The position numbers and the translations under genes are program-made. From Methanocaldococcus sp. FS406-22 (lineage in GTDB: Archaea > AGJL01 > Methanococci > Methanococcales > Methanocaldococcaceae), in contig NC_013887.1 of assembly GCF_000025525.1 (NCBI RefSeq), forward strand, positions 568,729-632,728: a DNA stretch of 64,000 nucleotides, read 5' to 3'. This document shows positions 1 to 64,000 of this stretch, piece by piece. The notes beneath the pieces were generated by a model. The model was not told the origin of the DNA. It saw only the letters and a program-made list of their open reading frames with translations, and did not search any database. Positions within the stretch are counted from its first letter, which is position 1. Every line of letters starts with the position of its first letter.

Positions 1-324
1 AAGGACTTCAAAGGATTGTTCGAAAAAGATGAAAAATATTCAGTGTTATTGGGAGTAGGAATCCCAAAAAATGACGATATTAAAAAAATAGGATATTATA
101 AACTGATAGAGATTGGAGGCTATATTTATCATCCAAAATGTTTAACAAAACCAAAAAGAAATGTTTTAGCTTTAGCAGAAGGTTCTATTGTTAAAAAGGA
201 ATTTGAAGGAGATATAAAAGATATTACTCCAGAAAATTACAAAATTAGTAAGGTATATGCTCATGGAAAGCCAATATTACTCCCATTTAATTTAAAGGGG
301 GATAAAAATGAAAGTAAAATGTAA
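1..324 (+). CDS. csm4: Csm4 RAMP subunit, C-terminal fragment (gene begins outside the window)
   Basis: The reading frame is open from the first base, so this is the 3' end of a gene that starts upstream; the TTG at 16 is internal, not a start. About 107 residues are visible, ending NESKM. The call rests mainly on position: it sits directly before csm5 and overlaps it by 17 bases. The C-terminal text (GVGIPKND, a GGYIYHPK segment and a HGKPILLPF tail) fits the C-terminal RAMP fold of type III-A Csm4, which holds the 5' tag of the crRNA at the base of the effector complex. Without the N-terminal half, another RAMP protein of the same operon cannot be excluded. Confidence 0.75.
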   Translation, partial: KDFKGLFEKDEKYSVLLGVGIPKNDDIKKIGYYKLIEIGGYIYHPKCLTKPKRNVLALAEGSIVKKEFEGDIKDITPENYKISKVYAHGKPILLPFNLKGDKNESKM

Positions 325-1417
325 AACAATAAGTCCATTGTTTATTGGTTGTGGGGAAGAATATTCACAGCTGGATTATTTCATAGAAAATGATACTGCT
401 TATATAATTGATTTAGAAAAGGCAATTTCTGAGTTAAATGACTTAAAAAAAGTGGATGAGATTAGCAGATTGATTATCTCCAACACTACAAACAATAGAT
501 TAAACCTCAATGCAAAGGACATCTTAGAAAGTATCGGTTTAAATGCTGAAGATTATGTTGTAAAAAAAATAAAATGTGAAATAAAGAGCGATAGTAAGAC
601 AAGAGTAAAAAGATTCATCTACCAAAATAATAACTATTATGTTCCAGGAAGTTCTATTAAAGGTGCTATAAGAACTGCTTATATATTCAATTACTTTGAT
701 AGAAACTTTACTGAATTAATTAAAATATTAAAAGATGTGAAAATTAGTGATAAAGGAAAAGAAGTTGTTAATAGAGCTATTAGTAAAAACATTCATGATG
801 ATTTCTTTAAATATCTGTTAATTTCAGATAGTGATTTTGTAGATGAGGATTTCAGGTTCATAACAACAAAAAGATGGAAATTTGCCAATAGAAGATTGGG
901 AGTTAAAGTAGATGCTGAAGTAATGATGAATAAAAACGAGTTTGAGGTAGATATAAAAATTAACGATGAATTTTTTGAAAAAATGAAAATAAAATTAAAT
1001 AAACCAAATAATGACATTGAAAAATTTGAAAAATTAAAAGATTTATGTAATGAGTTTTCAAAAACCGTTGTTGAGTTCGAATTAAAAAGAAACAATCCTG
1101 TTCATGTTGAAAAATTTTATGAAAAACTCTTAGCTGATATAAGAAAAGGAGATGCATTATATTTAAATTTAGGATTTGGAGGAGGGTTTTTAAGTAAGAC
1201 CGTCTATCCGTTGATATGGAAGCACGATAAAGAAAACAGGATGTTTAAAGAAATTAAAAGAGTATTTCTATATTTGGCAGGAAGAAACACAAAACTAAAA
1301 AATGCATGGTATAGAGCAAACAGCTATTTAGATTTCCCTACAACAAAAACCTTCTATGTAAAAGATAAAAGTGTTATTGCTCCATTAGGATGGATTAAGA
1401 TGGAGTTGGTGGAATAA
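308..1417 (+). CDS. csm5: CRISPR type III-A effector subunit Csm5
   Basis: This 369-residue RAMP protein caps the 3' end of the crRNA in the Csm complex and in characterised systems helps recruit crRNA-trimming nucleases. The RAMP-type motif YVPGSSIKGAIRTA lies at residues 111-124, and a glycine-rich loop (LGFGGGFLSK) lies near residue 290. The N-terminus starts with a short beta strand (KCKTISPLFIGCGEE), as is usual for Csm5. It overlaps the preceding csm4 end by 17 bases and its stop codon shares one base with the next gene's ATG, so the three genes are one transcription unit. Length and motif order match the family. Confidence 0.9.
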   Translation: MKVKCKTISPLFIGCGEEYSQLDYFIENDTAYIIDLEKAISELNDLKKVDEISRLIISNTTNNRLNLNAKDILESIGLNAEDYVVKKIKCEIKSDSKTRVKRFIYQNNNYYVPGSSIKGAIRTAYIFNYFDRNFTELIKILKDVKISDKGKEVVNRAISKNIHDDFFKYLLISDSDFVDEDFRFITTKRWKFANRRLGVKVDAEVMMNKNEFEVDIKINDEFFEKMKIKLNKPNNDIEKFEKLKDLCNEFSKTVVEFELKRNNPVHVEKFYEKLLADIRKGDALYLNLGFGGGFLSKTVYPLIWKHDKENRMFKEIKRVFLYLAGRNTKLKNAWYRANSYLDFPTTKTFYVKDKSVIAPLGWIKMELVE

Positions 1418-2796
1418 TGCAAAGAATATTAATTGCCCCTTGGGGAAACTTTGTAACATGGAAAGAAGTTATATACTCATTTGATGGCATTGAAAAAGAG
1501 TCAAAAAGTTCAATATCTGCAATTTGTGAAAAAATAAATCCAGATAAGGTTTATATATTGGTTTTAGACACTTTATCTAATTTAGAGTCAGAAAATTATG
1601 AAGATATTGTAAAAGAAGTTAAAGAAAAGACAGAGAGTTTTATAAAAGAAAATTTAAACATTGACAACTACGAAATAATTGTATGTCCAGGCGTTGGAAC
1701 ATTTCCAAACGGGAAATTTTATGGGAATTTAGTTGATTATTATTCCTTTGCTCTTTATGAATTGTCTAAAAGATTTGATGGGGACTTAGAGGTTCATTTA
1801 GACTTAACACATGGTTTAAATTACATGCCCGTCTTAACTTACAGAGTAGTTAAAGACCTTTTAGAGATTCAATCAATTAAAAACAAGGTTAGATTAGTTG
1901 TTTATAACTCCGACCCATATGTTGGAAGAGAAAAAGAAACATTAAATATTCATATTGTAGAGAATAAAACTATTATTCCATCCCTAAACTTTGATGGCGT
2001 AACAACAAACTTTTTAAATACTACCAAATTTATTGATAAAAAAGACATTGGCAAAATAATGAAGGAAATCAATCAAAATAAAAAGATAAGAGAGTTAAAG
2101 TTAATGAAACAAAATATAAATGCATTTTTAGCATCTTTAGTTTATGCCCTACCGTTAGTTTATTCTACATTTTTTGTTGATGAAGAAAAGATTAACGATA
2201 AAATAAACGAGATAATCAGTTTCTTTATTTCAAATATTAAGATAGATACAGAAAATAAAGAATTAAAAAGATATCTAAAATTCGAAGATGGATTTAATGC
2301 GTTAGTTAAAGCATACTTTACCTCAAAAATTTGCAAAATTCCAGAGTTAATAAAAGATGAATTATCTTTAAAAGAAATTGAAGAATTGAAAAATACTTTG
2401 TTTAAAGAAAATCCTAATGCTCAATTTATAAAGAACGAAATTGCATCCCTCTATAACATAGTCAATACTAAGTATAAAGCAAATGAGCTTAGCGAAATAA
2501 TAGAAAATTGGATTCCAATGTATAAATTTAGAAGAGAGGGAGTTGATAAATTCAATATAAGAAACTTTTTAGCACATGCTGGATTTGAAAAAAGTGTGAC
2601 TGAAATTTATATTTCAGCAGAAAATAAAGATGGAAAAATTGAACTCAATGAAAAAACTTCGCTTAGATATAATAAAGATTACATAGAAGAAAAAGATGGA
2701 ATTAAAAGATTTGTATTTAAATACAAGGACAAAAATGGAAGAATAGAGGAGATAAATATCTTAGAAAAAATCGAAGAAATATTTCTTAATAAATAA
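1417..2796 (+). CDS. csx1: Csx1-type CARF-HEPN ribonuclease (MJ1666 family)
   Basis: This is an ancillary nuclease of type III CRISPR immunity. In the family, cyclic oligoadenylate made by Cas10 binds the CARF domain and switches on the HEPN RNase. The N-terminal half (about residues 1-200) has the CARF hallmark HLDLTHGLNYMP at 127-138. The C-terminal half is helical and carries RNFLAH at 382-387, the R-x4-H catalytic signature of HEPN, so the protein should be active. Its ATG overlaps the csm5 stop by one base. At 459 residues the length is normal for Csx1 of methanococci. It is the last gene of the operon; an AT-rich gap follows before the next gene. Confidence 0.9.
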   Translation: MQRILIAPWGNFVTWKEVIYSFDGIEKESKSSISAICEKINPDKVYILVLDTLSNLESENYEDIVKEVKEKTESFIKENLNIDNYEIIVCPGVGTFPNGKFYGNLVDYYSFALYELSKRFDGDLEVHLDLTHGLNYMPVLTYRVVKDLLEIQSIKNKVRLVVYNSDPYVGREKETLNIHIVENKTIIPSLNFDGVTTNFLNTTKFIDKKDIGKIMKEINQNKKIRELKLMKQNINAFLASLVYALPLVYSTFFVDEEKINDKINEIISFFISNIKIDTENKELKRYLKFEDGFNALVKAYFTSKICKIPELIKDELSLKEIEELKNTLFKENPNAQFIKNEIASLYNIVNTKYKANELSEIIENWIPMYKFRREGVDKFNIRNFLAHAGFEKSVTEIYISAENKDGKIELNEKTSLRYNKDYIEEKDGIKRFVFKYKDKNGRIEEINILEKIEEIFLNK

Positions 2797-2981
2797 AAAC
2801 TCTTTATAAATAAATTTATTTTACTTGGAAACTTTTTTAATTAGATGGGGCATAATAGTTCTCATCATCCTATCCCTAATTTTAAAATTTACAAAGTTTA
2901 TTCATAAACCAAATATTTATATTTTATCGAATCACTTAGGTAATCTAATTATGACCAAAAAAATATTTGAAAGTGATAACC

Positions 2982-4358
2982 ATGTTCAGACCAGAAGAAA
3001 TCATTGAAACAATCAAAATGATTAAGATGGAAAACTTAGATTTAAGGACAGTTACCTTAGGAATAAGCTTAAGAGACTGTGTTTCAAAAGATTTGGATGA
3101 ATTAAAAGAGAACATATACAGCAAAATAACATCCTCTGCAGAGAATTTAGTTGATGTAGCTAACAAAGTCTCTGAAAAGTATGGAATCCCAATAGTTAAT
3201 AAAAGGATAGCTGTAACTCCAATATCATTAGTCATTGGTGGAGCTATAAAGGATTTAGATAGAGAGGAACAGATAAAAGCATGTGTTGAAGTTGGAGAGG
3301 TTTTAGACAAAGCTGCTAAGAAAGTTGGAGTGGATTTCTTAGGAGGATATTCAGCTTTAGTTCATAAGGATGCAACAAAGGAGGATAAGGCTTTAATTGA
3401 CTCTATCCCATATATGATGGAGAAGACAGAGAGAGTTTGCTCTTCAATAAATGTTGCCTCAACAAAGACTGGCATTAACATGGATGCAGTTAAAAGAATG
3501 GGAGAAGTTATTAAAGAAACTGCCTTTAGAACAGAAAAAGCAATTGGATGTGCTAAGTTGGTTGTATTTGCCAATGCACCAGAAGACAACCCATTCATGG
3601 CTGGGGCATTTCATGGAGTTGGAGAGGGAGATAAAGTTATCAACGTAGGAGTTTCAGGGCCTGGAGTTGTTAGGGCAGTTATTGAAAAACTGCCAGATGC
3701 TGATTTTGGAACTTTAGCAAATGAAATTAAAAAAGTTGCATTTAAAATCACAAGGGTTGGAGAGTTGATTGGTAGAGAGGTTTCTAAAGAGTTGGGCGTT
3801 AAGTTTGGAGTTGTTGATTTGTCATTAGCTCCAACACCAGCAAGAGGAGACAGCATTGCCAACATCTTAGAGGCCATGGGTTTGGAGAAGTGTGGAACTC
3901 ATGGTTCTACAGCGGCATTAGCTTTATTAAATGATGCAGTTAAAAAAGGAGGAGCAATGGCTACAAGCTATGTTGGTGGTTTGAGTGGGGCATTTATCCC
4001 AGTTAGTGAAGATAGTGGAATGGTCGAGGCAGTTGAGGCAGGGGCTTTAAGTTTAGAAAAATTAGAGGCAATGACGTGTGTTTGCTCTGTAGGTATAGAT
4101 ATGGTCGCCATTCCGGGAGATACACCAGCATCAACAATCTCTGCAATAATAGCTGATGAGATGGCTATTGGAGTTATAAATAACAAGACAACTGCCGTAA
4201 GAATTATCCCAGTGCCAGGTAAAAAGCCGGGAGAGTATGTTGATTATGGAGGTCTATTAGGAAGAGCTCCAATCATGAAGGTTAATAAATACTCATCTGA
4301 GAAATTCATTAAAAGAGGAGGTAGGATTCCAGCTCCATTGCAGGCATTAACTAACTAA
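2982..4358 (+). CDS. UPF0210 (PFL/DUF711 family) protein
   Basis: A 458-residue conserved protein of unknown biochemical function, found in many archaea and bacteria. It shows the family's glycine-rich blocks, for example [16 protein letters not shown] near the C-terminal third and the GGAIKD block near residue 90. I place the start at ATG 2982 (MFRPEEII), which has AGTGATAACC just upstream. The longer frame from TTG 2967 lacks such a site, because that Shine-Dalgarno sequence lies inside it. The gene follows the csm operon on the same strand after about 185 bases and converges with the nuclease gene on the other strand, overlapping it by four bases. A CRISPR role is not implied. Confidence 0.85.
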
Positions 4359-5035
4359 ATGCCAAAAATCTCTTTTAACTCTTTAAAAATTCTATTTTTC
4401 TCTTTCTCAATCAATTTATCAAGTATGTAAATGTTGTATTCTTTAAAAATGTCTTCCTTCTTTAAATTTCCATGAAAACTCTTTGTTGATGCTAAAATTC
4501 CAATGTTGATGTTTAATATTTTCATAATCCCATAAAGCTTTAGAATGGCATTTGAGCTGATGTATCTGTTCTTACATTCAAAAATAAAGTTTTTTCCAAA
4601 AACATCAACAAATAAGTCAATTTCAGTGAAAACTTCTCCTTTATAACTAACCTCTAAGTTTCTAACGACCTTTGCGTCGATGTTATTTTCTTTAAAGAAC
4701 TCTATTACTGTGTAATACATAAATAACTCAAATAGGGTTCCAGCATCTAAAGAACAAAAATCTTTAAAATCCTTTTTTATTTCGTCTATAAGCTCTAAAA
4801 AGTATATATCATTTTCTTTAATTTTTTCAGTTATTCCTCTATGTTTATGGCTTTCTTTAATTTTAGGCAGGTGAAAATTATGCTCTAACATGGCTTTTCT
4901 ATATCTTATCTTTGATAGAGTCAGGTTAAAAAGTTTGTAAAGATTATTTCCATTATCACAAGAGAATCCAGTAAGTTTATATTCGCCAAAATTAATCCTA
5001 ACTTCTTTTTCATCTTTTAGCTTTAACTTATTCAT
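4355..5035 (-). CDS. PD-(D/E)XK nuclease-like protein
   Basis: A 226-residue protein whose C-terminal half looks like a restriction-endonuclease fold. A helix with a conserved acid ([10 protein letters not shown]) is followed by [19 protein letters not shown], which supplies the D-x(n)-E-x-K catalytic triad. This order resembles the nuclease domain of DUF1887/Card1-type CRISPR ancillary proteins, but the N-terminal part (about 100 residues) shows no CARF motif that I can recognise. The 3' end converges with the UPF0210 gene (4-base overlap) and the 5' end overlaps mobA by eight bases, so it is probably co-transcribed with mobA. The nuclease fold is well supported; the biological role is unknown. 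Confidence 0.6.
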
Positions 5036-5642
5036 TATTCATCAACTCTTCTATTGTATTTATGTTTTTAAAAATTCTCTTATTTTTGTCTAATTCTTCA
5101 GCTTTTATGTATAAGGGATTTAGATGGGAGATAAAATATCTAATGGATAAGTTTTTATTCTCCATAATAATTTTATTTAAAATGTGTAATGAGTCCCTCT
5201 TATATAAAGCAAAGAGTGGCTCTATATATCCATTTTCATGTTTTGGAATTATACAGAGGTTGTTATTTTTTTCAGCAATATCTATATTGGATATTAACTT
5301 TTTTAAAGCCTCTTTACTTACATAAGGGCAATCACAAGGTAAAACAATAAACCACTTAGCATTTAAAGCCCTCATCCCACATAAGATGCCCATTAACGGC
5401 CCCTTACCTTCAATCAAATCAAATGATATTAGGCATTTGTATTTGGATAAATATTTTTTCTCCATGTCTAAATCTATGGAGTTTTTTGCAAAAACAGTAA
5501 CAAAAGGGATATTTAAGCTTTTTAAAATGTCTGAGGGATAGTTTATTAGATATTTGCCATTAAAAACTCTGAATGGCTTTTTCCCACCAATCCTCTCTCC
5601 CTTACCACCAGATAAAATTATGCCAGCAATGATGGTTACCAC
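5028..5642 (-). CDS. mobA: Molybdenum cofactor guanylyltransferase MobA
   Basis: Transfers GMP from GTP to molybdopterin (Mo or W) to make the guanine dinucleotide cofactor, needed in methanogens by formylmethanofuran and formate dehydrogenases. The signature GIILSGGKGERIGGKKPF at the N-terminus binds nucleotide and metal, and LPCDCPYVS in the middle supplies the second metal-site aspartate. Length (about 200 residues) is normal. The start is odd: GTG at 5642 lies inside the strong site GGTGGTAACC, and the codon at the expected spacing is ATC (5633) followed by ATT (5630), not ATG. Either GTG or a non-standard start is used. Confidence 0.8.
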   Translation of the reverse strand: MVTIIAGIILSGGKGERIGGKKPFRVFNGKYLINYPSDILKSLNIPFVTVFAKNSIDLDMEKKYLSKYKCLISFDLIEGKGPLMGILCGMRALNAKWFIVLPCDCPYVSKEALKKLISNIDIAEKNNNLCIIPKHENGYIEPLFALYKRDSLHILNKIIMENKNLSIRYFISHLNPLYIKAEELDKNKRIFKNINTIEELMNNE

Positions 5643-5741
5643 CTTAAAGCTTAAAACTCTCGTAGGCTTATAAGATATTAAAATTATTTATAATTAATGA
5701 TAATAAGAATTGGTTACATCAGCAGTATTGTGGGGGTATTT

Positions 5742-8103
5742 ATGAAGATTAAAGCCATTGAAGTTAAGAATTTGTTTTCCTATGATGATTTTAAGATTGA
5801 ATTTAATGAAGGCAATATTGCAGTTATTGTAGGGCCAAATAATGCTGGAAAGACAAATTTATTTAGAGTTTTGAAATTTTTGAAGGATGTGATAAATGAT
5901 AGAATAAAATCTGGTAAAGAAATTAGAAATTATCTTCATAAAGAAGATAAACCAGCTAAGATTATAGTAGATATTAAGTTTGATGAAAATGAAAAACATC
6001 TTTTAGAGACATTTATTGAATGTTTTATAAAGCTACAATTAAAATCCATGTATAAAAATGGAATTATAAAAAAAGAAATTCTAAATAAATTTATTAATTT
6101 ACATTTGGAAGGACAAATTATTTGGGAGTATAAGGGAGAATATCGTGAAGCTCCAAAACCCTATTATAAAATATCAATGGACGAAATAATAAAACCCTAC
6201 ATTGAAATATTAAAAAAAGACCGTAAAAAATCGGGAGTATCTGAGTTAAATTGTAGAAATGGAGCAAATTGCACTATTATAAACAAATTATTAGATATTG
6301 ATATTAACGATGAGCTATATTGTATTATAGATAGAAACCAAAATCAAAAAGGAAACATTATTTTTAGTGGAAAAAATCCAATTATTAAAACAGAGAATAT
6401 ATTTCAAAATTTTAAAGTCAATGATGAGAGTCTTTGTAAATGGTTAAACGACTATCCAAGCAAGTATCATGAATTAATATTATTACTAATTTTGCTTAAA
6501 GAATTATATACTAAGGGATTATCCAAAAATTCAGATGGGGAGTTGCTCCATAAACTTGAAAATCTTTGTAATTATATAGGTATTGACATTAATAAGCTTA
6601 ATTATGGCATTACTCCTAAATTATTATTATGTGAATTTATAATAAAACTCTTTGATAAAGCAATTATAAGATTTGAAGAAGTTAGAGGTTATCCCGAAAT
6701 GCATGATTCCAACTACATAAAGCTTCCACTAAATCTCTGGGTTACTATGTTATCATCCCATATAGATACTCCAGAAAAAAAATATAGGATTAAATAAGCA
6801 TCTTAAAAAAATATATGAAAATGCCGATAAAATATCTACTTATGGATTTGAAAATGAAAATTATTATGGAAATGGGAAAGATTTAGCAAAATACTTATTT
6901 TATTTAAAAAATGCTGAAGATTTATCCATTAGAAAGAAATATGAGAGTATTAAAATATATTTTGGGAATATATTTAGTCAAGAGGGCATAAATTTCGATG
7001 TTGTAAATTATGAAGGTTATCCAGAAATTGTTATTACTCATAACAATAAACAGCTACCAATTGATATGGTAGGTTCTGGAATTTTTGAAGTTTTGAATCT
7101 CTTAGCAGTTGTTATCGGTGCGGAGGAAAAAGTTATCTTATTAGATGAACCAGCACTGCACTTACATCCAGTTTATCAGAAAAAATTATTAAAAGATGTA
7201 TTTGAGAAATTAAATGAAAATGGGAATAATCAAATTATAATAATAACACATTCACCATATTTCATTGATTTAAAAACCCTAAAAAATACATTTAGATTTT
7301 ATAAGGAAAATAGCAAAACAAAAGTAATAAATGTAGAAGAACTTTTAAATGGAATTATAAATCTGAAAGATTTTACAAAAAATGATGCTTTAATCCGTTC
7401 ATTATTTGCTAATGGGGTTATTTTAGTGGAGGGTGTTTCAGAATTCTTGAGCATTCCAATATTATTAAGAAAACTAAATTATGCATTAGAAGATTATAAC
7501 TTGGAGATTATTAATGTTGAGAGTAAAACAGGATTTGAAAAATATGTTAGATTGATGAATTCTCTGAAAATACCTTGTGCAGTAGTTTGTGATGGAGATA
7601 CAGCATATAATCTTTATAATAAAGATGGTGGAAAATGGAAATTAAACAAGAATTTACCACATATTATTAACATATACAAAAAAATAAAACCATTTTGGGT
7701 TAAAGATAAAGATATAGATATAGACAAAATCTTAGAAGATATTGAAAATAAAATAGCTACTAAAAAATCAAGTTTAGAAGAAGAAATTGACAAAGATGAT
7801 AAATTAGAAGAAGAGCTTGTCGAAAGAGGAATTAAACCAATATATGAAGAAATTAAAGACATTTTAATAAATAAACTATTCATATTTGCATGTAAAGAAT
7901 ATGACTGGACTGGATTTTTAGGAATTAAAAAAGATGAGACTGAAAAATGTATCCAAAAAGCTTATGAATTTGATGATGAAGAAAAACTAAAAGATTTAAA
8001 AAACTTCATTAAAAACTTTATAGATAAACGTATTAATCCTAAAATAAACCATAATACAGCCTTAAACACATTTAAAGACGGTGGTAACCATGATTACAGT
8101 TAA
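5742..8103 (+). pseudogene. OLD-family ATPase-TOPRIM nuclease, interrupted by a one-base frameshift
   Basis: An overcoming-lysogenization-defect-type protein: an SMC/ABC-like ATPase fused to a TOPRIM nuclease domain, the architecture of class 1 OLD proteins and of GajA of Gabija defence. The N-terminal part has Walker A GPNNAGKT near residue 33. The distal part has Walker B VILLDEP, an H-loop THSPYF, then the TOPRIM motifs ILVEGVSE and VVCDGD. The frame stops at 6797, but reading resumes one frame over as GLNKHLKKIYENADK and runs without a stop to 8103. Removing one A from the A8 run at 6775-6782 joins the halves. The start is ATG 5742, behind GGGGGT. No GajB-like helicase is adjacent. The last codons run into the next gene's start region. 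Confidence 0.75.
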
Positions 8104-9781
8104 AGTTAAAAACTTAACCAAAAAATACGGAGATTTTAAAGCATTAGACAAAGTTTCATTTGAAGCAAAGAAAGGAGAAATCTTAGGAATTGTAGGAAAG
8201 AGTGGAGCTGGGAAATCAACACTAATAAGAATTTTAAGAGGTAGCTTAGATTATGATGAGGGAGAAGTTGAGATTTTAGGTAGAAAGGATAACTTTAAAG
8301 AGATAACAGCCATACATTTGCAGAGAAACTTTGCACTATGGGCAGAGCCAGTTATAAACAACATAATTAGAAAGCTCTATGCAATAAGAAACAACTCTGA
8401 TGAGTTATTACCAATGGAAGAAGAATGGGAAGATTATGAAAAAACAGCAATAGAAATACTAAAATTAGTTGGTTTAGAGCATAAAAAAGATGCTTTTGCA
8501 AATATATTGAGTGGTGGAGAGAAGCAGAGGCTAATCTTAGGCAGACAGATAGCTAAAATCTATGAGAAGGGAGAGGGGGTTTTATTATTAGATGAACCAG
8601 CAACAATGGCATGCCCAGCATCAAAGCAGAAGCTATTAGATGTTATTAAAAACATTAGAGATAAATTAGGCATAACTGTAATAATAACCTCTCACTTGCC
8701 AGAAATCCATAGATACCTCTGTGATAGACTAATTTTGTTAGAAAATGGAAGGGTAAAGATGGATGGAGATGTTGAAGAAGTTTTAAATGAATTCTTAAAA
8801 GAGATGAAACCTCCATACATAAGAACTCCAAAGATAAAGGACAACGCAATAATAAAGGTTAGAAATGTTGCTAAGAGATATTACGTTGTTCATGGTGGAG
8901 AGACATTAAATCTAAAAAATGTCTCATTCGATGTTAAAGAGGGGGAGATTCTATCAATTATTGGGCCAAGTGGAGTTGGAAAGACAGTTATTATGAGATT
9001 AATGGCTGGTTTAGAGTTACCAGATGAAGGAAAGATAATAGTTGATGGTGTTGATATAACCAACTACGGATGGGAGAGAATAGAGCTTAGAAAGAGAATT
9101 GGAATTATGCATCAAGAATTTTCCCTTCCATACTATCAAACAGTTGAGAACCTATTAAAATACAGATTAGGGCTTAAAGGAGAGAAAGCTATAGCACATG
9201 CAAAAGCAAAGGCTGAGGAATTGGGCTTATCTCCAAAGATTGTTGATGCTATCTACCAATTAATAGATGCTCCAGAGTCAGAGAGAATTTCAAAACTGCA
9301 AAAGATGGGATTGACAGAGGATATAATCTATAAACTCTTCCCACCAGTAGTTGAGAGCTTTGAGCCAGAGGAGATTTTAGAGGCTTTAGATTTAGGAAAA
9401 GATATTTTAAAGAAAAAGGTTATTGAACTAAGTGGAGGGCAAAAAGTAAGAGTAGCTATGGCTTTACAGTTGATAACAAAGCCAAAAATATTGTTCTTAG
9501 ATGAGCCATTTGGAGACTTAGACCCAATAACTTTGAGGGATGTAGCTAACTATCTAAAAATAATCAATGAGAGGTTTGGCACTACAATAGTTTTAGTCTC
9601 TCACTGTGTAGAGTTCATTAAAGAGATTAGTGATAGAGCCATCCTATTGGATGAGAACAGGTTAGTTATGGAAGGAAATCCAGAGGAGGTTTGTGAAGAG
9701 TTTATAAGAAGAAGTAACGCAAGATTTATGAGGGAAGAATCCTCTTATAACTCTAAGAAATCTGTTTTAACAAGTGAATAA
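8090..9781 (+). CDS. AtwA-like tandem ABC ATPase (methyl-coenzyme M reductase activation component A2 family)
   Basis: A soluble protein with two ABC ATPase cassettes and no membrane segment. The first has Walker A GKSGAGKST, signature LSGGEKQR and the unusual LLLDEPATMACPASKQ, where the standard D-loop is replaced; this feature is typical of component A2 (AtwA). The second has GPSGVGKT, LSGGQKVRVAM and LFLDEPFGDLDP. AtwA works in ATP-dependent reductive activation of methyl-coenzyme M reductase; methanogens often have paralogues, so this may be a relative rather than the functional AtwA. The start is ATG 8090, behind GGTGGTAACC; a longer GTG start would remove that site. It overlaps the OLD gene's tail by 14 bases. 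Confidence 0.75.
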   Translation: MITVKVKNLTKKYGDFKALDKVSFEAKKGEILGIVGKSGAGKSTLIRILRGSLDYDEGEVEILGRKDNFKEITAIHLQRNFALWAEPVINNIIRKLYAIRNNSDELLPMEEEWEDYEKTAIEILKLVGLEHKKDAFANILSGGEKQRLILGRQIAKIYEKGEGVLLLDEPATMACPASKQKLLDVIKNIRDKLGITVIITSHLPEIHRYLCDRLILLENGRVKMDGDVEEVLNEFLKEMKPPYIRTPKIKDNAIIKVRNVAKRYYVVHGGETLNLKNVSFDVKEGEILSIIGPSGVGKTVIMRLMAGLELPDEGKIIVDGVDITNYGWERIELRKRIGIMHQEFSLPYYQTVENLLKYRLGLKGEKAIAHAKAKAEELGLSPKIVDAIYQLIDAPESERISKLQKMGLTEDIIYKLFPPVVESFEPEEILEALDLGKDILKKKVIELSGGQKVRVAMALQLITKPKILFLDEPFGDLDPITLRDVANYLKIINERFGTTIVLVSHCVEFIKEISDRAILLDENRLVMEGNPEEVCEEFIRRSNARFMREESSYNSKKSVLTSE

Positions 9782-10030
9782 AGATTACTTCTACACTATA
9801 TATAAATCTTTTTTAGAATTGGAAATTTTTTATTACTTTTTAATACTAGTCTAAAAATTTTCTCGGGATTTTCTTTCTTTTAGTAATACTAATTTAAATA
9901 GTTTATTTTATATTTAGATGTATAAGTATTACTGGATAAAAAAATAAAATTGGTGTTTAATTTGATATCCCCAAAGAGGCTGATTTTATTAATAAGTATG
10001 GCAGGAGCTTTAGTAGCAGACCCTCAGTAT
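9782..10030. other. AT-rich non-coding flank of the CRISPR array (leader-distal side)
   Basis: I see no gene here; a frame that runs from 9950 into the array is chance. A 9-bp inverted pair, AGTAATACT at 9892-9900 and AGTATTACT at 9925-9933, could form a hairpin between the AtwA-like gene and the array. It may mark the end of the array transcript or of the upstream gene. Confidence 0.4.
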
Positions 10031-10754
10031 GTTTCCATACCGAATCGGTCTTATTTTAACGCAACATCTGAAAAGGGATTTGAATTGTTATTAGACAAGT
10101 TTCCATACCGAATCGGTCTTATTTTAACTGTATAGCGAGTTACGTAGTTCAAACAGCTTTGGAAGCTTTGTTTCCATACCGAATCGGTCTGATTTTAACC
10201 CTCTTTTAGGATTACACGCACACAAATACCCACATGATACGTTTCCATACTGAATCGGTCTGATTTTAACCTTTATGTCTTCGTTTGGATATAATGCTAA
10301 AAAGTTTCCATACCGAATCGGTCTGATTTTAACAAAAATTAGTTAATAAACATAAAGACGCAATGTTCGTGTTTCCATACCAAATCGGTCTTATTTTAAC
10401 TATAATTCTAACAGATTTACCAATATCTGACATCTGTATTTTTATCGTTTCCATACCGAATCGGTCTTATTTTAACTCGGTTATCGAAAGATTGATATCT
10501 GTTAATGTTTTGACTGTTGTTTCCATACCGAATCGGTCTTATTTTAACGTTATTGAGAAGTTCATACAGACATTGGAGGACGGATCAAATCAAGTTTCCA
10601 TACCGAATCGGTCTTATTTTAACGCTGAGTATGCATACAACGATATTGCAGAGAAGGCGTTTCCATACCGAATCGGTCTTATTTTAACAGTTATTAGATT
10701 TTTTAATAACCTTTTTCGAGTTTTGTTTCCATACCGAATCGGTCTTATTTTAAC
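10031..10754 (-). CRISPR. CRISPR array, 11 repeats and 10 spacers, transcribed from the minus strand
   Basis: The 30-bp repeat begins GTTTCCATAC and ends TTATTTTAAC on the plus strand. Copies start at 10031, 10099, 10170, 10241, 10304, 10371, 10447, 10519, 10594, 10659 and 10725. Spacers are 33-46 bp. On the minus strand the repeat ends ATGGAAAC, like the 3' end that becomes the 8-nt crRNA tag in archaea, so transcription runs right to left. Copies 3-6 carry substitutions (G in GATTTTAAC for copies 3-5, ACTGAATC in copy 4, CAAATC in copy 6), while copies 7-11 match the consensus; decay at the far end also puts the leader at the right. No cas1, cas2 or cas6 lies nearby. Confidence 0.97.
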
Positions 10755-11160
10755 AGGGCAATCATTCACAACTTATTTTTTATTATTCTTCTAATATTTA
10801 TACTTTTCGGCACTATATTTTTCTAAGGGTAGATAACTATCCTCATTTATAAACCTACTGATATTTAAATCTTTCTTTTTTAATTAAATTGAGTATTCTT
10901 ATCTTTCTAAATTTGAAGATTTGACTTATTGGTTAGAGAAATTTTATTTAACTTATTATCTAATCTCAAATTTTAAAAATCTAAATAATTCAATAAACCT
11001 AAATATTCCAAACGATTAAACCAACAGACCCTTAGAAATTAAATTTAAATCCCCTAAATCCTTAAATACTAATTAATCATTAACCTTATCAAATTCCAAG
11101 TTCATTCAACAAGACAAATATAATTTACATATTTAAATACAGCAAAAAACAAAGATTAAT
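10755..11160 (-). promoter_or_regulatory. Probable CRISPR leader
   Basis: About 400 bases of AT-rich sequence without a gene, at the end of the array where repeats are identical. Read on the minus strand, TATA-like stretches lie near 10843-10852 (TTTATAAAT) and 10796-10806 (GTATAAATATT), within 40-120 bases of the first repeat, suitable for starting the pre-crRNA. The right part of the gap also has to hold the promoter of pdxT on the plus strand (a TATA-like run near 11126-11142). The leader assignment follows from array polarity; the exact limits are a guess. Confidence 0.6.
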
Positions 11161-11174
11161 AAGGAGATATTATT

Positions 11175-11201
11175 ATGAAATATAGGGCACTCCAAATATA
11201 A
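11175..11201 (+). other. Possible 8-codon minigene before pdxT
   Basis: A strong Shine-Dalgarno sequence AAGGAGAT at 11161-11168 precedes ATG 11175 by six bases. The frame reads MKYRALQI and stops at TAA 11199-11201, shortly before the pdxT start. It may be a translated leader peptide or a remnant of an older start region. Only the site and frame are visible; no function is known. Confidence 0.3.
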
Positions 11202-11224
11202 AAACCTTAAGTATGAGGGTAAAT

Positions 11225-11791
11225 ATGATTATTGGTGTCTTAGCAATTCAAGGAGATGTTGAAGAGCATGAAGAGGCAGTTAAAAAAGCTGGCTATGAGG
11301 CAAAGAAAGTTAAAAGACCAGAGGATTTAGAAGGAATTGATGCCCTAATAATTCCAGGAGGAGAAAGCACAGCTATAGGAAAATTAATGAAAAAATATGG
11401 ATTATTAGAAAAAATAAAAAACTCCAATTTACCAATATTAGGGACGTGTGCTGGAATGGTTTTATTATCAAAAGGAACTGGAATTAATCAAATTTTGTTG
11501 GAATTGATGGACATCACAGTTAAAAGAAATGCTTATGGAAGACAAGTAGATAGCTTTGAAAAAGAGATTGAATTTAAAGATTTAGGAAAGGTTTATGGTG
11601 TATTTATAAGAGCTCCAGTGGTTGATAAGATTTTGAGTGATGATGTGGAAGTTATAGCAAAAGATGATGATAAGATAGTTGGTGTTAAGCAAGGCAAATA
11701 CATGGCTTTGTCATTTCATCCAGAACTATCCGAGGACGGATATAAGGTTTATAAGTATTTTGTTGAGAACTGCGTAGAAAATAAAAAATAA
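11225..11791 (+). CDS. pdxT: Pyridoxal 5'-phosphate synthase glutaminase subunit PdxT
   Basis: The glutaminase half of the PdxS-PdxT complex. It hydrolyses glutamine and channels ammonia to PdxS for making pyridoxal phosphate from ribose 5-phosphate and glyceraldehyde 3-phosphate. Class I amidotransferase features are intact: oxyanion region [10 protein letters not shown], nucleophile Cys in LGTCAGM, and the His-Glu pair in SFHPELS. ATG 11225 ([11 protein letters not shown]) is preferred because GAGGGT lies just upstream; ATG 11213 would add four residues. Length of about 188 residues is normal. pdxS is not in the window. Confidence 0.93.
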
Positions 11792-11810
11792 AAAGATAAA
11801 GCTTAATTCA

Positions 11811-13430
11811 CTATTTTATCTCAACTTTTGCATTTAAGAAAACCGGTCCTCTAACGTCTATAACCTTATTCTCTCCCATTATCTGTTTTAAAGCTAATTC
11901 GTCAATTTTTAAGTTTATATCTCCTAAACTCCTAACTATTGGGACTCTGAACTTAAACTCATCTACATTTGAAACCAATGCCTCCTCAATCTTAGCCACC
12001 AACTTATAGATAATTCCATCTATATATCTGATGTTTGTAGAAACTCCCTCTTCCTTAGCTTTCTTTAAGATTGGGATATATTCCTCTTTAACTCCTTCAT
12101 AAGTTGGAGGAATACCATAGATATTTCCATCATAGACATAGACTTCATTTAATACTGAAGGCCCTAACAACTTTTTATTTGGCTCATTTTCAAATATCTC
12201 TACCTTAATTATCTTTTTCTCTCCATTAAAGTTAAATTCCCTCTTAACCTCAATTGAGCATGGGCTTTCTTTATCTTTGTTGGCTATACAGATATCAATA
12301 AGCTCACTTGCAAAGTTATAAAGCTCATCCAATATAGGAACTTTATCAACCTTTATCATCCCAGCTATGTCTCTATCACTCAACCTATATTCATAAAATT
12401 GAGGATAGACCATTGCCCTAACATCCTCATAGCCATAAATTATCATTGCCAACCTCTCAACTCCTAATCCAAGATTCATAACTGGCACATCTATGCCATA
12501 CTTAGCCAAGGCAATTGGTGAATAAACCCCAAAGGTTGCTACTTCAATCCACTCTCCCAACTTTGGATGATAAGCATAAACCTCTGTCTGTGTTTCTGGA
12601 GTGTAGTATTTGCTCTTCTTCTCATCAGGCTTAAACTTAAATTTTGTGAATCCAAATTGAGCTAATAAACCTTCAGCAACTATTTTACCATCATCCACAC
12701 TAACATCCTCACCAACAACTACACAAGATGCAGAGTGATAGCTCATTAAATGACTCCTATCTTCTCTCTGCTCCCTCCTAAAACATCTATCAATTGAGAA
12801 TAACTTTAATGGCAGATTTCTCTTTTTTATTAAACTGCTTAGAGTTATAAACCATCCAGATGTCATGTGGCTTCTTAATGTTAATGTTGTTGGCTCTGGC
12901 TTCAAATCCTTAAATTCAGGAAATGCTGTCTCTAAAACCTTTAACCCCATCTCATTGCTCACATTTAAAGCTTTAGCAATCTCAAATACTAAATCATCCC
13001 CATCTATAGCTCCTTTTTTATACAAATGGAGAACTTCTCTCAGCTTTTCTTTCTTCTCCTCATCTATATCAATGCCTAAATTTTTTATAATCTCAACCTT
13101 CTCATTTCCTAAACCCACATCTGGCCTTGGCAATCCAGCTAAGTAAAAGCATCTATCCAATACAGCCATTGCCTCTGGGCCGAATTGCTTATAAATCTCT
13201 ACCTCATCAACAATAACTGGATTAATCATCTCTTCAAATCCCATTCTTAGATAAGCTTGCCTCAATCTTTCTATTGTCTCCATTACTGGATGTGGCTTTC
13301 CATAGATAGGCTTTAATCTCGGATATCTCTCATCAATATGTTTATCTTTTATTAATGCCTTTGTCTCTCTCCATGCCTTCTCAAAATCCTTCTCTGCCAA
13401 TTCTAAAACCTTATTTATATCAAACCTCAT
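11811..13430 (-). CDS. sepS: O-phosphoseryl-tRNA(Cys) synthetase SepRS
   Basis: A class II synthetase that charges tRNA(Cys) with O-phosphoserine; SepCysS then converts it to Cys-tRNA(Cys). This is the Cys-tRNA route of methanogens that lack a normal CysRS. The 539-residue length fits. Class II motif 2 is visible as FRREQREDRSHLMSYHSASCVV in its central part, and motif 3 as LGLGVERLAMIIYG. The N-terminal block (GKPHPVMETIERLRQAYLRM) is typical of the PheRS-like catalytic core. The start ATG 13430 follows GGGATGATAAA. It is the promoter-distal gene of a long minus-strand run that begins near topA. Confidence 0.95.
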   Translation of the reverse strand: MRFDINKVLELAEKDFEKAWRETKALIKDKHIDERYPRLKPIYGKPHPVMETIERLRQAYLRMGFEEMINPVIVDEVEIYKQFGPEAMAVLDRCFYLAGLPRPDVGLGNEKVEIIKNLGIDIDEEKKEKLREVLHLYKKGAIDGDDLVFEIAKALNVSNEMGLKVLETAFPEFKDLKPEPTTLTLRSHMTSGWFITLSSLIKKRNLPLKLFSIDRCFRREQREDRSHLMSYHSASCVVVGEDVSVDDGKIVAEGLLAQFGFTKFKFKPDEKKSKYYTPETQTEVYAYHPKLGEWIEVATFGVYSPIALAKYGIDVPVMNLGLGVERLAMIIYGYEDVRAMVYPQFYEYRLSDRDIAGMIKVDKVPILDELYNFASELIDICIANKDKESPCSIEVKREFNFNGEKKIIKVEIFENEPNKKLLGPSVLNEVYVYDGNIYGIPPTYEGVKEEYIPILKKAKEEGVSTNIRYIDGIIYKLVAKIEEALVSNVDEFKFRVPIVRSLGDINLKIDELALKQIMGENKVIDVRGPVFLNAKVEIK

Positions 13431-13443
13431 TTTATCATCCCTT

Positions 13444-14400
13444 TTAAACTTTAATCTCTTCTAAAACTTCTCTAATTGCCAACAAATCTAATTTACTTTG
13501 TGCCTTTAAAATACCCTCCTCAATATTCACAAATAATATGTTTTTCTTAACAGTCCATACAATCTCATCAGTTATCTTTTCATAGAATATCTCATCCCTA
13601 TTTTTAAAGTTTTCAAATAGCTTAATAACTCCCTCAAATAAATTCCTATTTTCATCCTCTAAGGAATACAGCAAATCCTTTAACTGCCTTTTTCTAACTC
13701 TAAGGGATTTTTTGCAGAATTCTTTAATATCCTCTCCCAACAATTTTTCTTGAACTGCTTCAACTAACTTTATTGGCTTTCCTCCAAAGTAGTGCCAAAT
13801 AATCTCTATCTCTTCATCATTAAACCCATATCTTTTTAAAAATGCCTTTGTTGTTTCATAGTCAAAGTCATCAACTAAGTAGTATTTGCATCTATCTTTT
13901 AACATTCCCTCATTATAAACTCTTTCAATAAATAAGCTATCAGAGCTTAGGCAGAGAACATGACATAGATGTTTCTCTTTAGTTAAATCTATAAAGAAGT
14001 TAAATAACTCATAAATAAGATAGCCGTTAATCTTTAAGTCTCCTATTTTTTGCAATTCATCGATAATTAAAACTGGCTGTTTTCCTTCCTTCTTAATCTT
14101 TTCAAACACATCCAATATATACCTAAAGATGTTATTTGTCGGTTTGTCATCACTATATTCCTTAAATAAAACCTCAATAAAGTCCTCATACTTAGAAATA
14201 AAATGCTCCCTAAGGTTTATGTAAAAAACAACATACTTATCTCTATACTTATCCCTATTAAGCTTATTTTCTATAATATATTTTATCAAAGCTGTTTTTC
14301 CACTGTTTATTGGGCCATAAATAAAATAAATCAAATTAGGTTCAAAAGATAAGACTTTAAGCAAATAGTTAATTTCTTTTTCTCTATTAAAAAATTCCAT
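13444..14400 (-). CDS. Archaeal AAA-type ATPase (STAND/archaeal ATPase family)
   Basis: A 318-residue P-loop protein of the archaeal_ATPase family, which is expanded in Methanocaldococcus and has no assigned role. It opens with the family's FFNREKEINYL box. Walker A GPINSGKTALIKYI lies near residue 30 and Walker B PVLIIDELQK near residue 115. The C-terminal part looks like a helical winged-helix region (RKRQLKDLLYSLEDE). GGTTGATAAC precedes ATG 14400. It lies 13 bases upstream of sepS and 12 downstream of the next gene, so it is probably in the same transcript. Confidence 0.8.
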   Translation of the reverse strand: MEFFNREKEINYLLKVLSFEPNLIYFIYGPINSGKTALIKYIIENKLNRDKYRDKYVVFYINLREHFISKYEDFIEVLFKEYSDDKPTNNIFRYILDVFEKIKKEGKQPVLIIDELQKIGDLKINGYLIYELFNFFIDLTKEKHLCHVLCLSSDSLFIERVYNEGMLKDRCKYYLVDDFDYETTKAFLKRYGFNDEEIEIIWHYFGGKPIKLVEAVQEKLLGEDIKEFCKKSLRVRKRQLKDLLYSLEDENRNLFEGVIKLFENFKNRDEIFYEKITDEIVWTVKKNILFVNIEEGILKAQSKLDLLAIREVLEEIKV

Positions 14401-14412
14401 GTTATCAACCAG

Positions 14413-14772
14413 TTAAAACTTTAAGCTGATTAAATCTGGTCTTGGCTTTTTGAATTTATATTCCTCTCTGCAGATATTACAAAGCTCTCTAACTCCAATA
14501 TTAATGATATCATCACTTCCGGGTAGAACTCTAACAAATATCCAATCAGCATTTATATTATAGCTTTTAGCCAACTCTTCTAATTTATTTAAAATCTTCT
14601 CCTTAAATATCTCAACATCATCAATAAAAAGCCCTCTAACTGTAAGCATAATGCCAACACAAGAACATCTTGAGGCAAAGACATCCATTTCTGATATAAA
14701 AATCTCTCTTCCCAAAAGCTTTATAAAAAACTTCTCAATCTCCTCTCTATCCTTCAAAATCTTATCTTTCAA
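14413..14772 (-). CDS. Conserved hypothetical protein with paired cysteines
   Basis: A 119-residue protein that I cannot assign to a known function. It contains two cysteine pairs, CSCVG near residue 35 and ELCNICREE near residue 96, that could bind a metal or a cluster. The start is TTG 14772 with GGTGA four bases before it, and its TTGA overlaps the stop of the U32-like gene, so the two are translationally coupled. That coupling, together with the cysteines in both proteins, suggests they act together. Confidence 0.75.
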   Translation of the reverse strand: MKDKILKDREEIEKFFIKLLGREIFISEMDVFASRCSCVGIMLTVRGLFIDDVEIFKEKILNKLEELAKSYNINADWIFVRVLPGSDDIINIGVRELCNICREEYKFKKPRPDLISLKF

Positions 14773-15767
14773 TGTTTCACCTTTATAACCTTCTCTGCCA
14801 ATTCCTTACAAAAGTTACATTTACTACATAACTTACTGCAAGATTTCCAATACTCAATAGCCCCATCTAAAGCCCTATTATCTAAATAATAGAAATGCTC
14901 TAACTCCCTTGGGCAATCTAACAACTCCATTAAGTTGCCATCCCATTTTTCATTTAAATATGCATTTATAACCCTCTTTATCCACCCAATTGGATGACTT
15001 CTCCCAGATATCTTAAATATATCAACCAATCCCCTATAATATTTCAAATCCTCTGGCCTTATGAATGGGCTTTTTATTATAAGCTCTTTTTTCTTAACTC
15101 TTAGGTTTATGCATTTGTTGTAATAATAATCATCCAAAGCTGGGATGTTTTGAGCATTTGCATGTGAAAAGAAATTAAAGTGCTGTATTCTCATAGGGCA
15201 TTTGTATAGACAAGCTTCATTAACTAAGATTTTTAACTTACAGCTTACATTCTCTTTAATCTCTTGTATTATATCAAAGTGTCTATTTATTGAGCTGTCT
15301 AAGGTTATTGCATAAACCTCTTTCTCATCCCAAAATATAGCTTTATCTAAGCTATCAACCAAGGCAATGCAAGAGACATTAACCTCTAAGCCATTATCTT
15401 TAGCTAAATCTACCAAATAAGGGTCTGATAAAGCGACACTATCAACACCAATGTTTTTTAGCTGGCTAAAAATCCAGTTTATGTAGCTGATGCCTTTTGG
15501 TGTTAAGTGTATTCCCCCAATGCAAGATGCGTTTATAACAACCTCAAATCTAATGTTGTTTCTCTTTGCATAACTAACTTGCTTAGCCAAATCTTCAAAG
15601 TTTGGTTTGTATAAGGTTGCCCTTCCAGTTCCTACAAACTCTGGAAATCCAACATAGACTTCAAAACTCTCCTTTTTAAGCTTTTTATTTATCTTTCTAA
15701 GCTTATTAATTTCATCCACAATAACTTTTAATGATTCAAAGTTTCCGGGATGAGGAATAGAGAACAA
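14769..15767 (-). CDS. Peptidase U32 / UbiU-UbiV-like protein
   Basis: A 332-residue TIM-barrel-like protein of the U32 superfamily, whose studied members (UbiU/UbiV, TrhP, RlhA) are Fe-S proteins for hydroxylation reactions rather than peptidases. NEACLYKCPMRIQHF in the middle matches the U32 signature region, and the C-terminus has a cysteine cluster (CSKLCSKCNFC) suited to an Fe-S cluster. The start is TTG 15767 placed four bases after GGTGAT; no ATG fits. It is coupled to the following small cysteine protein. The substrate is unknown. Confidence 0.75.
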   Translation of the reverse strand: MFSIPHPGNFESLKVIVDEINKLRKINKKLKKESFEVYVGFPEFVGTGRATLYKPNFEDLAKQVSYAKRNNIRFEVVINASCIGGIHLTPKGISYINWIFSQLKNIGVDSVALSDPYLVDLAKDNGLEVNVSCIALVDSLDKAIFWDEKEVYAITLDSSINRHFDIIQEIKENVSCKLKILVNEACLYKCPMRIQHFNFFSHANAQNIPALDDYYYNKCINLRVKKKELIIKSPFIRPEDLKYYRGLVDIFKISGRSHPIGWIKRVINAYLNEKWDGNLMELLDCPRELEHFYYLDNRALDGAIEYWKSCSKLCSKCNFCKELAEKVIKVKH

Positions 15768-15792
15768 CTAAATCACCTTGTAATGGAGTTAA

Positions 15793-16893
15793 TTATTCTT
15801 CATCTCTAACATAATTCCTTAAAACTCCAATGCCCTCAATCTCACACTCTACAACATCCCCAGCCTTTAATTCACCAACTCCCGGAGGAGTGCCAGTAGA
15901 GATAATATCTCCCGGATAGAGTGTCATTATTGAAGATACAAACTCAACCAACTCATAAACATCGAAAATCATATTTTTTGTATTAGATTTTTGCTTTATC
16001 TCACCATTGACTCTACACTCAATATCTAAGTTCATTGGGTCTATGTCCTTAACTATTCTCGGTCCTATTGGGCAGAAGGTATCGAACGATTTAGCCCTTG
16101 TCCATTGCCCATCCTTCTGCTGTAAATCTCTTGCAGTAACATCGTTTAAGATTGTATAGCCCATTATATAATCATCTGCCTCATCTTTTTTAACATTTCT
16201 GCATTTCTTTCCAATAACTATAGCCAATTCAACCTCATAATCAACTCTCTTAGAGATTTTTGGTTTTATTATGTAGTCTTCGTTATAGATGATTGCAGAA
16301 GTTGGTTTTAAAAATATTATTGGATACTCCGGAATCTCCATGTTTAGCTCTTTTGCGTGGTCTATGTAGTTTAAACCAACACAGATGATTTTTGTTGGAT
16401 TTATCTCTCTAATATCCAAACTATCACCAATCTTTTGCTTTATTGAATTTAAATTTAAGTAATTGATTATTTTATACTTTTCTCCCAAGCTTTCAAATAA
16501 AACAACTGTTCCCTTAAATGCATCTAAAACTCCTCTGCTAAATTCATCCTCATCTAAATAATCATCAACATAATCTTCCAAAATCATAAAGCAATCTCTT
16601 AAATAACTTAGCAATGATTCATCATCAATCTCTGTTTTTGGAAAGTTAGGGATTTCTTCTTCAATAGCTCCCATCAATTCTTTCTCAAAATCAACGTTAA
16701 GGTAGAGTTCTTCAACATCAAAACCAAAACTTATTGCTTCATCTCTAAAAGTATCTAAGATTATGTAATAACCAAACAAAAGCCCATTATTGTATGAATC
16801 AGGATTTTTCTCATAGATTGATTTTGTTTCAAAAGCTTTCTTTATCAGCTCTTCAAAAAAGGATTTTAATATAGATTTTAAGGGCTTTTCCAT
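15793..16893 (-). CDS. Fumarylacetoacetate hydrolase-family protein with an added N-terminal helical domain
   Basis: The C-terminal part (about residues 165-366) is a complete FAH-fold catalytic domain: KIICVGLNYIDHAKEL, the metal-binding VDYEVELAIVIGK with its E-x-E, and STGTPPGVG. Family members are hydrolases, decarboxylases or isomerases of 2-oxo acids. Residues 1 to about 160 form an acidic, helix-rich extension (FDVEELYLNVDFEKELMGAI, DYVDDYLDEDEFS) that single-domain FAH proteins of roughly 200-240 residues lack. The start ATG 16893 has GGGATTAAAT upstream. It is two bases from hpt and likely in its operon. The actual substrate cannot be read from sequence. Confidence 0.8.
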   Translation of the reverse strand: MEKPLKSILKSFFEELIKKAFETKSIYEKNPDSYNNGLLFGYYIILDTFRDEAISFGFDVEELYLNVDFEKELMGAIEEEIPNFPKTEIDDESLLSYLRDCFMILEDYVDDYLDEDEFSRGVLDAFKGTVVLFESLGEKYKIINYLNLNSIKQKIGDSLDIREINPTKIICVGLNYIDHAKELNMEIPEYPIIFLKPTSAIIYNEDYIIKPKISKRVDYEVELAIVIGKKCRNVKKDEADDYIMGYTILNDVTARDLQQKDGQWTRAKSFDTFCPIGPRIVKDIDPMNLDIECRVNGEIKQKSNTKNMIFDVYELVEFVSSIMTLYPGDIISTGTPPGVGELKAGDVVECEIEGIGVLRNYVRDEE

Positions 16894-16895
16894 AT

Positions 16896-17453
16896 TTAAT
16901 CCCTTAAAATAACAACTTTCCCATCCACAACATCAATCTTAACTAAGGTTTTTATCTTATAGCCAGTCTTTTCTTCAACTATCTTCTTTCCTTCTCCTCT
17001 TTCAATTACACAGATAATGTCTTTTATCTCTGCCCCAGCCCTTTTTAGAGCGTTTATTATAGCTATCATCGTTCCTCCAGTTGAGATGACATCATCTATA
17101 ATAACAACCTTATCTCCTTTTTCTATGCCGTTTAGGTAGAGTTGTCCCTTGCTATACCCAGTAGATTGGAAAACTGGGATTTCTCCGGGCAGTTTGTATT
17201 CTCTCTTCCTCATAATCACATAAGGTATATCAGTATATAGGGAGAGTGTTGTTACCAAAGGAATTCCCATAGCTTCAGCAGTAACCAGCTTATCAACATC
17301 TTCAAAGTTTCCTATCTTTATTATTCTCATTGCTACCTCTCTCAACAACTTTGGCTCAACGAGAGGAACACCATCACTTATTGGATGTATAAAATAATGA
17401 TATTGCCCCCTTTTAACAATTGGGCATGATTTTAATGTTTCTTCTAATAGCAA
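16896..17453 (-). CDS. hpt: Hypoxanthine/guanine phosphoribosyltransferase
   Basis: Salvages hypoxanthine or guanine to the nucleotide with PRPP. The PRPP loop [14 protein letters not shown] is intact. I place the start at TTG 17453 ([16 protein letters not shown]), five bases after a perfect GGAGGTG. This gives 185 residues, the known archaeal length, and leaves a short gap after the upstream gene. A longer frame to 17486 would overlap that gene and translate through the ribosome-binding site (as SGGGR). Confidence 0.9.
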
Positions 17454-17466
17454 TCTTCCACCTCCA

Positions 17467-18054
17467 CTATAGCACTTTATAAACACCAGGTCTTGGTTCG
17501 AATATGTCTCCTGATTCTCTCAACTCAGATAAATACTTTTCTAACTCTTCTTCTGGGATATTAATTCTCCCAGCGAGTTCTTCAAATGTAACCTCTCCAA
17601 GATTTTCAATAATGGCTAAAATCTTATCTTTTATGACATCAGGGTTTAAAATTTCACTATATATTTCTTCTTCCAAACTTTCCTCTTCATAAGGCTCAGC
17701 TCCCTCCAATAAATATTTTCTTGTCTTTTTAATCTCTAAATCTCTAAGTTTTATCCATCTTTCATCTCTCTTTCTAATAATTTCAGCCATAATATATTTT
17801 TCTCCATCATAAACTCTCGGTCTTCCAATAACATCTACTATATCTCCCTCTTCAATATACACAGATTTTTCTTCAAAGTATCTAACATTAACTCCATCCA
17901 CATAGAAGGATGTGATGTTTCCAACGTTTATATTCTCTACCTTCCCTAAGATTCTAACTCTCCTAACCTTTCTACTCTCTATAATTAGGGCGTTATCAAC
18001 TACTTCATTATTTAAAAACTCCTCTGGGTAAATTTTGTAAGCAACATATCTCAT
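17467..18054 (-). CDS. OB-fold nucleic-acid-binding protein with C-terminal winged helix
   Basis: A 195-residue protein resembling the RPA32-like OB-fold proteins of archaea. An OB-type barrel ([19 protein letters not shown], then [19 protein letters not shown]) spans roughly residues 40-120. A linker of acidic residues follows, then a winged-helix segment ([20 protein letters not shown]). It likely binds single-stranded DNA in replication or repair. ATG 18054 (MRYVAYKI) is five bases after GGTGA; the upstream extension to 18078 would overlap the methyltransferase gene and contain that site. Confidence 0.75.
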
Positions 18055-18064
18055 TTTTTCACCA

Positions 18065-19222
18065 TTAAATTTCCTCAATACTTAAAAATAAACATTTTAA
18101 ATACTCAGTCCCTTTAGAAGTTATTGGATGGTCTGGACTTTGTGAGCCATACTTTATAATTTTAGCCCATTTCTTTGCCTTTAAACATGCATCTATAACC
18201 AAAGCCTTAAAGGCATCTGGTTCTACTGGTTGAGAGCATGAGCATGTAACCAATAACCTATCAGCTAATTTAGCTCCAAATCTGTTTAGCATGTGATATC
18301 CTTTTATAGCAGATTTTAAAGCCTTTTTTGATTGAGCAAATGCTGGGGGGTCGAGAATAACTACATCAAATCTCTCCCCATCTTCTATAAACTCTTCCAT
18401 AACTTTAAATGCACTCCCTTCAATAAATTCATATTTATCCTTTGGGATGTTATTTAGCTCCATGTTTTCTTCTGCCAATTTTAATGCCTTTTTTGATAAA
18501 TCAACTCCCACAACTTCAGCTCCTCTTATCGCTGCATGAACTGAAAATCCACCAGTATAACAGCAGATATCTAAAACCCTATCTCCCTCTTTTATAAACT
18601 TCTCTATCTCTAATCTATTTTCCCTCTGGTCTAAGAAAAATCCCGTCTTTTGCCCATCGAATGTAACTTTGAATTTTGCCTCTCCTTCTTTAATTATTGT
18701 TTCTGTTTTCTCTCCAGCCAATATTCCTTCTACTTCTGGTAATCCAGCTCTCTTTCTATTCCTTCCAGAACTTTTTTCATATATGCTGTCAATACCTAAA
18801 TCTAAAAGAGTTTCAACAACAACATCCTTCATCTTCTCAATACCGTAGTTAAATATCTGAACTGTAGCTATATCATTGTATTTATCAATAACTAAGCCAT
18901 TTAACCAATCTGACTGAGTATAAACCATTCTGTAGGTGTCTTTAAACCCTAATTTTAGTCTATACTCATTTGCTTTAATTATTTTTTCTTTTATGTAATT
19001 TTCATCTAACTCTTCCTTTCTCAAAGTCATTATTCTTACTTCTCTTGGATTTTTAAAACCTCTTCCTAAAAACTTTCCTCTCTTTGAGTAGATATCAACA
19101 ACCTCTCCAATCTCAACACTATCAAAATCTTCTTTATTTAAGATATTCTCCCTTGGAATAATTAAATTTCCTTTTTCTATAGCAGAATATCCTCCAAAAT
19201 CGACATATAGCTTTATTGTCAT
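18065..19222 (-). CDS. RlmI-like 23S rRNA (cytosine-C5) methyltransferase
   Basis: A 385-residue class I SAM methyltransferase of the RlmI/RlmK (COG1092) family. An N-terminal PUA-like domain covers about residues 1-75. A central domain with QKTGFFLDQRENR is followed by the SAM site VLDICCYTGGFSVHAA and the catalytic DPPAFAQSK. A second conserved cysteine lies in LLVTCSCSQPV. The family methylates C5 of a cytosine in large-subunit rRNA. GGTGAATTAACT precedes ATG 19222. It is the second gene of a run headed by topA, 15 bases downstream. Confidence 0.88.
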   Translation of the reverse strand: MTIKLYVDFGGYSAIEKGNLIIPRENILNKEDFDSVEIGEVVDIYSKRGKFLGRGFKNPREVRIMTLRKEELDENYIKEKIIKANEYRLKLGFKDTYRMVYTQSDWLNGLVIDKYNDIATVQIFNYGIEKMKDVVVETLLDLGIDSIYEKSSGRNRKRAGLPEVEGILAGEKTETIIKEGEAKFKVTFDGQKTGFFLDQRENRLEIEKFIKEGDRVLDICCYTGGFSVHAAIRGAEVVGVDLSKKALKLAEENMELNNIPKDKYEFIEGSAFKVMEEFIEDGERFDVVILDPPAFAQSKKALKSAIKGYHMLNRFGAKLADRLLVTCSCSQPVEPDAFKALVIDACLKAKKWAKIIKYGSQSPDHPITSKGTEYLKCLFLSIEEI

Positions 19223-19237
19223 AGTTAATTCACCATT

Positions 19238-22159
19238 TTATTTTTCTTTTTCATTTGATTTTAGTTTTTCAGTGTATTTACATTTTGGATAGTTAGAGCA
19301 ACCAACAAACTTTCCAAATTTTCCATCTCTAACAACTAAATCTCCTCCACATTTAGGGCATTTTCCTACAACCTCTTTTTTATTTATTGGTTCTGTGTAT
19401 TTACACTTTGGATAATTTGAACAACCATAAAATGCTCCATAAATCCCCTTCTTTAAAACCAGCTTAGCTCCACACTTAGGGCAGATTCTGTCATCTTCTT
19501 TAACCTCTACTTGCTTTAAAGGACATTCTGGATTAATACAAACCTCTCTATCTCCAATTTTTAAAATAGGGGATTTGCATGCTTCACAAACTTTATTTGG
19601 GATTTTTATTCTTCCTTTATCTGGAAGAGAATACTTTACATCACATTCAGGATAGTTAGAGCAACCAACAAACCTGCCCTTTTTATGCCTTATTAAAATT
19701 AAGTCTCCTCCACACTTTGGACATTTCCCAACAATTTTTGCTTTTTTATTTGTAGCATCTAAGTTTTTAATAAGATAAATTCCAATATCTTCCTCTTTCT
19801 TTTTAAACTCTTCTAATATTTTTCTCAATCTTTTCTCAGCTTCTTCTAAAACATCATCTTTTTTAATTTTTCTAAACTGTATCTTTTCTAACTTTTCTTC
19901 TAAATCTCTTGTCATCTTTTCATCAATAATCTCTGGGCAGAACTTTTTTAATGTCTCAATTACTGAAATCCCTAAATCAGTTACTTTTAAAGAGCCGTCG
20001 TCAATAACATAGCCTCTTTTTATTAGTTTATCTACAATCTCTGCTCTTGTTGCCTTTGTTCCTAACCCTTTCTTTTCTAATTCTTTTATAATACTTGCAA
20101 CAGTATATCTTTTTGGTGGCTGTGTTTCTTTTCTTGTTATTGTTATCTTTTCAACTTTGATTATATCATTTTTCTTTAATGCTGGCAATTCAATCTCATC
20201 AAATTTTGGGAAGTAATATATCTCATGCCAACCCTCTTTTACTGTCCTTGAACCAGATAACTTAAATTTCTCTCCTTTGATATCAACTTTTACATTTAAA
20301 TATTCTCTCTCTGCATTATCCCAAAAAGCGGCTAAAGTTCTTCTTGCTATTAAATCATAAATTTTCTTTTCTTTCTCTGAAAGTTCTTCTTTTGGAATAT
20401 CTACAATATGTATTGCAGGATGTGCAGGGTCTTCTTTCTTCCCTTCAACTGGCTTTAAATTCTCTTTTAAAATTCTCTCAGCCCATTTTCCATAAACTGG
20501 ATGATTTTTTATTATATTTAGGATATCTTCCAAATACTTTCTATCTTTTGGAAGTTTTTGGCTGGATGTTCTCGGATATGAACAGTTATGCACAACTATA
20601 CCATTTGCTATAAAGTTGTGGTAATCTTTGACAGTTAAATCATAAACCTCTCCTTCATATTCAATTTCTTCAATTTTTTTGATTTTTTGAATATAAACAT
20701 CTCCGTTAGCAATTCTTTTTAAATCTCTGTCTATGATATAATTAGATAACTTTCTTAATCTATCTAAACTTAAACCTTTATTTTTTGATAATTGGTTAGA
20801 TAGGTCAAATTTCTTTGCAATTCCAGATTTAAACTTATTTTTCCAATCTGAAGTGCAGATAATGCTATAATGATGAGAATATTTTTTATTTTCTAATATA
20901 AAATCAATAAATTTAGTTTTTTTAATTTTAAATGTCTTTTCTGAATTATTTATAAACATTACTACTTGCTCATTTTCTTTTAATTTTTCAGCCGGTATAA
21001 ATATTAACTCATCCCTATAAACTAAAATTGGATGCTCCTTTGTAGTGATAAGTTCAGTTCCATCATTTAAAGTAATTTTTATCAATTTTTCTTTTATAGT
21101 TCTTTTTAAAAGTTTATATTTTGATTTTGTCAGTTTTAAGTCTTTATTTAGGCATAAAACCTCTCCTTCATCGTCTAAGTCTTTAATCTTTTTAATTCCA
21201 TCTGGCAATAATATCAACGTATCTGGATGTAGGCAAAGCCCTTTCTCATACAAACTTTGGGCAATTTCTTGCGTTTCCTTTGGAGATATTTTAAAATAAC
21301 TGTAAGCCTCTCTCTGTAAAGTTCCTAAGTCAAAAGGTGGGAGAGGTTTTATCTTCCTTTTAGTTTTCTTTATTTCAACAACCTTACCAAATTTTTCATT
21401 CTTTATTTTTTCATAAACACTTTTTGCCTCTTTTTCATCCCAAAACTTCTCTTTCTCATGTATGGCTTTTAAATTATCTTTAAATAGAGCTTCAATAACC
21501 CAATATGGTTTAGGAACGAATTTTTTAATTTCTAACTCTCTTTCAGTTAAAAAAGCTAATGCAGGGCCTTGAACTCTACCAATACTCATTGTTTTCCATC
21601 TATTCACTGCCCTTATGGCATTCATTAAAGCTCTCGATAGGTTTATTCCAAAATACCAATCTACAATATGCCTACTCTCTCCAGCATCAACTAAGCCATA
21701 ATCAATTTCATCTGGATTTTCAAAAGCTTTAACTATCTCTTTTTTTGTTAAGGATGAGAATCTCATTCTCTTTGCTTTTTCTTTTCCGCAACAATATTTT
21801 AATGCATGATAACCAATTAACTCCCCTTCAATATCCCAATCTGTGGCTATATAAAATTCATCTGCCTCTTTTGAGAGCTTTTTTAATGCCTTTATGTATT
21901 TATTAACATATTCTTTTCCCTTTTCAACACTTGCAGGCACCCATTTTATATCAAAAACTGGATATGAGCCAAATTCTTTATTTTCCTTTTCAACTAAGGT
22001 AAATAGATGCCCAACAGCACTTGCCACTATAATCTTTTTTCCATTTCTTTCTAATTCATAGTATGGGACTCCATCAATGCTCTTTTTCTTTGCTTTACCT
22101 AAAGCATTTGCTATCTTTTTGGCAACACTCGGCTTTTCACAGATTATTAACGCTGTCAT
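19238..22159 (-). CDS. topA: DNA topoisomerase I (type IA) with an in-frame mini-intein
   Basis: Relaxes negatively supercoiled DNA through a 5'-phosphotyrosyl link. The TOPRIM motif IICEKPSVAKK is at the N-terminus and the D-x-D-x-E acids are in ATDWDIEGE. The catalytic tyrosine is in CSYPRTSSQ. Four C4 zinc ribbons (CPKCGG...CSNYPEC type; the second reads CEAC...CINPEC) fill the C-terminus. An intein of 217 residues (20585-21235) sits two residues before the catalytic Tyr; without it the protein is 756 residues, the usual size. I choose ATG 22159 (MTALIICEK) as the start; the 12 residues encoded upstream do not look like topoisomerase. Activity requires protein splicing. Confidence 0.93.
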   Translation of the reverse strand: MTALIICEKPSVAKKIANALGKAKKKSIDGVPYYELERNGKKIIVASAVGHLFTLVEKENKEFGSYPVFDIKWVPASVEKGKEYVNKYIKALKKLSKEADEFYIATDWDIEGELIGYHALKYCCGKEKAKRMRFSSLTKKEIVKAFENPDEIDYGLVDAGESRHIVDWYFGINLSRALMNAIRAVNRWKTMSIGRVQGPALAFLTERELEIKKFVPKPYWVIEALFKDNLKAIHEKEKFWDEKEAKSVYEKIKNEKFGKVVEIKKTKRKIKPLPPFDLGTLQREAYSYFKISPKETQEIAQSLYEKGLCLHPDTLILLPDGIKKIKDLDDEGEVLCLNKDLKLTKSKYKLLKRTIKEKLIKITLNDGTELITTKEHPILVYRDELIFIPAEKLKENEQVVMFINNSEKTFKIKKTKFIDFILENKKYSHHYSIICTSDWKNKFKSGIAKKFDLSNQLSKNKGLSLDRLRKLSNYIIDRDLKRIANGDVYIQKIKKIEEIEYEGEVYDLTVKDYHNFIANGIVVHNCSYPRTSSQKLPKDRKYLEDILNIIKNHPVYGKWAERILKENLKPVEGKKEDPAHPAIHIVDIPKEELSEKEKKIYDLIARRTLAAFWDNAEREYLNVKVDIKGEKFKLSGSRTVKEGWHEIYYFPKFDEIELPALKKNDIIKVEKITITRKETQPPKRYTVASIIKELEKKGLGTKATRAEIVDKLIKRGYVIDDGSLKVTDLGISVIETLKKFCPEIIDEKMTRDLEEKLEKIQFRKIKKDDVLEEAEKRLRKILEEFKKKEEDIGIYLIKNLDATNKKAKIVGKCPKCGGDLILIRHKKGRFVGCSNYPECDVKYSLPDKGRIKIPNKVCEACKSPILKIGDREVCINPECPLKQVEVKEDDRICPKCGAKLVLKKGIYGAFYGCSNYPKCKYTEPINKKEVVGKCPKCGGDLVVRDGKFGKFVGCSNYPKCKYTEKLKSNEKEK
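20585..21235 (-). mobile_element. TopA mini-intein (217 residues, no homing endonuclease domain seen)
   Basis: The left junction is EKGL/CLHPDTLILLPDG and the right junction is GIVVHN/CSYPRT, so the intein begins with Cys, ends with His-Asn and is followed by Cys: all the residues for class 1 splicing. Block B is TTKEHPILV with its histidine. The C-terminal blocks read VYDLTVKDYHNFIANG then VVHN. The middle (about intein residues 95-185) contains no LAGLIDADG motif, so it is either a mini-intein or has lost its endonuclease. It sits in the conserved active-site region of the host protein, as most inteins do. Confidence 0.92.
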
Positions 22160-22406
22160 AATTCCACATGTTTTAAACTTATGACATAACTGCATAAATC
22201 ATTTATGCTTATGTGGTATAATATCAGTAATAGGGTTTTATATGTTTGTTGGCATTGAGCAAGGCAATATATTGTTCTATTCAAAATTAACTGCAATAAT
22301 TAAGAGATTTATACATAACTTTAATGGAGGCATATAAATGCATTTTTCTACAGGAAAGTTTTGAAATCGACATAGTTAGTTTTTGTAGCACAGGGGGAGG
22401 GGTAAT
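22160..22406 (+). promoter_or_regulatory. Divergent promoter region between topA and the glycan cluster
   Basis: About 250 bases with no clear gene. On the plus strand a TATA-like TTTATACATAA at 22307-22317 could start the glycan operon near 22340. GGAGG at 22326-22330 precedes ATG 22338, which opens an 8-codon frame (MHFSTGKF, stop 22362-22364). It would be translated only if transcription begins further upstream. Confidence 0.35.
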
Positions 22407-23098
22407 ATGACCAAAATTTCTGTTGTATTGCCTACTTATAACGAAAGGGATAATTTACCCATAGTTGTCAAAGAAATAGATGAGAATTTGAGAAATTATG
22501 ATTATGAGATAATAGTTGTTGATGATAATTCTCCTGACAGAACATGGGAAGTTGCCTTAGAGTTGAGTAAAACTTATCCCATTAAATTAATAAGAAGATA
22601 TGGAAAACTGGGTTTGGCCAGTGCCATATTAATGGGCTTTTATAATGCCGAAGGAGACATTTAATCTGCATGGATGCTGATTGCCAGCATGATTCATCTG
22701 TTTTAAGCAAAATGATTGAAGAAATTGAAAATGGGTATGATATAGTTATTGGCAGCAGGTACAATGGGAAAGTTGATGACGGCTGGGGAGTTAGGAGGGA
22801 TATTATATCTAAAGGAGCTACTTTTTTAGCGAGGCCTTTAACTAATGTTAGAGATTGCATGAGTGGATACTTTGCAATAAAAAAGGATGTTATTGAGGGA
22901 ATTAAAAAATGGAGCTTAATAGGATACAAAATTTTACTGGAAATTTTAGTGAAAAGTGGGGATTTAAAAGTTAAAGAAATTCCTATTAGATTTGGAGTTA
23001 GGAAGCATGGAAAAACGAAGTTAAACCATAAAGAGATTGTTAATTATTTACATTTAGTTTTTAAGCTGTATTTATGGAAATTGAGTGTGAAAGAATGA
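22407..23098 (+). pseudogene. Dolichyl-phosphate mannose synthase-like GT2 glycosyltransferase, one-base frameshift
   Basis: A GT2 family enzyme that would move a sugar from a nucleotide sugar to polyprenyl phosphate. The N-terminal piece has VVLPTYNERDNLPIVV and VVDDNSPDRT, the donor-binding motifs of DPM1. It stops at TAA 22662 inside AEGDI. The rest continues one frame over as ICMDADCQHD and runs to 23098 with the family's RPLTNVRDCMSGYFAI and a GKTKLNHKEI box. One extra T in the run at 22660-22662 restores GDILICMDADCQHD. The ribosome site GGAGGGG precedes ATG 22407. The sequence is otherwise uneroded, so the break is recent or a sequencing error. It is the first gene of the glycan cluster. 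Confidence 0.85.
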
Positions 23099-24197
23099 AA
23101 ATTTTGGTTATAAACTGGAGGGATATTAAAAATCCAGAGGCTGGAGGGGCTGAAGTCCATATTCATGAAATATTAAGAAGATTGCCCAAAAGTTTTAAAA
23201 TTGACTTTGTTTCTTCAACTTTTAAAGGTTGTAAAAAAATCGAAAAAATCGAGAACTATACTGTTTATAGAATTCCAAACAAATACTTATTTAACCTTAT
23301 ATTCCCGATATATTGGTTTTTTAAATTACGAAGAAATCGTTATGATGTTGTTATTGATGATATCTCAAAAATACCTCTCGGCACTCCACTTTATATCAAA
23401 AACGTTCCAATAATTGGGATTATCCACCATATTCATGCAAAAACCCTATTTACTGAATTAAATCCATTCTTAGCATTATATGTTTATATCATGGAGAAAT
23501 TTATGCTGGGATTTTATAGAAAACACAAAATAATTACCGTTTCCAAGTCTTCAAAAAGTGAGTTGGAAGAACTTGGATTTTCAGATGTTGAAATTGTATA
23601 TAACGGAGTTGATTGCGAGTCTTTAACTGAATTTTTAAACTTGAAAAAATCTAATGACCCAGTAATTATCTATCTAGGCCGATTAAAAAGTATAAAAGAG
23701 TTGATAATATTATCGAAGCCTTTAAAACAGTAAAAAATGAAATACCTAACGCTAAATTATGGATTGTAGGCTTAGGAGATGAAAAAGACAGATTAGAGAA
23801 ACTCGTTAAGGATTTGGAGTTGAATGATGTAATTTTTTGGGGATATGTTTCAGAAAAAGAAAAATTTGAACTACTAAGAAAATCTTGGGTCTATGTAATT
23901 TGTTCAGAAAAAGAAGGTTTTGGAATATCAGTTATTGAAGCAAATGCAGTAGGAACTCCCGCCGTTGGCTATAGAGTTCTAGGGCTGGTGGATTCTATTA
24001 AAGATGGATATAATGGCCTGTTAGTGGAAGATAAGGACATTATAAAGCTTTCTGAAACCTTAATTAATTTATTGAAAGATTATGATTTAAGGGAGGAGTT
24101 AAGTGAAAATGCTATTGAATGGGCTAAGCAGTTTAGCTGGGATAAGAGTGCCGAGGAGTTTGAAAGAGTTCTAAAGATGGTGGTAAATAATGGATAA
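23095..24197 (+). pseudogene. GT4-family glycosyltransferase, one-base frameshift
   Basis: A retaining glycosyltransferase of the GT4 (GT-B fold) family for surface glycan assembly. The N-terminal domain has NPEAGGAEVHIHEI and the acceptor-side HHIHAKTLF; the C-terminal domain has the EKEGFGISVIEANAVGTPAVGY donor site, with its two glutamates. The frame breaks at the A5 run 23685-23689. With one added A it reads GRLKKYKRVDNIIEAF and continues to 24197. ATG 23095 overlaps the preceding gene's stop (ATGA), which supports coupled translation and this start rather than 23074. Both domains are well conserved apart from the break. Confidence 0.85.
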
Positions 24198-25113
24198 AAA
24201 TCCCCTGGTCTCTATAGTGATTCCAACACACAACAGAAAAAAACATGTTGAGAGGTTAATAAATTCAATTTTAGAAAATACTTACAAAAATATCGAAATA
24301 ATTGTGGTAGATGATGCTTCAACTGATGGAACTTACGAATATCTCAAAGAGAAATTTGGTAATTTGCCTAATTTCAAAATTGTAAGGAATAATAAAAATC
24401 TACTGGTATCGGGCAGTAGAAATAGGGGTATAGGTCTATCAAAAGGTGAATTGATTTTTTTAGTTGATGATGACAATATATTAGATAAAAAATGCATTGA
24501 AAATTTAGTAAAACTTCTCATTTTAGATGATAAAATAGGAGTGGTTGGCCCTATAATGTATTATTGGAAAGATAAAAAAAGAATTTGGTCGGCAGGGACG
24601 AAAAGAAACATGATAACAAGTAGAACTTATTTTATTGGTAGGGAGTTACCTTTACCAAATAGAAAAACATGGGAAACAGATGATTTCCCAAATGCTTTTA
24701 TGGTGAAACGAGAGGCGATAGAAAAAGTTGGAGTATTTGACGATAAAACTTTCCCTATTCATTATGAGGAATCAGACTTTGGAGAAAGAATCAGAAAGGC
24801 CGGATATAAAATTGTTTGTAGCTCTAAAGCAATAATTTGGCATGATATACCACTACCTGAAGATGTTAAAGATAAATCGAGATTACTCCACTGTCATAAT
24901 GAATTTAGAGCATATTACTGTGGGAGAAATAGAATAATGTACCATAAAAAATACTCCAAATGGTGGCAATTTTTAGTTTTTATTTTGATTTTTAATTGGC
25001 TTGTAGCAGGGTATTATTTAAAGGTTATAATATTTGAATCCAGGAAACCATTTAAAGAGAGTTTGAAAATAGCAAAGGCCTATTTAAGGGGTATTGCAGA
25101 GGGGATAAAATGA
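24190..25113 (+). CDS. GT2-family glycosyltransferase
   Basis: A 307-residue inverting glycosyltransferase. The GT-A core is clear: SIVIPTHNRKKHVERLINSI, VVDDASTDGTYEYL, the metal-binding FLVDDDNIL and the acceptor region HYEESDFGERIRKAGYK. These fit rhamnosyl/galactosyl-type GT2 enzymes with a C-terminal membrane-associated segment (FLVFILIFNWLVAGYYL near residue 258). It overlaps the GT4 gene by eight bases and the next gene by ATGA, so it is in one operon with them. Sugar and acceptor are not predictable. Confidence 0.85.
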   Translation: MDKNPLVSIVIPTHNRKKHVERLINSILENTYKNIEIIVVDDASTDGTYEYLKEKFGNLPNFKIVRNNKNLLVSGSRNRGIGLSKGELIFLVDDDNILDKKCIENLVKLLILDDKIGVVGPIMYYWKDKKRIWSAGTKRNMITSRTYFIGRELPLPNRKTWETDDFPNAFMVKREAIEKVGVFDDKTFPIHYEESDFGERIRKAGYKIVCSSKAIIWHDIPLPEDVKDKSRLLHCHNEFRAYYCGRNRIMYHKKYSKWWQFLVFILIFNWLVAGYYLKVIIFESRKPFKESLKIAKAYLRGIAEGIK

Positions 25114-28079
25114 AAGAACACAGTAAAATTAACTATTTAAAATCAACATTAGATAGTAATAAACTTGTATTTTTTGCTTTTATCATATTGTCATTTATGT
25201 TATCACTATATTATTCATTTACTAATGGAGTAACTATGGGTGAAGATGCAGGAGCCAGTTTTTTATTATCTAAAAGTAATTGGGATGTATTCTTTTACAC
25301 CTGGAATGAAAGAACTTTTAACGGAATTCCAAATTATTATGGAATATTTGAGTATCTACCACATATTTTAAGTTTATTTTTAGGTTCATCATTTTCTGCA
25401 TTTATTTATTACTTTATTTTGTTATCGTGTAGTTTTTTAGGATGTTATTTGTTTATATATAAGTTACTTGAACAAAATGAGGATAGAAGTAAGTATATCA
25501 AAATTGCTGCATTTTTAGGGACGATTTTTTACTTCTTTAATCCTATTTCTACGGTGTATAGATTAGGTTGCACGCTAATAGGTGGAACAGTTTTTTATTT
25601 AATATTTCCTCTTATAGCATTGGTTATATTATTATACTCCAAACATCCAGTAAAATTAACCTTAATTTCATTATTGTTGTTCATTTTCTTTGGATTTGGG
25701 TTTATGGATGTTTTTCGATGGGCCATACAACTTCCTTTCTTAATAGGTTTTCTACTTATTCTTAAAAAAATCAGTAATAAACCGTTAATAAAAGTTTCAG
25801 ATGTAATTAAATGCTCTTTACTGCTTTTTGTAGCATATTTACCAATTGTAATTTTAATATTCACTACAACATTTCAACAACTCAATATTGCATCGCAGAT
25901 GATTAATCCAATAGACAACCTACAATTTATGAAAACTGTGGTATATGAGTGGCAAGCCATACTTCTCTATCCGTCTTACTTATGGCAAGGTTTAGACGCT
26001 TATGGTGAATACTACAAAAAGCCATGGGTTATAGGTTGTTGGTTAATAACAATATTATCTATTTATCTCCCTCTAATTTTAAAAAGAACTATAATAAAAC
26101 AAAAGGGTTATCTCTGGGAGCTTTATCTCGTCAGCGTTAGCATACTCATATTAACTATACCTCTGTTAGCTTTGCCTAAAGGACCGTATGGAAGTATTTT
26201 TGAAACTTTATTTCTTAAATGTAAATTTTTATGGGTTTTTCGAACAACATACGATAAGTTTAACACTATTCCACTATTTTTTGCTACACTATCATTTTCT
26301 GCATCACTGGCTTTACTGCTTAATAGCAAAAAGATGCTATTTAATAAAATTCTTAATAGAACATTGTTATTTACTGTCATTATATGCATGATTACTGTTT
26401 CATTACCCGCCTTGAAAGGAGATATGGCATATAAACCTCAAACCAAATTCACGCCCTCAGAAAATCTTTTTCACGATTGGAAAGTATTAGAAGAATATGC
26501 AAAAAATGGTAAGATGTTTTTTGTGCCATGTTCTTATTGTATTTGGATATATTCCAACTTTGGATATCATGGAATAGACTATTTAATATGGGTAATTCCT
26601 GGCAACCATATAACCTATGCCTGTAGGTTTAATGAGCTAACTAAACTTATGTACGATGATTTAAGCAATCCAAATTTCGATGAAAAAACCTGTGAAAGGA
26701 TAAATCATACATTACATGCATTGGGTGTAAAATATATTGTTCTTAGAAAAGACTTAAATCTAATTCAACAGGCAAAGCAGGCACCTGACGGTGAAAATAT
26801 ACTACAATCTTATAAAAACTTCCCTAAATTGGTAAAATATTTGAATCTAAGATTAGTAAAAAAATTGAACTATTACGAGATTTACGAGCTTCCAGACAGT
26901 TCTCCTGTTATTGATGCAATATCGGCTGATAATGAAATGAAATTGATACATACCACTCAAGGTTTGTTTATAAATCTCGACAATGGATATTACATGAAAA
27001 TTCCACAAGTATTGGGTTCTAAAGGAATTACAATTCCTGTAGAAAAATCTAAAAATTACACTTTAATTCTAAAAGTAAAACCAATCACAATGGTTAAGCT
27101 TGAAATTAACAATAAAACTATGATAGATGAGGCTTATCCTTGCACTGCCACTATACGAAAACCTTTCTTTGAAAAAATTAGGGTTGGGGGAGATGCATGG
27201 CTTAATGAAAATCAATTCTTTGAAGGTTCTCTTAAAAATCTCACCATAGAGATAAATAATCATACCATTCGTCATGAATTATTAACAATCTCCAATGAAA
27301 AATATGTCGATATTCCTGTTAAAATAGACTATCCTATAACACAAATAGAGTATGATTTTACTGTAAATTTCTCCAATGATTCCTCTTTACATATAGGATT
27401 AATGCCAGAAAGATTCGAATTTATATGGTGGGAAACTAATACCATATGGGTTTCTGTCTATGACGAAGAGTTAAGACGTATCTCCTCTGATTATGAAAAA
27501 AAATTATACTGCCCGTATCATGTCAGAGTTTCATACAAACATATATCAACATCACTTCTGAATGTTACTACTGGGAAAAAATCAAATTACACAATTATAA
27601 ACGCAACAAACGAATGTATAATAAAGATACCTCTTCATGGGGCAAATAATTATTTTATCCTCTCAGCTAATCCTCCTATATGGTTAGAAAGTATAATACT
27701 AACTCAGCCTAATCATAACTCATCTTCTACCTTTTATAAACCAGTGATTATTGAATTTGAAAAAATTAACCCAACCTTATGGGAAGTTAAAGTAAATACA
27801 ACAAAACCCTTCATGTTGTCATTTGCTGAGAGCTACGACCCACTATGGGAAGCAAGGATATACAAGGATGGAAAATTAGTAGAAAAAGTTTCTCCAGTTC
27901 CGTTGTATAATGCAATAAATGGTTTCTACATAAATGAAACAGGAGATTTAAAGATAATCATCAGATACAAGCCACAAGATTGGTTTGATATTGGTTTAGC
28001 AATCTCTGGAACAACTTTCTTGGCATGCATTGCATACTTACTCTACGATTGGAGGAGAGAAAAAGATAGGAAACATTAA
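25110..28079 (+). CDS. Large GT-C/YfhO-like membrane protein with extracellular C-terminal domain
   Basis: A 989-residue protein. The first 450 residues hold about a dozen hydrophobic helices (for example FFAFIILSFMLSLYYSF). The remaining 500 residues are hydrophilic, rich in beta strands and in N-x-S/T sequons (NKT, NYT, NVT), as expected for a domain outside the cell. A short final helix (LAISGTTFLACIAYLLY) precedes a basic tail. The layout resembles GT-C polyprenyl-phosphate-sugar transferases and YfhO-type proteins, which glycosylate polymers or proteins outside the membrane. I see no decisive catalytic motif. It starts by ATGA overlap with the GT2 gene. Confidence 0.7.
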   Translation: MKEHSKINYLKSTLDSNKLVFFAFIILSFMLSLYYSFTNGVTMGEDAGASFLLSKSNWDVFFYTWNERTFNGIPNYYGIFEYLPHILSLFLGSSFSAFIYYFILLSCSFLGCYLFIYKLLEQNEDRSKYIKIAAFLGTIFYFFNPISTVYRLGCTLIGGTVFYLIFPLIALVILLYSKHPVKLTLISLLLFIFFGFGFMDVFRWAIQLPFLIGFLLILKKISNKPLIKVSDVIKCSLLLFVAYLPIVILIFTTTFQQLNIASQMINPIDNLQFMKTVVYEWQAILLYPSYLWQGLDAYGEYYKKPWVIGCWLITILSIYLPLILKRTIIKQKGYLWELYLVSVSILILTIPLLALPKGPYGSIFETLFLKCKFLWVFRTTYDKFNTIPLFFATLSFSASLALLLNSKKMLFNKILNRTLLFTVIICMITVSLPALKGDMAYKPQTKFTPSENLFHDWKVLEEYAKNGKMFFVPCSYCIWIYSNFGYHGIDYLIWVIPGNHITYACRFNELTKLMYDDLSNPNFDEKTCERINHTLHALGVKYIVLRKDLNLIQQAKQAPDGENILQSYKNFPKLVKYLNLRLVKKLNYYEIYELPDSSPVIDAISADNEMKLIHTTQGLFINLDNGYYMKIPQVLGSKGITIPVEKSKNYTLILKVKPITMVKLEINNKTMIDEAYPCTATIRKPFFEKIRVGGDAWLNENQFFEGSLKNLTIEINNHTIRHELLTISNEKYVDIPVKIDYPITQIEYDFTVNFSNDSSLHIGLMPERFEFIWWETNTIWVSVYDEELRRISSDYEKKLYCPYHVRVSYKHISTSLLNVTTGKKSNYTIINATNECIIKIPLHGANNYFILSANPPIWLESIILTQPNHNSSSTFYKPVIIEFEKINPTLWEVKVNTTKPFMLSFAESYDPLWEARIYKDGKLVEKVSPVPLYNAINGFYINETGDLKIIIRYKPQDWFDIGLAISGTTFLACIAYLLYDWRREKDRKH

Positions 28080-28132
28080 TATTAAACAAAAACTAAATAT
28101 TTGATTATTTTGATGGTTTATAAGGAGATACT

Positions 28133-29359
28133 ATGGAGCAAAAATTAGCAAAACATAGTTTAATAATGGTATTTTTTAGCTTATTAACAGCATTTTTTAA
28201 CTACCTATATCAACTTTTTATGGGGAGATTACTAACTCCAGAGGAGTATGGGATTTTGTTTTCTTTAATAAATATTTTTTATATTTTTAGTGTATTATCT
28301 TCAACAGTTCAAACTACAATGACGAAATATGCCTCCCAATTAAAAGCAAAGAATCAAGTTAATAAAATCTCCTACTTTTGGAGGTATGCATTAAAAAAAT
28401 CTTTCACATTTGGAGTAATAACTACAATCTTATTTTTTATGATAACTCCCTTCTTATCAAGCTATCTCCATTTTCCATCTCAAATACCAGCATTAATATT
28501 ATTCTCCTCTCTACTATTCGCCTATGCAATGCCTACAAATCAAGGAATCCTACAAGGTTTGCAGAGATTCATTCCATTAGGGATAACTCAAACACTATGG
28601 GCGTTCTTAAAATTTGTGTTAGGGATTTTATTGGTTTATTTAGGATTTAGCGTTAGTGGAGCATTAGCTCCATTTTTAATTGCAAATATTGTTGTTTTTA
28701 TTATCTCATTTTATTTCTTAAAAGATTTAATAAAGATAAAACCAGAACCATTTAAAATCCCTAACCTCTACAAGTACTCAACTTTAACTTTATTGGCACT
28801 ATTGACTTACACAACAAGTTATTCAATAGATACTATCTTAGCAAAACACTATCTAACTGATTTTTTAGCTGGGATTTATTCATCAGTTTCTGTCTTAGGA
28901 AAAATAATTCTTTTTGCTCCAGGGGGGATAGCAATAGTTTTATTCCCAAAAGTATCAGAACTAAAAGAAAAAGGATTAAACCACTTTAATTTATTTATAA
29001 AAGCACTAATATTAACAATTATTTTAATATTGCCAATCTTGTTACTATTCAAATTCTTTCCAGAACTAATTGTAAAAATTATTTTTGGAGAAAAATATCT
29101 AAAGACAATTCCATATTTATTTAAGTATAGTTTAGCAATGTTTTTCTTTGCAATTTCTGGGCTGATGATGAATTATCTCCTATCATTAGGAGTAACGAGA
29201 GTATCTTACGCTTTAACTTTAACTTTAATAATTGAAATAATTGGAATAACTTTATTCCATTGGGATATAAATCAAATAGTAGATGTTGTTTTAATGTTAT
29301 CAATATTCTCATCCATAATACAAATGCCATTTTTAGTAAAAATTAGAGGGGTATTATGA
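28133..29359 (+). CDS. Polysaccharide/lipid-linked oligosaccharide flippase (Wzx/MOP superfamily)
   Basis: A 408-residue protein with about twelve membrane helices. Its N-terminus (LYQLFMGRLLTPEEYGILFSL) is the typical first helical pair of Wzx/RfbX-like flippases, with the conserved G-R-x-L-x-P/x-E-Y-G box. It would move a lipid-linked glycan across the membrane for the transferases around it. AAGGAGATACT directly precedes ATG 28133. The next gene starts by ATGA overlap with its stop. Confidence 0.85.
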   Translation: MEQKLAKHSLIMVFFSLLTAFFNYLYQLFMGRLLTPEEYGILFSLINIFYIFSVLSSTVQTTMTKYASQLKAKNQVNKISYFWRYALKKSFTFGVITTILFFMITPFLSSYLHFPSQIPALILFSSLLFAYAMPTNQGILQGLQRFIPLGITQTLWAFLKFVLGILLVYLGFSVSGALAPFLIANIVVFIISFYFLKDLIKIKPEPFKIPNLYKYSTLTLLALLTYTTSYSIDTILAKHYLTDFLAGIYSSVSVLGKIILFAPGGIAIVLFPKVSELKEKGLNHFNLFIKALILTIILILPILLLFKFFPELIVKIIFGEKYLKTIPYLFKYSLAMFFFAISGLMMNYLLSLGVTRVSYALTLTLIIEIIGITLFHWDINQIVDVVLMLSIFSSIIQMPFLVKIRGVL

Positions 29360-31413
29360 ATATAGAAAAATTAAAAAAATACAAAATACTCCTTATTTAT
29401 CTTTTGTTATCAATAATAATCTCAATACCAATCTTCTCAGATAAATATTTCTTTCTATTGGATATGTTACCAGATTTAAGTAATCATAATCTAATTAATC
29501 AATTTTATGGTTTTGTTGCTCCATCCTATGGAGGTACTTTGTCATTTAATATCTTAGCTAATATAATCCCAGCAGATATCTTTCAAAAATTACTATTATT
29601 ATTTATCCTATTTTTCAGTGGATTCTCTGCCTATTCATTGGCAAAGAAATTAACTAACTCAGAAGTTGGAAGTTTTTATGCAGGTATTTTGTATATGATT
29701 AACCCTTACACTTACATAAGAATAATAGTTGGACATTGGTTTATTTTATTTGCATACAGCTTATTGCCATTGGGGATAAAATATTTCATTGAATTATTAG
29801 AAAATAGAGATAAAAAGTCTATTATAAAAGTAACATTAATAACTTCATTGATTGCTTTCAATACACATACATTATTTATGGCTTTCATGGCCTATGGAAT
29901 AATATTAATCACAAAACTAATCAAAGAAAAATCATTAAAATTACTAAAACCAGTTAGTTTATTTGCGATATCATTTACAGCGATAAATCTTTACTGGCTA
30001 ATCCCATTACTAACTGCAAAATCCTCGTCATTGGTTAATTATATAACACTCCATGATTTATATGTATTTGCTCCAAAGATTGATTCCTTCTCTCCTTTAT
30101 TTACATTGGCAAGCATGTATGGATTCTGGAGACCAGCTTATACCTATGCAAAAGACTACCTACCATTTTGGGAAATATTATTTATCATAATATTTTCCTT
30201 ATCAATTTATGGGTTTATAAGTTATTATAAAAATAAAAAAGTTGGTGTCTATGTTATATCCTTTGCTCTGATTTGGCTAATTGGTTTATTGTTTGCTACA
30301 GGCATAACAGGATTTTTCAAAGATGTATTCCAATTTCTCTTTAATCATATATTTATCCTAAAAGGAATGAGAGAAACCCATAAATTTGTTACATTGATAG
30401 TTCTCTCTTATTCAATATTGGGAGCGTTTGGATTGAAGAAAATAATAGAAAGCCATAAATCAAATAAAATAAAAAAAAATATAATGATTTTCTTTATTTT
30501 AGTTCCTTTAATATACTCTTTCACTTTCTTCAACGGATTTGACAATCAAATTAAACCAACAGATTATCCAAAAGATTGGTATGAGGTGAATAACTTCTTA
30601 AATAAAGATAAGGATAACTTCAACATCTTATTCTTCCCTTGGCATCTATATATGGACATTCACTGGGTTCCAAATAAAGATAAAAGAATAGTAAATCCCT
30701 CACAAACATTTTTCGATAAAAATGTTATTTTTGCAGAAAATATTGAAGCAGATTCAATATATACTGAAGTTTATACACCTTATCAAAACTACATAAATTA
30801 TCTCTTAGAAAATAAAGAAAAAATCAATAACTTTGGCTCTTTAGTGGCTCCTCTTGGAGTAAAATATGTCTTATTAACAAAAGAAGTGGATTATAAAAAC
30901 TACGACTTCCTATTTAAACAGAAAGACTTAAAATTAGTTTTAGAAACAGAGAACTTCTATGTGTTTAAAAATGAAAGATTCAAAGGAAAGATTTATTCAG
31001 TTGAAGGAGTTGAATATGTAAAAAACCTTGATGAGCTTATAAACTTAAGCAATAAAGAGGATGTATCAAAAGAATTAATTTTAATTGGAAGTGGAGTTAA
31101 TAAAACTTCAGACAAGTGGAAACCATTAAATTACAAAGAGATAAATCCTGCAAAATATGTTATTGAAGATGAACCTTTAAGGTATATAATATTCACAAAC
31201 GAATATTCAAAAGATTGGAAGTTAAATGGAGAAAAACCTTTAAAAGCTTATGGCGTTGTTAATGCCTACGAAATAAAAGAAAAGGAGGATAAATATATCA
31301 TAACCTATGAAAGATTTTATAAAATATGCTTGCCTTCTTACATAATCTCCTTAATATCTCTAATGTTATGTATCGCATGCTTAATTAAAGATAAAATTAA
31401 ATTTAAAAATTAA
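29356..31413 (+). CDS. GT-C-like membrane protein (PTPS-related membrane domain type)
   Basis: A 685-residue protein with about twelve hydrophobic helices in the first 400 residues, then a soluble domain of about 260 residues and a final helix (YIISLISLMLCIACLI). Near the N-terminus an aspartate-containing loop (LLDMLPDLSNHNLINQFYG) occupies the place of the catalytic loop of GT-C enzymes; FSGFSAYSLAKKLTNSEVG follows. The family is usually annotated as 6-pyruvoyl-tetrahydropterin synthase-related membrane domain, without a tested function. It overlaps the flippase stop (ATGA). It converges with manC. Confidence 0.7.
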   Translation: MNIEKLKKYKILLIYLLLSIIISIPIFSDKYFFLLDMLPDLSNHNLINQFYGFVAPSYGGTLSFNILANIIPADIFQKLLLLFILFFSGFSAYSLAKKLTNSEVGSFYAGILYMINPYTYIRIIVGHWFILFAYSLLPLGIKYFIELLENRDKKSIIKVTLITSLIAFNTHTLFMAFMAYGIILITKLIKEKSLKLLKPVSLFAISFTAINLYWLIPLLTAKSSSLVNYITLHDLYVFAPKIDSFSPLFTLASMYGFWRPAYTYAKDYLPFWEILFIIIFSLSIYGFISYYKNKKVGVYVISFALIWLIGLLFATGITGFFKDVFQFLFNHIFILKGMRETHKFVTLIVLSYSILGAFGLKKIIESHKSNKIKKNIMIFFILVPLIYSFTFFNGFDNQIKPTDYPKDWYEVNNFLNKDKDNFNILFFPWHLYMDIHWVPNKDKRIVNPSQTFFDKNVIFAENIEADSIYTEVYTPYQNYINYLLENKEKINNFGSLVAPLGVKYVLLTKEVDYKNYDFLFKQKDLKLVLETENFYVFKNERFKGKIYSVEGVEYVKNLDELINLSNKEDVSKELILIGSGVNKTSDKWKPLNYKEINPAKYVIEDEPLRYIIFTNEYSKDWKLNGEKPLKAYGVVNAYEIKEKEDKYIITYERFYKICLPSYIISLISLMLCIACLIKDKIKFKN

Positions 31414-31421
31414 ATAAACTT

Positions 31422-32795
31422 CTATTTCCTATTCCAATCGTCATCAAATCTTACAATATCGTCCTCTTCCAAATATTCCCCAACCTGAATCTCTATAACC
31501 TCCAAAGGAATCTTTCCAGGATTCTCCAACCTATGTTTATAGCCACTCCTTACAAAGATACTCTCCCCGCTTCTAACAAACTTCTCCTCTCCTTCAATAA
31601 CAACCCTTGCCATACCTTTAACTACAACCCAGTGCTCACTCCTGTGGTAATGCAATTGATAACTTAACTTCTTCCCAGGCAAGACAGTTATTTTCTTAAC
31701 TTTATAAAATCTCCCCTCTTCCAAAACCTCATACCATCCCCATGGCCTATAAACTTTTTTATGGAATAAAACTCTTTCATCACCTTTTTGTTTTAAATAT
31801 TTAACCACATCTTTAACTTTCTGACTTTCTCCTTTATTACAAATTAATAAAACATCCCTCGTATCAACGACAATCAAATCATCAACTCCAATTAAAGAAG
31901 CTAATTTTCCACCATGGGTATATATGAGATTATTTTTTGAATTTAAGATAACATTTTCCCCATGGATAATATTTCCATTATCGTCCTTATCAAAAACGTC
32001 ATATATAGCATCAAAACTTCCCAAATCACTCCATTTTATGTTTATTGGAATAACCGCCACTCTATCGGATTTTTCCATAATTCCATAATCGATTGAAATG
32101 TCAGGAACTTTTCCATAAACTTTATTTATATCATCTTCTTTAAACGCCTCATAAACTTCTGGACAGTATTTTTTAACCTCTTCTTCAAAAACATCTGTTT
32201 TAAAGAGAAACATCCCACTATTCCACAAATAACCATTTTCAATGTATTTTTTTGCTGTTTCTAAGTCTGGCTTTTCTTTAAACTCATCAACTTTATAACC
32301 AACATCTAACTTTTCTCCTGGTTTTATATAGCCATATCCAGTATGAGGCTTATTCGGCTTTATTCCAAAAGTTATTAAATAATTATCTGCCAACTTAACT
32401 CCATCTTTAACAGATTTTACAAACCCCTCCCCATCCTCAATTAAATGGTCTGAAGGGAAAACAGCAACAGCGTCATCCCCCTCCCTTTCTTTTATAACTT
32501 TAACACCATAATATATTGCCGGGAGAGTGTTTTTTCCTATCGGCTCTATCAATATATTTTCTTCATTAAAGTTGTAACCTAACTCCTCAATTTGTCCTAA
32601 AACCAAAAATTTATGCTTTTCATTAGTTATTATGTAGATATCTTTTATATTTGACAACTTTAAAGTTCTTTCAAAAGTTAGTTGAAAGAGAGATTTTTCA
32701 AATGCTTTGAACTTTATAAATTGTTTTGGGTAGTATTCCCTACTCAAAGGAAACAACCTACTTCCTACGCCTCCTGCTAAGATGATGGATTTCAC
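31422..32795 (-). CDS. manC: Bifunctional mannose-1-phosphate guanylyltransferase / mannose-6-phosphate isomerase
   Basis: Makes GDP-mannose, the donor for mannosylation by the neighbouring glycan cluster. The N-terminal nucleotidyltransferase shows AGGVGSRLFPLSREYYPKQF, the GGxGxRL-PLSR-PKQF signature, and FPSDHLIED. The C-terminal cupin (isomerase type II) shows LSYQLHYHRSEHWVVVKG. The start is GTG 32795, three bases after GGTGAA (GGTGAAACAGTG). The length of 457 residues is that of full ManC. It is transcribed towards the cluster, with which it converges. Confidence 0.92.
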   Translation of the reverse strand: MKSIILAGGVGSRLFPLSREYYPKQFIKFKAFEKSLFQLTFERTLKLSNIKDIYIITNEKHKFLVLGQIEELGYNFNEENILIEPIGKNTLPAIYYGVKVIKEREGDDAVAVFPSDHLIEDGEGFVKSVKDGVKLADNYLITFGIKPNKPHTGYGYIKPGEKLDVGYKVDEFKEKPDLETAKKYIENGYLWNSGMFLFKTDVFEEEVKKYCPEVYEAFKEDDINKVYGKVPDISIDYGIMEKSDRVAVIPINIKWSDLGSFDAIYDVFDKDDNGNIIHGENVILNSKNNLIYTHGGKLASLIGVDDLIVVDTRDVLLICNKGESQKVKDVVKYLKQKGDERVLFHKKVYRPWGWYEVLEEGRFYKVKKITVLPGKKLSYQLHYHRSEHWVVVKGMARVVIEGEEKFVRSGESIFVRSGYKHRLENPGKIPLEVIEIQVGEYLEEDDIVRFDDDWNRK

Positions 32796-32864
32796 TGTTT
32801 CACCTTTTTATATTATTATAGACATATTTATCTTAATACATATTTAAAAAAATTTGGTGATGTT

Positions 32865-33305
32865 ATGGAAGATAGAATAAAGAAAGTTAGGAGTATAATT
32901 TTAGACATTTCCATTATTGCGTTAATTGTTTATTTAGTAATTGCAACTTACACGTACTTAAAAACTGATATTCCTTACTACCTATATTTTATAAAAACGA
33001 GTATGCAAATAATATTAGGAATTTTGGGAATAACGCTTATTCTACTTTATATCTCAAAATTGAAAATGATAGCATGTAGCCTATATAATCTATTTAAGAA
33101 AACTTATTTTTCAATAAAATCTTTTTCATTGGGGCAAAAATTCATTCTTGTAGCAGTAATCCTCCTAATATATTCAGTAGTTTCTTTGATAAAAAATAAT
33201 GAAAATTATGCAAATACTATTTCTATTTTAAGTTATTATTTTTTAGCCCTTGGAGTATTGAGCGAGTTTGTAAATTATATTTTAGCTGAAAGATTAATAA
33301 AATAA
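32865..33305 (+). CDS. Small four-helix membrane protein of unknown function
   Basis: A 146-residue protein with four predicted membrane segments (IIALIVYLVIATYTYL; MQIILGILGITLILLYI; FILVAVILLIYSVVSL; SYYFLALGVLSEFVNYIL). GGTGATGTT lies right before ATG 32865, so the gene is likely real. It is divergent from manC, with 69 bases between the two starts. I recognise no family. Confidence 0.65.
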   Translation: MEDRIKKVRSIILDISIIALIVYLVIATYTYLKTDIPYYLYFIKTSMQIILGILGITLILLYISKLKMIACSLYNLFKKTYFSIKSFSLGQKFILVAVILLIYSVVSLIKNNENYANTISILSYYFLALGVLSEFVNYILAERLIK

Positions 33306-33522
33306 ACAGATAAACACAAAAACCTTTTATATCTCTTACTACTTCTTACATTAGCTATCACTACATAAAGTAAGGTTTAGATATTATATTTTAAACTAAC
33401 ATTAAATATGTACTAATTTTTATATACACCGTTAAAATTGTTGGTTTTGTGAGCATTTTGAGTGTATGGGAGTATTTATAGTTTTTTACAAAAGTTATTA
33501 AAATCAAGCAATCCCTTTATGT
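33306..33522. other. AT-rich intergenic sequence
   Basis: About 217 bases between the small membrane protein and the split phosphoesterase. I see no gene, RNA or clear repeat in it, only AT-rich sequence that may contain the ends of both convergent transcripts. Confidence 0.5.
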
Positions 33523-33627
33523 TCATAAATCATTTATTGTTCTAATGGTTTCTCCTCTTTCTATTAATTTTATAATCAAATCCAAACTAACTGGTTTATA
33601 GTCAATAACTTCAACAGAAACATTAAC
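33523..33627 (-). pseudogene. 3' fragment of the metallophosphoesterase gene, split off by the TnpB element
   Basis: Reading the minus strand just beyond the TnpB element gives VNVSVEVIDYKPVSLDLI and onwards to ...TIRTINDL, stop at 33523-33525. This is the typical C-terminal end of the phosphoesterase whose 5' part lies at 35103-35528 and breaks off at KRKRV. The valine codon GTT is present at both edges. Joined together they give a normal protein of about 174 residues. The fragment is too short to appear as an independent gene and has no start signal of its own. Confidence 0.9.
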
Positions 33628-33850
33628 CGTTTCCCGTTTCCATAACTTATCATAGCATTTAATAACTTATCATACAAATCGATAAGTTATGGAAACGGGT
33701 TGTCCTCAACCTATAGCTTCATCGGGAACACCGTTCCCTCAACTATGGTCTCATTGGACTTTTAGGGACAACGGAAAGCCCCCAAAATCTTTTTATCAAA
33801 TTGAATACAGCTACAGCATCCCTATCAGCATAAAATCCACATTCAAAACA
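33628..33850 (-). ncRNA. Candidate omega-RNA (reRNA) of the TnpB element
   Basis: In studied TnpB elements the guide RNA covers the 3' end of tnpB and the right end, with the guide lying in the flanking DNA. Here, after the tnpB stop on the minus strand, a palindromic GGGAACGGTGTTCCC lies near 33722-33736. Then comes the 19-bp hairpin 33681-33699 / 33633-33651, whose loop repeats ATAACTTATCATA (33642-33654 and 33662-33674), and then the element end. The guide would begin AATGTTTCTGTTGAAG, which is phosphoesterase sequence. The RNA's start is a guess; transcription has not been shown. Confidence 0.55.
33633..33699. repeat. Perfect 19-bp inverted repeat at the right end of the TnpB element
   Basis: The arms run from 33633 to 33651 (starting CCCGTTTCC) and from 33681 to 33699 (ending GGAAACGGG), with a 29-base loop. 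Hairpins near the ends of IS200/IS605 elements are recognised by TnpA, and here the fold also lies in the presumed omega-RNA. Confidence 0.95.
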
Positions 33851-35008
33851 ATACATTGGTCTCGAAGGCAGAGCCCTCTCATCGACTAATTTATACAGTT
33901 GAGATAACCTATTTCCACAATTTGGGCATAATACCGAAGTATAGGCAGGATTTACCTCAACAACTTTAACTCCGAATTCTAAGCATTTATTTTTTAAATA
34001 ACCTAAGAATTTTTTAGCAGATATGTTATGCAATTTATGTTTTAGATTTTTAAACGACTTTTTAGCAATATTTTGGTTAAAATAAGGGGATAAATCTTCG
34101 ATAATTAAAACTGCATTTTTATCTCTAAGTTCTTTAGCTATTTTATTAGCCAACTTTTTTAACTTGTCCTCTCTAATATTTTTTAACCTCCTACCGAATT
34201 TTTTAAGCAAAACAAAACCTTTTTTCTTTAACGGTTTATCCTGCCTATGAATTACTTTAAATGAGAATTTTTCTTGAATGTTAGCCATTATATTAGAGTA
34301 TTTTTCGGTTAATTTCCCTAAATCAGTTTTTATCATCTTTATATTTTCGAAATTACCATAAGTTATATTGTCTAAGTTAAAATCTAATGCATAAACTTCT
34401 TTAAAATTGTCATTAATTGTTATTTCATTCTCTAATGGAATTAAAACAGCTATCGTTCCATCTTCCTTATTAAGTCTTAATTTAAAACCTGCCTTTATCT
34501 TCCAGCCCTCATTTAGCAGTTTAAAAAATTGCTTATGTGGTTTTAGGGGAATAACAATCCTACCATTCGGAGTTGATAATCTTAAGTGTAAGGTTTTCTT
34601 TCCCTCTTTATTTATAGAAAATAATCTCTCTATATTGGTTTTGAAATTTTTGTAGTTGAATAAAATATCATCTAACCATAAGGAGACATTTCTAACTTCT
34701 GGCTTTGAAGTGCATGCCTTATTTTTCTTTTTCATGGATATAAAACTCTTTATTCGTGTAGAAGCATCTTGAGAGGCAGTATAAATATAATGAGTTGGTA
34801 ATTTTGGATATTTAATTTTTATTTCTTCATAGATCACCTCTCTAATCTTTCTATGACTTTTTCTCTTATTTTTTAAACCAAAATTTAGGGCAATAGATAA
34901 AACGTCTTTATACATTTCGATAATGTTTTCTATGATTTTTATTTTTGTCTTTGTTAATGGCTTGCTTTTCAATACTATAGTTTTAGTTAGTTTGATTATT
35001 TCTGACAT
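33743..35008 (-). CDS. tnpB: TnpB RNA-guided endonuclease (IS1341/OrfB family)
   Basis: A 421-residue ancestor-type relative of Cas12. RuvC-like residues look intact: an aspartate in YALDFNLDN (RuvC-I), a glutamate in VLIIEDLSP (RuvC-II) and an aspartate in FYADRDAVAVFNL (RuvC-III). A zinc ribbon (CPNCG ... CFECG) lies between the last two. The N-terminal helical part (TKTIVLKSKPLTKTK) is family-like. It should cut DNA next to a short motif (TAM) using its omega-RNA, which in models keeps the element at sites from which it has been lost. It lies inside, and reads in the same direction as, the broken phosphoesterase gene. Confidence 0.93.
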   Translation of the reverse strand: MSEIIKLTKTIVLKSKPLTKTKIKIIENIIEMYKDVLSIALNFGLKNKRKSHRKIREVIYEEIKIKYPKLPTHYIYTASQDASTRIKSFISMKKKNKACTSKPEVRNVSLWLDDILFNYKNFKTNIERLFSINKEGKKTLHLRLSTPNGRIVIPLKPHKQFFKLLNEGWKIKAGFKLRLNKEDGTIAVLIPLENEITINDNFKEVYALDFNLDNITYGNFENIKMIKTDLGKLTEKYSNIMANIQEKFSFKVIHRQDKPLKKKGFVLLKKFGRRLKNIREDKLKKLANKIAKELRDKNAVLIIEDLSPYFNQNIAKKSFKNLKHKLHNISAKKFLGYLKNKCLEFGVKVVEVNPAYTSVLCPNCGNRLSQLYKLVDERALPSRPMYCFECGFYADRDAVAVFNLIKRFWGLSVVPKSPMRP

Positions 35009-35102
35009 GTTTATTCACTAAATAGTTTTTTTGCTGTTTATAATAATCTGTCACTATAAGTATTTATATATTACAACATGCTACAAAAACTAAGAAACTG
35101 TT

Positions 35103-35528
35103 TCAAACCCTCTTTCTTTTAGGATTTATAAATGGATATTCGTCTAAGTGATTTGCATGATGATGCCCATGTATAATCCAACCATCAAAATTAAAGGTAT
35201 AAGAGCTATCCGGATTATGGATTAGCATAAATTTATAGCCATTATATTCAATAACCCTAAACTTCTCACCAAACTTGTCATGATTTCCTTTTATAAAAAT
35301 TACCTCACCATTTAGCAGTTCTATAAGTTCTTTAGCTTTTTTAACCTTATTCTTGCTTAAAACAAAATCTCCCAAGAAATAAACGATATCTTTATCCCTA
35401 ACAATGTTATTCCAGTTTTTTATTAGAGTTTTATTCATCTCTTCAACACTTGAAAAGGGTCTATTGCAATATTTTATAATGTTTGCATGGTTAAAATGCG
35501 TATCAGAGATAAAATAAATCTTTCTCAT
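35103..35528 (-). pseudogene. 5' part of a metallophosphoesterase gene, truncated by the TnpB element
   Basis: A calcineurin-like phosphoesterase, 141 residues before a stop that arises at the element edge. The metal-binding motifs are all in this piece: ISDTHFNHANI, FLGDFV, KGNHDKFG, HNP and HGHHHANHL. The family continues past KRKRV with a final beta strand and helix, which are found at 33523-33627. The fragment might still fold and work without its last 33 residues. GGGATATCT precedes ATG 35528. Specificity in this family ranges over nucleotides, phosphodiesters and others. Confidence 0.88.
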
Positions 35529-35548
35529 AGATATCCCAAAAATATAAA

Positions 35549-36529
35549 TTATTTAAACCATGCATCCAATGTTTTTTGCTTTGTCTTATTTGCAATTAAG
35601 TTATAGAGCTTATCAACATGCTTTTTAACTCTCTCATAGCTAAAATCATTTTCATCAACTAAGAATTTTATAATTCCCTCTTTATCTGGAAGTTTTAAGC
35701 TTAGTGAATAGCTGTCGGTAACCTTTGGCTCTTTAAATATCCTTTTAATCTCTTCATAGTTCTCAACCTCTTTCTTTAAAACATCCTTAGCTACTCCACT
35801 TCTAACAAGCTCATAAGCCCTTTTAAATCCAATACCCTTAACTCCTCCTGGATTATAATCAGTCCCCATAAATATGGCTATATCTATCAAATCATCTAAA
35901 GAAATCCTTAAATCCTCTAAAACCTCATTCAGCTCAATTAACTCTGGCATCTCCTTTGTAGTTGTTAAGTTCCTAACAACCCTTGGAGAGCCGTACAACA
36001 AAGCATCATAATCTTGACTTACAACAGCCCAAACATCCCCTTTCTTTGCCATATAGCTTGCTTGTGCCTCTCCTTCAGAAGGAGCTTCAACATAAGGGAT
36101 TCCCATTAAGCTTAGCAGATACTTGCAGTTTTCAACCATTTTTGGAGTTAGATAGCTAACTCTCTTTGCATACTTAGCCGCTTCCTCAAAATCCTCTTTT
36201 TTTATGGCCTCTTTCATCTTAAGCTCTGCCTTCTCCTTCATCTCTCTTCTAACTTTTCTTGTTTTTTCCTTTAATTTTGGTGGCTCACCATCAAAAACCC
36301 AGATTGGAGTTATGTCATTCTCTAACAAATGGATAGTTTTATAAAAAACTCCGTTGTAGGCAGAGGTTATCTCTCCCTTCCTATTTCTTAATGGTGAACC
36401 ATCCTTCAATCTTATAGATGTTAAAAATTGATATAATGCGTTCATTCCATCAATAGCTACTTTTTTTCCTTTTAAATCCTCAAAGGAGATAATCTTTTTT
36501 GGTATAAAATCACCAAACTGCACTCCCAT
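35549..36529 (-). CDS. fen: Flap endonuclease 1
   Basis: Removes 5' flaps in Okazaki fragment maturation and base excision repair. The N-terminal nuclease domain starts MGVQFGDFIPKKIISFEDLK with the buried N-terminal glycine. Metal-site acids are in AIDGMNALYQF, WVFDGEPP, VEAPSEGEAQ, QDYDALLYG and FMGTDYNPGG. A C-terminal PCNA-interacting motif, QKTLDAWFK, ends the protein. ATG 36529 is chosen because it gives the conserved N-terminus and has GAGGGAT upstream; four extra residues from GTG 36541 would overlap that site. The 326-residue length equals the M. jannaschii enzyme. Confidence 0.96.
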   Translation of the reverse strand: MGVQFGDFIPKKIISFEDLKGKKVAIDGMNALYQFLTSIRLKDGSPLRNRKGEITSAYNGVFYKTIHLLENDITPIWVFDGEPPKLKEKTRKVRREMKEKAELKMKEAIKKEDFEEAAKYAKRVSYLTPKMVENCKYLLSLMGIPYVEAPSEGEAQASYMAKKGDVWAVVSQDYDALLYGSPRVVRNLTTTKEMPELIELNEVLEDLRISLDDLIDIAIFMGTDYNPGGVKGIGFKRAYELVRSGVAKDVLKKEVENYEEIKRIFKEPKVTDSYSLSLKLPDKEGIIKFLVDENDFSYERVKKHVDKLYNLIANKTKQKTLDAWFK

Positions 36530-36668
36530 ACTATCCCTCACTGTTAATCTTAGCTAAAAATTATAATTGCAAAAAAGATATTTATAAAAAACGGTTTAAT
36601 TTGTTAAACCCCTATAAAAAATAAAAATTCTATAAAATTTTATAAAAATAATAAAAATAGCTTAGGAA

Positions 36669-39600
36669 TTACCTTCCATTGCTCATAAGTTTTTCCTTCC
36701 AAATCATGTCTATATCTATGCTTCCTCCTTGGAATTCACCAATATCTGCTATATTACTATATGTCTCTTCAATATCTCCTTCGATCTCTAAATAAACCCT
36801 TTTTAGCTCTTCAATATTATCTTCACTTGTCTTCCACAATCCTCTTTGATATGCCTCTAACAACCTCCTTGCAATCTCTTCTAAAGCATATATGTTATGC
36901 TCTTTAAAGAACTTCCTATTTTCTTCATTTTTTACAAACGTATTAAATATCTCATCAAATATCCAATTTTCAACCTCCTTAGTTGTAGCACTCCAGCCAT
37001 AAACCCTCCCAATCCTCTTGGCTATATCTCCAGCTCCTTTATAGCCATGTCTCTTCATTCCCTCAATCCACTTTGGATTTAGAAGTTTTGTTAAGCTAAC
37101 TCTCTCAATCTCCTCCTTTAAAGTCCTTACTTCAACATTGTTTGGATTTCTTGTATCTCCGTAATATGCTTTAACTTCCTTTCCTTTTAAAACCCTTGCC
37201 GCATTTGTCAAACCTCCATGCGTTCCAAAGTAGCAACAACATCCAAATAAATCATATTCGTCAGTAACAACCTTATTAAATGTTAAATCAACCGTCTTTA
37301 GAATATTTTCAAATGCATCAACTGCCTTTTTTCCATAAATATTCTTTCCATAGGCATAGGAGTTCCAGTGAATGAATGCATCCTTTAAATCTTCCTCATT
37401 CTCCCAAGCACTTGCATAGACAGCATATTTAACCCCATTTCCATAAGTGCCGGGAGGAGAGCAGAATATTCTAAATGTAACCTCTCTAAATGACAAACCT
37501 TTATCTAAGCTCTCAACAACATGCTTTTTTACAAAGTTCATCTCTAATGGCTCATCTAAGTTTGCAACCTTTAATATTGCCTCATCAACAAGCTCTATGC
37601 AGTTTGGGAACATGTCCCTTGTTATTCCACTAACTCTTATGGTTACATCAATTCTTGGCCTTCCTAACTCCTCCAATGGAATAATTTCCAAACCAACAAC
37701 CCTTCCTCCTCTATAAACTGGTTTAACTCCTAACAAGTATAAAATCATTCCCATTCCTTCTCCATCAGCCCACATTATGTCAGATGCCATCCAATACAAA
37801 GCAATATTCTCGGGATATCTTCCTTCCTCCTCTAAGTATTTTTTAATCAATTTCTCAGCCAATAAAACCCCAACTCTATATGCAGATTTTGTAGGGATTC
37901 TGTATGGGTCTAATGAGTAAAAATTCCTTCCAGTTGGTAAAATATCATAGTTTCCTCTTGTTATCAGCCCAGAGGGGCCGGGTTCGATATATTTGGCATC
38001 AATGCCCCTCAATAGAGAGCCAATTTCATCTGATTTCTCAATCCTTTCATTGATATCTTTAATCTTCTCCTCTAATTTTTTATCATCTATACTTTCTCCA
38101 TTCAATACATCAGAAATTTTCTTCTTTAAATCTTTATCTTTATATTCAAACTCTAAAATACCCTTTATAAACTCAACTCTCCTCTCTCCCTCTGGAAGCT
38201 CTCCAAAGATGTGCATTCCATCGTTGCACTTTGAGTTCTTTATCATCTCTAAGGTATCTCTTAACTCATCAAATATCTCTTTAAACTTCTCATGAATCTT
38301 TCCTTCTTTTTCAATTTTCTCAATTTTTTCTTTGATTTTTAATAGGTTGGTTTTTTTGACTTCTTCAACTATCAAATGCTCTAATTGATGCCTTCTTGAG
38401 GCATCCATCTCTTTCAAATACTCCTCTACATAGCTATCCAATGTCTCCAACTCCTCATAAAATGCATCTGTCATAACTGTTTGCATATGGTCTATAATAG
38501 TTGCATAGCTCCTTCTCTTTGCTATAGTTCCCTCTGGTGAGTTGTCTGAATTATAAATATAGAGATGAGGAATATCTCCAATGCAAATATCTGGATAGCA
38601 TTCATTAGACAATCCAACATTCTTTCCCGGAAGAAACTCCAAAGTTCCATGAGTTCCAACGTGGATTATAACATCTCCAATCTCATTAAAGTATTTATAG
38701 CTGGCAATGTATTGATGAGTTGGTGGGCAGTAAGGGTCATGCAAAATTTTGCAGACTCTACCATCACATCTTGCCCCAGCACAACCTCTTTTTGGCTGAA
38801 CGCAGACATAAACATTCCCAAACTTTAAGCCAGTTATAACTATCTTATTTTTGCCATTAACTTTATAAATCATCCCAGCTGGGATGTCTTTGCCATTTAA
38901 ATCTCCCCATGTCTCTAAAATCTTGTTTCTTACACTCTCTGGGAGTGTGTTGAAATATTTATAATATTCCTCTTCATCCATTAAGTATAGATATCCTCCT
39001 TTAGCTATAACCTCATTTACAGTAGTCCATCTAAACTCTGAAATTGCCTTTCTCTGCAGAATTAGTTGAGCTAACTCCTCCCCATCTTTTGGAATATTTT
39101 CTACATAATAACCCTCTTCCTTTAACTTCTTCATAATGTTTATAACACTCTGGAGGCTGTCTAAGTGAGCGGCACTTCCCACGGTTGCCTCAACAGAAGC
39201 ACATGCATTGTTATGCAATATAAATATAACCTTTCTATCCTTCTTAGGTTTGTATTTTAGCTCAATCCATCTTTTTATCCTTCTAACAACTTTATCTATC
39301 CTCTCTTCAATACCAAACTTCTTTTCCAATCCAGCTTCATTTTCTGTAGTTCCTATAATAATTGGCTCAATTACTCCCTCAAATTCTGGCAATGCAACAG
39401 ACCAACCAATATCTGCTGATAAACCCTGCTTATCTTCTTTCCAATCCTTGTAGCTTTTATAGTAGCTCATTATTGGATGAAACACTGGAACATCCAACTT
39501 TTTGAGTATCTCTATTCCAGAGATTTTGTTTAAACCTCCCTTATCTTTTACAGTTCCCAATGGAAATGATAGCAGATTGATTAAAGCATCTATTACTGGC

Positions 39601-40241
39601 TTATCATCTTTAAAGAAGTATTTTAAAACACTCTCTCCACTTCCTAAGGCATTTAACTCCTCACACTTAGCCCCATAAGAAAATACTGGAATTACGTTAA
39701 ACTCCTTATCTAATCTATTTAATAGCTTCTCAATCACATCCATATCATCATTAACTAAATAATGCCTTGAGAATAAAACTCCAACAGTGTATTTTTTATC
39801 AAACTCAACTTCTTCTAAAAATTTCTCTAATTCTTCATAAATCTTTCCTTTATAATAGATACCTTGGAATGGATGCTTTACAATTTCCCTATTCTCTCCC
39901 ATCAAATATAGAACCATATTTTTGAAGTTGTCTAACCCCCCATAAGTTGTAAATAAATAACATTTAGCAGATTTTTCAGAGTTCCAGACACTTGGGTCTT
40001 GGGCAACAACTATAACGTTTTCGTTAAACTTCTTTATCTTCTCTAAGTCAATATCATCTGATGATGTCTTGTAAATAAAAACTAAGTCAGAGTTCTTGGC
40101 ATCTTCTAAAAATTCATCAGTAATAGAATTTCTGTTAGAATATATTTTATACTCAATGTTTTTCCCTTCTTTTTTTAGCTCATCCAAAGCCTTTTTTAAT
40201 ATTGAGCAGTATGATGCCCACATATAAAATGTGATTTTCAT
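36669..40241 (-). CDS. CobN/BchH-type metal chelatase large subunit
   Basis: A 1190-residue homologue of the CobN cobaltochelatase and ChlH/BchH magnesium chelatase subunits, which insert a metal into a tetrapyrrole. The family core is visible in QPKRGCAGARCDGRVCKI, IHVGTHGTLEFLPGKNVGLS and FGCCCYFGTHGGLTNAAR. In a methanogen it most likely serves cobalamin-type chemistry; the small ChlI/ChlD-like ATPase partners are not in the window. Nickel insertion for F430 is done by CfbA, so that role is unlikely. ATG 40241 follows GGTGGTGTT; the longer reading from 40274 includes that site. Confidence 0.88.
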   Translation of the reverse strand: MKITFYMWASYCSILKKALDELKKEGKNIEYKIYSNRNSITDEFLEDAKNSDLVFIYKTSSDDIDLEKIKKFNENVIVVAQDPSVWNSEKSAKCYLFTTYGGLDNFKNMVLYLMGENREIVKHPFQGIYYKGKIYEELEKFLEEVEFDKKYTVGVLFSRHYLVNDDMDVIEKLLNRLDKEFNVIPVFSYGAKCEELNALGSGESVLKYFFKDDKPVIDALINLLSFPLGTVKDKGGLNKISGIEILKKLDVPVFHPIMSYYKSYKDWKEDKQGLSADIGWSVALPEFEGVIEPIIIGTTENEAGLEKKFGIEERIDKVVRRIKRWIELKYKPKKDRKVIFILHNNACASVEATVGSAAHLDSLQSVINIMKKLKEEGYYVENIPKDGEELAQLILQRKAISEFRWTTVNEVIAKGGYLYLMDEEEYYKYFNTLPESVRNKILETWGDLNGKDIPAGMIYKVNGKNKIVITGLKFGNVYVCVQPKRGCAGARCDGRVCKILHDPYCPPTHQYIASYKYFNEIGDVIIHVGTHGTLEFLPGKNVGLSNECYPDICIGDIPHLYIYNSDNSPEGTIAKRRSYATIIDHMQTVMTDAFYEELETLDSYVEEYLKEMDASRRHQLEHLIVEEVKKTNLLKIKEKIEKIEKEGKIHEKFKEIFDELRDTLEMIKNSKCNDGMHIFGELPEGERRVEFIKGILEFEYKDKDLKKKISDVLNGESIDDKKLEEKIKDINERIEKSDEIGSLLRGIDAKYIEPGPSGLITRGNYDILPTGRNFYSLDPYRIPTKSAYRVGVLLAEKLIKKYLEEEGRYPENIALYWMASDIMWADGEGMGMILYLLGVKPVYRGGRVVGLEIIPLEELGRPRIDVTIRVSGITRDMFPNCIELVDEAILKVANLDEPLEMNFVKKHVVESLDKGLSFREVTFRIFCSPPGTYGNGVKYAVYASAWENEEDLKDAFIHWNSYAYGKNIYGKKAVDAFENILKTVDLTFNKVVTDEYDLFGCCCYFGTHGGLTNAARVLKGKEVKAYYGDTRNPNNVEVRTLKEEIERVSLTKLLNPKWIEGMKRHGYKGAGDIAKRIGRVYGWSATTKEVENWIFDEIFNTFVKNEENRKFFKEHNIYALEEIARRLLEAYQRGLWKTSEDNIEELKRVYLEIEGDIEETYSNIADIGEFQGGSIDIDMIWKEKLMSNGR

Positions 40242-40383
40242 AACACCACCATAATAATAAGAGTTTATAATCACTACTTTAGTGTTAATTTTCTGTATAT
40301 TTTATTACTACATTATTACAATTTTGGTATTTATAATTTGTCATTAAAAATCATGATAGATTTCATAAAATAAAAAATTAAAA

Positions 40384-41232
40384 TTAGTAAATAGACGCTC
40401 CATCATTGTTTGGTTTAGTTAAAATAACTCTTCCATACCTATTTAACTTCTCTTTTACCTTCTCAACATTTTCATCTTCAACTATAGCTATATAACTCGG
40501 TCCAGTTCCAGATAAGCCAGCCGTTATTGCTCCAGCTTCTAAGGCATCTATTGCTATCTTTGTTGGAAAGTTTAACGCTGATGCATATAAAATCCCATTC
40601 AAAAACAAAGCTTTGAAATAGTTTCCATTAATAGCCTCATTAAAGGCAATTTCAACATAATCTTTTATCAATTTCATTCTATTCACATCAACATTCTTTT
40701 CTAAATTGGGAATTAGAACTAAGACGTTTAAATCTTCTCTCATCTTATCTCTTTTTAAAATCTTCCTTTTTATATTGTCAGTTATGGTAATTCCTCCATA
40801 GTATGATGCTGTAGCATCATCATAAGCTCCAGTAACTGTTAATTTTTCATCAAAACTTGATTTTATGCCCAAATTTAATATTAGTTCATCATCTATCTTT
40901 TCCCCTAATGCATCAAATGTTGCTAAAACAACTGCATTAGAAGTGGCTGAACTACTGCTTAAACCTGATTTTATAGGAATTTCTGTCTTTGTCTCAACAT
41001 AGGCAGAGTAATTTAACCCAAAATAATCTAATGTATTTTTAACACATCTTACTATTAAATTTGGCTTAATATTTGGATTATCTAAAACTTTCCCTTCTAT
41101 CTTATTTTTTCCATCGTCTATTAACTTAACTCTTGCATAGACTTTCAAATTTAGCCCAAAAGCTGAGCCCTTACCTGTCGCTATTGCGTTTATTATTGTT
41201 CCAGATGCTAACGCATAAGCTCTCCCTTCCAT
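40384..41232 (-). CDS. aroK: Archaeal shikimate kinase (GHMP family)
   Basis: Phosphorylates shikimate in aromatic amino acid synthesis. Archaea use this GHMP-family enzyme, unrelated to bacterial AroK. The N-terminus [21 protein letters not shown] and the ATP-binding [18 protein letters not shown] are characteristic, and [14 protein letters not shown] is the third GHMP motif. ATG 41232 (MEGRAYAL) gives the family start and lies four bases after GTGAT. Length 282. Confidence 0.93.
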
Positions 41233-41270
41233 AAGAATCACTGCACTGCTTTTTATCACCATAAATAAAG

Positions 41271-41330
41271 TGGGGCTGAACGTAGTGAAGCCCCGCTAAA
41301 TTTTGATGAACCTTTTACTAAAAGGTTCAT
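41271..41330 (-). repeat. Composite hairpin element 3' of the thermonuclease gene
   Basis: Two adjacent hairpins. One has stem GGGGCT (41272-41277) / AGCCCC (41289-41294) with loop GAACGTAGTGA. The other is ATGAACCTTTT-ACT-AAAAGGTTCAT at 41306-41330, a perfect 11-bp stem. The pair recurs 3' of hisI at 47514-47570 in the same order and orientation. A terminator or RNA-processing role is likely. Confidence 0.75.
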
Positions 41331-41367
41331 GATAACGCATAGGCATTTCCTTCCATAAGTTATCCCC

Positions 41368-41955
41368 TTAATTATTATGCCAATTCCATAAACCTACTCT
41401 ATCTTCCTTTGCTTCTCTTTCAACTTCTAAGAATTCATCTTTCAACTCAAAATCACTAATATAAACTCTCGCATAACCATATTTTAAAAGCTCTTCATTG
41501 AAGTTTATTAAGTTGTTAGAGTTATTTATAAAAATATAAGCTAAATATCTCCCATACTTATCTTTCTTTGGAGCTTTGTTGTCAAAGACAATTATGACTG
41601 TTTTATGGTCAAGCTCTTTTTTTGCAAATTCCTTGGCTTTTATCCCCCATTCTCTTAAATAAGTTATGTTTGTTATTGGTGTACCATTTAGTAGATAGTA
41701 TTCATGAGGGTTATTTTTCTTGTATGTTTCGGGTGTATCAACTCCCAATAACCTAATTTTCCATAATTCTCCATCAACATTTACATAAACAGTGTCTCCA
41801 TCTACAACTTTAACGACCCTTCCATAATAGTGTTCATGAGTATTTACAAAATTATTATAGTTTTGATAATTTCCATAATTCTCAATACTTTTAAAATCAA
41901 CACACCCACACAAACTTATAGAAATCAAAATAAAAGCAATTAAAAGCTTTTTCAT
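41368..41955 (-). CDS. Thermonuclease-family (SNase) lipoprotein
   Basis: A 195-residue protein with a signal peptide (KKLLIAFILISISLCGC) ending in a lipobox-like cysteine, so it is probably exported and membrane-anchored. The nuclease domain follows: GRVVKVVDGDTVYVN, RLLGVDTPET, a KYGRYLAYIF segment and the final ARVYISDF...AKEDRVGLW. These hold the staphylococcal nuclease active-site pattern (Asp in DGDT, Arg in IRLLGVDTPE, Arg in GRYLAY). It may degrade external nucleic acids. GGTGAGATT precedes the ATG. Confidence 0.88.
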   Translation of the reverse strand: MKKLLIAFILISISLCGCVDFKSIENYGNYQNYNNFVNTHEHYYGRVVKVVDGDTVYVNVDGELWKIRLLGVDTPETYKKNNPHEYYLLNGTPITNITYLREWGIKAKEFAKKELDHKTVIIVFDNKAPKKDKYGRYLAYIFINNSNNLINFNEELLKYGYARVYISDFELKDEFLEVEREAKEDRVGLWNWHNN

Positions 41956-41975
41956 AATCTCACCACATATAAAAC

Positions 41976-42734
41976 TTAGATTATTAATGAAAATATCTTA
42001 ATACTTGCTATAATTGTTATTAAAACAACAACCCTCGTTATTTCATTTGAAGCTCCCAATATATCTCCATTAACCCCACCAAAATGCTTTTTAGCTATTT
42101 TAGCCATACACAAACCAGTAATTATTGCTGTTATTATAGCTATTATAACGATTTTCCTATCAACCCCACTAAATATTAAAAGTAGCGGGAGAGATAAAAT
42201 AATTCCAATTGTTAAAAACTTTTCATCTGCCTTTTTAACAAAGTATCTTCCAGTTCCTTCAATTAAAGGACTTCCAAACGTTGAACAGCTCAGCATCCCA
42301 AGCTTTGCACAAACCTCTACGACCAGTAAGTATAGAATGTTGATGTCTAAAATATAAGACATGGATGCAACTGTCATTAAATTGATAAAAAAGGAAAAAA
42401 CTAAACCACCACAACCAATATACCTATCTTTCATTGCCATTAATTTCTTTTTTTTGTCTCCAACAGCCATCCATCCATCTCCAAAATCAATTAAACCATC
42501 TATATGATGGAAACCGTTTAAATATTCAATAAAAAATAAAATTAAAATAGCTGCTAAAAAATCAGGAAACAAAAAACTAAAAATATACCCAAATATTAAG
42601 CTAAAAATTCCGAATATGTAGCCAATTAAAATAATTAAATAAAAATAGTTGGCAATATCTTCAAAATCAAAATCTTCCACATAGATTGGAATTCTTGTAA
42701 AAAATGACAACAGTGCTTTAAACTCCTTAAACAT
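41976..42734 (-). CDS. cobS: Adenosylcobinamide-GDP ribazoletransferase CobS
   Basis: The last step of nucleotide-loop assembly in cobalamin-type corrinoids: joins adenosylcobinamide-GDP to alpha-ribazole (phosphate). The signature [17 protein letters not shown], with its aspartates, is complete, and FTRIPI is the typical N-terminal box. It has six or seven membrane segments. ATG 42734 is behind GGGGATAGTG; the frame's TTG at 42746 would lie before that site. Corrinoids are needed by the methyltransferase Mtr of methanogenesis. Confidence 0.92.
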
Positions 42735-42753
42735 CACTATCCCCAAAATTTTA

Positions 42754-43434
42754 TTATTTTAGGTTTTTAATAATATCTACGAGTTCTTGAAGAGAGTTTA
42801 TTGTGTAATCGCTATATCCATCATCTTCCATATCTTTATATTTGCCTTTCAATATTCTAACTGTTATCATCCCCAGTTCCTTTGCTGGTTTTATATCCTT
42901 ATCAACCCTATCCCCAACATATACAGTTTCCTCTGCCTTTAAACCCATTCTACTCAATGCATATTTAAAAAACTCTAAATGAGGCTTTCCTAAACCAAAC
43001 TCCTCTGAAGTAATAACATCATCAAAGAACGGATGAATTCCCAACCTAATAAGTTTTTCCCATTGCTTTATGGTTAACCCATCAGTTATAACTCCCAACT
43101 TTAGTCCCATTGCCTTAAGTTCTATTAATGTCTTTATTGTATGAGGATAGGGTCTTAACAAAGCTACTTTAACGTTATGGTAGGTTATTATTCCAGTGGT
43201 TATTATCTTTGGGTCGTATCTTCCTAAAACAGCTTTAACCAAATCATCAAAGTGCTTTCCATAGTTTGAACCTTTGTCTTTGATGATTTTATTTAATATA
43301 TCCATTGCCTCATCAAATTCTATATTTAAACCAGCATCTATCATTGATTTAACCGCTTCTCTCCTTGCAATTTTGACGAATTCTGATGAGTTGTATAGGG
43401 TGTCATCTAAATCAAATAAAATTCCTTTTATCAT
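42754..43434 (-). CDS. HAD-superfamily phosphatase
   Basis: A 226-residue HAD hydrolase. Motif I is [11 protein letters not shown] with two catalytic aspartates, motif II LGVITDG, motif [13 protein letters not shown] and motif [13 protein letters not shown]. The helical cap between motifs I and II makes it a C1-cap member close to the phosphoglycolate/glyceraldehyde-3-phosphate phosphatase-like group. The substrate is not known. GGGAG precedes ATG 43434. It lies 19 bases upstream of cobS. Confidence 0.85.
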
Positions 43435-43483
43435 ATCTTACTCCCTTTTTAAGATTTTTAATTAAAATTAATCAAATACCTAC

Positions 43484-43765
43484 TTATGCTTTTTTTACTT
43501 TTTCCTTAACCATTTGGAATAATCCAACAAAGTCATCATCCTCATTCACTGGAACAACAATTAAGCCCAATTTTCTATGCCTCTCTATCCAATCCTCATC
43601 ATAGACAGGAACTTCTATCTTTATCGGCTCGTCAGTTGGATTTCCAACTATAACATTTCTGTATGGGAATGGCTTTACATCGTCTCCTTCATAAGGAAAT
43701 ATGGTTTCTCTAATATACCCCCCTAAAGCCATGGTCATTCTTGGTAATAAAACCATCTTTGGCAT
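43484..43765 (-). CDS. Conserved hypothetical protein, 93 residues
   Basis: A small protein (starting MPKMVLLPRMTMALGG) with a beta-rich central part (YRNVIVGNPTDEPIKIEVPVYDEDW) and a short C-terminal helix. AAGGGGATATAAA precedes its ATG, so it is a real gene. I do not recognise the family and see no catalytic motif. Confidence 0.7.
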   Translation of the reverse strand: MPKMVLLPRMTMALGGYIRETIFPYEGDDVKPFPYRNVIVGNPTDEPIKIEVPVYDEDWIERHRKLGLIVVPVNEDDDFVGLFQMVKEKVKKA

Positions 43766-43902
43766 TTTATATCCCCTTAATTTAAAGTTGTAAAAAGTAA
43801 TATATTAACCTCTCAGATTTAAACTTAACTAAAATAGTTTATATCCATTCATCGGTATTTATAAATTATGTATAACAAATAAAAAAGAAAAAAGAGAAAT
43901 AA

Positions 43903-44118
<216 letters not shown>

Positions 44119-44230
44119 CTACTCCACCTTTTAATATCTTATAAATATCAACCCTTATAATTTCCAATCACATATATATACTTTTTTATAATGTTTTTCA
44201 AAACTTTTTAAAATAATCAAAGGTATAGAT

Positions 44231-44254
44231 GAACGCCTTCCTTTGGAAGCGTTC
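44231..44254 (-). terminator. Hairpin 3' of the uracil-DNA glycosylase gene
   Basis: GAACGC-C-TTCC-TTT-GGAA-GCGTTC forms a ten-base-pair stem with one unpaired C, just past the gene's stop. It resembles the GAACACCTTC hairpin at 47325-47350. A role as terminator or 3'-end protector is likely but untested. Confidence 0.55.
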
Positions 44255-44262
44255 AAACTTCC

Positions 44263-44931
44263 TTAATAAATTTTGTTAATTTTGAAAAACACTATTGGGC
44301 AGTTATCACATAATGGCTTTTTCCTACAGAACTTTTTACAGTGCTCTACTATTAACGCATGATATTCTTTGTATATTTCCAAATCTTTTGGCAGAGATTT
44401 CTCAAATATTTCCTTAATTTCATCGTATTTAGCTTTTTCATTAATTATCCCTAACCTACTAAACATTCTCTTTGTGTATGCATCAACAACAAAGCTCTCC
44501 CTATCTAACGCATACAACAAAATACTATCAGCCGTTTCTTTCCCAACACCGTTTATTGATAAGAGTTCAGCCCTTAATGTTAAAGTATCTTTATCTGTTT
44601 TAGCCATCTCTTCTGTATTTCCATAGTTATCAACAATAAATTTAGTTACATTTTTTAGACGCTTAGCTTTTAAATTATAAAATCCAGCTGGCTTTATAAG
44701 TTCTTTTAATTTATCTTCATCAACATTAAGTATTTTTTCTTCATCCAATAAATTCTCATTTTTTAAGTTATTAATGGCTTTTTCCACATTTTTCCAACTT
44801 GTATTTTGGGTTAAAATTGCTCCAACAACAACCTCATACCTTGTTTCAGCAGGCCACCAATTCTGGTTTCCGTAATAGTTCAATAAAATTCTGTATATAT
44901 TGTATATTATCTCAAATCTATTCTCCCTCAT
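44263..44931 (-). CDS. HhH-GPD uracil-DNA glycosylase (MjUDG / endonuclease III-like)
   Basis: A 222-residue helix-hairpin-helix DNA glycosylase. The HhH is LLSINGVGKETADSILLYAL and the catalytic aspartate follows in FVVDAYTKR. Four cysteines near the C-terminus (CKKFCRKKPLCDNCP) bind a 4Fe-4S cluster. The M. jannaschii homologue removes uracil from DNA, important at high temperature where cytosine deaminates quickly. ATG 44931 overlaps the upstream gene's stop (ATGA) and follows GGGATGATAA. Confidence 0.88.
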   Translation of the reverse strand: MRENRFEIIYNIYRILLNYYGNQNWWPAETRYEVVVGAILTQNTSWKNVEKAINNLKNENLLDEEKILNVDEDKLKELIKPAGFYNLKAKRLKNVTKFIVDNYGNTEEMAKTDKDTLTLRAELLSINGVGKETADSILLYALDRESFVVDAYTKRMFSRLGIINEKAKYDEIKEIFEKSLPKDLEIYKEYHALIVEHCKKFCRKKPLCDNCPIVFFKINKIY

Positions 44932-45668
44932 TTATCATCCCTTATGATTATAGATTTTTTATCAAATGGATTTGCTCTCACACATAAAGAATAGAGATAT
45001 GGATAATTGTCTTTTAAGTGCATTAGATAGTTTAGCCATTGAATTATTAGCAATCTATATACTCTTATAATATCATTCTTTAAATGTTCTAAGTCACTTT
45101 TTGGGAGGTTGCTTAAATCTTCTCTTCTGTGCAACTCATCCGCTAAGTGAAACACTGCCATTAGTAATTCAGTAAAATCTTCATGCTCCAATAGCATAGG
45201 ATTTTCCATCAATCTTAAAAGAAAATCTTTATTTCTTTCCAACAGATTTTTAAGTCCATATAAATCAATTTTCTCCATATCTATGTTGCAATCATAGCTT
45301 TTTAATAACTTTTTTATCCTTTCAAAAGTTTTATCATCCCAATCTTCTGATACTTTTAAGTAATCCTTTATATTCCCTACATCACCATTTAAAATTATTT
45401 TTAAAAGCTCTTCTCCAACAGTATTAAAAAAAGCCCCAACCACCATATTTAATTTTTCCAATATCTTCTTTTTCTCCCTATAATCTAAAATTCTTTCAAT
45501 GATTAAACTCACAATCAAAACTTCAATAGGGACAAATGCTAAGTGCAATAAAAAATAGCTTAATATGTAATCAACCTTCCTAAAAATCAAAAAATGTATT
45601 AAATAAACTAATATGGATAAAAAAATTAGGGAAATACCTATTGTTAATAAATATCTCTTGTCATTCAT
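44928..45668 (-). CDS. Membrane-anchored protein of unknown function
   Basis: A 246-residue protein. Two hydrophobic helices at the N-terminus (LLTIGISLIFLSILVYLIHFLIF and LLHLAFVPIEVLIVSLIIERIL, given here in part) are followed by a long, charged helical domain that should lie in the cytoplasm. No motif that I recognise. Its stop overlaps the glycosylase start (ATGA) and its start is two bases from the PUA gene, so it is in one operon with both. Confidence 0.75.
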   Translation of the reverse strand: MNDKRYLLTIGISLIFLSILVYLIHFLIFRKVDYILSYFLLHLAFVPIEVLIVSLIIERILDYREKKKILEKLNMVVGAFFNTVGEELLKIILNGDVGNIKDYLKVSEDWDDKTFERIKKLLKSYDCNIDMEKIDLYGLKNLLERNKDFLLRLMENPMLLEHEDFTELLMAVFHLADELHRREDLSNLPKSDLEHLKNDIIRVYRLLIIQWLNYLMHLKDNYPYLYSLCVRANPFDKKSIIIRDDK

Positions 45669-45669
45669 C

Positions 45670-46158
45670 TTATCCCTTAAAATTCCAGATTTTATCCCCT
45701 ACATAGTGAAGGTTTTTAATAGCTTTTCCTTTATCTGCTTCTTTCATCTCTTTTCCATTCATTAATGCAATTCCAACACATATTGGCTTTTTATGGGTTT
45801 CATCTACAACAAAAACAATATCTTCCTCTTTAATGTTTTCATCTGCCTCTACAATTCCCGGAGCCATTACATCTGCCCCATTTATTAAGAATTTTATAGC
45901 TCCCATATCAACTACAACTAAATTTTTATTAGGGAGGGATTTTAATAACAATTTTAATGTTGGAATTACTTTATCATCTTTTTTAAATGCAATTGGTTCT
46001 TTATCAACCAATATTATCTCAAAGTCATCGGTTATAGCTATTTCCACATTACCTTTTTTTGGAATTATCTCATCAACATTTTCAAAAAACTCCTCTAATT
46101 CTTTTTTTATTTTTTTGACATCTTTTTTGCTTAGAAAATACCTCTTCCTTATTTCCAA
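45670..46158 (-). CDS. PUA-domain RNA-binding protein (archaeal MCT-1-like, DUF1947 type)
   Basis: About 162 residues. The N-terminal domain (IRKRYFLSKKDVKKIKKELEE) and the C-terminal PUA domain (VDMGAIKFLINGADVMAPGIVEAD, shown in part) match the archaeal family related to eukaryotic MCT-1/translation factor proteins. A role in tRNA or ribosome binding is probable. I prefer TTG 46158, four bases after GGTGA; a GTG at 46188 overlaps the cofH stop (GTGA) and would add ten residues, but it has no ribosome site. Confidence 0.78.
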   Translation of the reverse strand: MEIRKRYFLSKKDVKKIKKELEEFFENVDEIIPKKGNVEIAITDDFEIILVDKEPIAFKKDDKVIPTLKLLLKSLPNKNLVVVDMGAIKFLINGADVMAPGIVEADENIKEEDIVFVVDETHKKPICVGIALMNGKEMKEADKGKAIKNLHYVGDKIWNFKG

Positions 46159-46184
46159 TCTCTCACCTTTTATAAATAAATTGC

Positions 46185-47264
46185 TCACTCTAAAATTTTA
46201 TACAGAGTAGTTCTCTCCTTAGGAATTAACCCAACTCTTTTAATCATATCCCGAATTTCCTCAACGCTCATATAAACTCCATGCTCAGCTCCTGCACTTC
46301 TTGATATATTCTCCTCTATTAAAGTACCACCAACATCATTAGCTCCACATCTTAAAGCAACCTGAACCATCTTTTTTCCTAATTTAACCCATGATGCCTG
46401 GATATTTTTTATCAATCCTTTAAATATTATTCTGCTAATAGCAAAAACCTTCAAATCCTCAATACCAGTAGCTCCTGCTCTTGCTTTCCCCTCTTTATAA
46501 ATTGGGGCAAATCTATGCATAAATGAGAGAGGAACAAATTCAGTAAAGCCGTTTGTCTCTTCCTGAATCTCCTTAATTATAAATAGATGATTAACCCAGT
46601 GCTTATAGCTATCAATATGCCCATACATCATTGTTGCAGTTGTAGGAATGCCTAATTTATGAGCCTCCTTAATAATATAGATCCATTCTTTTGTTTTTAT
46701 TTTGTTTGGGCATAACTCCGCCCTAATTTCATCATCCAAAATCTCTGCTGCAGTTCCTGGCATACTATTAAGTCCATGTTCCTTTAAAATCTTTAATGCT
46801 TCTTTAATAGTTAAACCAGCATTTTCAGCTCCAAAATAAACCTCCATTGGTGAGAACGCATGTATATGGATATCTCCATACGGCTTTGTTGCCTCATGCA
46901 CAGCCTTTAAAATTTCTGCCTGGTAATAGGTGTCTATCTTTGGATGCAATCCTCCCTGAATACAAACCTCAGTGCATCCAAATTTTTTTGCTTCCACAGC
47001 CCTTTTAGCAATCTCATCAATATCTAAGAAATATGCATGACTATCGTTTTCGTTAGCTCTGAATGCACAGAATCTACAGTTTCCAACACAGATGTTTGTG
47101 AAGTTTATATTTCTATTTACAACATAGGTAACAGTATCACCAACTTCTTCCTTTCTTAAAGAATCTGCAAATTTAAACAACTCAAATATAATCTCATCAT
47201 CTTCAAATAGCTCTAATGCCTCTTTTTTTGATATATCCTTCTCTCTAAATTTTTCTAAATCCAT
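46185..47264 (-). CDS. cofH: 5-amino-6-(D-ribitylamino)uracil-tyrosine 4-hydroxyphenyl transferase CofH (F420 synthesis)
   Basis: A radical SAM enzyme that, with CofG, makes the deazaflavin chromophore F0 of coenzyme F420. The CxxxCxxC cluster motif is in NICVGNCRFCAFRA near residue 60. CofH-type boxes follow: EVCIQGGLHPKIDTYYQ, AFSPMEVYFGAENAG, MPGTAAEILDDEIR and the C-terminal GANDVGGTLIEENI. Length 359 is normal. cofG is not in the window. GAGATGAGAAC precedes ATG 47264. Confidence 0.93.
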   Translation of the reverse strand: MDLEKFREKDISKKEALELFEDDEIIFELFKFADSLRKEEVGDTVTYVVNRNINFTNICVGNCRFCAFRANENDSHAYFLDIDEIAKRAVEAKKFGCTEVCIQGGLHPKIDTYYQAEILKAVHEATKPYGDIHIHAFSPMEVYFGAENAGLTIKEALKILKEHGLNSMPGTAAEILDDEIRAELCPNKIKTKEWIYIIKEAHKLGIPTTATMMYGHIDSYKHWVNHLFIIKEIQEETNGFTEFVPLSFMHRFAPIYKEGKARAGATGIEDLKVFAISRIIFKGLIKNIQASWVKLGKKMVQVALRCGANDVGGTLIEENISRSAGAEHGVYMSVEEIRDMIKRVGLIPKERTTLYKILE

Positions 47265-47570
47265 GTTCTCATCTCTTAGAGTATAGTGTTTTTCAAAAGT
47301 TATTAAAATTAATTAGGAATATTTGAACACCTTCTTTTAAGAAGGTGTTCATTAATACCTTAGTTATTCCAGAAGCCATAGAGGCTACGCCCCTATTGGC
47401 ACAGGACTTTCACAGGAATAATTTTTCTTATTGAATATTGATGCCATTAGCATCTAAATTCCTTAATAATCTAAAAACTGTGAAAGTCCTGTGGGTATAC
47501 CCCAATTTAATTTACACCTTCGAGCGTAAGCGAGGAGGTGTTAGGTTTTGGTTAAGCTTTTACTAAAAGG
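47265..47570 (-). repeat. Gene-free stretch filled with hairpins between hisI and cofH
   Basis: No gene is seen here. It contains: a perfect 10-bp hairpin GAACACCTTC/GAAGGTGTTC at 47325-47350; an imperfect CCATAGAGG/CCCCTATTGG hairpin at 47376-47399 with GCGTAGC at its apex on the minus strand; a perfect 16-bp inverted pair at 47400-47415 and 47478-47493 around 62 bases; the palindrome GGGTATACCC; and the composite hairpin pair at 47514-47570 that matches the one at 41271-41330. Confidence 0.8.
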
Positions 47571-47969
47571 TTATTCTAAAGAATTTTGAAAAACACTATA
47601 GTATTCTTCAGTTATTTTTAGTTCTCCATCCTCTATTTTATAATGGAAGCATGAATAATAACCCTCATGACATGCAACTCCCTTCTGTTCAACTATAAAT
47701 AACAGAGCATCTCCATCACAATCTCTATAAAATTTTATTAGTTTTTGAACATTTCCACTTTCTTCACCTTTTCTCCACAATTTTTTCCTACTTGTTGAAT
47801 AATAATGCATATATCCAGTTTCTAATGTCTTTTTTAATGCCTCCTCATTCATAAATGCAACCATCAATACATTTTTATTCTCATCACACGTTATTGCTAA
47901 AATTAATCTCTCTCCTTCTATATTTCTAAATTTTAGGTTTAATTTTTTAATTATTCCATCTATGTCCAT
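47571..47969 (-). CDS. hisI: Phosphoribosyl-AMP cyclohydrolase HisI
   Basis: Opens the adenine ring of phosphoribosyl-AMP in histidine synthesis. Conserved boxes: [39 protein letters not shown] (in pieces), [21 protein letters not shown] and a final YYSCFHY, holding the Zn- and Mg-binding Cys and Asp residues. The domain is stand-alone (132 residues), without HisE. ATG 47969 ([10 protein letters not shown]) is four bases after GGTGAT; the frame extending to 47981 includes that site. A decayed copy of its 5' end lies upstream. Confidence 0.93.
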
Positions 47970-48002
47970 TAAAATCACCAATTATCTGGGTAATTTTAAG
48001 AG

Positions 48003-48063
48003 GCACTGCCGAGCGTAGCGAGGCAGTGCATCCTGGGTATCCCAATAGGGCGAAGCCCTATGG
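48003..48063 (-). repeat. Hairpin pair between the HerA-like gene and hisI
   Basis: The first hairpin has stem GCACTGCC (48003-48010) / GGCAGTGC (48022-48029) with loop GAGCGTAGCGA. The second is ATAGGGC-GAA-GCCCTAT at 48045-48061. It has the same apex type as the hairpins at 41271 and 47514 with a different stem. It is probably a 3'-end element. Confidence 0.75.
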
Positions 48064-48065
48064 TT

Positions 48066-48125
48066 CTCTGAATTTTAGGTTTAGTTTTTTAATTGTCTCG
48101 TTTATATCCATTAAAATCACCAATT
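48066..48125 (-). pseudogene. Diverged copy of the hisI ribosome site and first codons
   Basis: On the minus strand GGTGATTTTAATGG is followed by [15 protein letters not shown], then EP and a stop, against [15 protein letters not shown] in hisI. About 55-60 bases match the true hisI start (47925-47985) with several substitutions. The two copies flank the hairpin pair 48003-48063. It may be a remnant of a duplication, or a leader peptide. Confidence 0.6.
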
Positions 48126-48158
48126 GAGGAGTTTAGTATTATTTTGATTTTTTCTACA

Positions 48159-49661
48159 TTACCAATCATCTAAACCCATCCACTCTCCAACTATATTTAT
48201 ATCCTTTCCTCCATATACCCCATCAAATTTATCAATTTTAACTATTGATGGTAGAGATATCGCATTTCCTACTATAATCGCTTCTCCAATACCTAAAGAA
48301 GCTAAATCCTTTGCTAAATCTTCACCTAACTCTTCTGAAGCCCTTTGAATATATTTTTGGTCTTCTGGTTCGACTATTCTTAAAATTATCTTAGTGTTCG
48401 TTTGAGATAAAACATCTGGATGTAATTGCTTAGGCCTTTGAGATACTAAACCTAAGCCAACACCAAATTTCCTACCCTCTCTTGCTATTTTCCCCAACCA
48501 TAAGCTTGCTGAATTACTCTCGTTTATTGGAATAAAGATATGGGCTTCTTCCACAATTAACAGCATAGGTTTTGTTACTACTTTGTAGTGTGATTCAATA
48601 ATGTCTAAGTTTGACTGTGCAACTCTTCTAATTTCCTCATTAATACTATATACATCTTTTAATGATTTTAAGTATGATATCCTTTTTGAAAAAAGATGTT
48701 TGGCTATAAAACCAACAAAAGTTACCATTTGAGGAATCTCCAATCCGCTTAAATTAACGATGTTTATTTTTCCAATTTCAAATTCTTCGATTACATCTTT
48801 ATCCCCAATATTTAGTGCATACTCTAATTTAAATTTGCTAATAATATCAATGAGAGACATTAATATAACGAAATCTTCCTTTTCTAATTTTCTTCTATCG
48901 TAATTTCTTCTTAACGGGTTGTAATATTTAATTTCCCAGCCAACTGATGCTATCTTACTCCACTCATAGAGTATATTTTCTATTTTTTCAATAAACTCAA
49001 TCCCTTTAGCATCTGGATATTCATGTTTTACAGTATGGTATGCAAATTCTATATAAACTCTCTTTTCTATCTCATTATCCCCTATCCCAATTAAATTAGC
49101 AAATTCACTTGGAGTTAATAAAACAGGGTTTATTGTTGGATTTATTACCTTTATTTTCCCCTCCAGGTCTTCATGATATAAGGAAGTGTATTCCCCATGA
49201 GGGTCTATCATTATTACAGTTCCATTTTTCTTTGCAAGTTCTCTACATAAAACAGATACAGTATTCGACTTACCTCCCCCAGTTATAGAGAGTATAGCAA
49301 AATGTCTTGATACGAGTTTATTTGTATCTAAATAAACCCTAACATTATCTCTTGTCAGCAAATGGCCTATGTTCAACCCGTCTGGAGTTAGATATAGGTT
49401 AGTTAGTGTCTCATCATCACACAATCTAACCTCACTGTTCGGGAGTATTGGTGTTCTGTTTGGGATTATTTTATTTCCTTCCAGTACACCAATGACTTTA
49501 ACTTCACCAACAAATTTCTCAATATCTGCAACTACATTTTTAATAACCCCTAATACCTCCTTGTTATCAACATTTTTTGCAATTACATACTCTCCAAATC
49601 TTATCTTTTCAAGGGATTCGAAAGTGAAATGTGTTGTTGTAGTTTTTCCTACAACCTTCAT
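48159..49661 (-). CDS. HerA-like DNA-translocating ATPase
   Basis: A 500-residue ATPase of the HerA/FtsK superfamily; in archaea HerA works with NurA and Mre11-Rad50 in DNA end resection. An N-terminal HAS-barrel region is followed by Walker A SITGGGKSNTVSVLCREL, the DPHGEY box and Walker B MLLIVEEAHIFIP, then the sensor region GLVSQRPKQLHPDVLSQ. nurA is not adjacent. ATG 49661 overlaps the TPR gene's stop (ATGA) and lies five bases after GGGTG, which decides the start over ATG 49670. Confidence 0.85.
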   Translation of the reverse strand: MKVVGKTTTTHFTFESLEKIRFGEYVIAKNVDNKEVLGVIKNVVADIEKFVGEVKVIGVLEGNKIIPNRTPILPNSEVRLCDDETLTNLYLTPDGLNIGHLLTRDNVRVYLDTNKLVSRHFAILSITGGGKSNTVSVLCRELAKKNGTVIMIDPHGEYTSLYHEDLEGKIKVINPTINPVLLTPSEFANLIGIGDNEIEKRVYIEFAYHTVKHEYPDAKGIEFIEKIENILYEWSKIASVGWEIKYYNPLRRNYDRRKLEKEDFVILMSLIDIISKFKLEYALNIGDKDVIEEFEIGKINIVNLSGLEIPQMVTFVGFIAKHLFSKRISYLKSLKDVYSINEEIRRVAQSNLDIIESHYKVVTKPMLLIVEEAHIFIPINESNSASLWLGKIAREGRKFGVGLGLVSQRPKQLHPDVLSQTNTKIILRIVEPEDQKYIQRASEELGEDLAKDLASLGIGEAIIVGNAISLPSIVKIDKFDGVYGGKDINIVGEWMGLDDW

Positions 49662-51358
49662 AGCATACACCCAAGTTTTTGGAGAAGTTCTTTTATTTGC
49701 ATTAAAACGCTCTCGTCAGATTTATAGTCATCAAGTAATTCGCAGTATCTGTACATCTCGAATGATAACTTAGACTTTATATCATTAACCATCTGGGATA
49801 TTTCATCTAAGCTTATGTATGATTCGATAAAAGATAAATAGATATATGCTCCAATGGGATTGTTGTTTACCATGTACTTCCATAGGTTTGATGCATAGAA
49901 ACAAGTAATATTCGGTTTGTGATACATCACAGGAATATCGAACAGAACTGACTGTATCTCAAGATTCGTAGGTTTTCCGTTTCTTAATTTTTCCAATATA
50001 TTGTCAATTTCACATGTAAATTGTAGAGAATTAACGATTTTCAAAATCTTTGTGTATGTTGTTATTGCCTCATCAATTTTTCCAGATTTTTCAAGAACTA
50101 TTGCGAGAGATTTCAATGTGTCAATATCTTTTGGATTCACCCTTAAAGCATTTATAAAAGATTCGTATGCATCTTTGTAATTGCCTAACTTGTAATAAAT
50201 ATATCCTTTGACATACCACCATCTACTGCTATTTTCCATATTTATTAAATTATCTACATATTTCATGGCTTCGTAATAGTATCTTGAGATTCCTGTTGTC
50301 TCAGCTTTTCCAATTAAAGAGTATAGGTTGAGTATGCTAATATCTTCCTCTGAAAGCTCTTCAAGGTATGTTTCTAAAACCTTATCAAAAAAGTTTGAGG
50401 ATTTTTCCAATTCTCCTTTTCTATAATAGAGTATGGCCAATCCAAAATACGCATACGGATTTTGTGGATTTAGCTTAATTGCCTTATTATATGCTTCTAT
50501 AGCTCCATCTTCATCTCCAAGCTTGTATAGTATATCTCCTTTTTTTGCGTAATATAGACTCCTATTGAATATTGATATCGATTTATCAATATACTCGAGG
50601 GCTTTTTTATATTCTTCAAAGATTTCTGCAATTACACTTTTGTAATAGTAGGATATATCAGAATTTTCATCTATCTGAAGCACCTTATTGAAGATTTTTA
50701 ATGCATTAATGTAATCTTTCTTTTTTATCATTGTAAGTCCATTATTTAAATCTTCGTAAGAGTTTATAGCATCTACAACTTTTTCCATACATTCAACGAT
50801 TTTTTTACATTCATGATTTGGATTTTCTTTCAATATTTTGTTAAAGGTATCGTATGCTTTATCAATGTCCCCAAACAGTAGATAAACTTTCCCCGCCTTA
50901 AATAATGCATTAAGATTTTTTGAATTTATTTTATATGATTTTAAATAGTATTTCAAAGCCTCTTCATATCTACCATACTTAACAGATATATCCCCTAAAA
51001 TTTCAAATAATTCATCGTTTTTAATCTTTTCAGATGCATTTTTAAGATATTTGTATGCTACAAGTATCTCTCCTCGTTTATAGTGTATGAGTCCTTTAAG
51101 ATATGCAAAATATACGTTTGATGGAGATATTTTTAATGCCTCATTTATTGCTTCAAGTGCAGAGTCATATTTTTGTAAATGATAGAGTGCATAGGCAAGA
51201 TTAAACCAATCAATAGGGTTGTTATTTTTCTTTTCTAATGCTTTTAAGTAGCATTCAACTGCTTTGTCATATATTCCTTCATCTAAGTAATAATTAGCCT
51301 CAGTAACCCAATCCTCATAGGATTTAAGTTTTTCACTAATTTTCTTAAATAAATTCAT
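49658..51358 (-). CDS. Tetratricopeptide repeat protein
   Basis: A 566-residue protein made of about eleven TPR units, for example NPIDWFNLAYALYHLQKY, DGAIEAYNKAIKLNPQNPYA and YYKLGNYKDAYESFINAL (given as samples). TPR arrays hold protein partners together; the partner here is unknown. The last 120 residues look helical and non-repetitive. Coupling by ATGA to the HerA-like ATPase suggests that the two act together. GGTGATTCATA precedes ATG 51358. Confidence 0.85.
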   Translation of the reverse strand: MNLFKKISEKLKSYEDWVTEANYYLDEGIYDKAVECYLKALEKKNNNPIDWFNLAYALYHLQKYDSALEAINEALKISPSNVYFAYLKGLIHYKRGEILVAYKYLKNASEKIKNDELFEILGDISVKYGRYEEALKYYLKSYKINSKNLNALFKAGKVYLLFGDIDKAYDTFNKILKENPNHECKKIVECMEKVVDAINSYEDLNNGLTMIKKKDYINALKIFNKVLQIDENSDISYYYKSVIAEIFEEYKKALEYIDKSISIFNRSLYYAKKGDILYKLGDEDGAIEAYNKAIKLNPQNPYAYFGLAILYYRKGELEKSSNFFDKVLETYLEELSEEDISILNLYSLIGKAETTGISRYYYEAMKYVDNLINMENSSRWWYVKGYIYYKLGNYKDAYESFINALRVNPKDIDTLKSLAIVLEKSGKIDEAITTYTKILKIVNSLQFTCEIDNILEKLRNGKPTNLEIQSVLFDIPVMYHKPNITCFYASNLWKYMVNNNPIGAYIYLSFIESYISLDEISQMVNDIKSKLSFEMYRYCELLDDYKSDESVLMQIKELLQKLGCML

Positions 51359-51364
51359 TATGAA

Positions 51365-52351
51365 TCACCACATCTTATGCCCCACATTATTTGCTTTAGT
51401 TATAATTATATCTCCATAAATCCCATGTTTCTCAAAAACTTCATTAACTTTTTCAACGATTAATTTTTTATCCCCAAAGGCATAAATTGTTGGGCCAAAG
51501 CTTGAAAGTCCTGCATAAACATCTTTATGCAATTCATTAATTAAATCCTTTACAATCTGTGATTGTAAAGAAAGTTCAACTTTTTTAAAGCCTAAATATT
51601 GAAGTTTATTAACCACTTCTCCAAAATCATTAAAATTTTTCTCAACCACCGCTGGCATCATCTTCATCAATACGAGATGGCAGATTTTCTCAACTTCATT
51701 TAAAGGAACTGGGCAGTATTTTTTAAATATGTCTATCTCTTTTTTTCCATAGACGTGTTCTCCTTTTGGTATTATTAATATAATTTCCCAATCAAAATCA
51801 TGTCTAAATATTATTGGAGCTGGTTTAACACCTTTTGATGCAGATGAAGGTCTAAAATCCTCTTTATCTTTACCTTTACCAAAACTATGCCCTCCATCAA
51901 TTAAAAATCCTCCAAATTCAAAAGCTCCTATTCCAATACCAGAAGTCCCCCCCCTTCCAGTAATTTTGGCTATCTCATATCCACTCATTTCTTTATTGTA
52001 TATCGTAGATATTAATTTCCCCGCCGCCAAAGATAGCTGTGTTCCACTACCAAGACCAGAATGAGCTGGAAATAGAGAGAGAATTTTTAAATCAACCCCT
52101 TCTCCACCAACAACATCTAAAACTTTGATAGCAGTGTTATACACTCTATCTCTAATAGATTCTATATAATTCTCCCCAAATTTCTCAATCAATTTTTTAT
52201 CAAACTCAATATTTATTTCATCGCTTTCTTTTCCCTCAATTTTTATATTTGGTTCTTCTAAAGCCATGCCAATGCCTCCATCTACCCTCCCAATTGAACC
52301 GTTTAAATCTATAAGCCCCATGTGGATTCTTGATGGTGTTTGAATTATCAT
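51365..52351 (-). CDS. Beta-ribofuranosylaminobenzene 5'-phosphate synthase
   Basis: Condenses 4-aminobenzoate (or its hydroxy form) with PRPP, the first committed step of the arene part of tetrahydromethanopterin. It belongs to the GHMP superfamily: FPAHSGLGSGTQLSLAAGKL is the phosphate loop, and the N-terminus TPSRIHMGLIDLNGSIGRVDGG is diagnostic of the family. GGTGGGATATT precedes ATG 52351. Length 328 is normal. Confidence 0.93.
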   Translation of the reverse strand: MIIQTPSRIHMGLIDLNGSIGRVDGGIGMALEEPNIKIEGKESDEINIEFDKKLIEKFGENYIESIRDRVYNTAIKVLDVVGGEGVDLKILSLFPAHSGLGSGTQLSLAAGKLISTIYNKEMSGYEIAKITGRGGTSGIGIGAFEFGGFLIDGGHSFGKGKDKEDFRPSSASKGVKPAPIIFRHDFDWEIILIIPKGEHVYGKKEIDIFKKYCPVPLNEVEKICHLVLMKMMPAVVEKNFNDFGEVVNKLQYLGFKKVELSLQSQIVKDLINELHKDVYAGLSSFGPTIYAFGDKKLIVEKVNEVFEKHGIYGDIIITKANNVGHKMW

Positions 52352-52444
52352 AATATCCCACCATTATTAGGTTTTAAAGAAATAACAAATAATCCGATGT
52401 TCTATAAATTATAATATTTACAACAAAAAAATAAAAAGTTTGGT

Positions 52445-52520
52445 AGAACTTTAGCAGGAATAAATGTTTTATTGCTTATGGACATCCTTTAGATGTCTAA
52501 GTTCCAAAGTAGATATATAA
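52445..52520 (-). terminator. Hairpin region 3' of the CBS-domain gene
   Basis: GACATC-CTTTA-GATGTC at 52481-52497 forms a short stem. It is enclosed by GAACTTT near 52446 and AAGTTC near 52498, which could pair. It lies in the 185-base gap between the CBS gene's stop and the RFAP synthase start. I see no gene here. Confidence 0.4.
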
Positions 52521-52536
52521 GCTGCGAAAGTCCCAC

Positions 52537-53001
52537 TTAAATTAATGCTTCTATTAAATCCCCTCTTGTAACAATACCAATTAAATTTCCTTCATCATCA
52601 ACTACTGGTAATCTTTTAATGTTATTTTCAACCATCAACTTTGCTGCATCGTTAATTGTCATATCTGGCTTAGCAACAATAACTTTTCTTGTCATTACAT
52701 CTCTAACCTTTGTTTTTAATGCATTTTTTAAATCTTCCATAAATTCTTCTATCTTTAAAGCTGTTCTTAAAGGCAATTCAATCAAATCTAATGGTGATGG
52801 CAAAATGAGATTTAAATCTTCATTATGTGTAACAATGGTTTTAACTATGTCACTCTCTGATATTATCCCAACTAATTTTCCATCTTTATTTAAAACTGGA
52901 GCCCCACTTATCTTATTTTCCCTAAATAATTTTATTACATCGATTAAATCATCATCTTCATAAACCACAATGGGTTTTTTCATAATATCTTTTATTAGCA
53001 T
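52537..53001 (-). CDS. CBS-domain pair protein
   Basis: A 154-residue protein made of two CBS motifs, which bind adenosine nucleotides or SAM and usually sense energy state. Each unit has the GAPVLNKDGKLVGIISESD / RLPVVDDEGNLIGIVTRGD pattern. No catalytic domain is attached. GGTGAAATA precedes ATG 53001; it lies 21 bases after comC and is probably in its operon. The ligand is unknown. Confidence 0.9.
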   Translation of the reverse strand: MLIKDIMKKPIVVYEDDDLIDVIKLFRENKISGAPVLNKDGKLVGIISESDIVKTIVTHNEDLNLILPSPLDLIELPLRTALKIEEFMEDLKNALKTKVRDVMTRKVIVAKPDMTINDAAKLMVENNIKRLPVVDDEGNLIGIVTRGDLIEALI

Positions 53002-53022
53002 TATTTCACCGTCTATTTTTAT

Positions 53023-54057
53023 TTATTCAATATACTCTTCAATATTTAATCCCAACTCATTACAAATTTCTTTTAGTTGATTGTATAAGTTTTCATCAAT
53101 TTCAAATCCATCTTTCCTTTTGGCTTTATTTCTCTCCTCTATTTCTCCAGGGATTAGTATCTCAAATCCTTCAGCTGGTTCTGAAGTCTTAATCTCTTCT
53201 AACAACTCATCAACTTTTTCTTTAAATTTCTCCCTCCCCATAAAGAATTCTGGATTTATAGCTATAAATAAATCTCCTTTAGTGCATCTTTCTTTTGGAT
53301 TAGCAGTTCCTTTCACTTTAGTTCCAACCTCAGCCCCACCAATAGCAGATAACATCTCAATAGCTAATGCCAATCCATAACCCTTAGGCCCTCCAAATGG
53401 TAATATACATCCTTCTAATGCCTTAGCAGGGTCTGTTGTTGGTTTTCCATCTTTATCTACTGCACAACCTTCTGGAATCTTTATTTTTTTTCTTAACGCC
53501 TCTAAAATCTTTCCTCTCGCTATTGATGCAGTTGCCATATCTAAGGAAAATTTATACTTATTCCCTTTAAATGCTATGGCTATTGGATTTGTTCCTAAAA
53601 TTTTCTCTTTTCCTCCAAAAGGAGCCATAGCTGGTTCTGTGTTTGTTATTGTTATTCCAATCATATCTTGATTCATAGCCAACTCTGAATAATAGCCAGC
53701 AATACCAAAGTGATTAGCATTTTTTGTAGCAACAACTCCAACTCCAACATTTTTTGCTTTTTCTATAGCTAATTCCATAGCTTTTTTTCCAATAACTTGC
53801 CCTAAGCCAAAATCACCATCTACAACTGCTGTAGCAGTGCTTTCTTTAACTATTTTTATATCTGACTTTGGATTTATGTTTCCTAATTTTAAGGCAGTTA
53901 TGTAATGTGGAAACCTCCCAATTCCATGGGAAGTGAAGCCTTTCAAATCAGCATCAACAAAAACATCTGCAGTTATTTTAGCATCTTCCTCTGGAACACC
54001 AAATTTCTTTAAAACATCAATTATCAGCTTTCTTTCATTTTCTGGCTTTAAAATCAT
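53023..54057 (-). CDS. comC: L-sulfolactate dehydrogenase ComC (type 2 malate/lactate dehydrogenase family)
   Basis: Oxidises sulfolactate to sulfopyruvate in coenzyme M synthesis; the enzyme family also acts on malate, lactate and related 2-hydroxy acids. Family boxes: FTSHGIGRFPHYI, the catalytic histidine region KNANHFGIAGYYSELA, and PFGGPKGYGLALAIEML. Length 344 is right for the family. GGGGGGATATA precedes ATG 54057. This and the RFAP synthase gene make this stretch rich in methanogenic cofactor genes. Confidence 0.9.
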   Translation of the reverse strand: MILKPENERKLIIDVLKKFGVPEEDAKITADVFVDADLKGFTSHGIGRFPHYITALKLGNINPKSDIKIVKESTATAVVDGDFGLGQVIGKKAMELAIEKAKNVGVGVVATKNANHFGIAGYYSELAMNQDMIGITITNTEPAMAPFGGKEKILGTNPIAIAFKGNKYKFSLDMATASIARGKILEALRKKIKIPEGCAVDKDGKPTTDPAKALEGCILPFGGPKGYGLALAIEMLSAIGGAEVGTKVKGTANPKERCTKGDLFIAINPEFFMGREKFKEKVDELLEEIKTSEPAEGFEILIPGEIEERNKAKRKDGFEIDENLYNQLKEICNELGLNIEEYIE

Positions 54058-54080
54058 TATATCCCCCCAAAATTTTTAAT

Positions 54081-54620
54081 TTATGGTTTTACATAAGCCA
54101 TGTTATAATAGACAATGTCTCCATCTGCATCAACTATTGCTATGAGTAATTTTTTTCTAACTGAATGAGCCACTCTAACAAATCCAGTTAGCTCACTTAA
54201 TAGAAAAGAGCTATCTTCAGTAAATACCTTAACCAAATAAACAGAGTGTTCTTTATCTATGTTGGCTCCTCTCTCATAGAGCCTAAAATCAGCCCCATAT
54301 TTTAGGCCGGTTTTTACTATGTAACCTCTTGTTCTTAAATCTTTATAAACTAAATATTTTAAGCAGAGTCTCTCTTCAATATTTTTTGCATATTCATATA
54401 GCTCTTCAAAACTCATTATCTTGCTGTCTTTGTTTTTAACTTCTAACCATCCTAAATTTACTAAATAGAGGGCTTCAACCAAAGATAATGATAAAAAATT
54501 TCCTTCAACATTTCCATAATGCCTTGCTGATAACTTAGATATCCCATTTTTGTCAAAAACTATGACTCTATCTCCATCCAGCAATCCAATAATTTTTTTG
54601 CCCATTTTATCTCTCACCAA
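54081..54620 (-). CDS. endA: tRNA-splicing endonuclease EndA (179-residue type)
   Basis: Cuts bulge-helix-bulge introns from pre-tRNAs as a homotetramer. Tyr115 (FRLYERG), His125 (DKEHSVYL) and Lys156 ([10 protein letters not shown]) sit at exactly the positions of the catalytic triad known for the M. jannaschii enzyme when counted from TTG 54620. A shorter start at ATG 54605, eight bases after GGTGA, would remove five residues and is also possible. It diverges from cfbD. Confidence 0.95.
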
Positions 54621-54729
54621 TTATTATTTTATAATCAATCTTAAAAGATATTGTAAGCAATAAAATAAATATTGTGTGGTTTTGGTTATCCAACAAAATT
54701 AATGAATGAATTGATATTGAGGTGGGTAA

Positions 54730-55788
54730 ATGATATTTCATCCAAGGCCTTCACCAATAGCTGCTGCTATGTATCAACTTAGGGATTTAGGTGTTGATGC
54801 TATAATTTTGCATGGACCGAGTGGTTGTTGCTTTAGAACAGCAAGATTATTGGAGTTAGATGGAGTTAGAGTATTCACAAGCAATATTGATGAAAATGCC
54901 ATCGTCTTTGGAGCTTCGGAGAATTTAAAGAGAGCTTTAGATTATGCAATTGAATATTTAAAAAATGAGTTAAAGAAAGAGAAGCCAATGATTGGTATTG
55001 TTGGGACTTGTGCGAGTATGATTATTGGGGAAGATTTGTGGGAATTTGTGGATGATGAAAGGGCAATAATTATTCCAGTTGAAGTGCATAGTGGTAGTGG
55101 AGATAACACAATAGGGGCAATAAAAGCAATGGAATCTGCCTTAAAATTAGGAATAATTGATGAGAAAGAGTTTGAAAGGCAGAAATTTTTATTAAAAAAA
55201 GCTACAGAAGTTGAGAAAAGAAGAGGAATGGCAAAGAAAGAGTATATAAAGCCAACCTATGATGATGATATAAATGAGGTTATAAAGATTTTGAAGGATT
55301 TAAAAGAAAAAGATGGGAAAATTGCATGTATATTGAATGCCAAAAAAGAAACAGCCTATTTATTTGCTCATCCTTTAATTGTTTTAAATAAATACTTTAA
55401 CTGTGTGAATATAGCTAATTTAGATATAAATAAGGGACTTCCAAAGATAAGAAGAGATGCAAAAAATATATTAAATAGATTTAAGGCAGATTATATTACG
55501 GGAGGGTTGGATGAATATCCAATAACTGGGGATAAAGCGGTTGAAATATTAAAAGATTTAGATGTTGATGCTGTTGTTGTCTCTGGTGTGCCTCATGCCC
55601 TGCCTATTGAGAAACTAAATAAAGATGTTGTAAAAATAGCTATAAGTGACGGGCCAAGAACCTATCATCCAATAAAAGAGATTTATGATTATGCAATTGT
55701 TGAGTTAGATGCCCACGCAAAGGTTTTAGGAAAGAGAGATATTGTTAAATCAAGGTTTGGAGAGATATTGGATTATGCCCTAAAATAA
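54730..55788 (+). CDS. cfbD: Ni-sirohydrochlorin a,c-diamide reductive cyclase subunit CfbD (NflD)
   Basis: The NifD-like catalytic subunit that, with the NifH-like CfbC, reduces and cyclises Ni-sirohydrochlorin a,c-diamide on the way to coenzyme F430 of methyl-coenzyme M reductase. The cluster-binding cysteines are visible in HGPSGCCFRTARL and GIVGTCASMIIG. The compact length (352 residues) is that of NflD rather than nitrogenase. GAGGTGGGTAA precedes the ATG. cfbB lies 5.3 kb downstream on the same strand. Confidence 0.9.
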   Translation: MIFHPRPSPIAAAMYQLRDLGVDAIILHGPSGCCFRTARLLELDGVRVFTSNIDENAIVFGASENLKRALDYAIEYLKNELKKEKPMIGIVGTCASMIIGEDLWEFVDDERAIIIPVEVHSGSGDNTIGAIKAMESALKLGIIDEKEFERQKFLLKKATEVEKRRGMAKKEYIKPTYDDDINEVIKILKDLKEKDGKIACILNAKKETAYLFAHPLIVLNKYFNCVNIANLDINKGLPKIRRDAKNILNRFKADYITGGLDEYPITGDKAVEILKDLDVDAVVVSGVPHALPIEKLNKDVVKIAISDGPRTYHPIKEIYDYAIVELDAHAKVLGKRDIVKSRFGEILDYALK

Positions 55789-55806
55789 AAACTTTTTGGT
55801 GATAAG

Positions 55807-58401
55807 ATGGACAAACCATGGGTAGAGAAGTATAGACCAAAAACATTAGATGATATTGTAGGACAGGATGAAATAGTAAAGAGATTAAAGAAATACGTTG
55901 AAAAAAAGAGTATGCCGCATTTATTATTCAGTGGGCCTCCGGGAGTTGGAAAGTGCTTAACAGGAGATACAAAGGTTATTATAAATGGAGAGATTAGAGA
56001 GATTGGAGAAGTTGTTGAAGAAATAAGCAATGGAAAGTTTGGAGCAACTTTAGTCAATAATATAAAAGTTTTAGGAATTGATGAATATGGAAAAGTTAGA
56101 GAGTTTGATGTGCAGTATGTTTATAAAGACAAAACCAATACCTTAATAAAAATAAAAACTAAAATGGGTAGAGAGTTAAAGGTAACTACCTATCATCCTC
56201 TATTAATAAACAACAAAAATGGAGAAATAAAATGGGAGAAAGCAGAAAATTTAAAGGTTGGAGATAAGTTAGCAACACCAAGATACATATTATTTGAAGA
56301 AACCGAATATAATGAAGAATTAGCAGAGTGGCTTGGATATTTCATAGGAGATGGACATGCAGATAGTAAATATAATAAAATAACTTTCACAAACAGTGAT
56401 GAAAAACTTAGAAGAAGATTTGCTGAACTTACTGAAAAGTTGTTTAAAGATGCAAAAATAAAAGAAAGAATCCATAAAGATAGAACGCCAGATATTTATG
56501 TTAATTCGAAAGAGGCTATAGAATTTATTGATAAACTTGGTTTAAGAGGAAAGAAGGCAGATAAAGTTAGAATTCCAAAAGAAATAATGGGAAGCAATGC
56601 ATTGAAATCATTCTTAAGAGCATACTTCGATTGTGATGGTGGAGTTGAGAAACATTCAGTAGTTCTATCAACTGCAAGTAAAGAGATGGCAGAGGATTTA
56701 GTTTATGCCCTATCAAGGTTTGGGATAATTGCAAAATTAAGGGAAAAAGTAAATAAAAACAATAATAAAACGTATTATCATATAGTCATATCAAACTCTT
56801 CAAACTTAAAGGCATTCTTGGATAACATTGGATTTAGCCAAGAAAGAAAACTTGAAAAGTTATTAGAAATCATAAAAGACGAAAATCCAAACTTAGATGT
56901 TGTAACTATTGACAAAGAGAAAATAAGATATATAAGAGATAGATTAAAGGTCAAATTAACAAGGGATATTGAAAAAGACAATTGGAGCTACAATAAATGT
57001 AAGAAAATTGCATGGGAAGTTTTAAAAGAAATACATTGTAGATTGGAAGAGCTAAAAGAAATTGAAACAGCATTAGAAGGCAGTATATTAATTGATTGGA
57101 ATGAAGTTACAGAAAGAAGAAAAGAAATTGCAGAAAAAACTGGAATAAGAAGTGATAGGATTTTAGAATACATAAAAGGTAAAAGAAAACCAAGTTTAAA
57201 GAACTATATAAAAATCGCCAATGCTCTTGGCAAAAATATTGAAAAAACAATTGATGCAATGAGAATCTTTGCTAAAAAGTATTCAAGCTATGCAGAAATT
57301 GGAAAAATGCTTAATATGTGGAACTCAAGTGTAAGAATTTATTTAGAAACCAATACACAAGAGATTGAAAAACTTGAAGAAATTAGAAAGGTTGAACTTA
57401 AACTTGTAAGAGATATTCTTAATGATGAAAAACTAATGGATAGCATTAACTATGTGTTATTCTTAGCTTCAAATGAAATCTATTGGGATGAAATTGTTGA
57501 AATTGAACAATTGAATGGAGACTTTATAATTTATGACTTGCATGTTCCAAAATACCATAACTTCATTGGTGGCAATCTACCAACTGTATTGCATAATACA
57601 ACCGCTGCTTTGTGTTTAGCAAGAGATTTATTTGGAGAAAACTGGAGAGACAACTTTTTAGAGCTTAACGCGTCAGATGAAAGAGGTATAGATGTTATTA
57701 GGACAAAAGTAAAAGATTTTGCAAGAACTAAGCCAATTGGAGACGTGCCGTTTAAGATTATATTCTTAGATGAAAGTGATGCATTAACTGCAGATGCACA
57801 GAACGCTTTAAGAAGAACAATGGAGAAATATTCAGATGTTTGTAGATTTATCTTGAGTTGCAATTATCCAAGCCGTATTATCCCTCCAATTCAATCAAGA
57901 TGTGCTGTCTTTAGGTTTTCACCATTAAAGAAAGAAGATATTGCTAAAAAGCTAAAAGAGATTGCTGAGAAAGAGGGATTGAATTTAACTGAAAGTGGTT
58001 TAGAGGCTATAATTTATGTCTCTGAAGGAGATATGAGAAAGGCAATAAATGTTTTACAAACAGCAGCAGCTTTAAGTGATGTTATAGATGATGAGATTGT
58101 TTATAAGGTTTCATCAAGAGCAAGACCAGAAGAAGTTAAGAAGATGATGCAATTGGCTTTAGATGGAAAGTTTATAGAGGCAAGGGATTTATTGTATAAG
58201 CTTATGGTTGAGTGGGGAATGAGTGGGGAGGATATATTAAACCAGATGTTTAGGGAAATAAATAGCTTAGATATTGATGAGAGGAAGAAAGTTGAGTTGG
58301 CAGATGCTATTGGTGAAACTGACTTTAGAATAGTTGAAGGGGCTAACGAACGAATTCAATTAAGTGCTTTATTGGCTAAAATGGCGTTAATGGGAAAATA
58401 A
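55807..58401 (+). CDS. rfcS: Replication factor C small subunit with an intein
   Basis: Subunit of the clamp loader that places PCNA on DNA. The host protein (316 residues after splicing) is an AAA+ ATPase: N-terminal WVEKYRPKTLDDIVGQ, Walker A GPPGVGK/TTAA split by the intein, Walker B IIFLDESDALT (DE-S-D variant), arginine-finger box SCNYPSRIIPPIQSRC and the collar domain. Splicing is essential because the intein sits between Lys and Thr of Walker A. M. jannaschii RfcS has three inteins; only one is present here. The gene ends 15 bases inside the convergent P-type ATPase gene. Confidence 0.95.
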   Translation: MDKPWVEKYRPKTLDDIVGQDEIVKRLKKYVEKKSMPHLLFSGPPGVGKCLTGDTKVIINGEIREIGEVVEEISNGKFGATLVNNIKVLGIDEYGKVREFDVQYVYKDKTNTLIKIKTKMGRELKVTTYHPLLINNKNGEIKWEKAENLKVGDKLATPRYILFEETEYNEELAEWLGYFIGDGHADSKYNKITFTNSDEKLRRRFAELTEKLFKDAKIKERIHKDRTPDIYVNSKEAIEFIDKLGLRGKKADKVRIPKEIMGSNALKSFLRAYFDCDGGVEKHSVVLSTASKEMAEDLVYALSRFGIIAKLREKVNKNNNKTYYHIVISNSSNLKAFLDNIGFSQERKLEKLLEIIKDENPNLDVVTIDKEKIRYIRDRLKVKLTRDIEKDNWSYNKCKKIAWEVLKEIHCRLEELKEIETALEGSILIDWNEVTERRKEIAEKTGIRSDRILEYIKGKRKPSLKNYIKIANALGKNIEKTIDAMRIFAKKYSSYAEIGKMLNMWNSSVRIYLETNTQEIEKLEEIRKVELKLVRDILNDEKLMDSINYVLFLASNEIYWDEIVEIEQLNGDFIIYDLHVPKYHNFIGGNLPTVLHNTTAALCLARDLFGENWRDNFLELNASDERGIDVIRTKVKDFARTKPIGDVPFKIIFLDESDALTADAQNALRRTMEKYSDVCRFILSCNYPSRIIPPIQSRCAVFRFSPLKKEDIAKKLKEIAEKEGLNLTESGLEAIIYVSEGDMRKAINVLQTAAALSDVIDDEIVYKVSSRARPEEVKKMMQLALDGKFIEARDLLYKLMVEWGMSGEDILNQMFREINSLDIDERKKVELADAIGETDFRIVEGANERIQLSALLAKMALMGK
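55954..57597 (+). mobile_element. RfcS intein with LAGLIDADG homing endonuclease (548 residues)
   Basis: The left junction is GVGK/CLTGDTKVI, and the right is LPTVLHN/TTAAL, so it starts with Cys, ends His-Asn and is followed by Thr. Block B is TTYHPLLIN. The two endonuclease motifs are LGYFIGDGHAD and LRAYFDCDGGVE, each with its aspartate, so the enzyme may still be active. A helical insert (about residues 330-490) between the endonuclease and the C-terminal splicing block may be a DNA-recognition or HTH region (KIANALGKNIEKTIDAM). Confidence 0.95.
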
Positions 58402-61014
58402 TTTAACCTTCTTTTTCATGAATAATTTTATTATTTCCATAAAGATAGATGTTGAAAATGCTCCCACTAAACAAATAATCCATTCTTTTAAATTTAAAGG
58501 AGCAAATTCAAAAACCTCTTGTAGAAAGGGAATATATATAACACATAATGTTGTTAAAGCAATAATTATAGATGATAATATTAGCAATTTATTTTCAAAA
58601 ATACCGATTTTGAATATGGATTCCTCTAAAGACCTGAAGTTGAAGGTATTAAATACTACCATGCCCGCTATAGTTACAAAAACCATTGTCCTTGCTTTTT
58701 CTATATTGTCTGTTGGATTAGATATAATGAATATCAAAAAAGCCACTGTTGCCATGAATAGAGCCAAACTAAAAACTAAAATGGAATTTCTCCTTGTTAA
58801 TATTCCCCTCCTCACTTTTCTTGGTGGTTTGTTCATAATATCTTCTCTTGCAGGGTCTAAACCTAATGCTATTGCAGGCATTTCCTCATCAAACATATTT
58901 ATGAACAAAATTTGTAATGGTAATAATGGCAAAAATTCAAATCCTAACAAAATTATGCCTAATCCTATAAGGATTACTTCTGTGAAGTTCCTTGAGATAA
59001 GATAGCAAGTGAATTTTTCAATATTTTCATATATTGCCCTACCATTTTTAATTGCTTCAACTATTGTAGCAAAGTTATCATCTTGCAAAATCATGTCGCT
59101 TGCTTCTCTCGCCACATCAGTTCCTTTAATGCCCATTGCTATACCAATATCCGCATTCTTTAATGCGGGGGCATCATTAACACCATCTCCCGTCATTGCC
59201 ACTATATGCCCCTTCTTCTTTAATGCATTGACAATTCTCAACTTTTGCTCTGGAACTACTCTTGCATAGACAATAATATCTTCAACAATACTCTTTAATT
59301 CCTCATCACTTAGCCTATCTAATTCACTTCCAGTCATAACACCTTTTTCTAAAAATTTTTTAAGTTTTTTATTATTTATTGTTTTTTTATTCTCTTCAAA
59401 TAGTCCAATTTTCTTTGCTATTGCTTTTGCCGTCTCTTCGTTATCTCCAGTAACCATAATAACCCTTATCTTTCCCCTCTTACATGCTTCTATTGCTTCT
59501 TTTACACCCTCCCTTGGCGGGTCTATCATAGCAATTAAGCCTAAAAAAACTAAATTTTCTTCAATATTCTTTGGAGTTATTTCAGATGCTTCTTTATATG
59601 CAACACCAAGAACACGAAATGCAGAGCTTGCAAAATCTTTATTTATTTTCAATATCTTTGCTTTTTCATCCTCATTAATTTCCTCTATTCTATCTTTTTT
59701 CTTTATGAATTTGCATTTTTTTAAAATAACCTCTGGAGCCCCTTTTGAGAAAATTAAAAGTTTCCCATCTTTTTTATGTATGGTTGTCATCATCTTCCTT
59801 TCAGAGGTAAAGATAACCTCCCCTACTCTTGGATATTCTTTTTCCAAATCTTCCTTCCATAAATTTGCCTTTGTTGCTACAACAATTAATGCCCCTTCTG
59901 TTGGGTCTCCAATAATCCCCCACTTTCCCTCCTTTTCTTCAAGAACAGAATTATTACATAAAGCAACCGCTTTTAACAACAAAATTAAATTTTCCTCTTT
60001 ATTAATATCAACTTCCTCCCCATTATAAAGAAATTTCCCTTTTGGCTCATAACCAACTCCAGTTACATCGAAAATCTTGTCATCAACAAAAATCTTCTCA
60101 ACTGTCATCTCATTTTTTGTTATTGTGCCAGTTTTGTCCGCGCAAATTACTGTTACTGAGCCAAGAGTCTCAACTGCAAGTAATTTTCTTATTATAGCGT
60201 TTTGCTTTGCCATGCGGTGCATGCCAATGGATAAAGTTAAAGTTAAAGCCAATGGCAATCCTTCAGGGACAGCAGCAACTGCCAACGCTAAAGCAACTAC
60301 TAAAATCTCAACTACTGGAATTCCTTTAACAACTCCAAAAATGAATATAATCGCACAAGCAATTAAGGCTATTAATGCTAAAATCTTTCCTAACTTTGTT
60401 ATTTTTTCTTGTAGTGGTGTTTTTTCTTCTATATCTTGAATCATTCCTGCTATCTTTCCCAATTTTGTATTCATGCCTGTTGCCACTACTATAGCTTTAC
60501 ACTTTCCATGAACTATCTGTGTCCCTGCAAAAATTAAATCTCCTTTCTTCTTCTCTATTGCTTTACTTTCTCCAGTTAGAATTGATTCATCAACTTTTAA
60601 ATTAATTGCTTCAGTAACCTCTGCATCTGCGGGGATTTTATCTCCCATTTCCAAAATTAGTAAATCTCCTGGAACCACTTCTCTACTTGGAATTTTTCTT
60701 ACCTTCCCATCTCTTATAACTCTTGTTGTTGGTTGGACAATTTTTTTCAATGATTCCATTGCACTCTCTGCTTTATACTCTTGAATAAACCCTAAAAATA
60801 TAATAAAAAATAGAAGAAAAATGATAACCCAAAAATTTAAAACCTCTCCAATAAAAAATGATATAATAGATGCTGCAAAGAGAATCCAAACTAAAATATT
60901 GGAAAACTGTCTCAATAAAATTTTAGCCCATGTAACTTTTTTCTTTTCTTTAAGTTCATTGTATCCATATTTTTTTATTCTTTCCTCTACTTCAAGATTT
61001 GATAAACCAATCAT
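58387..61014 (-). CDS. P-type cation-transporting ATPase (P2 type)
   Basis: An 875-residue pump. Motifs in order: TGES in the actuator domain, PEGLPLALTLTLS in M4, the phosphorylated DKTGTITKNEMT, KGAPE in the nucleotide domain, TGDN and MTGDGVNDAPALKNADIGIAMG. M5 has SRNFTEV. M6 reads INMFDEEMPAIALGLDP, where Ca2+ pumps have N-LVTD; the two acidic residues are shifted, so the ion (Ca2+, H+ or other) is not certain. GTGAT precedes ATG 61014. The gene ends 15 bases into rfcS on the other strand. Confidence 0.88.
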   Translation of the reverse strand: MIGLSNLEVEERIKKYGYNELKEKKKVTWAKILLRQFSNILVWILFAASIISFFIGEVLNFWVIIFLLFFIIFLGFIQEYKAESAMESLKKIVQPTTRVIRDGKVRKIPSREVVPGDLLILEMGDKIPADAEVTEAINLKVDESILTGESKAIEKKKGDLIFAGTQIVHGKCKAIVVATGMNTKLGKIAGMIQDIEEKTPLQEKITKLGKILALIALIACAIIFIFGVVKGIPVVEILVVALALAVAAVPEGLPLALTLTLSIGMHRMAKQNAIIRKLLAVETLGSVTVICADKTGTITKNEMTVEKIFVDDKIFDVTGVGYEPKGKFLYNGEEVDINKEENLILLLKAVALCNNSVLEEKEGKWGIIGDPTEGALIVVATKANLWKEDLEKEYPRVGEVIFTSERKMMTTIHKKDGKLLIFSKGAPEVILKKCKFIKKKDRIEEINEDEKAKILKINKDFASSAFRVLGVAYKEASEITPKNIEENLVFLGLIAMIDPPREGVKEAIEACKRGKIRVIMVTGDNEETAKAIAKKIGLFEENKKTINNKKLKKFLEKGVMTGSELDRLSDEELKSIVEDIIVYARVVPEQKLRIVNALKKKGHIVAMTGDGVNDAPALKNADIGIAMGIKGTDVAREASDMILQDDNFATIVEAIKNGRAIYENIEKFTCYLISRNFTEVILIGLGIILLGFEFLPLLPLQILFINMFDEEMPAIALGLDPAREDIMNKPPRKVRRGILTRRNSILVFSLALFMATVAFLIFIISNPTDNIEKARTMVFVTIAGMVVFNTFNFRSLEESIFKIGIFENKLLILSSIIIALTTLCVIYIPFLQEVFEFAPLNLKEWIICLVGAFSTSIFMEIIKLFMKKKVKLFSH

Positions 61015-61135
61015 TAATATCACTTAGATAAGTATATGGTAAATGTTATATAATTCACAACGTATAAACCTTTTTTTAACATCATATCATATTATGAATA
61101 AAGATTATTTTAGACATAAAAAGTAGGAGATAGCT
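61015..61135. promoter_or_regulatory. Divergent promoter region of the P-type ATPase and cfbB
   Basis: For the ATPase a TATA-like AATTATATAAC (minus strand, 61045-61055) would start transcription near 61025. For cfbB, ACGTATAAACC near 61060-61070 is a possible box, and GGAGAT lies a few bases before ATG 61136. These are matches by eye only. Confidence 0.4.
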
Positions 61136-62461
61136 ATGAAAAGGGTTGTGCTTGCCGGAACATCAAGTGAAGTTGGAAAAACAGTTATTTCCACTGGAAT
61201 TATGAAAGCTTTGTCAAAAAAATATAACGTCCAAGGATATAAAGTTGGGCCTGACTACATAGACCCAACCTATCACACAATAGCCACTGGAAATAAATCA
61301 AGGAATTTAGATTCTTTTTTTATGAATAAAGAGCAAATAAAATATCTTTTTCAAAAACATTCAAAAGATAAGGATATAAGCATCATTGAAGGAGTTAGAG
61401 GGCTTTATGAGGGAATATCTGCAATAGATGATATTGGCAGTACAGCAAGTGTTGCCAAGGCATTAGATGCTCCAATAATCTTACTTGTAAATGCAAAGAG
61501 TTTAACAAGAAGTGCCATAGCAATAATAAAAGGCTTTATGAGTTTTGATAATGTGAAAATTAGGGGAGTTATTTTCAATTTTGTTAGGAGTGAGAAACAT
61601 ATAAAAAAGCTAAAGGAGGCAATGAGTTATTATCTTCCAGATGTTGAGATTATTGGTTTCATCCCAAGGAATGAAGATTTTAAAGTTGAAGGAAGGCATC
61701 TTGGCTTAGTTCCAACACCAGAAAACTTGGAGGAGATAAAGAATAAGGTAAAGCTATGGGGAAAGTTGGTTGAGGAGTATTTAGATTTGGATAAGATTGT
61801 GGAAATAGCTGATGAGGATTTTGAAGAAATTGATGATGTCTTTTTATGGGAAGTTAATGAAAATTATAGAAAAATAGCTGTTGCCTATGATGAAGCATTC
61901 AACTTTTACTACTGGGACAACTTTGATGCTTTAAAAGAAAATAAAGCTAAGATAGAGTTTTTCAGCCCATTAAAGGATAGTGAAGTTCCGGATGCAGATA
62001 TCTTATATATTGGGGGAGGTTATCCAGAGCTGTTTAAAGAGGAGTTGAGCAAAAATAAAGAGATGATTGAGAGCATTAGAGAGTTTGACGGCTATATTTA
62101 TGGAGAATGTGGAGGATTAATGTATTTAACAAAATCAATTGACAATGTGCCAATGGTTGGTTTGCTAAACTGCTCTGCAGTTATGACAAAGTATGTCCAA
62201 GGGCTTAGTTATGTTAAGGCAGAGTTTTTAGAAAACTGCCTAATTGGAAGGAAGGGATTGAAGTTTAAAGGGCATGAATTCCATTACTCAAAGATTGTTA
62301 ATATAAATGAAGAGAGATTTGCCTATAAAATAGAACGGGGGAGGGGAATTATTAACAACTTAGATGGAATTTTCAATGGCAGAGTTTTAGCTGGATATTT
62401 GCACAATCATGCTGTAGCTAATCCTTATTTTGCTTCATCTATGGTTAATTTTGGTGAATAA
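61136..62461 (+). CDS. cfbB: Ni-sirohydrochlorin a,c-diamide synthase CfbB
   Basis: Amidates the a and c acetate side chains of Ni-sirohydrochlorin in coenzyme F430 synthesis; it is homologous to cobyrinate a,c-diamide synthase CbiA. The N-terminal dethiobiotin-synthetase-like domain has the P-loop [17 protein letters not shown] and [12 protein letters not shown]. The C-terminal class I glutaminase domain has the nucleophile Cys in [10 protein letters not shown] and the final His in HEFHYSK. Length 441 is normal. TAGGAGATAGCT precedes ATG 61136. It lies near cfbD. Confidence 0.92.
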
Positions 62462-62474
62462 TGGAGGGATTTGA

Positions 62475-63476
62475 ATGAGAAAGTTTATAATTTGGACATT
62501 TTTAGAGATTATCTCATTATTTTTTGGATTATTTTCATTTGTATTGATTATTTTTGGATTTTCTCTATCTTTAGGATTTGGAAATGAGTATATTAGCAAA
62601 TTTTTAGGAAATCCAAAAGATATTGATAGTATTTTAATAAATGCGGGAGTAGGGTTGGCCACTGCTTCGATGATGGTGTATGTTGCGTTACAAGTTAGAG
62701 AAATTAGGAAAGATAGAGATTTATCATTAAGAAAAGAACATACTGAAGAGTTGAGAAAAAAGGTTGTGATACCATGGATTGAAGAGTTAAAGAAAATATC
62801 AGAACCTAAAAAAGAATACCCTCCATGGCCTTTTCATTATTTAATTCATTCAATATATATGGGGCAAAGTTTAGCTATTGAAAGAAAAGAAGAGATACTT
62901 TTTAATGATTTTTTAGAAAATCATGCCTCTGAAGAATTAATAATTTCTCATAAAAAATTTAAAGAATCATGTAAAATACTATATGAGCTAACTGAAGAAC
63001 TAAAAAATAAAGTTGAAAATTTTCTTAAAGAAAACGGAATTGAACTTTTACATTATAGAAAAATAAATAACATGATAAAATCTAAAGAAATTGAAAATAA
63101 ACATCATGGAGTTTTCTATAAGGATGCAACCTTAGAGTTCTTTTTAGATAACTTAATAAGAGAGAGTAATGGAAAGGTAGAGTTTTCAGATGGTGGAAAG
63201 CATGGTAATTATCAAACATTAGGATTTTATTGTAAAAATAGCAAACCTGGAGGATACATACATCCAAATATAACAGAAGAAACAAAACAATATGTCAAAA
63301 CTACAATTGAAAATCTATTAAAAGAAGCAAAAGAGAAATTTAAAGATGATATTAAAGAAATCCATAGGCTAATAGATGAAATCAATAAAAACAAAGAAAT
63401 TATGCTTAAAGAGTTGGAGAAATTCAAATATAAAAGAATTTACGATGGAGATTGTGAATTTATAAAATACCCTTAA
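62475..63476 (+). CDS. Membrane-anchored protein of unknown function
   Basis: A 333-residue protein. Two hydrophobic helices (IISLFFGLFSFVLIIFGFSL near residue 13 and GVGLATASMMVYVALQVREI near residue 58) are followed by a long charged helical domain (KKVVIPWIEELKKI onward) ending in a coiled-coil-like segment (RLIDEINKNKEIMLKELEKF). I recognise no family. Its start follows cfbB by 13 bases, with GGAGGGATTTGA upstream, so it may be co-transcribed. Confidence 0.7.
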   Translation: MRKFIIWTFLEIISLFFGLFSFVLIIFGFSLSLGFGNEYISKFLGNPKDIDSILINAGVGLATASMMVYVALQVREIRKDRDLSLRKEHTEELRKKVVIPWIEELKKISEPKKEYPPWPFHYLIHSIYMGQSLAIERKEEILFNDFLENHASEELIISHKKFKESCKILYELTEELKNKVENFLKENGIELLHYRKINNMIKSKEIENKHHGVFYKDATLEFFLDNLIRESNGKVEFSDGGKHGNYQTLGFYCKNSKPGGYIHPNITEETKQYVKTTIENLLKEAKEKFKDDIKEIHRLIDEINKNKEIMLKELEKFKYKRIYDGDCEFIKYP

Positions 63477-63479
63477 ACT

Positions 63480-63510
63480 ATTTATATAAAGCTAAGCATA
63501 ATAATTCATA
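63480..63510 (+). promoter_or_regulatory. TATA-box promoter of the HTH-PhoU-like gene
   Basis: CTATTTATATAAAG at 63477-63490 is a clear archaeal TATA box. The start of transcription is expected about 25 bases on, near 63509, so ATG 63515 would have a very short leader. Confidence 0.55.
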
Positions 63511-63514
63511 AAAT

Positions 63515-64000
63515 ATGAATTTATGGGATAATATGTTGAGAGGTAAAGAGGCCACATTAGCTGGGATAATAAGGGTTATCATTGAAGAAGAACCAGAGAC
63601 ACAAGATGAAATAGCTGAAAAGCTTGGAATTAGTAGGAGATATGTTGCTAAGCTTTTAAAGCCGTTGATTGATGAGAAGATTGTTAAACATCCTTATGTT
63701 GTGGATATGAGCAAACTGCACAAGATAAACCTACAGTTTGATGAAAATCTTTTAATGAAGGAGATAAAAACAACCTTGGAAAAGATGGAGATAACTCTTT
63801 TAAATAACTTGGACTTGGTTTATACTGCTTTAAAAAATAACGATAAAAAATTGGCTGAGGATATAATTATCAAAGACTATGCGTTAAATAAAATGGAGGA
63901 AGAAATTAGAATGCTCTTAGGGATGAATGCCTTAAAATACTTGCCTGGAGCTTATGCAAATGCCTTTGCCACTATAGCTTCAAACCTTGAAAGATTGGGA
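63515..64000 (+). CDS. HTH-PhoU-like transcriptional regulator (incomplete, runs off the window)
   Basis: The first 162 codons of a gene that continues past the end. Residues 15-70 form a winged helix-turn-helix (ETQDEIAEKLGISRRYVAKLLKPLIDEKI). From about residue 75, helices with a PhoU-like pattern follow (KTTLEKMEITLLNNLDLVY; ALNKMEEEIRMLLG), as in archaeal PhoU-type regulators of phosphate or other ion uptake. ATG 63515 is the first codon after the TATA box; ATG 63533 behind GGGATA is an alternative. Confidence 0.75.
   Translation, partial: MNLWDNMLRGKEATLAGIIRVIIEEEPETQDEIAEKLGISRRYVAKLLKPLIDEKIVKHPYVVDMSKLHKINLQFDENLLMKEIKTTLEKMEITLLNNLDLVYTALKNNDKKLAEDIIIKDYALNKMEEEIRMLLGMNALKYLPGAYANAFATIASNLERLG

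Follow-up and report, generated by a model that had tools for sequence, protein, structure and literature searches.

The topA gene in the window, the whole 64,000-nucleotide stretch of Methanocaldococcus sp. FS406-22 DNA analysed here, is interrupted by an element that is very probably a mini-intein able to splice but not to move by itself, derived by deletion of the nuclease from a LAGLIDADG homing intein of the same TopA site. The precursor (TIGR01057, 1040 bits) is broken at residues 321-537 by an in-frame insert with the splicing blocks and nucleophiles of an intein. The insert matches PF14890 Intein_splicing (E=4e-30), TIGR01445 (E=2e-11) and TIGR01443 (E=3e-11), all beyond the curated cut-offs. 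As an earlier note on this DNA had stated, it is 217 residues long, every splicing residue is present (Cys1, the TxxH motif TKEH, His216-Asn217 and, in the extein, the +1 Cys538), and it lies two residues before the active-site tyrosine, Tyr540 of CSYPRTS, which we take to be catalytic from family knowledge of the type IA motif. The spliced protein computed from the sequence has 756 residues from the conserved internal Met13, which is likely the real start, and 768 from the first ATG; the former is the length that had been proposed.

An AlphaFold prediction made with six sequences gave a pLDDT of about 90 for the Hint core and values below 50 for residues 100-164. In a Foldseek search of the PDB the best folds were the solved mini-inteins PhoCDC21-1, Ssp DnaB and PhoRadA, so that by the prediction and these matches the core has the Hint fold. 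Neither the whole intein nor its middle region matched any nuclease family among the Pfam and NCBIfam profiles, and on the same grounds we rejected the idea that the spacer conceals an endonuclease domain. The positions of the parts are collected in the table.

Features of the topA gene and its intein (positions in the window)
Feature	Position	Strand	Remark
topA, DNA topoisomerase I (type IA) precursor with intein, 985 aa	19238..22195	-	TIGR01057
N-extein: Toprim and first part of topoisomerase domain	21236..22159	-	likely start Met13 at 22159
TopA site-a mini-intein, 217 aa	20585..21235	-	profile matches
Cys1, first nucleophile	21233..21235	-	
Block B TKEH (TxxH), intein residues 65-68	21032..21043	-	
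Spacer, intein residues 93-175, read as homing-endonuclease-region remnant	20711..20959	-	profile; full-length columns about 94-118 and 408-468
Deletion junction, intein residues 116-118 (N-K-K)	20882..20890	-	about 289 residues of the thermococcal allele missing
Blocks F and G, YEGEVYDLTVKDYHNFIANGIVVHN, ending in His216-Asn217	20585..20659	-	
+1 Cys538, extein nucleophile	20582..20584	-	Cys in 28/28 occupied alleles
Catalytic Tyr540 (CSYPRTS)	20576..20578	-	role from type IA family motif
C-extein with three Zn_ribbon_Top1 motifs	19241..20584	-	
Second TopA intein site (site b, GLGTK^ATRAE), empty in the window	20053..20054	-	

The origin of the element is indicated by comparison with inteins at the same insertion point, site a, in the family of genome G040, read as Thermococcaceae. 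There the intein is likewise placed between EKGY and CSYPRTSSQK, shares 57-63% identity with the core of the window copy and contains the same leftover segment; it differs in being exactly 511 aa long in 16 of the 18 copies and in bearing LAGLIDADG motifs in most. The one copy that was scanned (G142) matches PF14528 LAGLIDADG_3, and its motifs, at 212-224 and at 305-317, both fall inside the stretch that the window intein lacks; two LAGLIDADG motifs, the mark of a homing intein, are found in the thermococcal allele and not in the window copy, and the statement that none is left in the latter holds. When the window intein was compared with a profile built from all 18 thermococcal copies, it aligned to columns 1-118 with 139.7 bits and to columns 408-511 with 135.2 bits, and to nothing in between, so that it is an intein of the thermococcal type from which a single internal stretch of about 289 residues has been deleted. 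Taken by itself, the spacer (residues 93-172) scored 54 bits on this profile, the best of 2000 shuffled sequences reaching 9.8. By these matches about 80 spacer residues are left over from the homing-endonuclease region. The description of the element as endonuclease-free is therefore right as to the nuclease domain and not as to sequence from the nuclease region.

The allele is common, and the rarity implied by the earlier note is not supported. A search of TopA proteins found site a occupied in 7 of the 14 genomes of the genus (G001, G003, G005, G006, G009, G010 and the window's own, G000), in 10 of the 36 Methanococcales genomes examined, including three of Methanothermococcus (G026, G030, G031), and in 18 of 94 Thermococcaceae genomes, one of which is presumably T. 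kodakarensis KOD1. An isolated TopA intein without relatives is ruled out by these carriers, and the window intein shares both insertion point and common ancestry with the other site-a copies. Among 198 sampled genomes of 131 genera, no further lineage had a site-a intein at E<=1e-20, one reverse gyrase match aside. Scanning of genome contigs with Methanococcales-specific patterns gave matches in Methanococcales only, and a scan of viral contigs for carriers gave only weak Hint matches, the top one with 26% identity over its length. No paper naming the TopA site-a intein was found in the literature searched.

Site-a copies of different length form a stepwise series at one TopA site in two archaeal lineages, running from 511 aa through partly decayed Thermococcaceae copies of 467 aa (G206) and 367 aa (G203) to Methanococcales mini-inteins of 217, 184, 157, 150 and 136 aa. 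Of all the Methanococcales copies, the 217-aa form carried by G000 and G001 has retained the largest part of the nuclease region. The mini-inteins of 136-184 aa in Methanocaldococcus and Methanothermococcus represent the same allele at the same site, also without a nuclease, but with larger deletions: columns 1-102 and 437-511 are kept in the 184-aa form, 1-98 and 457-511 in the 157-aa form, 1-100 and 462-511 in the 150-aa form, and 1-95 and 470-511 in the 136-aa form of G005, G006 and G009. Save for a few columns, these deletions are nested one inside another. Both decayed thermococcal copies lack columns around 410-463, and their LAGLIDADG motifs are altered. It is conceivable, though we doubt it, that the order of decay differs by lineage, the nuclease core going first in Methanococcales, which would have kept the C-terminal nuclease-region segment longest (in the 217-aa form), and that segment going first in G206 and G203; the retained segments might then keep DNA binding or support splicing. 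Decay such as the series records is predicted by the homing cycle (PMC1654191). The series permits a direct test of that model and of how long a spacer is required in a hyperthermophile intein, and the 136-aa forms are candidates for small, heat-stable splicing tools.

We propose the following history. A LAGLIDADG homing intein would have occupied site a, as it does in Thermococcaceae and presumably once did in Methanococcales. A single internal deletion, spanning roughly columns 119-407 of the 511, would then have taken the nuclease core and left the Hint splicing domain together with, as relicts, a linker and a C-terminal segment of the nuclease region. Because no full-length site-a allele was found in the 36 Methanococcales genomes, we infer the nuclease-bearing ancestor in that order from the Thermococcaceae alleles and the leftovers. 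Self-excision by the standard Cys1/Asn217/+1 Cys route would restore TopA beside its catalytic tyrosine, and the present copy, having no nuclease, should be unable to home by itself. Since the spacer holds a nuclease-region remnant, the element is likely to have spread by homing at an earlier time, although the window copy no longer has the nuclease that homing by itself would require.

The intein would persist because TopA is destroyed whenever it is lost imprecisely, and only precise replacement with an empty allele can remove it. Such alleles, lacking exactly the insert, do exist. Site a is empty in 7 of the 14 genomes of the genus, including G002 and G004; the distribution is therefore patchy rather than fixed, contrary to what had been claimed. 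G004, which we take to be M. jannaschii, reads ALISYPRTS at the empty site, in agreement with the earlier note, which knew of no intein in TopA of that species.

Within the genus, intein and extein have mostly diverged to similar degrees (96/97%, 84/83% and 87/84% identity, respectively), except that G003 is closer in the intein (80%) than in the extein (70%). Between G000 and the thermococcal copies the identity of the intein core (58-63%) slightly exceeds that of the extein (52-54%); transfer from one order to the other would fit this but is not proved by it. As to the route taken, as distinct from the nature of the element, it is possible, if somewhat doubtful, that the intein did not descend from an ancestor of the genus and instead homed into the G000/G001 lineage after the genus had diversified, bringing a short co-converted flank. 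The site reads GLCSY with a TCA serine codon in G000 and G001 and ALISY with an AGY serine in the nearest empty relatives, so that GGG CTT / TGT TCA would have replaced a sequence of the type GCT CTA / ATT AGC, and the sequence just downstream in G000 and G001 equals that of G004 base for base. Against this, intein and extein have for the most part diverged in step inside the genus, and a single loss in the empty sister lineages would fit as well: a tree uniting the empty alleles was not rejected by the AU test (p-AU 0.48). The flank difference thus admits either reading. Recent gene conversion around the site was rejected, as sliding identity revealed no long tract and the difference is confined to about 10 bp on either side. 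TopA of G012 is empty at site a, yet its flank, GLCSYPRTS with serine encoded by TCA, is of the intein type; it is a candidate either for precise loss or for an ancestral site that was never invaded.

Comparison of G000 with G001 gave dN/dS values of 0.059 for the Hint core, 0.052 for the extein and 0.42 for the spacer, the last based on 9 substitutions; core and spacer differed in substitution counts by Fisher's test at p=0.035, with small numbers. Purifying selection thus acts strongly on the splicing core, as it does on the host enzyme, and selection on the spacer looks relaxed. From this selection and from the intact splicing residues we infer self-splicing, and the element is a genuine and probably active mini-intein. 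The +1 residue is Cys in every occupied allele; of the 35 empty alleles read, 16 have Cys there and the others I, V, T, S or Q, which suggests that the intein, rather than the enzyme, demands it.

Instead of being an idle residue, the spacer could be required for splicing or folding. There is a precedent in the M. jannaschii TFIIB intein, which is reported to depend on either the nuclease domain or a long linker (PMC6801210). In addition, G000 and G001 have spacers of equal length, and a 103-aa query that contains the spacer is 94% identical between them. We nonetheless consider this unlikely, given the close homologues of 136 aa that occupy the same site without a spacer, the higher dN/dS of the spacer than of the core and the low confidence of its predicted structure. 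It is very improbable that conditional splicing, in response to temperature or redox state for example, regulates TopA and that the intein is kept by selection for this: a role as environmental sensors has been suggested for inteins located at active sites (PMC8229266) and this one adjoins the catalytic tyrosine, but half of the genus lives without it, such a position is already expected from homing into conserved sites, and no regulatory element was seen.

A homologous intein of 494 aa, of the M. jannaschii type, is found at the equivalent position (GL/intein/CTYHRTSS) of reverse gyrase, a paralogous type IA topoisomerase; it is far diverged from the window intein and keeps LAGLIDADG-like motifs. 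It was rejected as the direct parent, since its flank-free scores were 48 and 43 bits and site-b inteins scored up to 74 bits. Reverse gyrase inteins lie beside that enzyme's own catalytic tyrosine in G004 and G034 (494 aa each) and in G007 (313 aa); reverse gyrase of the window's genome is empty (G000:C1:502000-506800).

Site b of TopA is occupied in G001, G007, G012, G013, G026 and G035, G001 and G026 carrying inteins at both sites. The site-b copies are mini-inteins of 155-169 aa in Methanocaldococcus and LAGLIDADG-bearing inteins of 535-554 aa in G026 and G035; the latter genome, which we take to be M. igneus, has no intein at site a. A topA intein has been catalogued in Halobacteria, with Methanotorris igneus as a relative (PMC4071816). 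It resembles the window intein in being a topA intein and most likely differs from it in site, being at b (GLGTK/intein/STRAE).

Two other loci in the window are of interest. At 55807-58401 (+) the replication factor C small subunit contains a large LAGLIDADG-containing intein in its P-loop (GVGK/CLTGDT...LHN/TTAALC). The gene for a dolichol-phosphate-mannose-synthase-like glycosyltransferase at 22407-23098 (+) is broken near 22664-22670 into two ORFs that lie in different frames, and is probably a frameshifted pseudogene or the result of a sequencing error.
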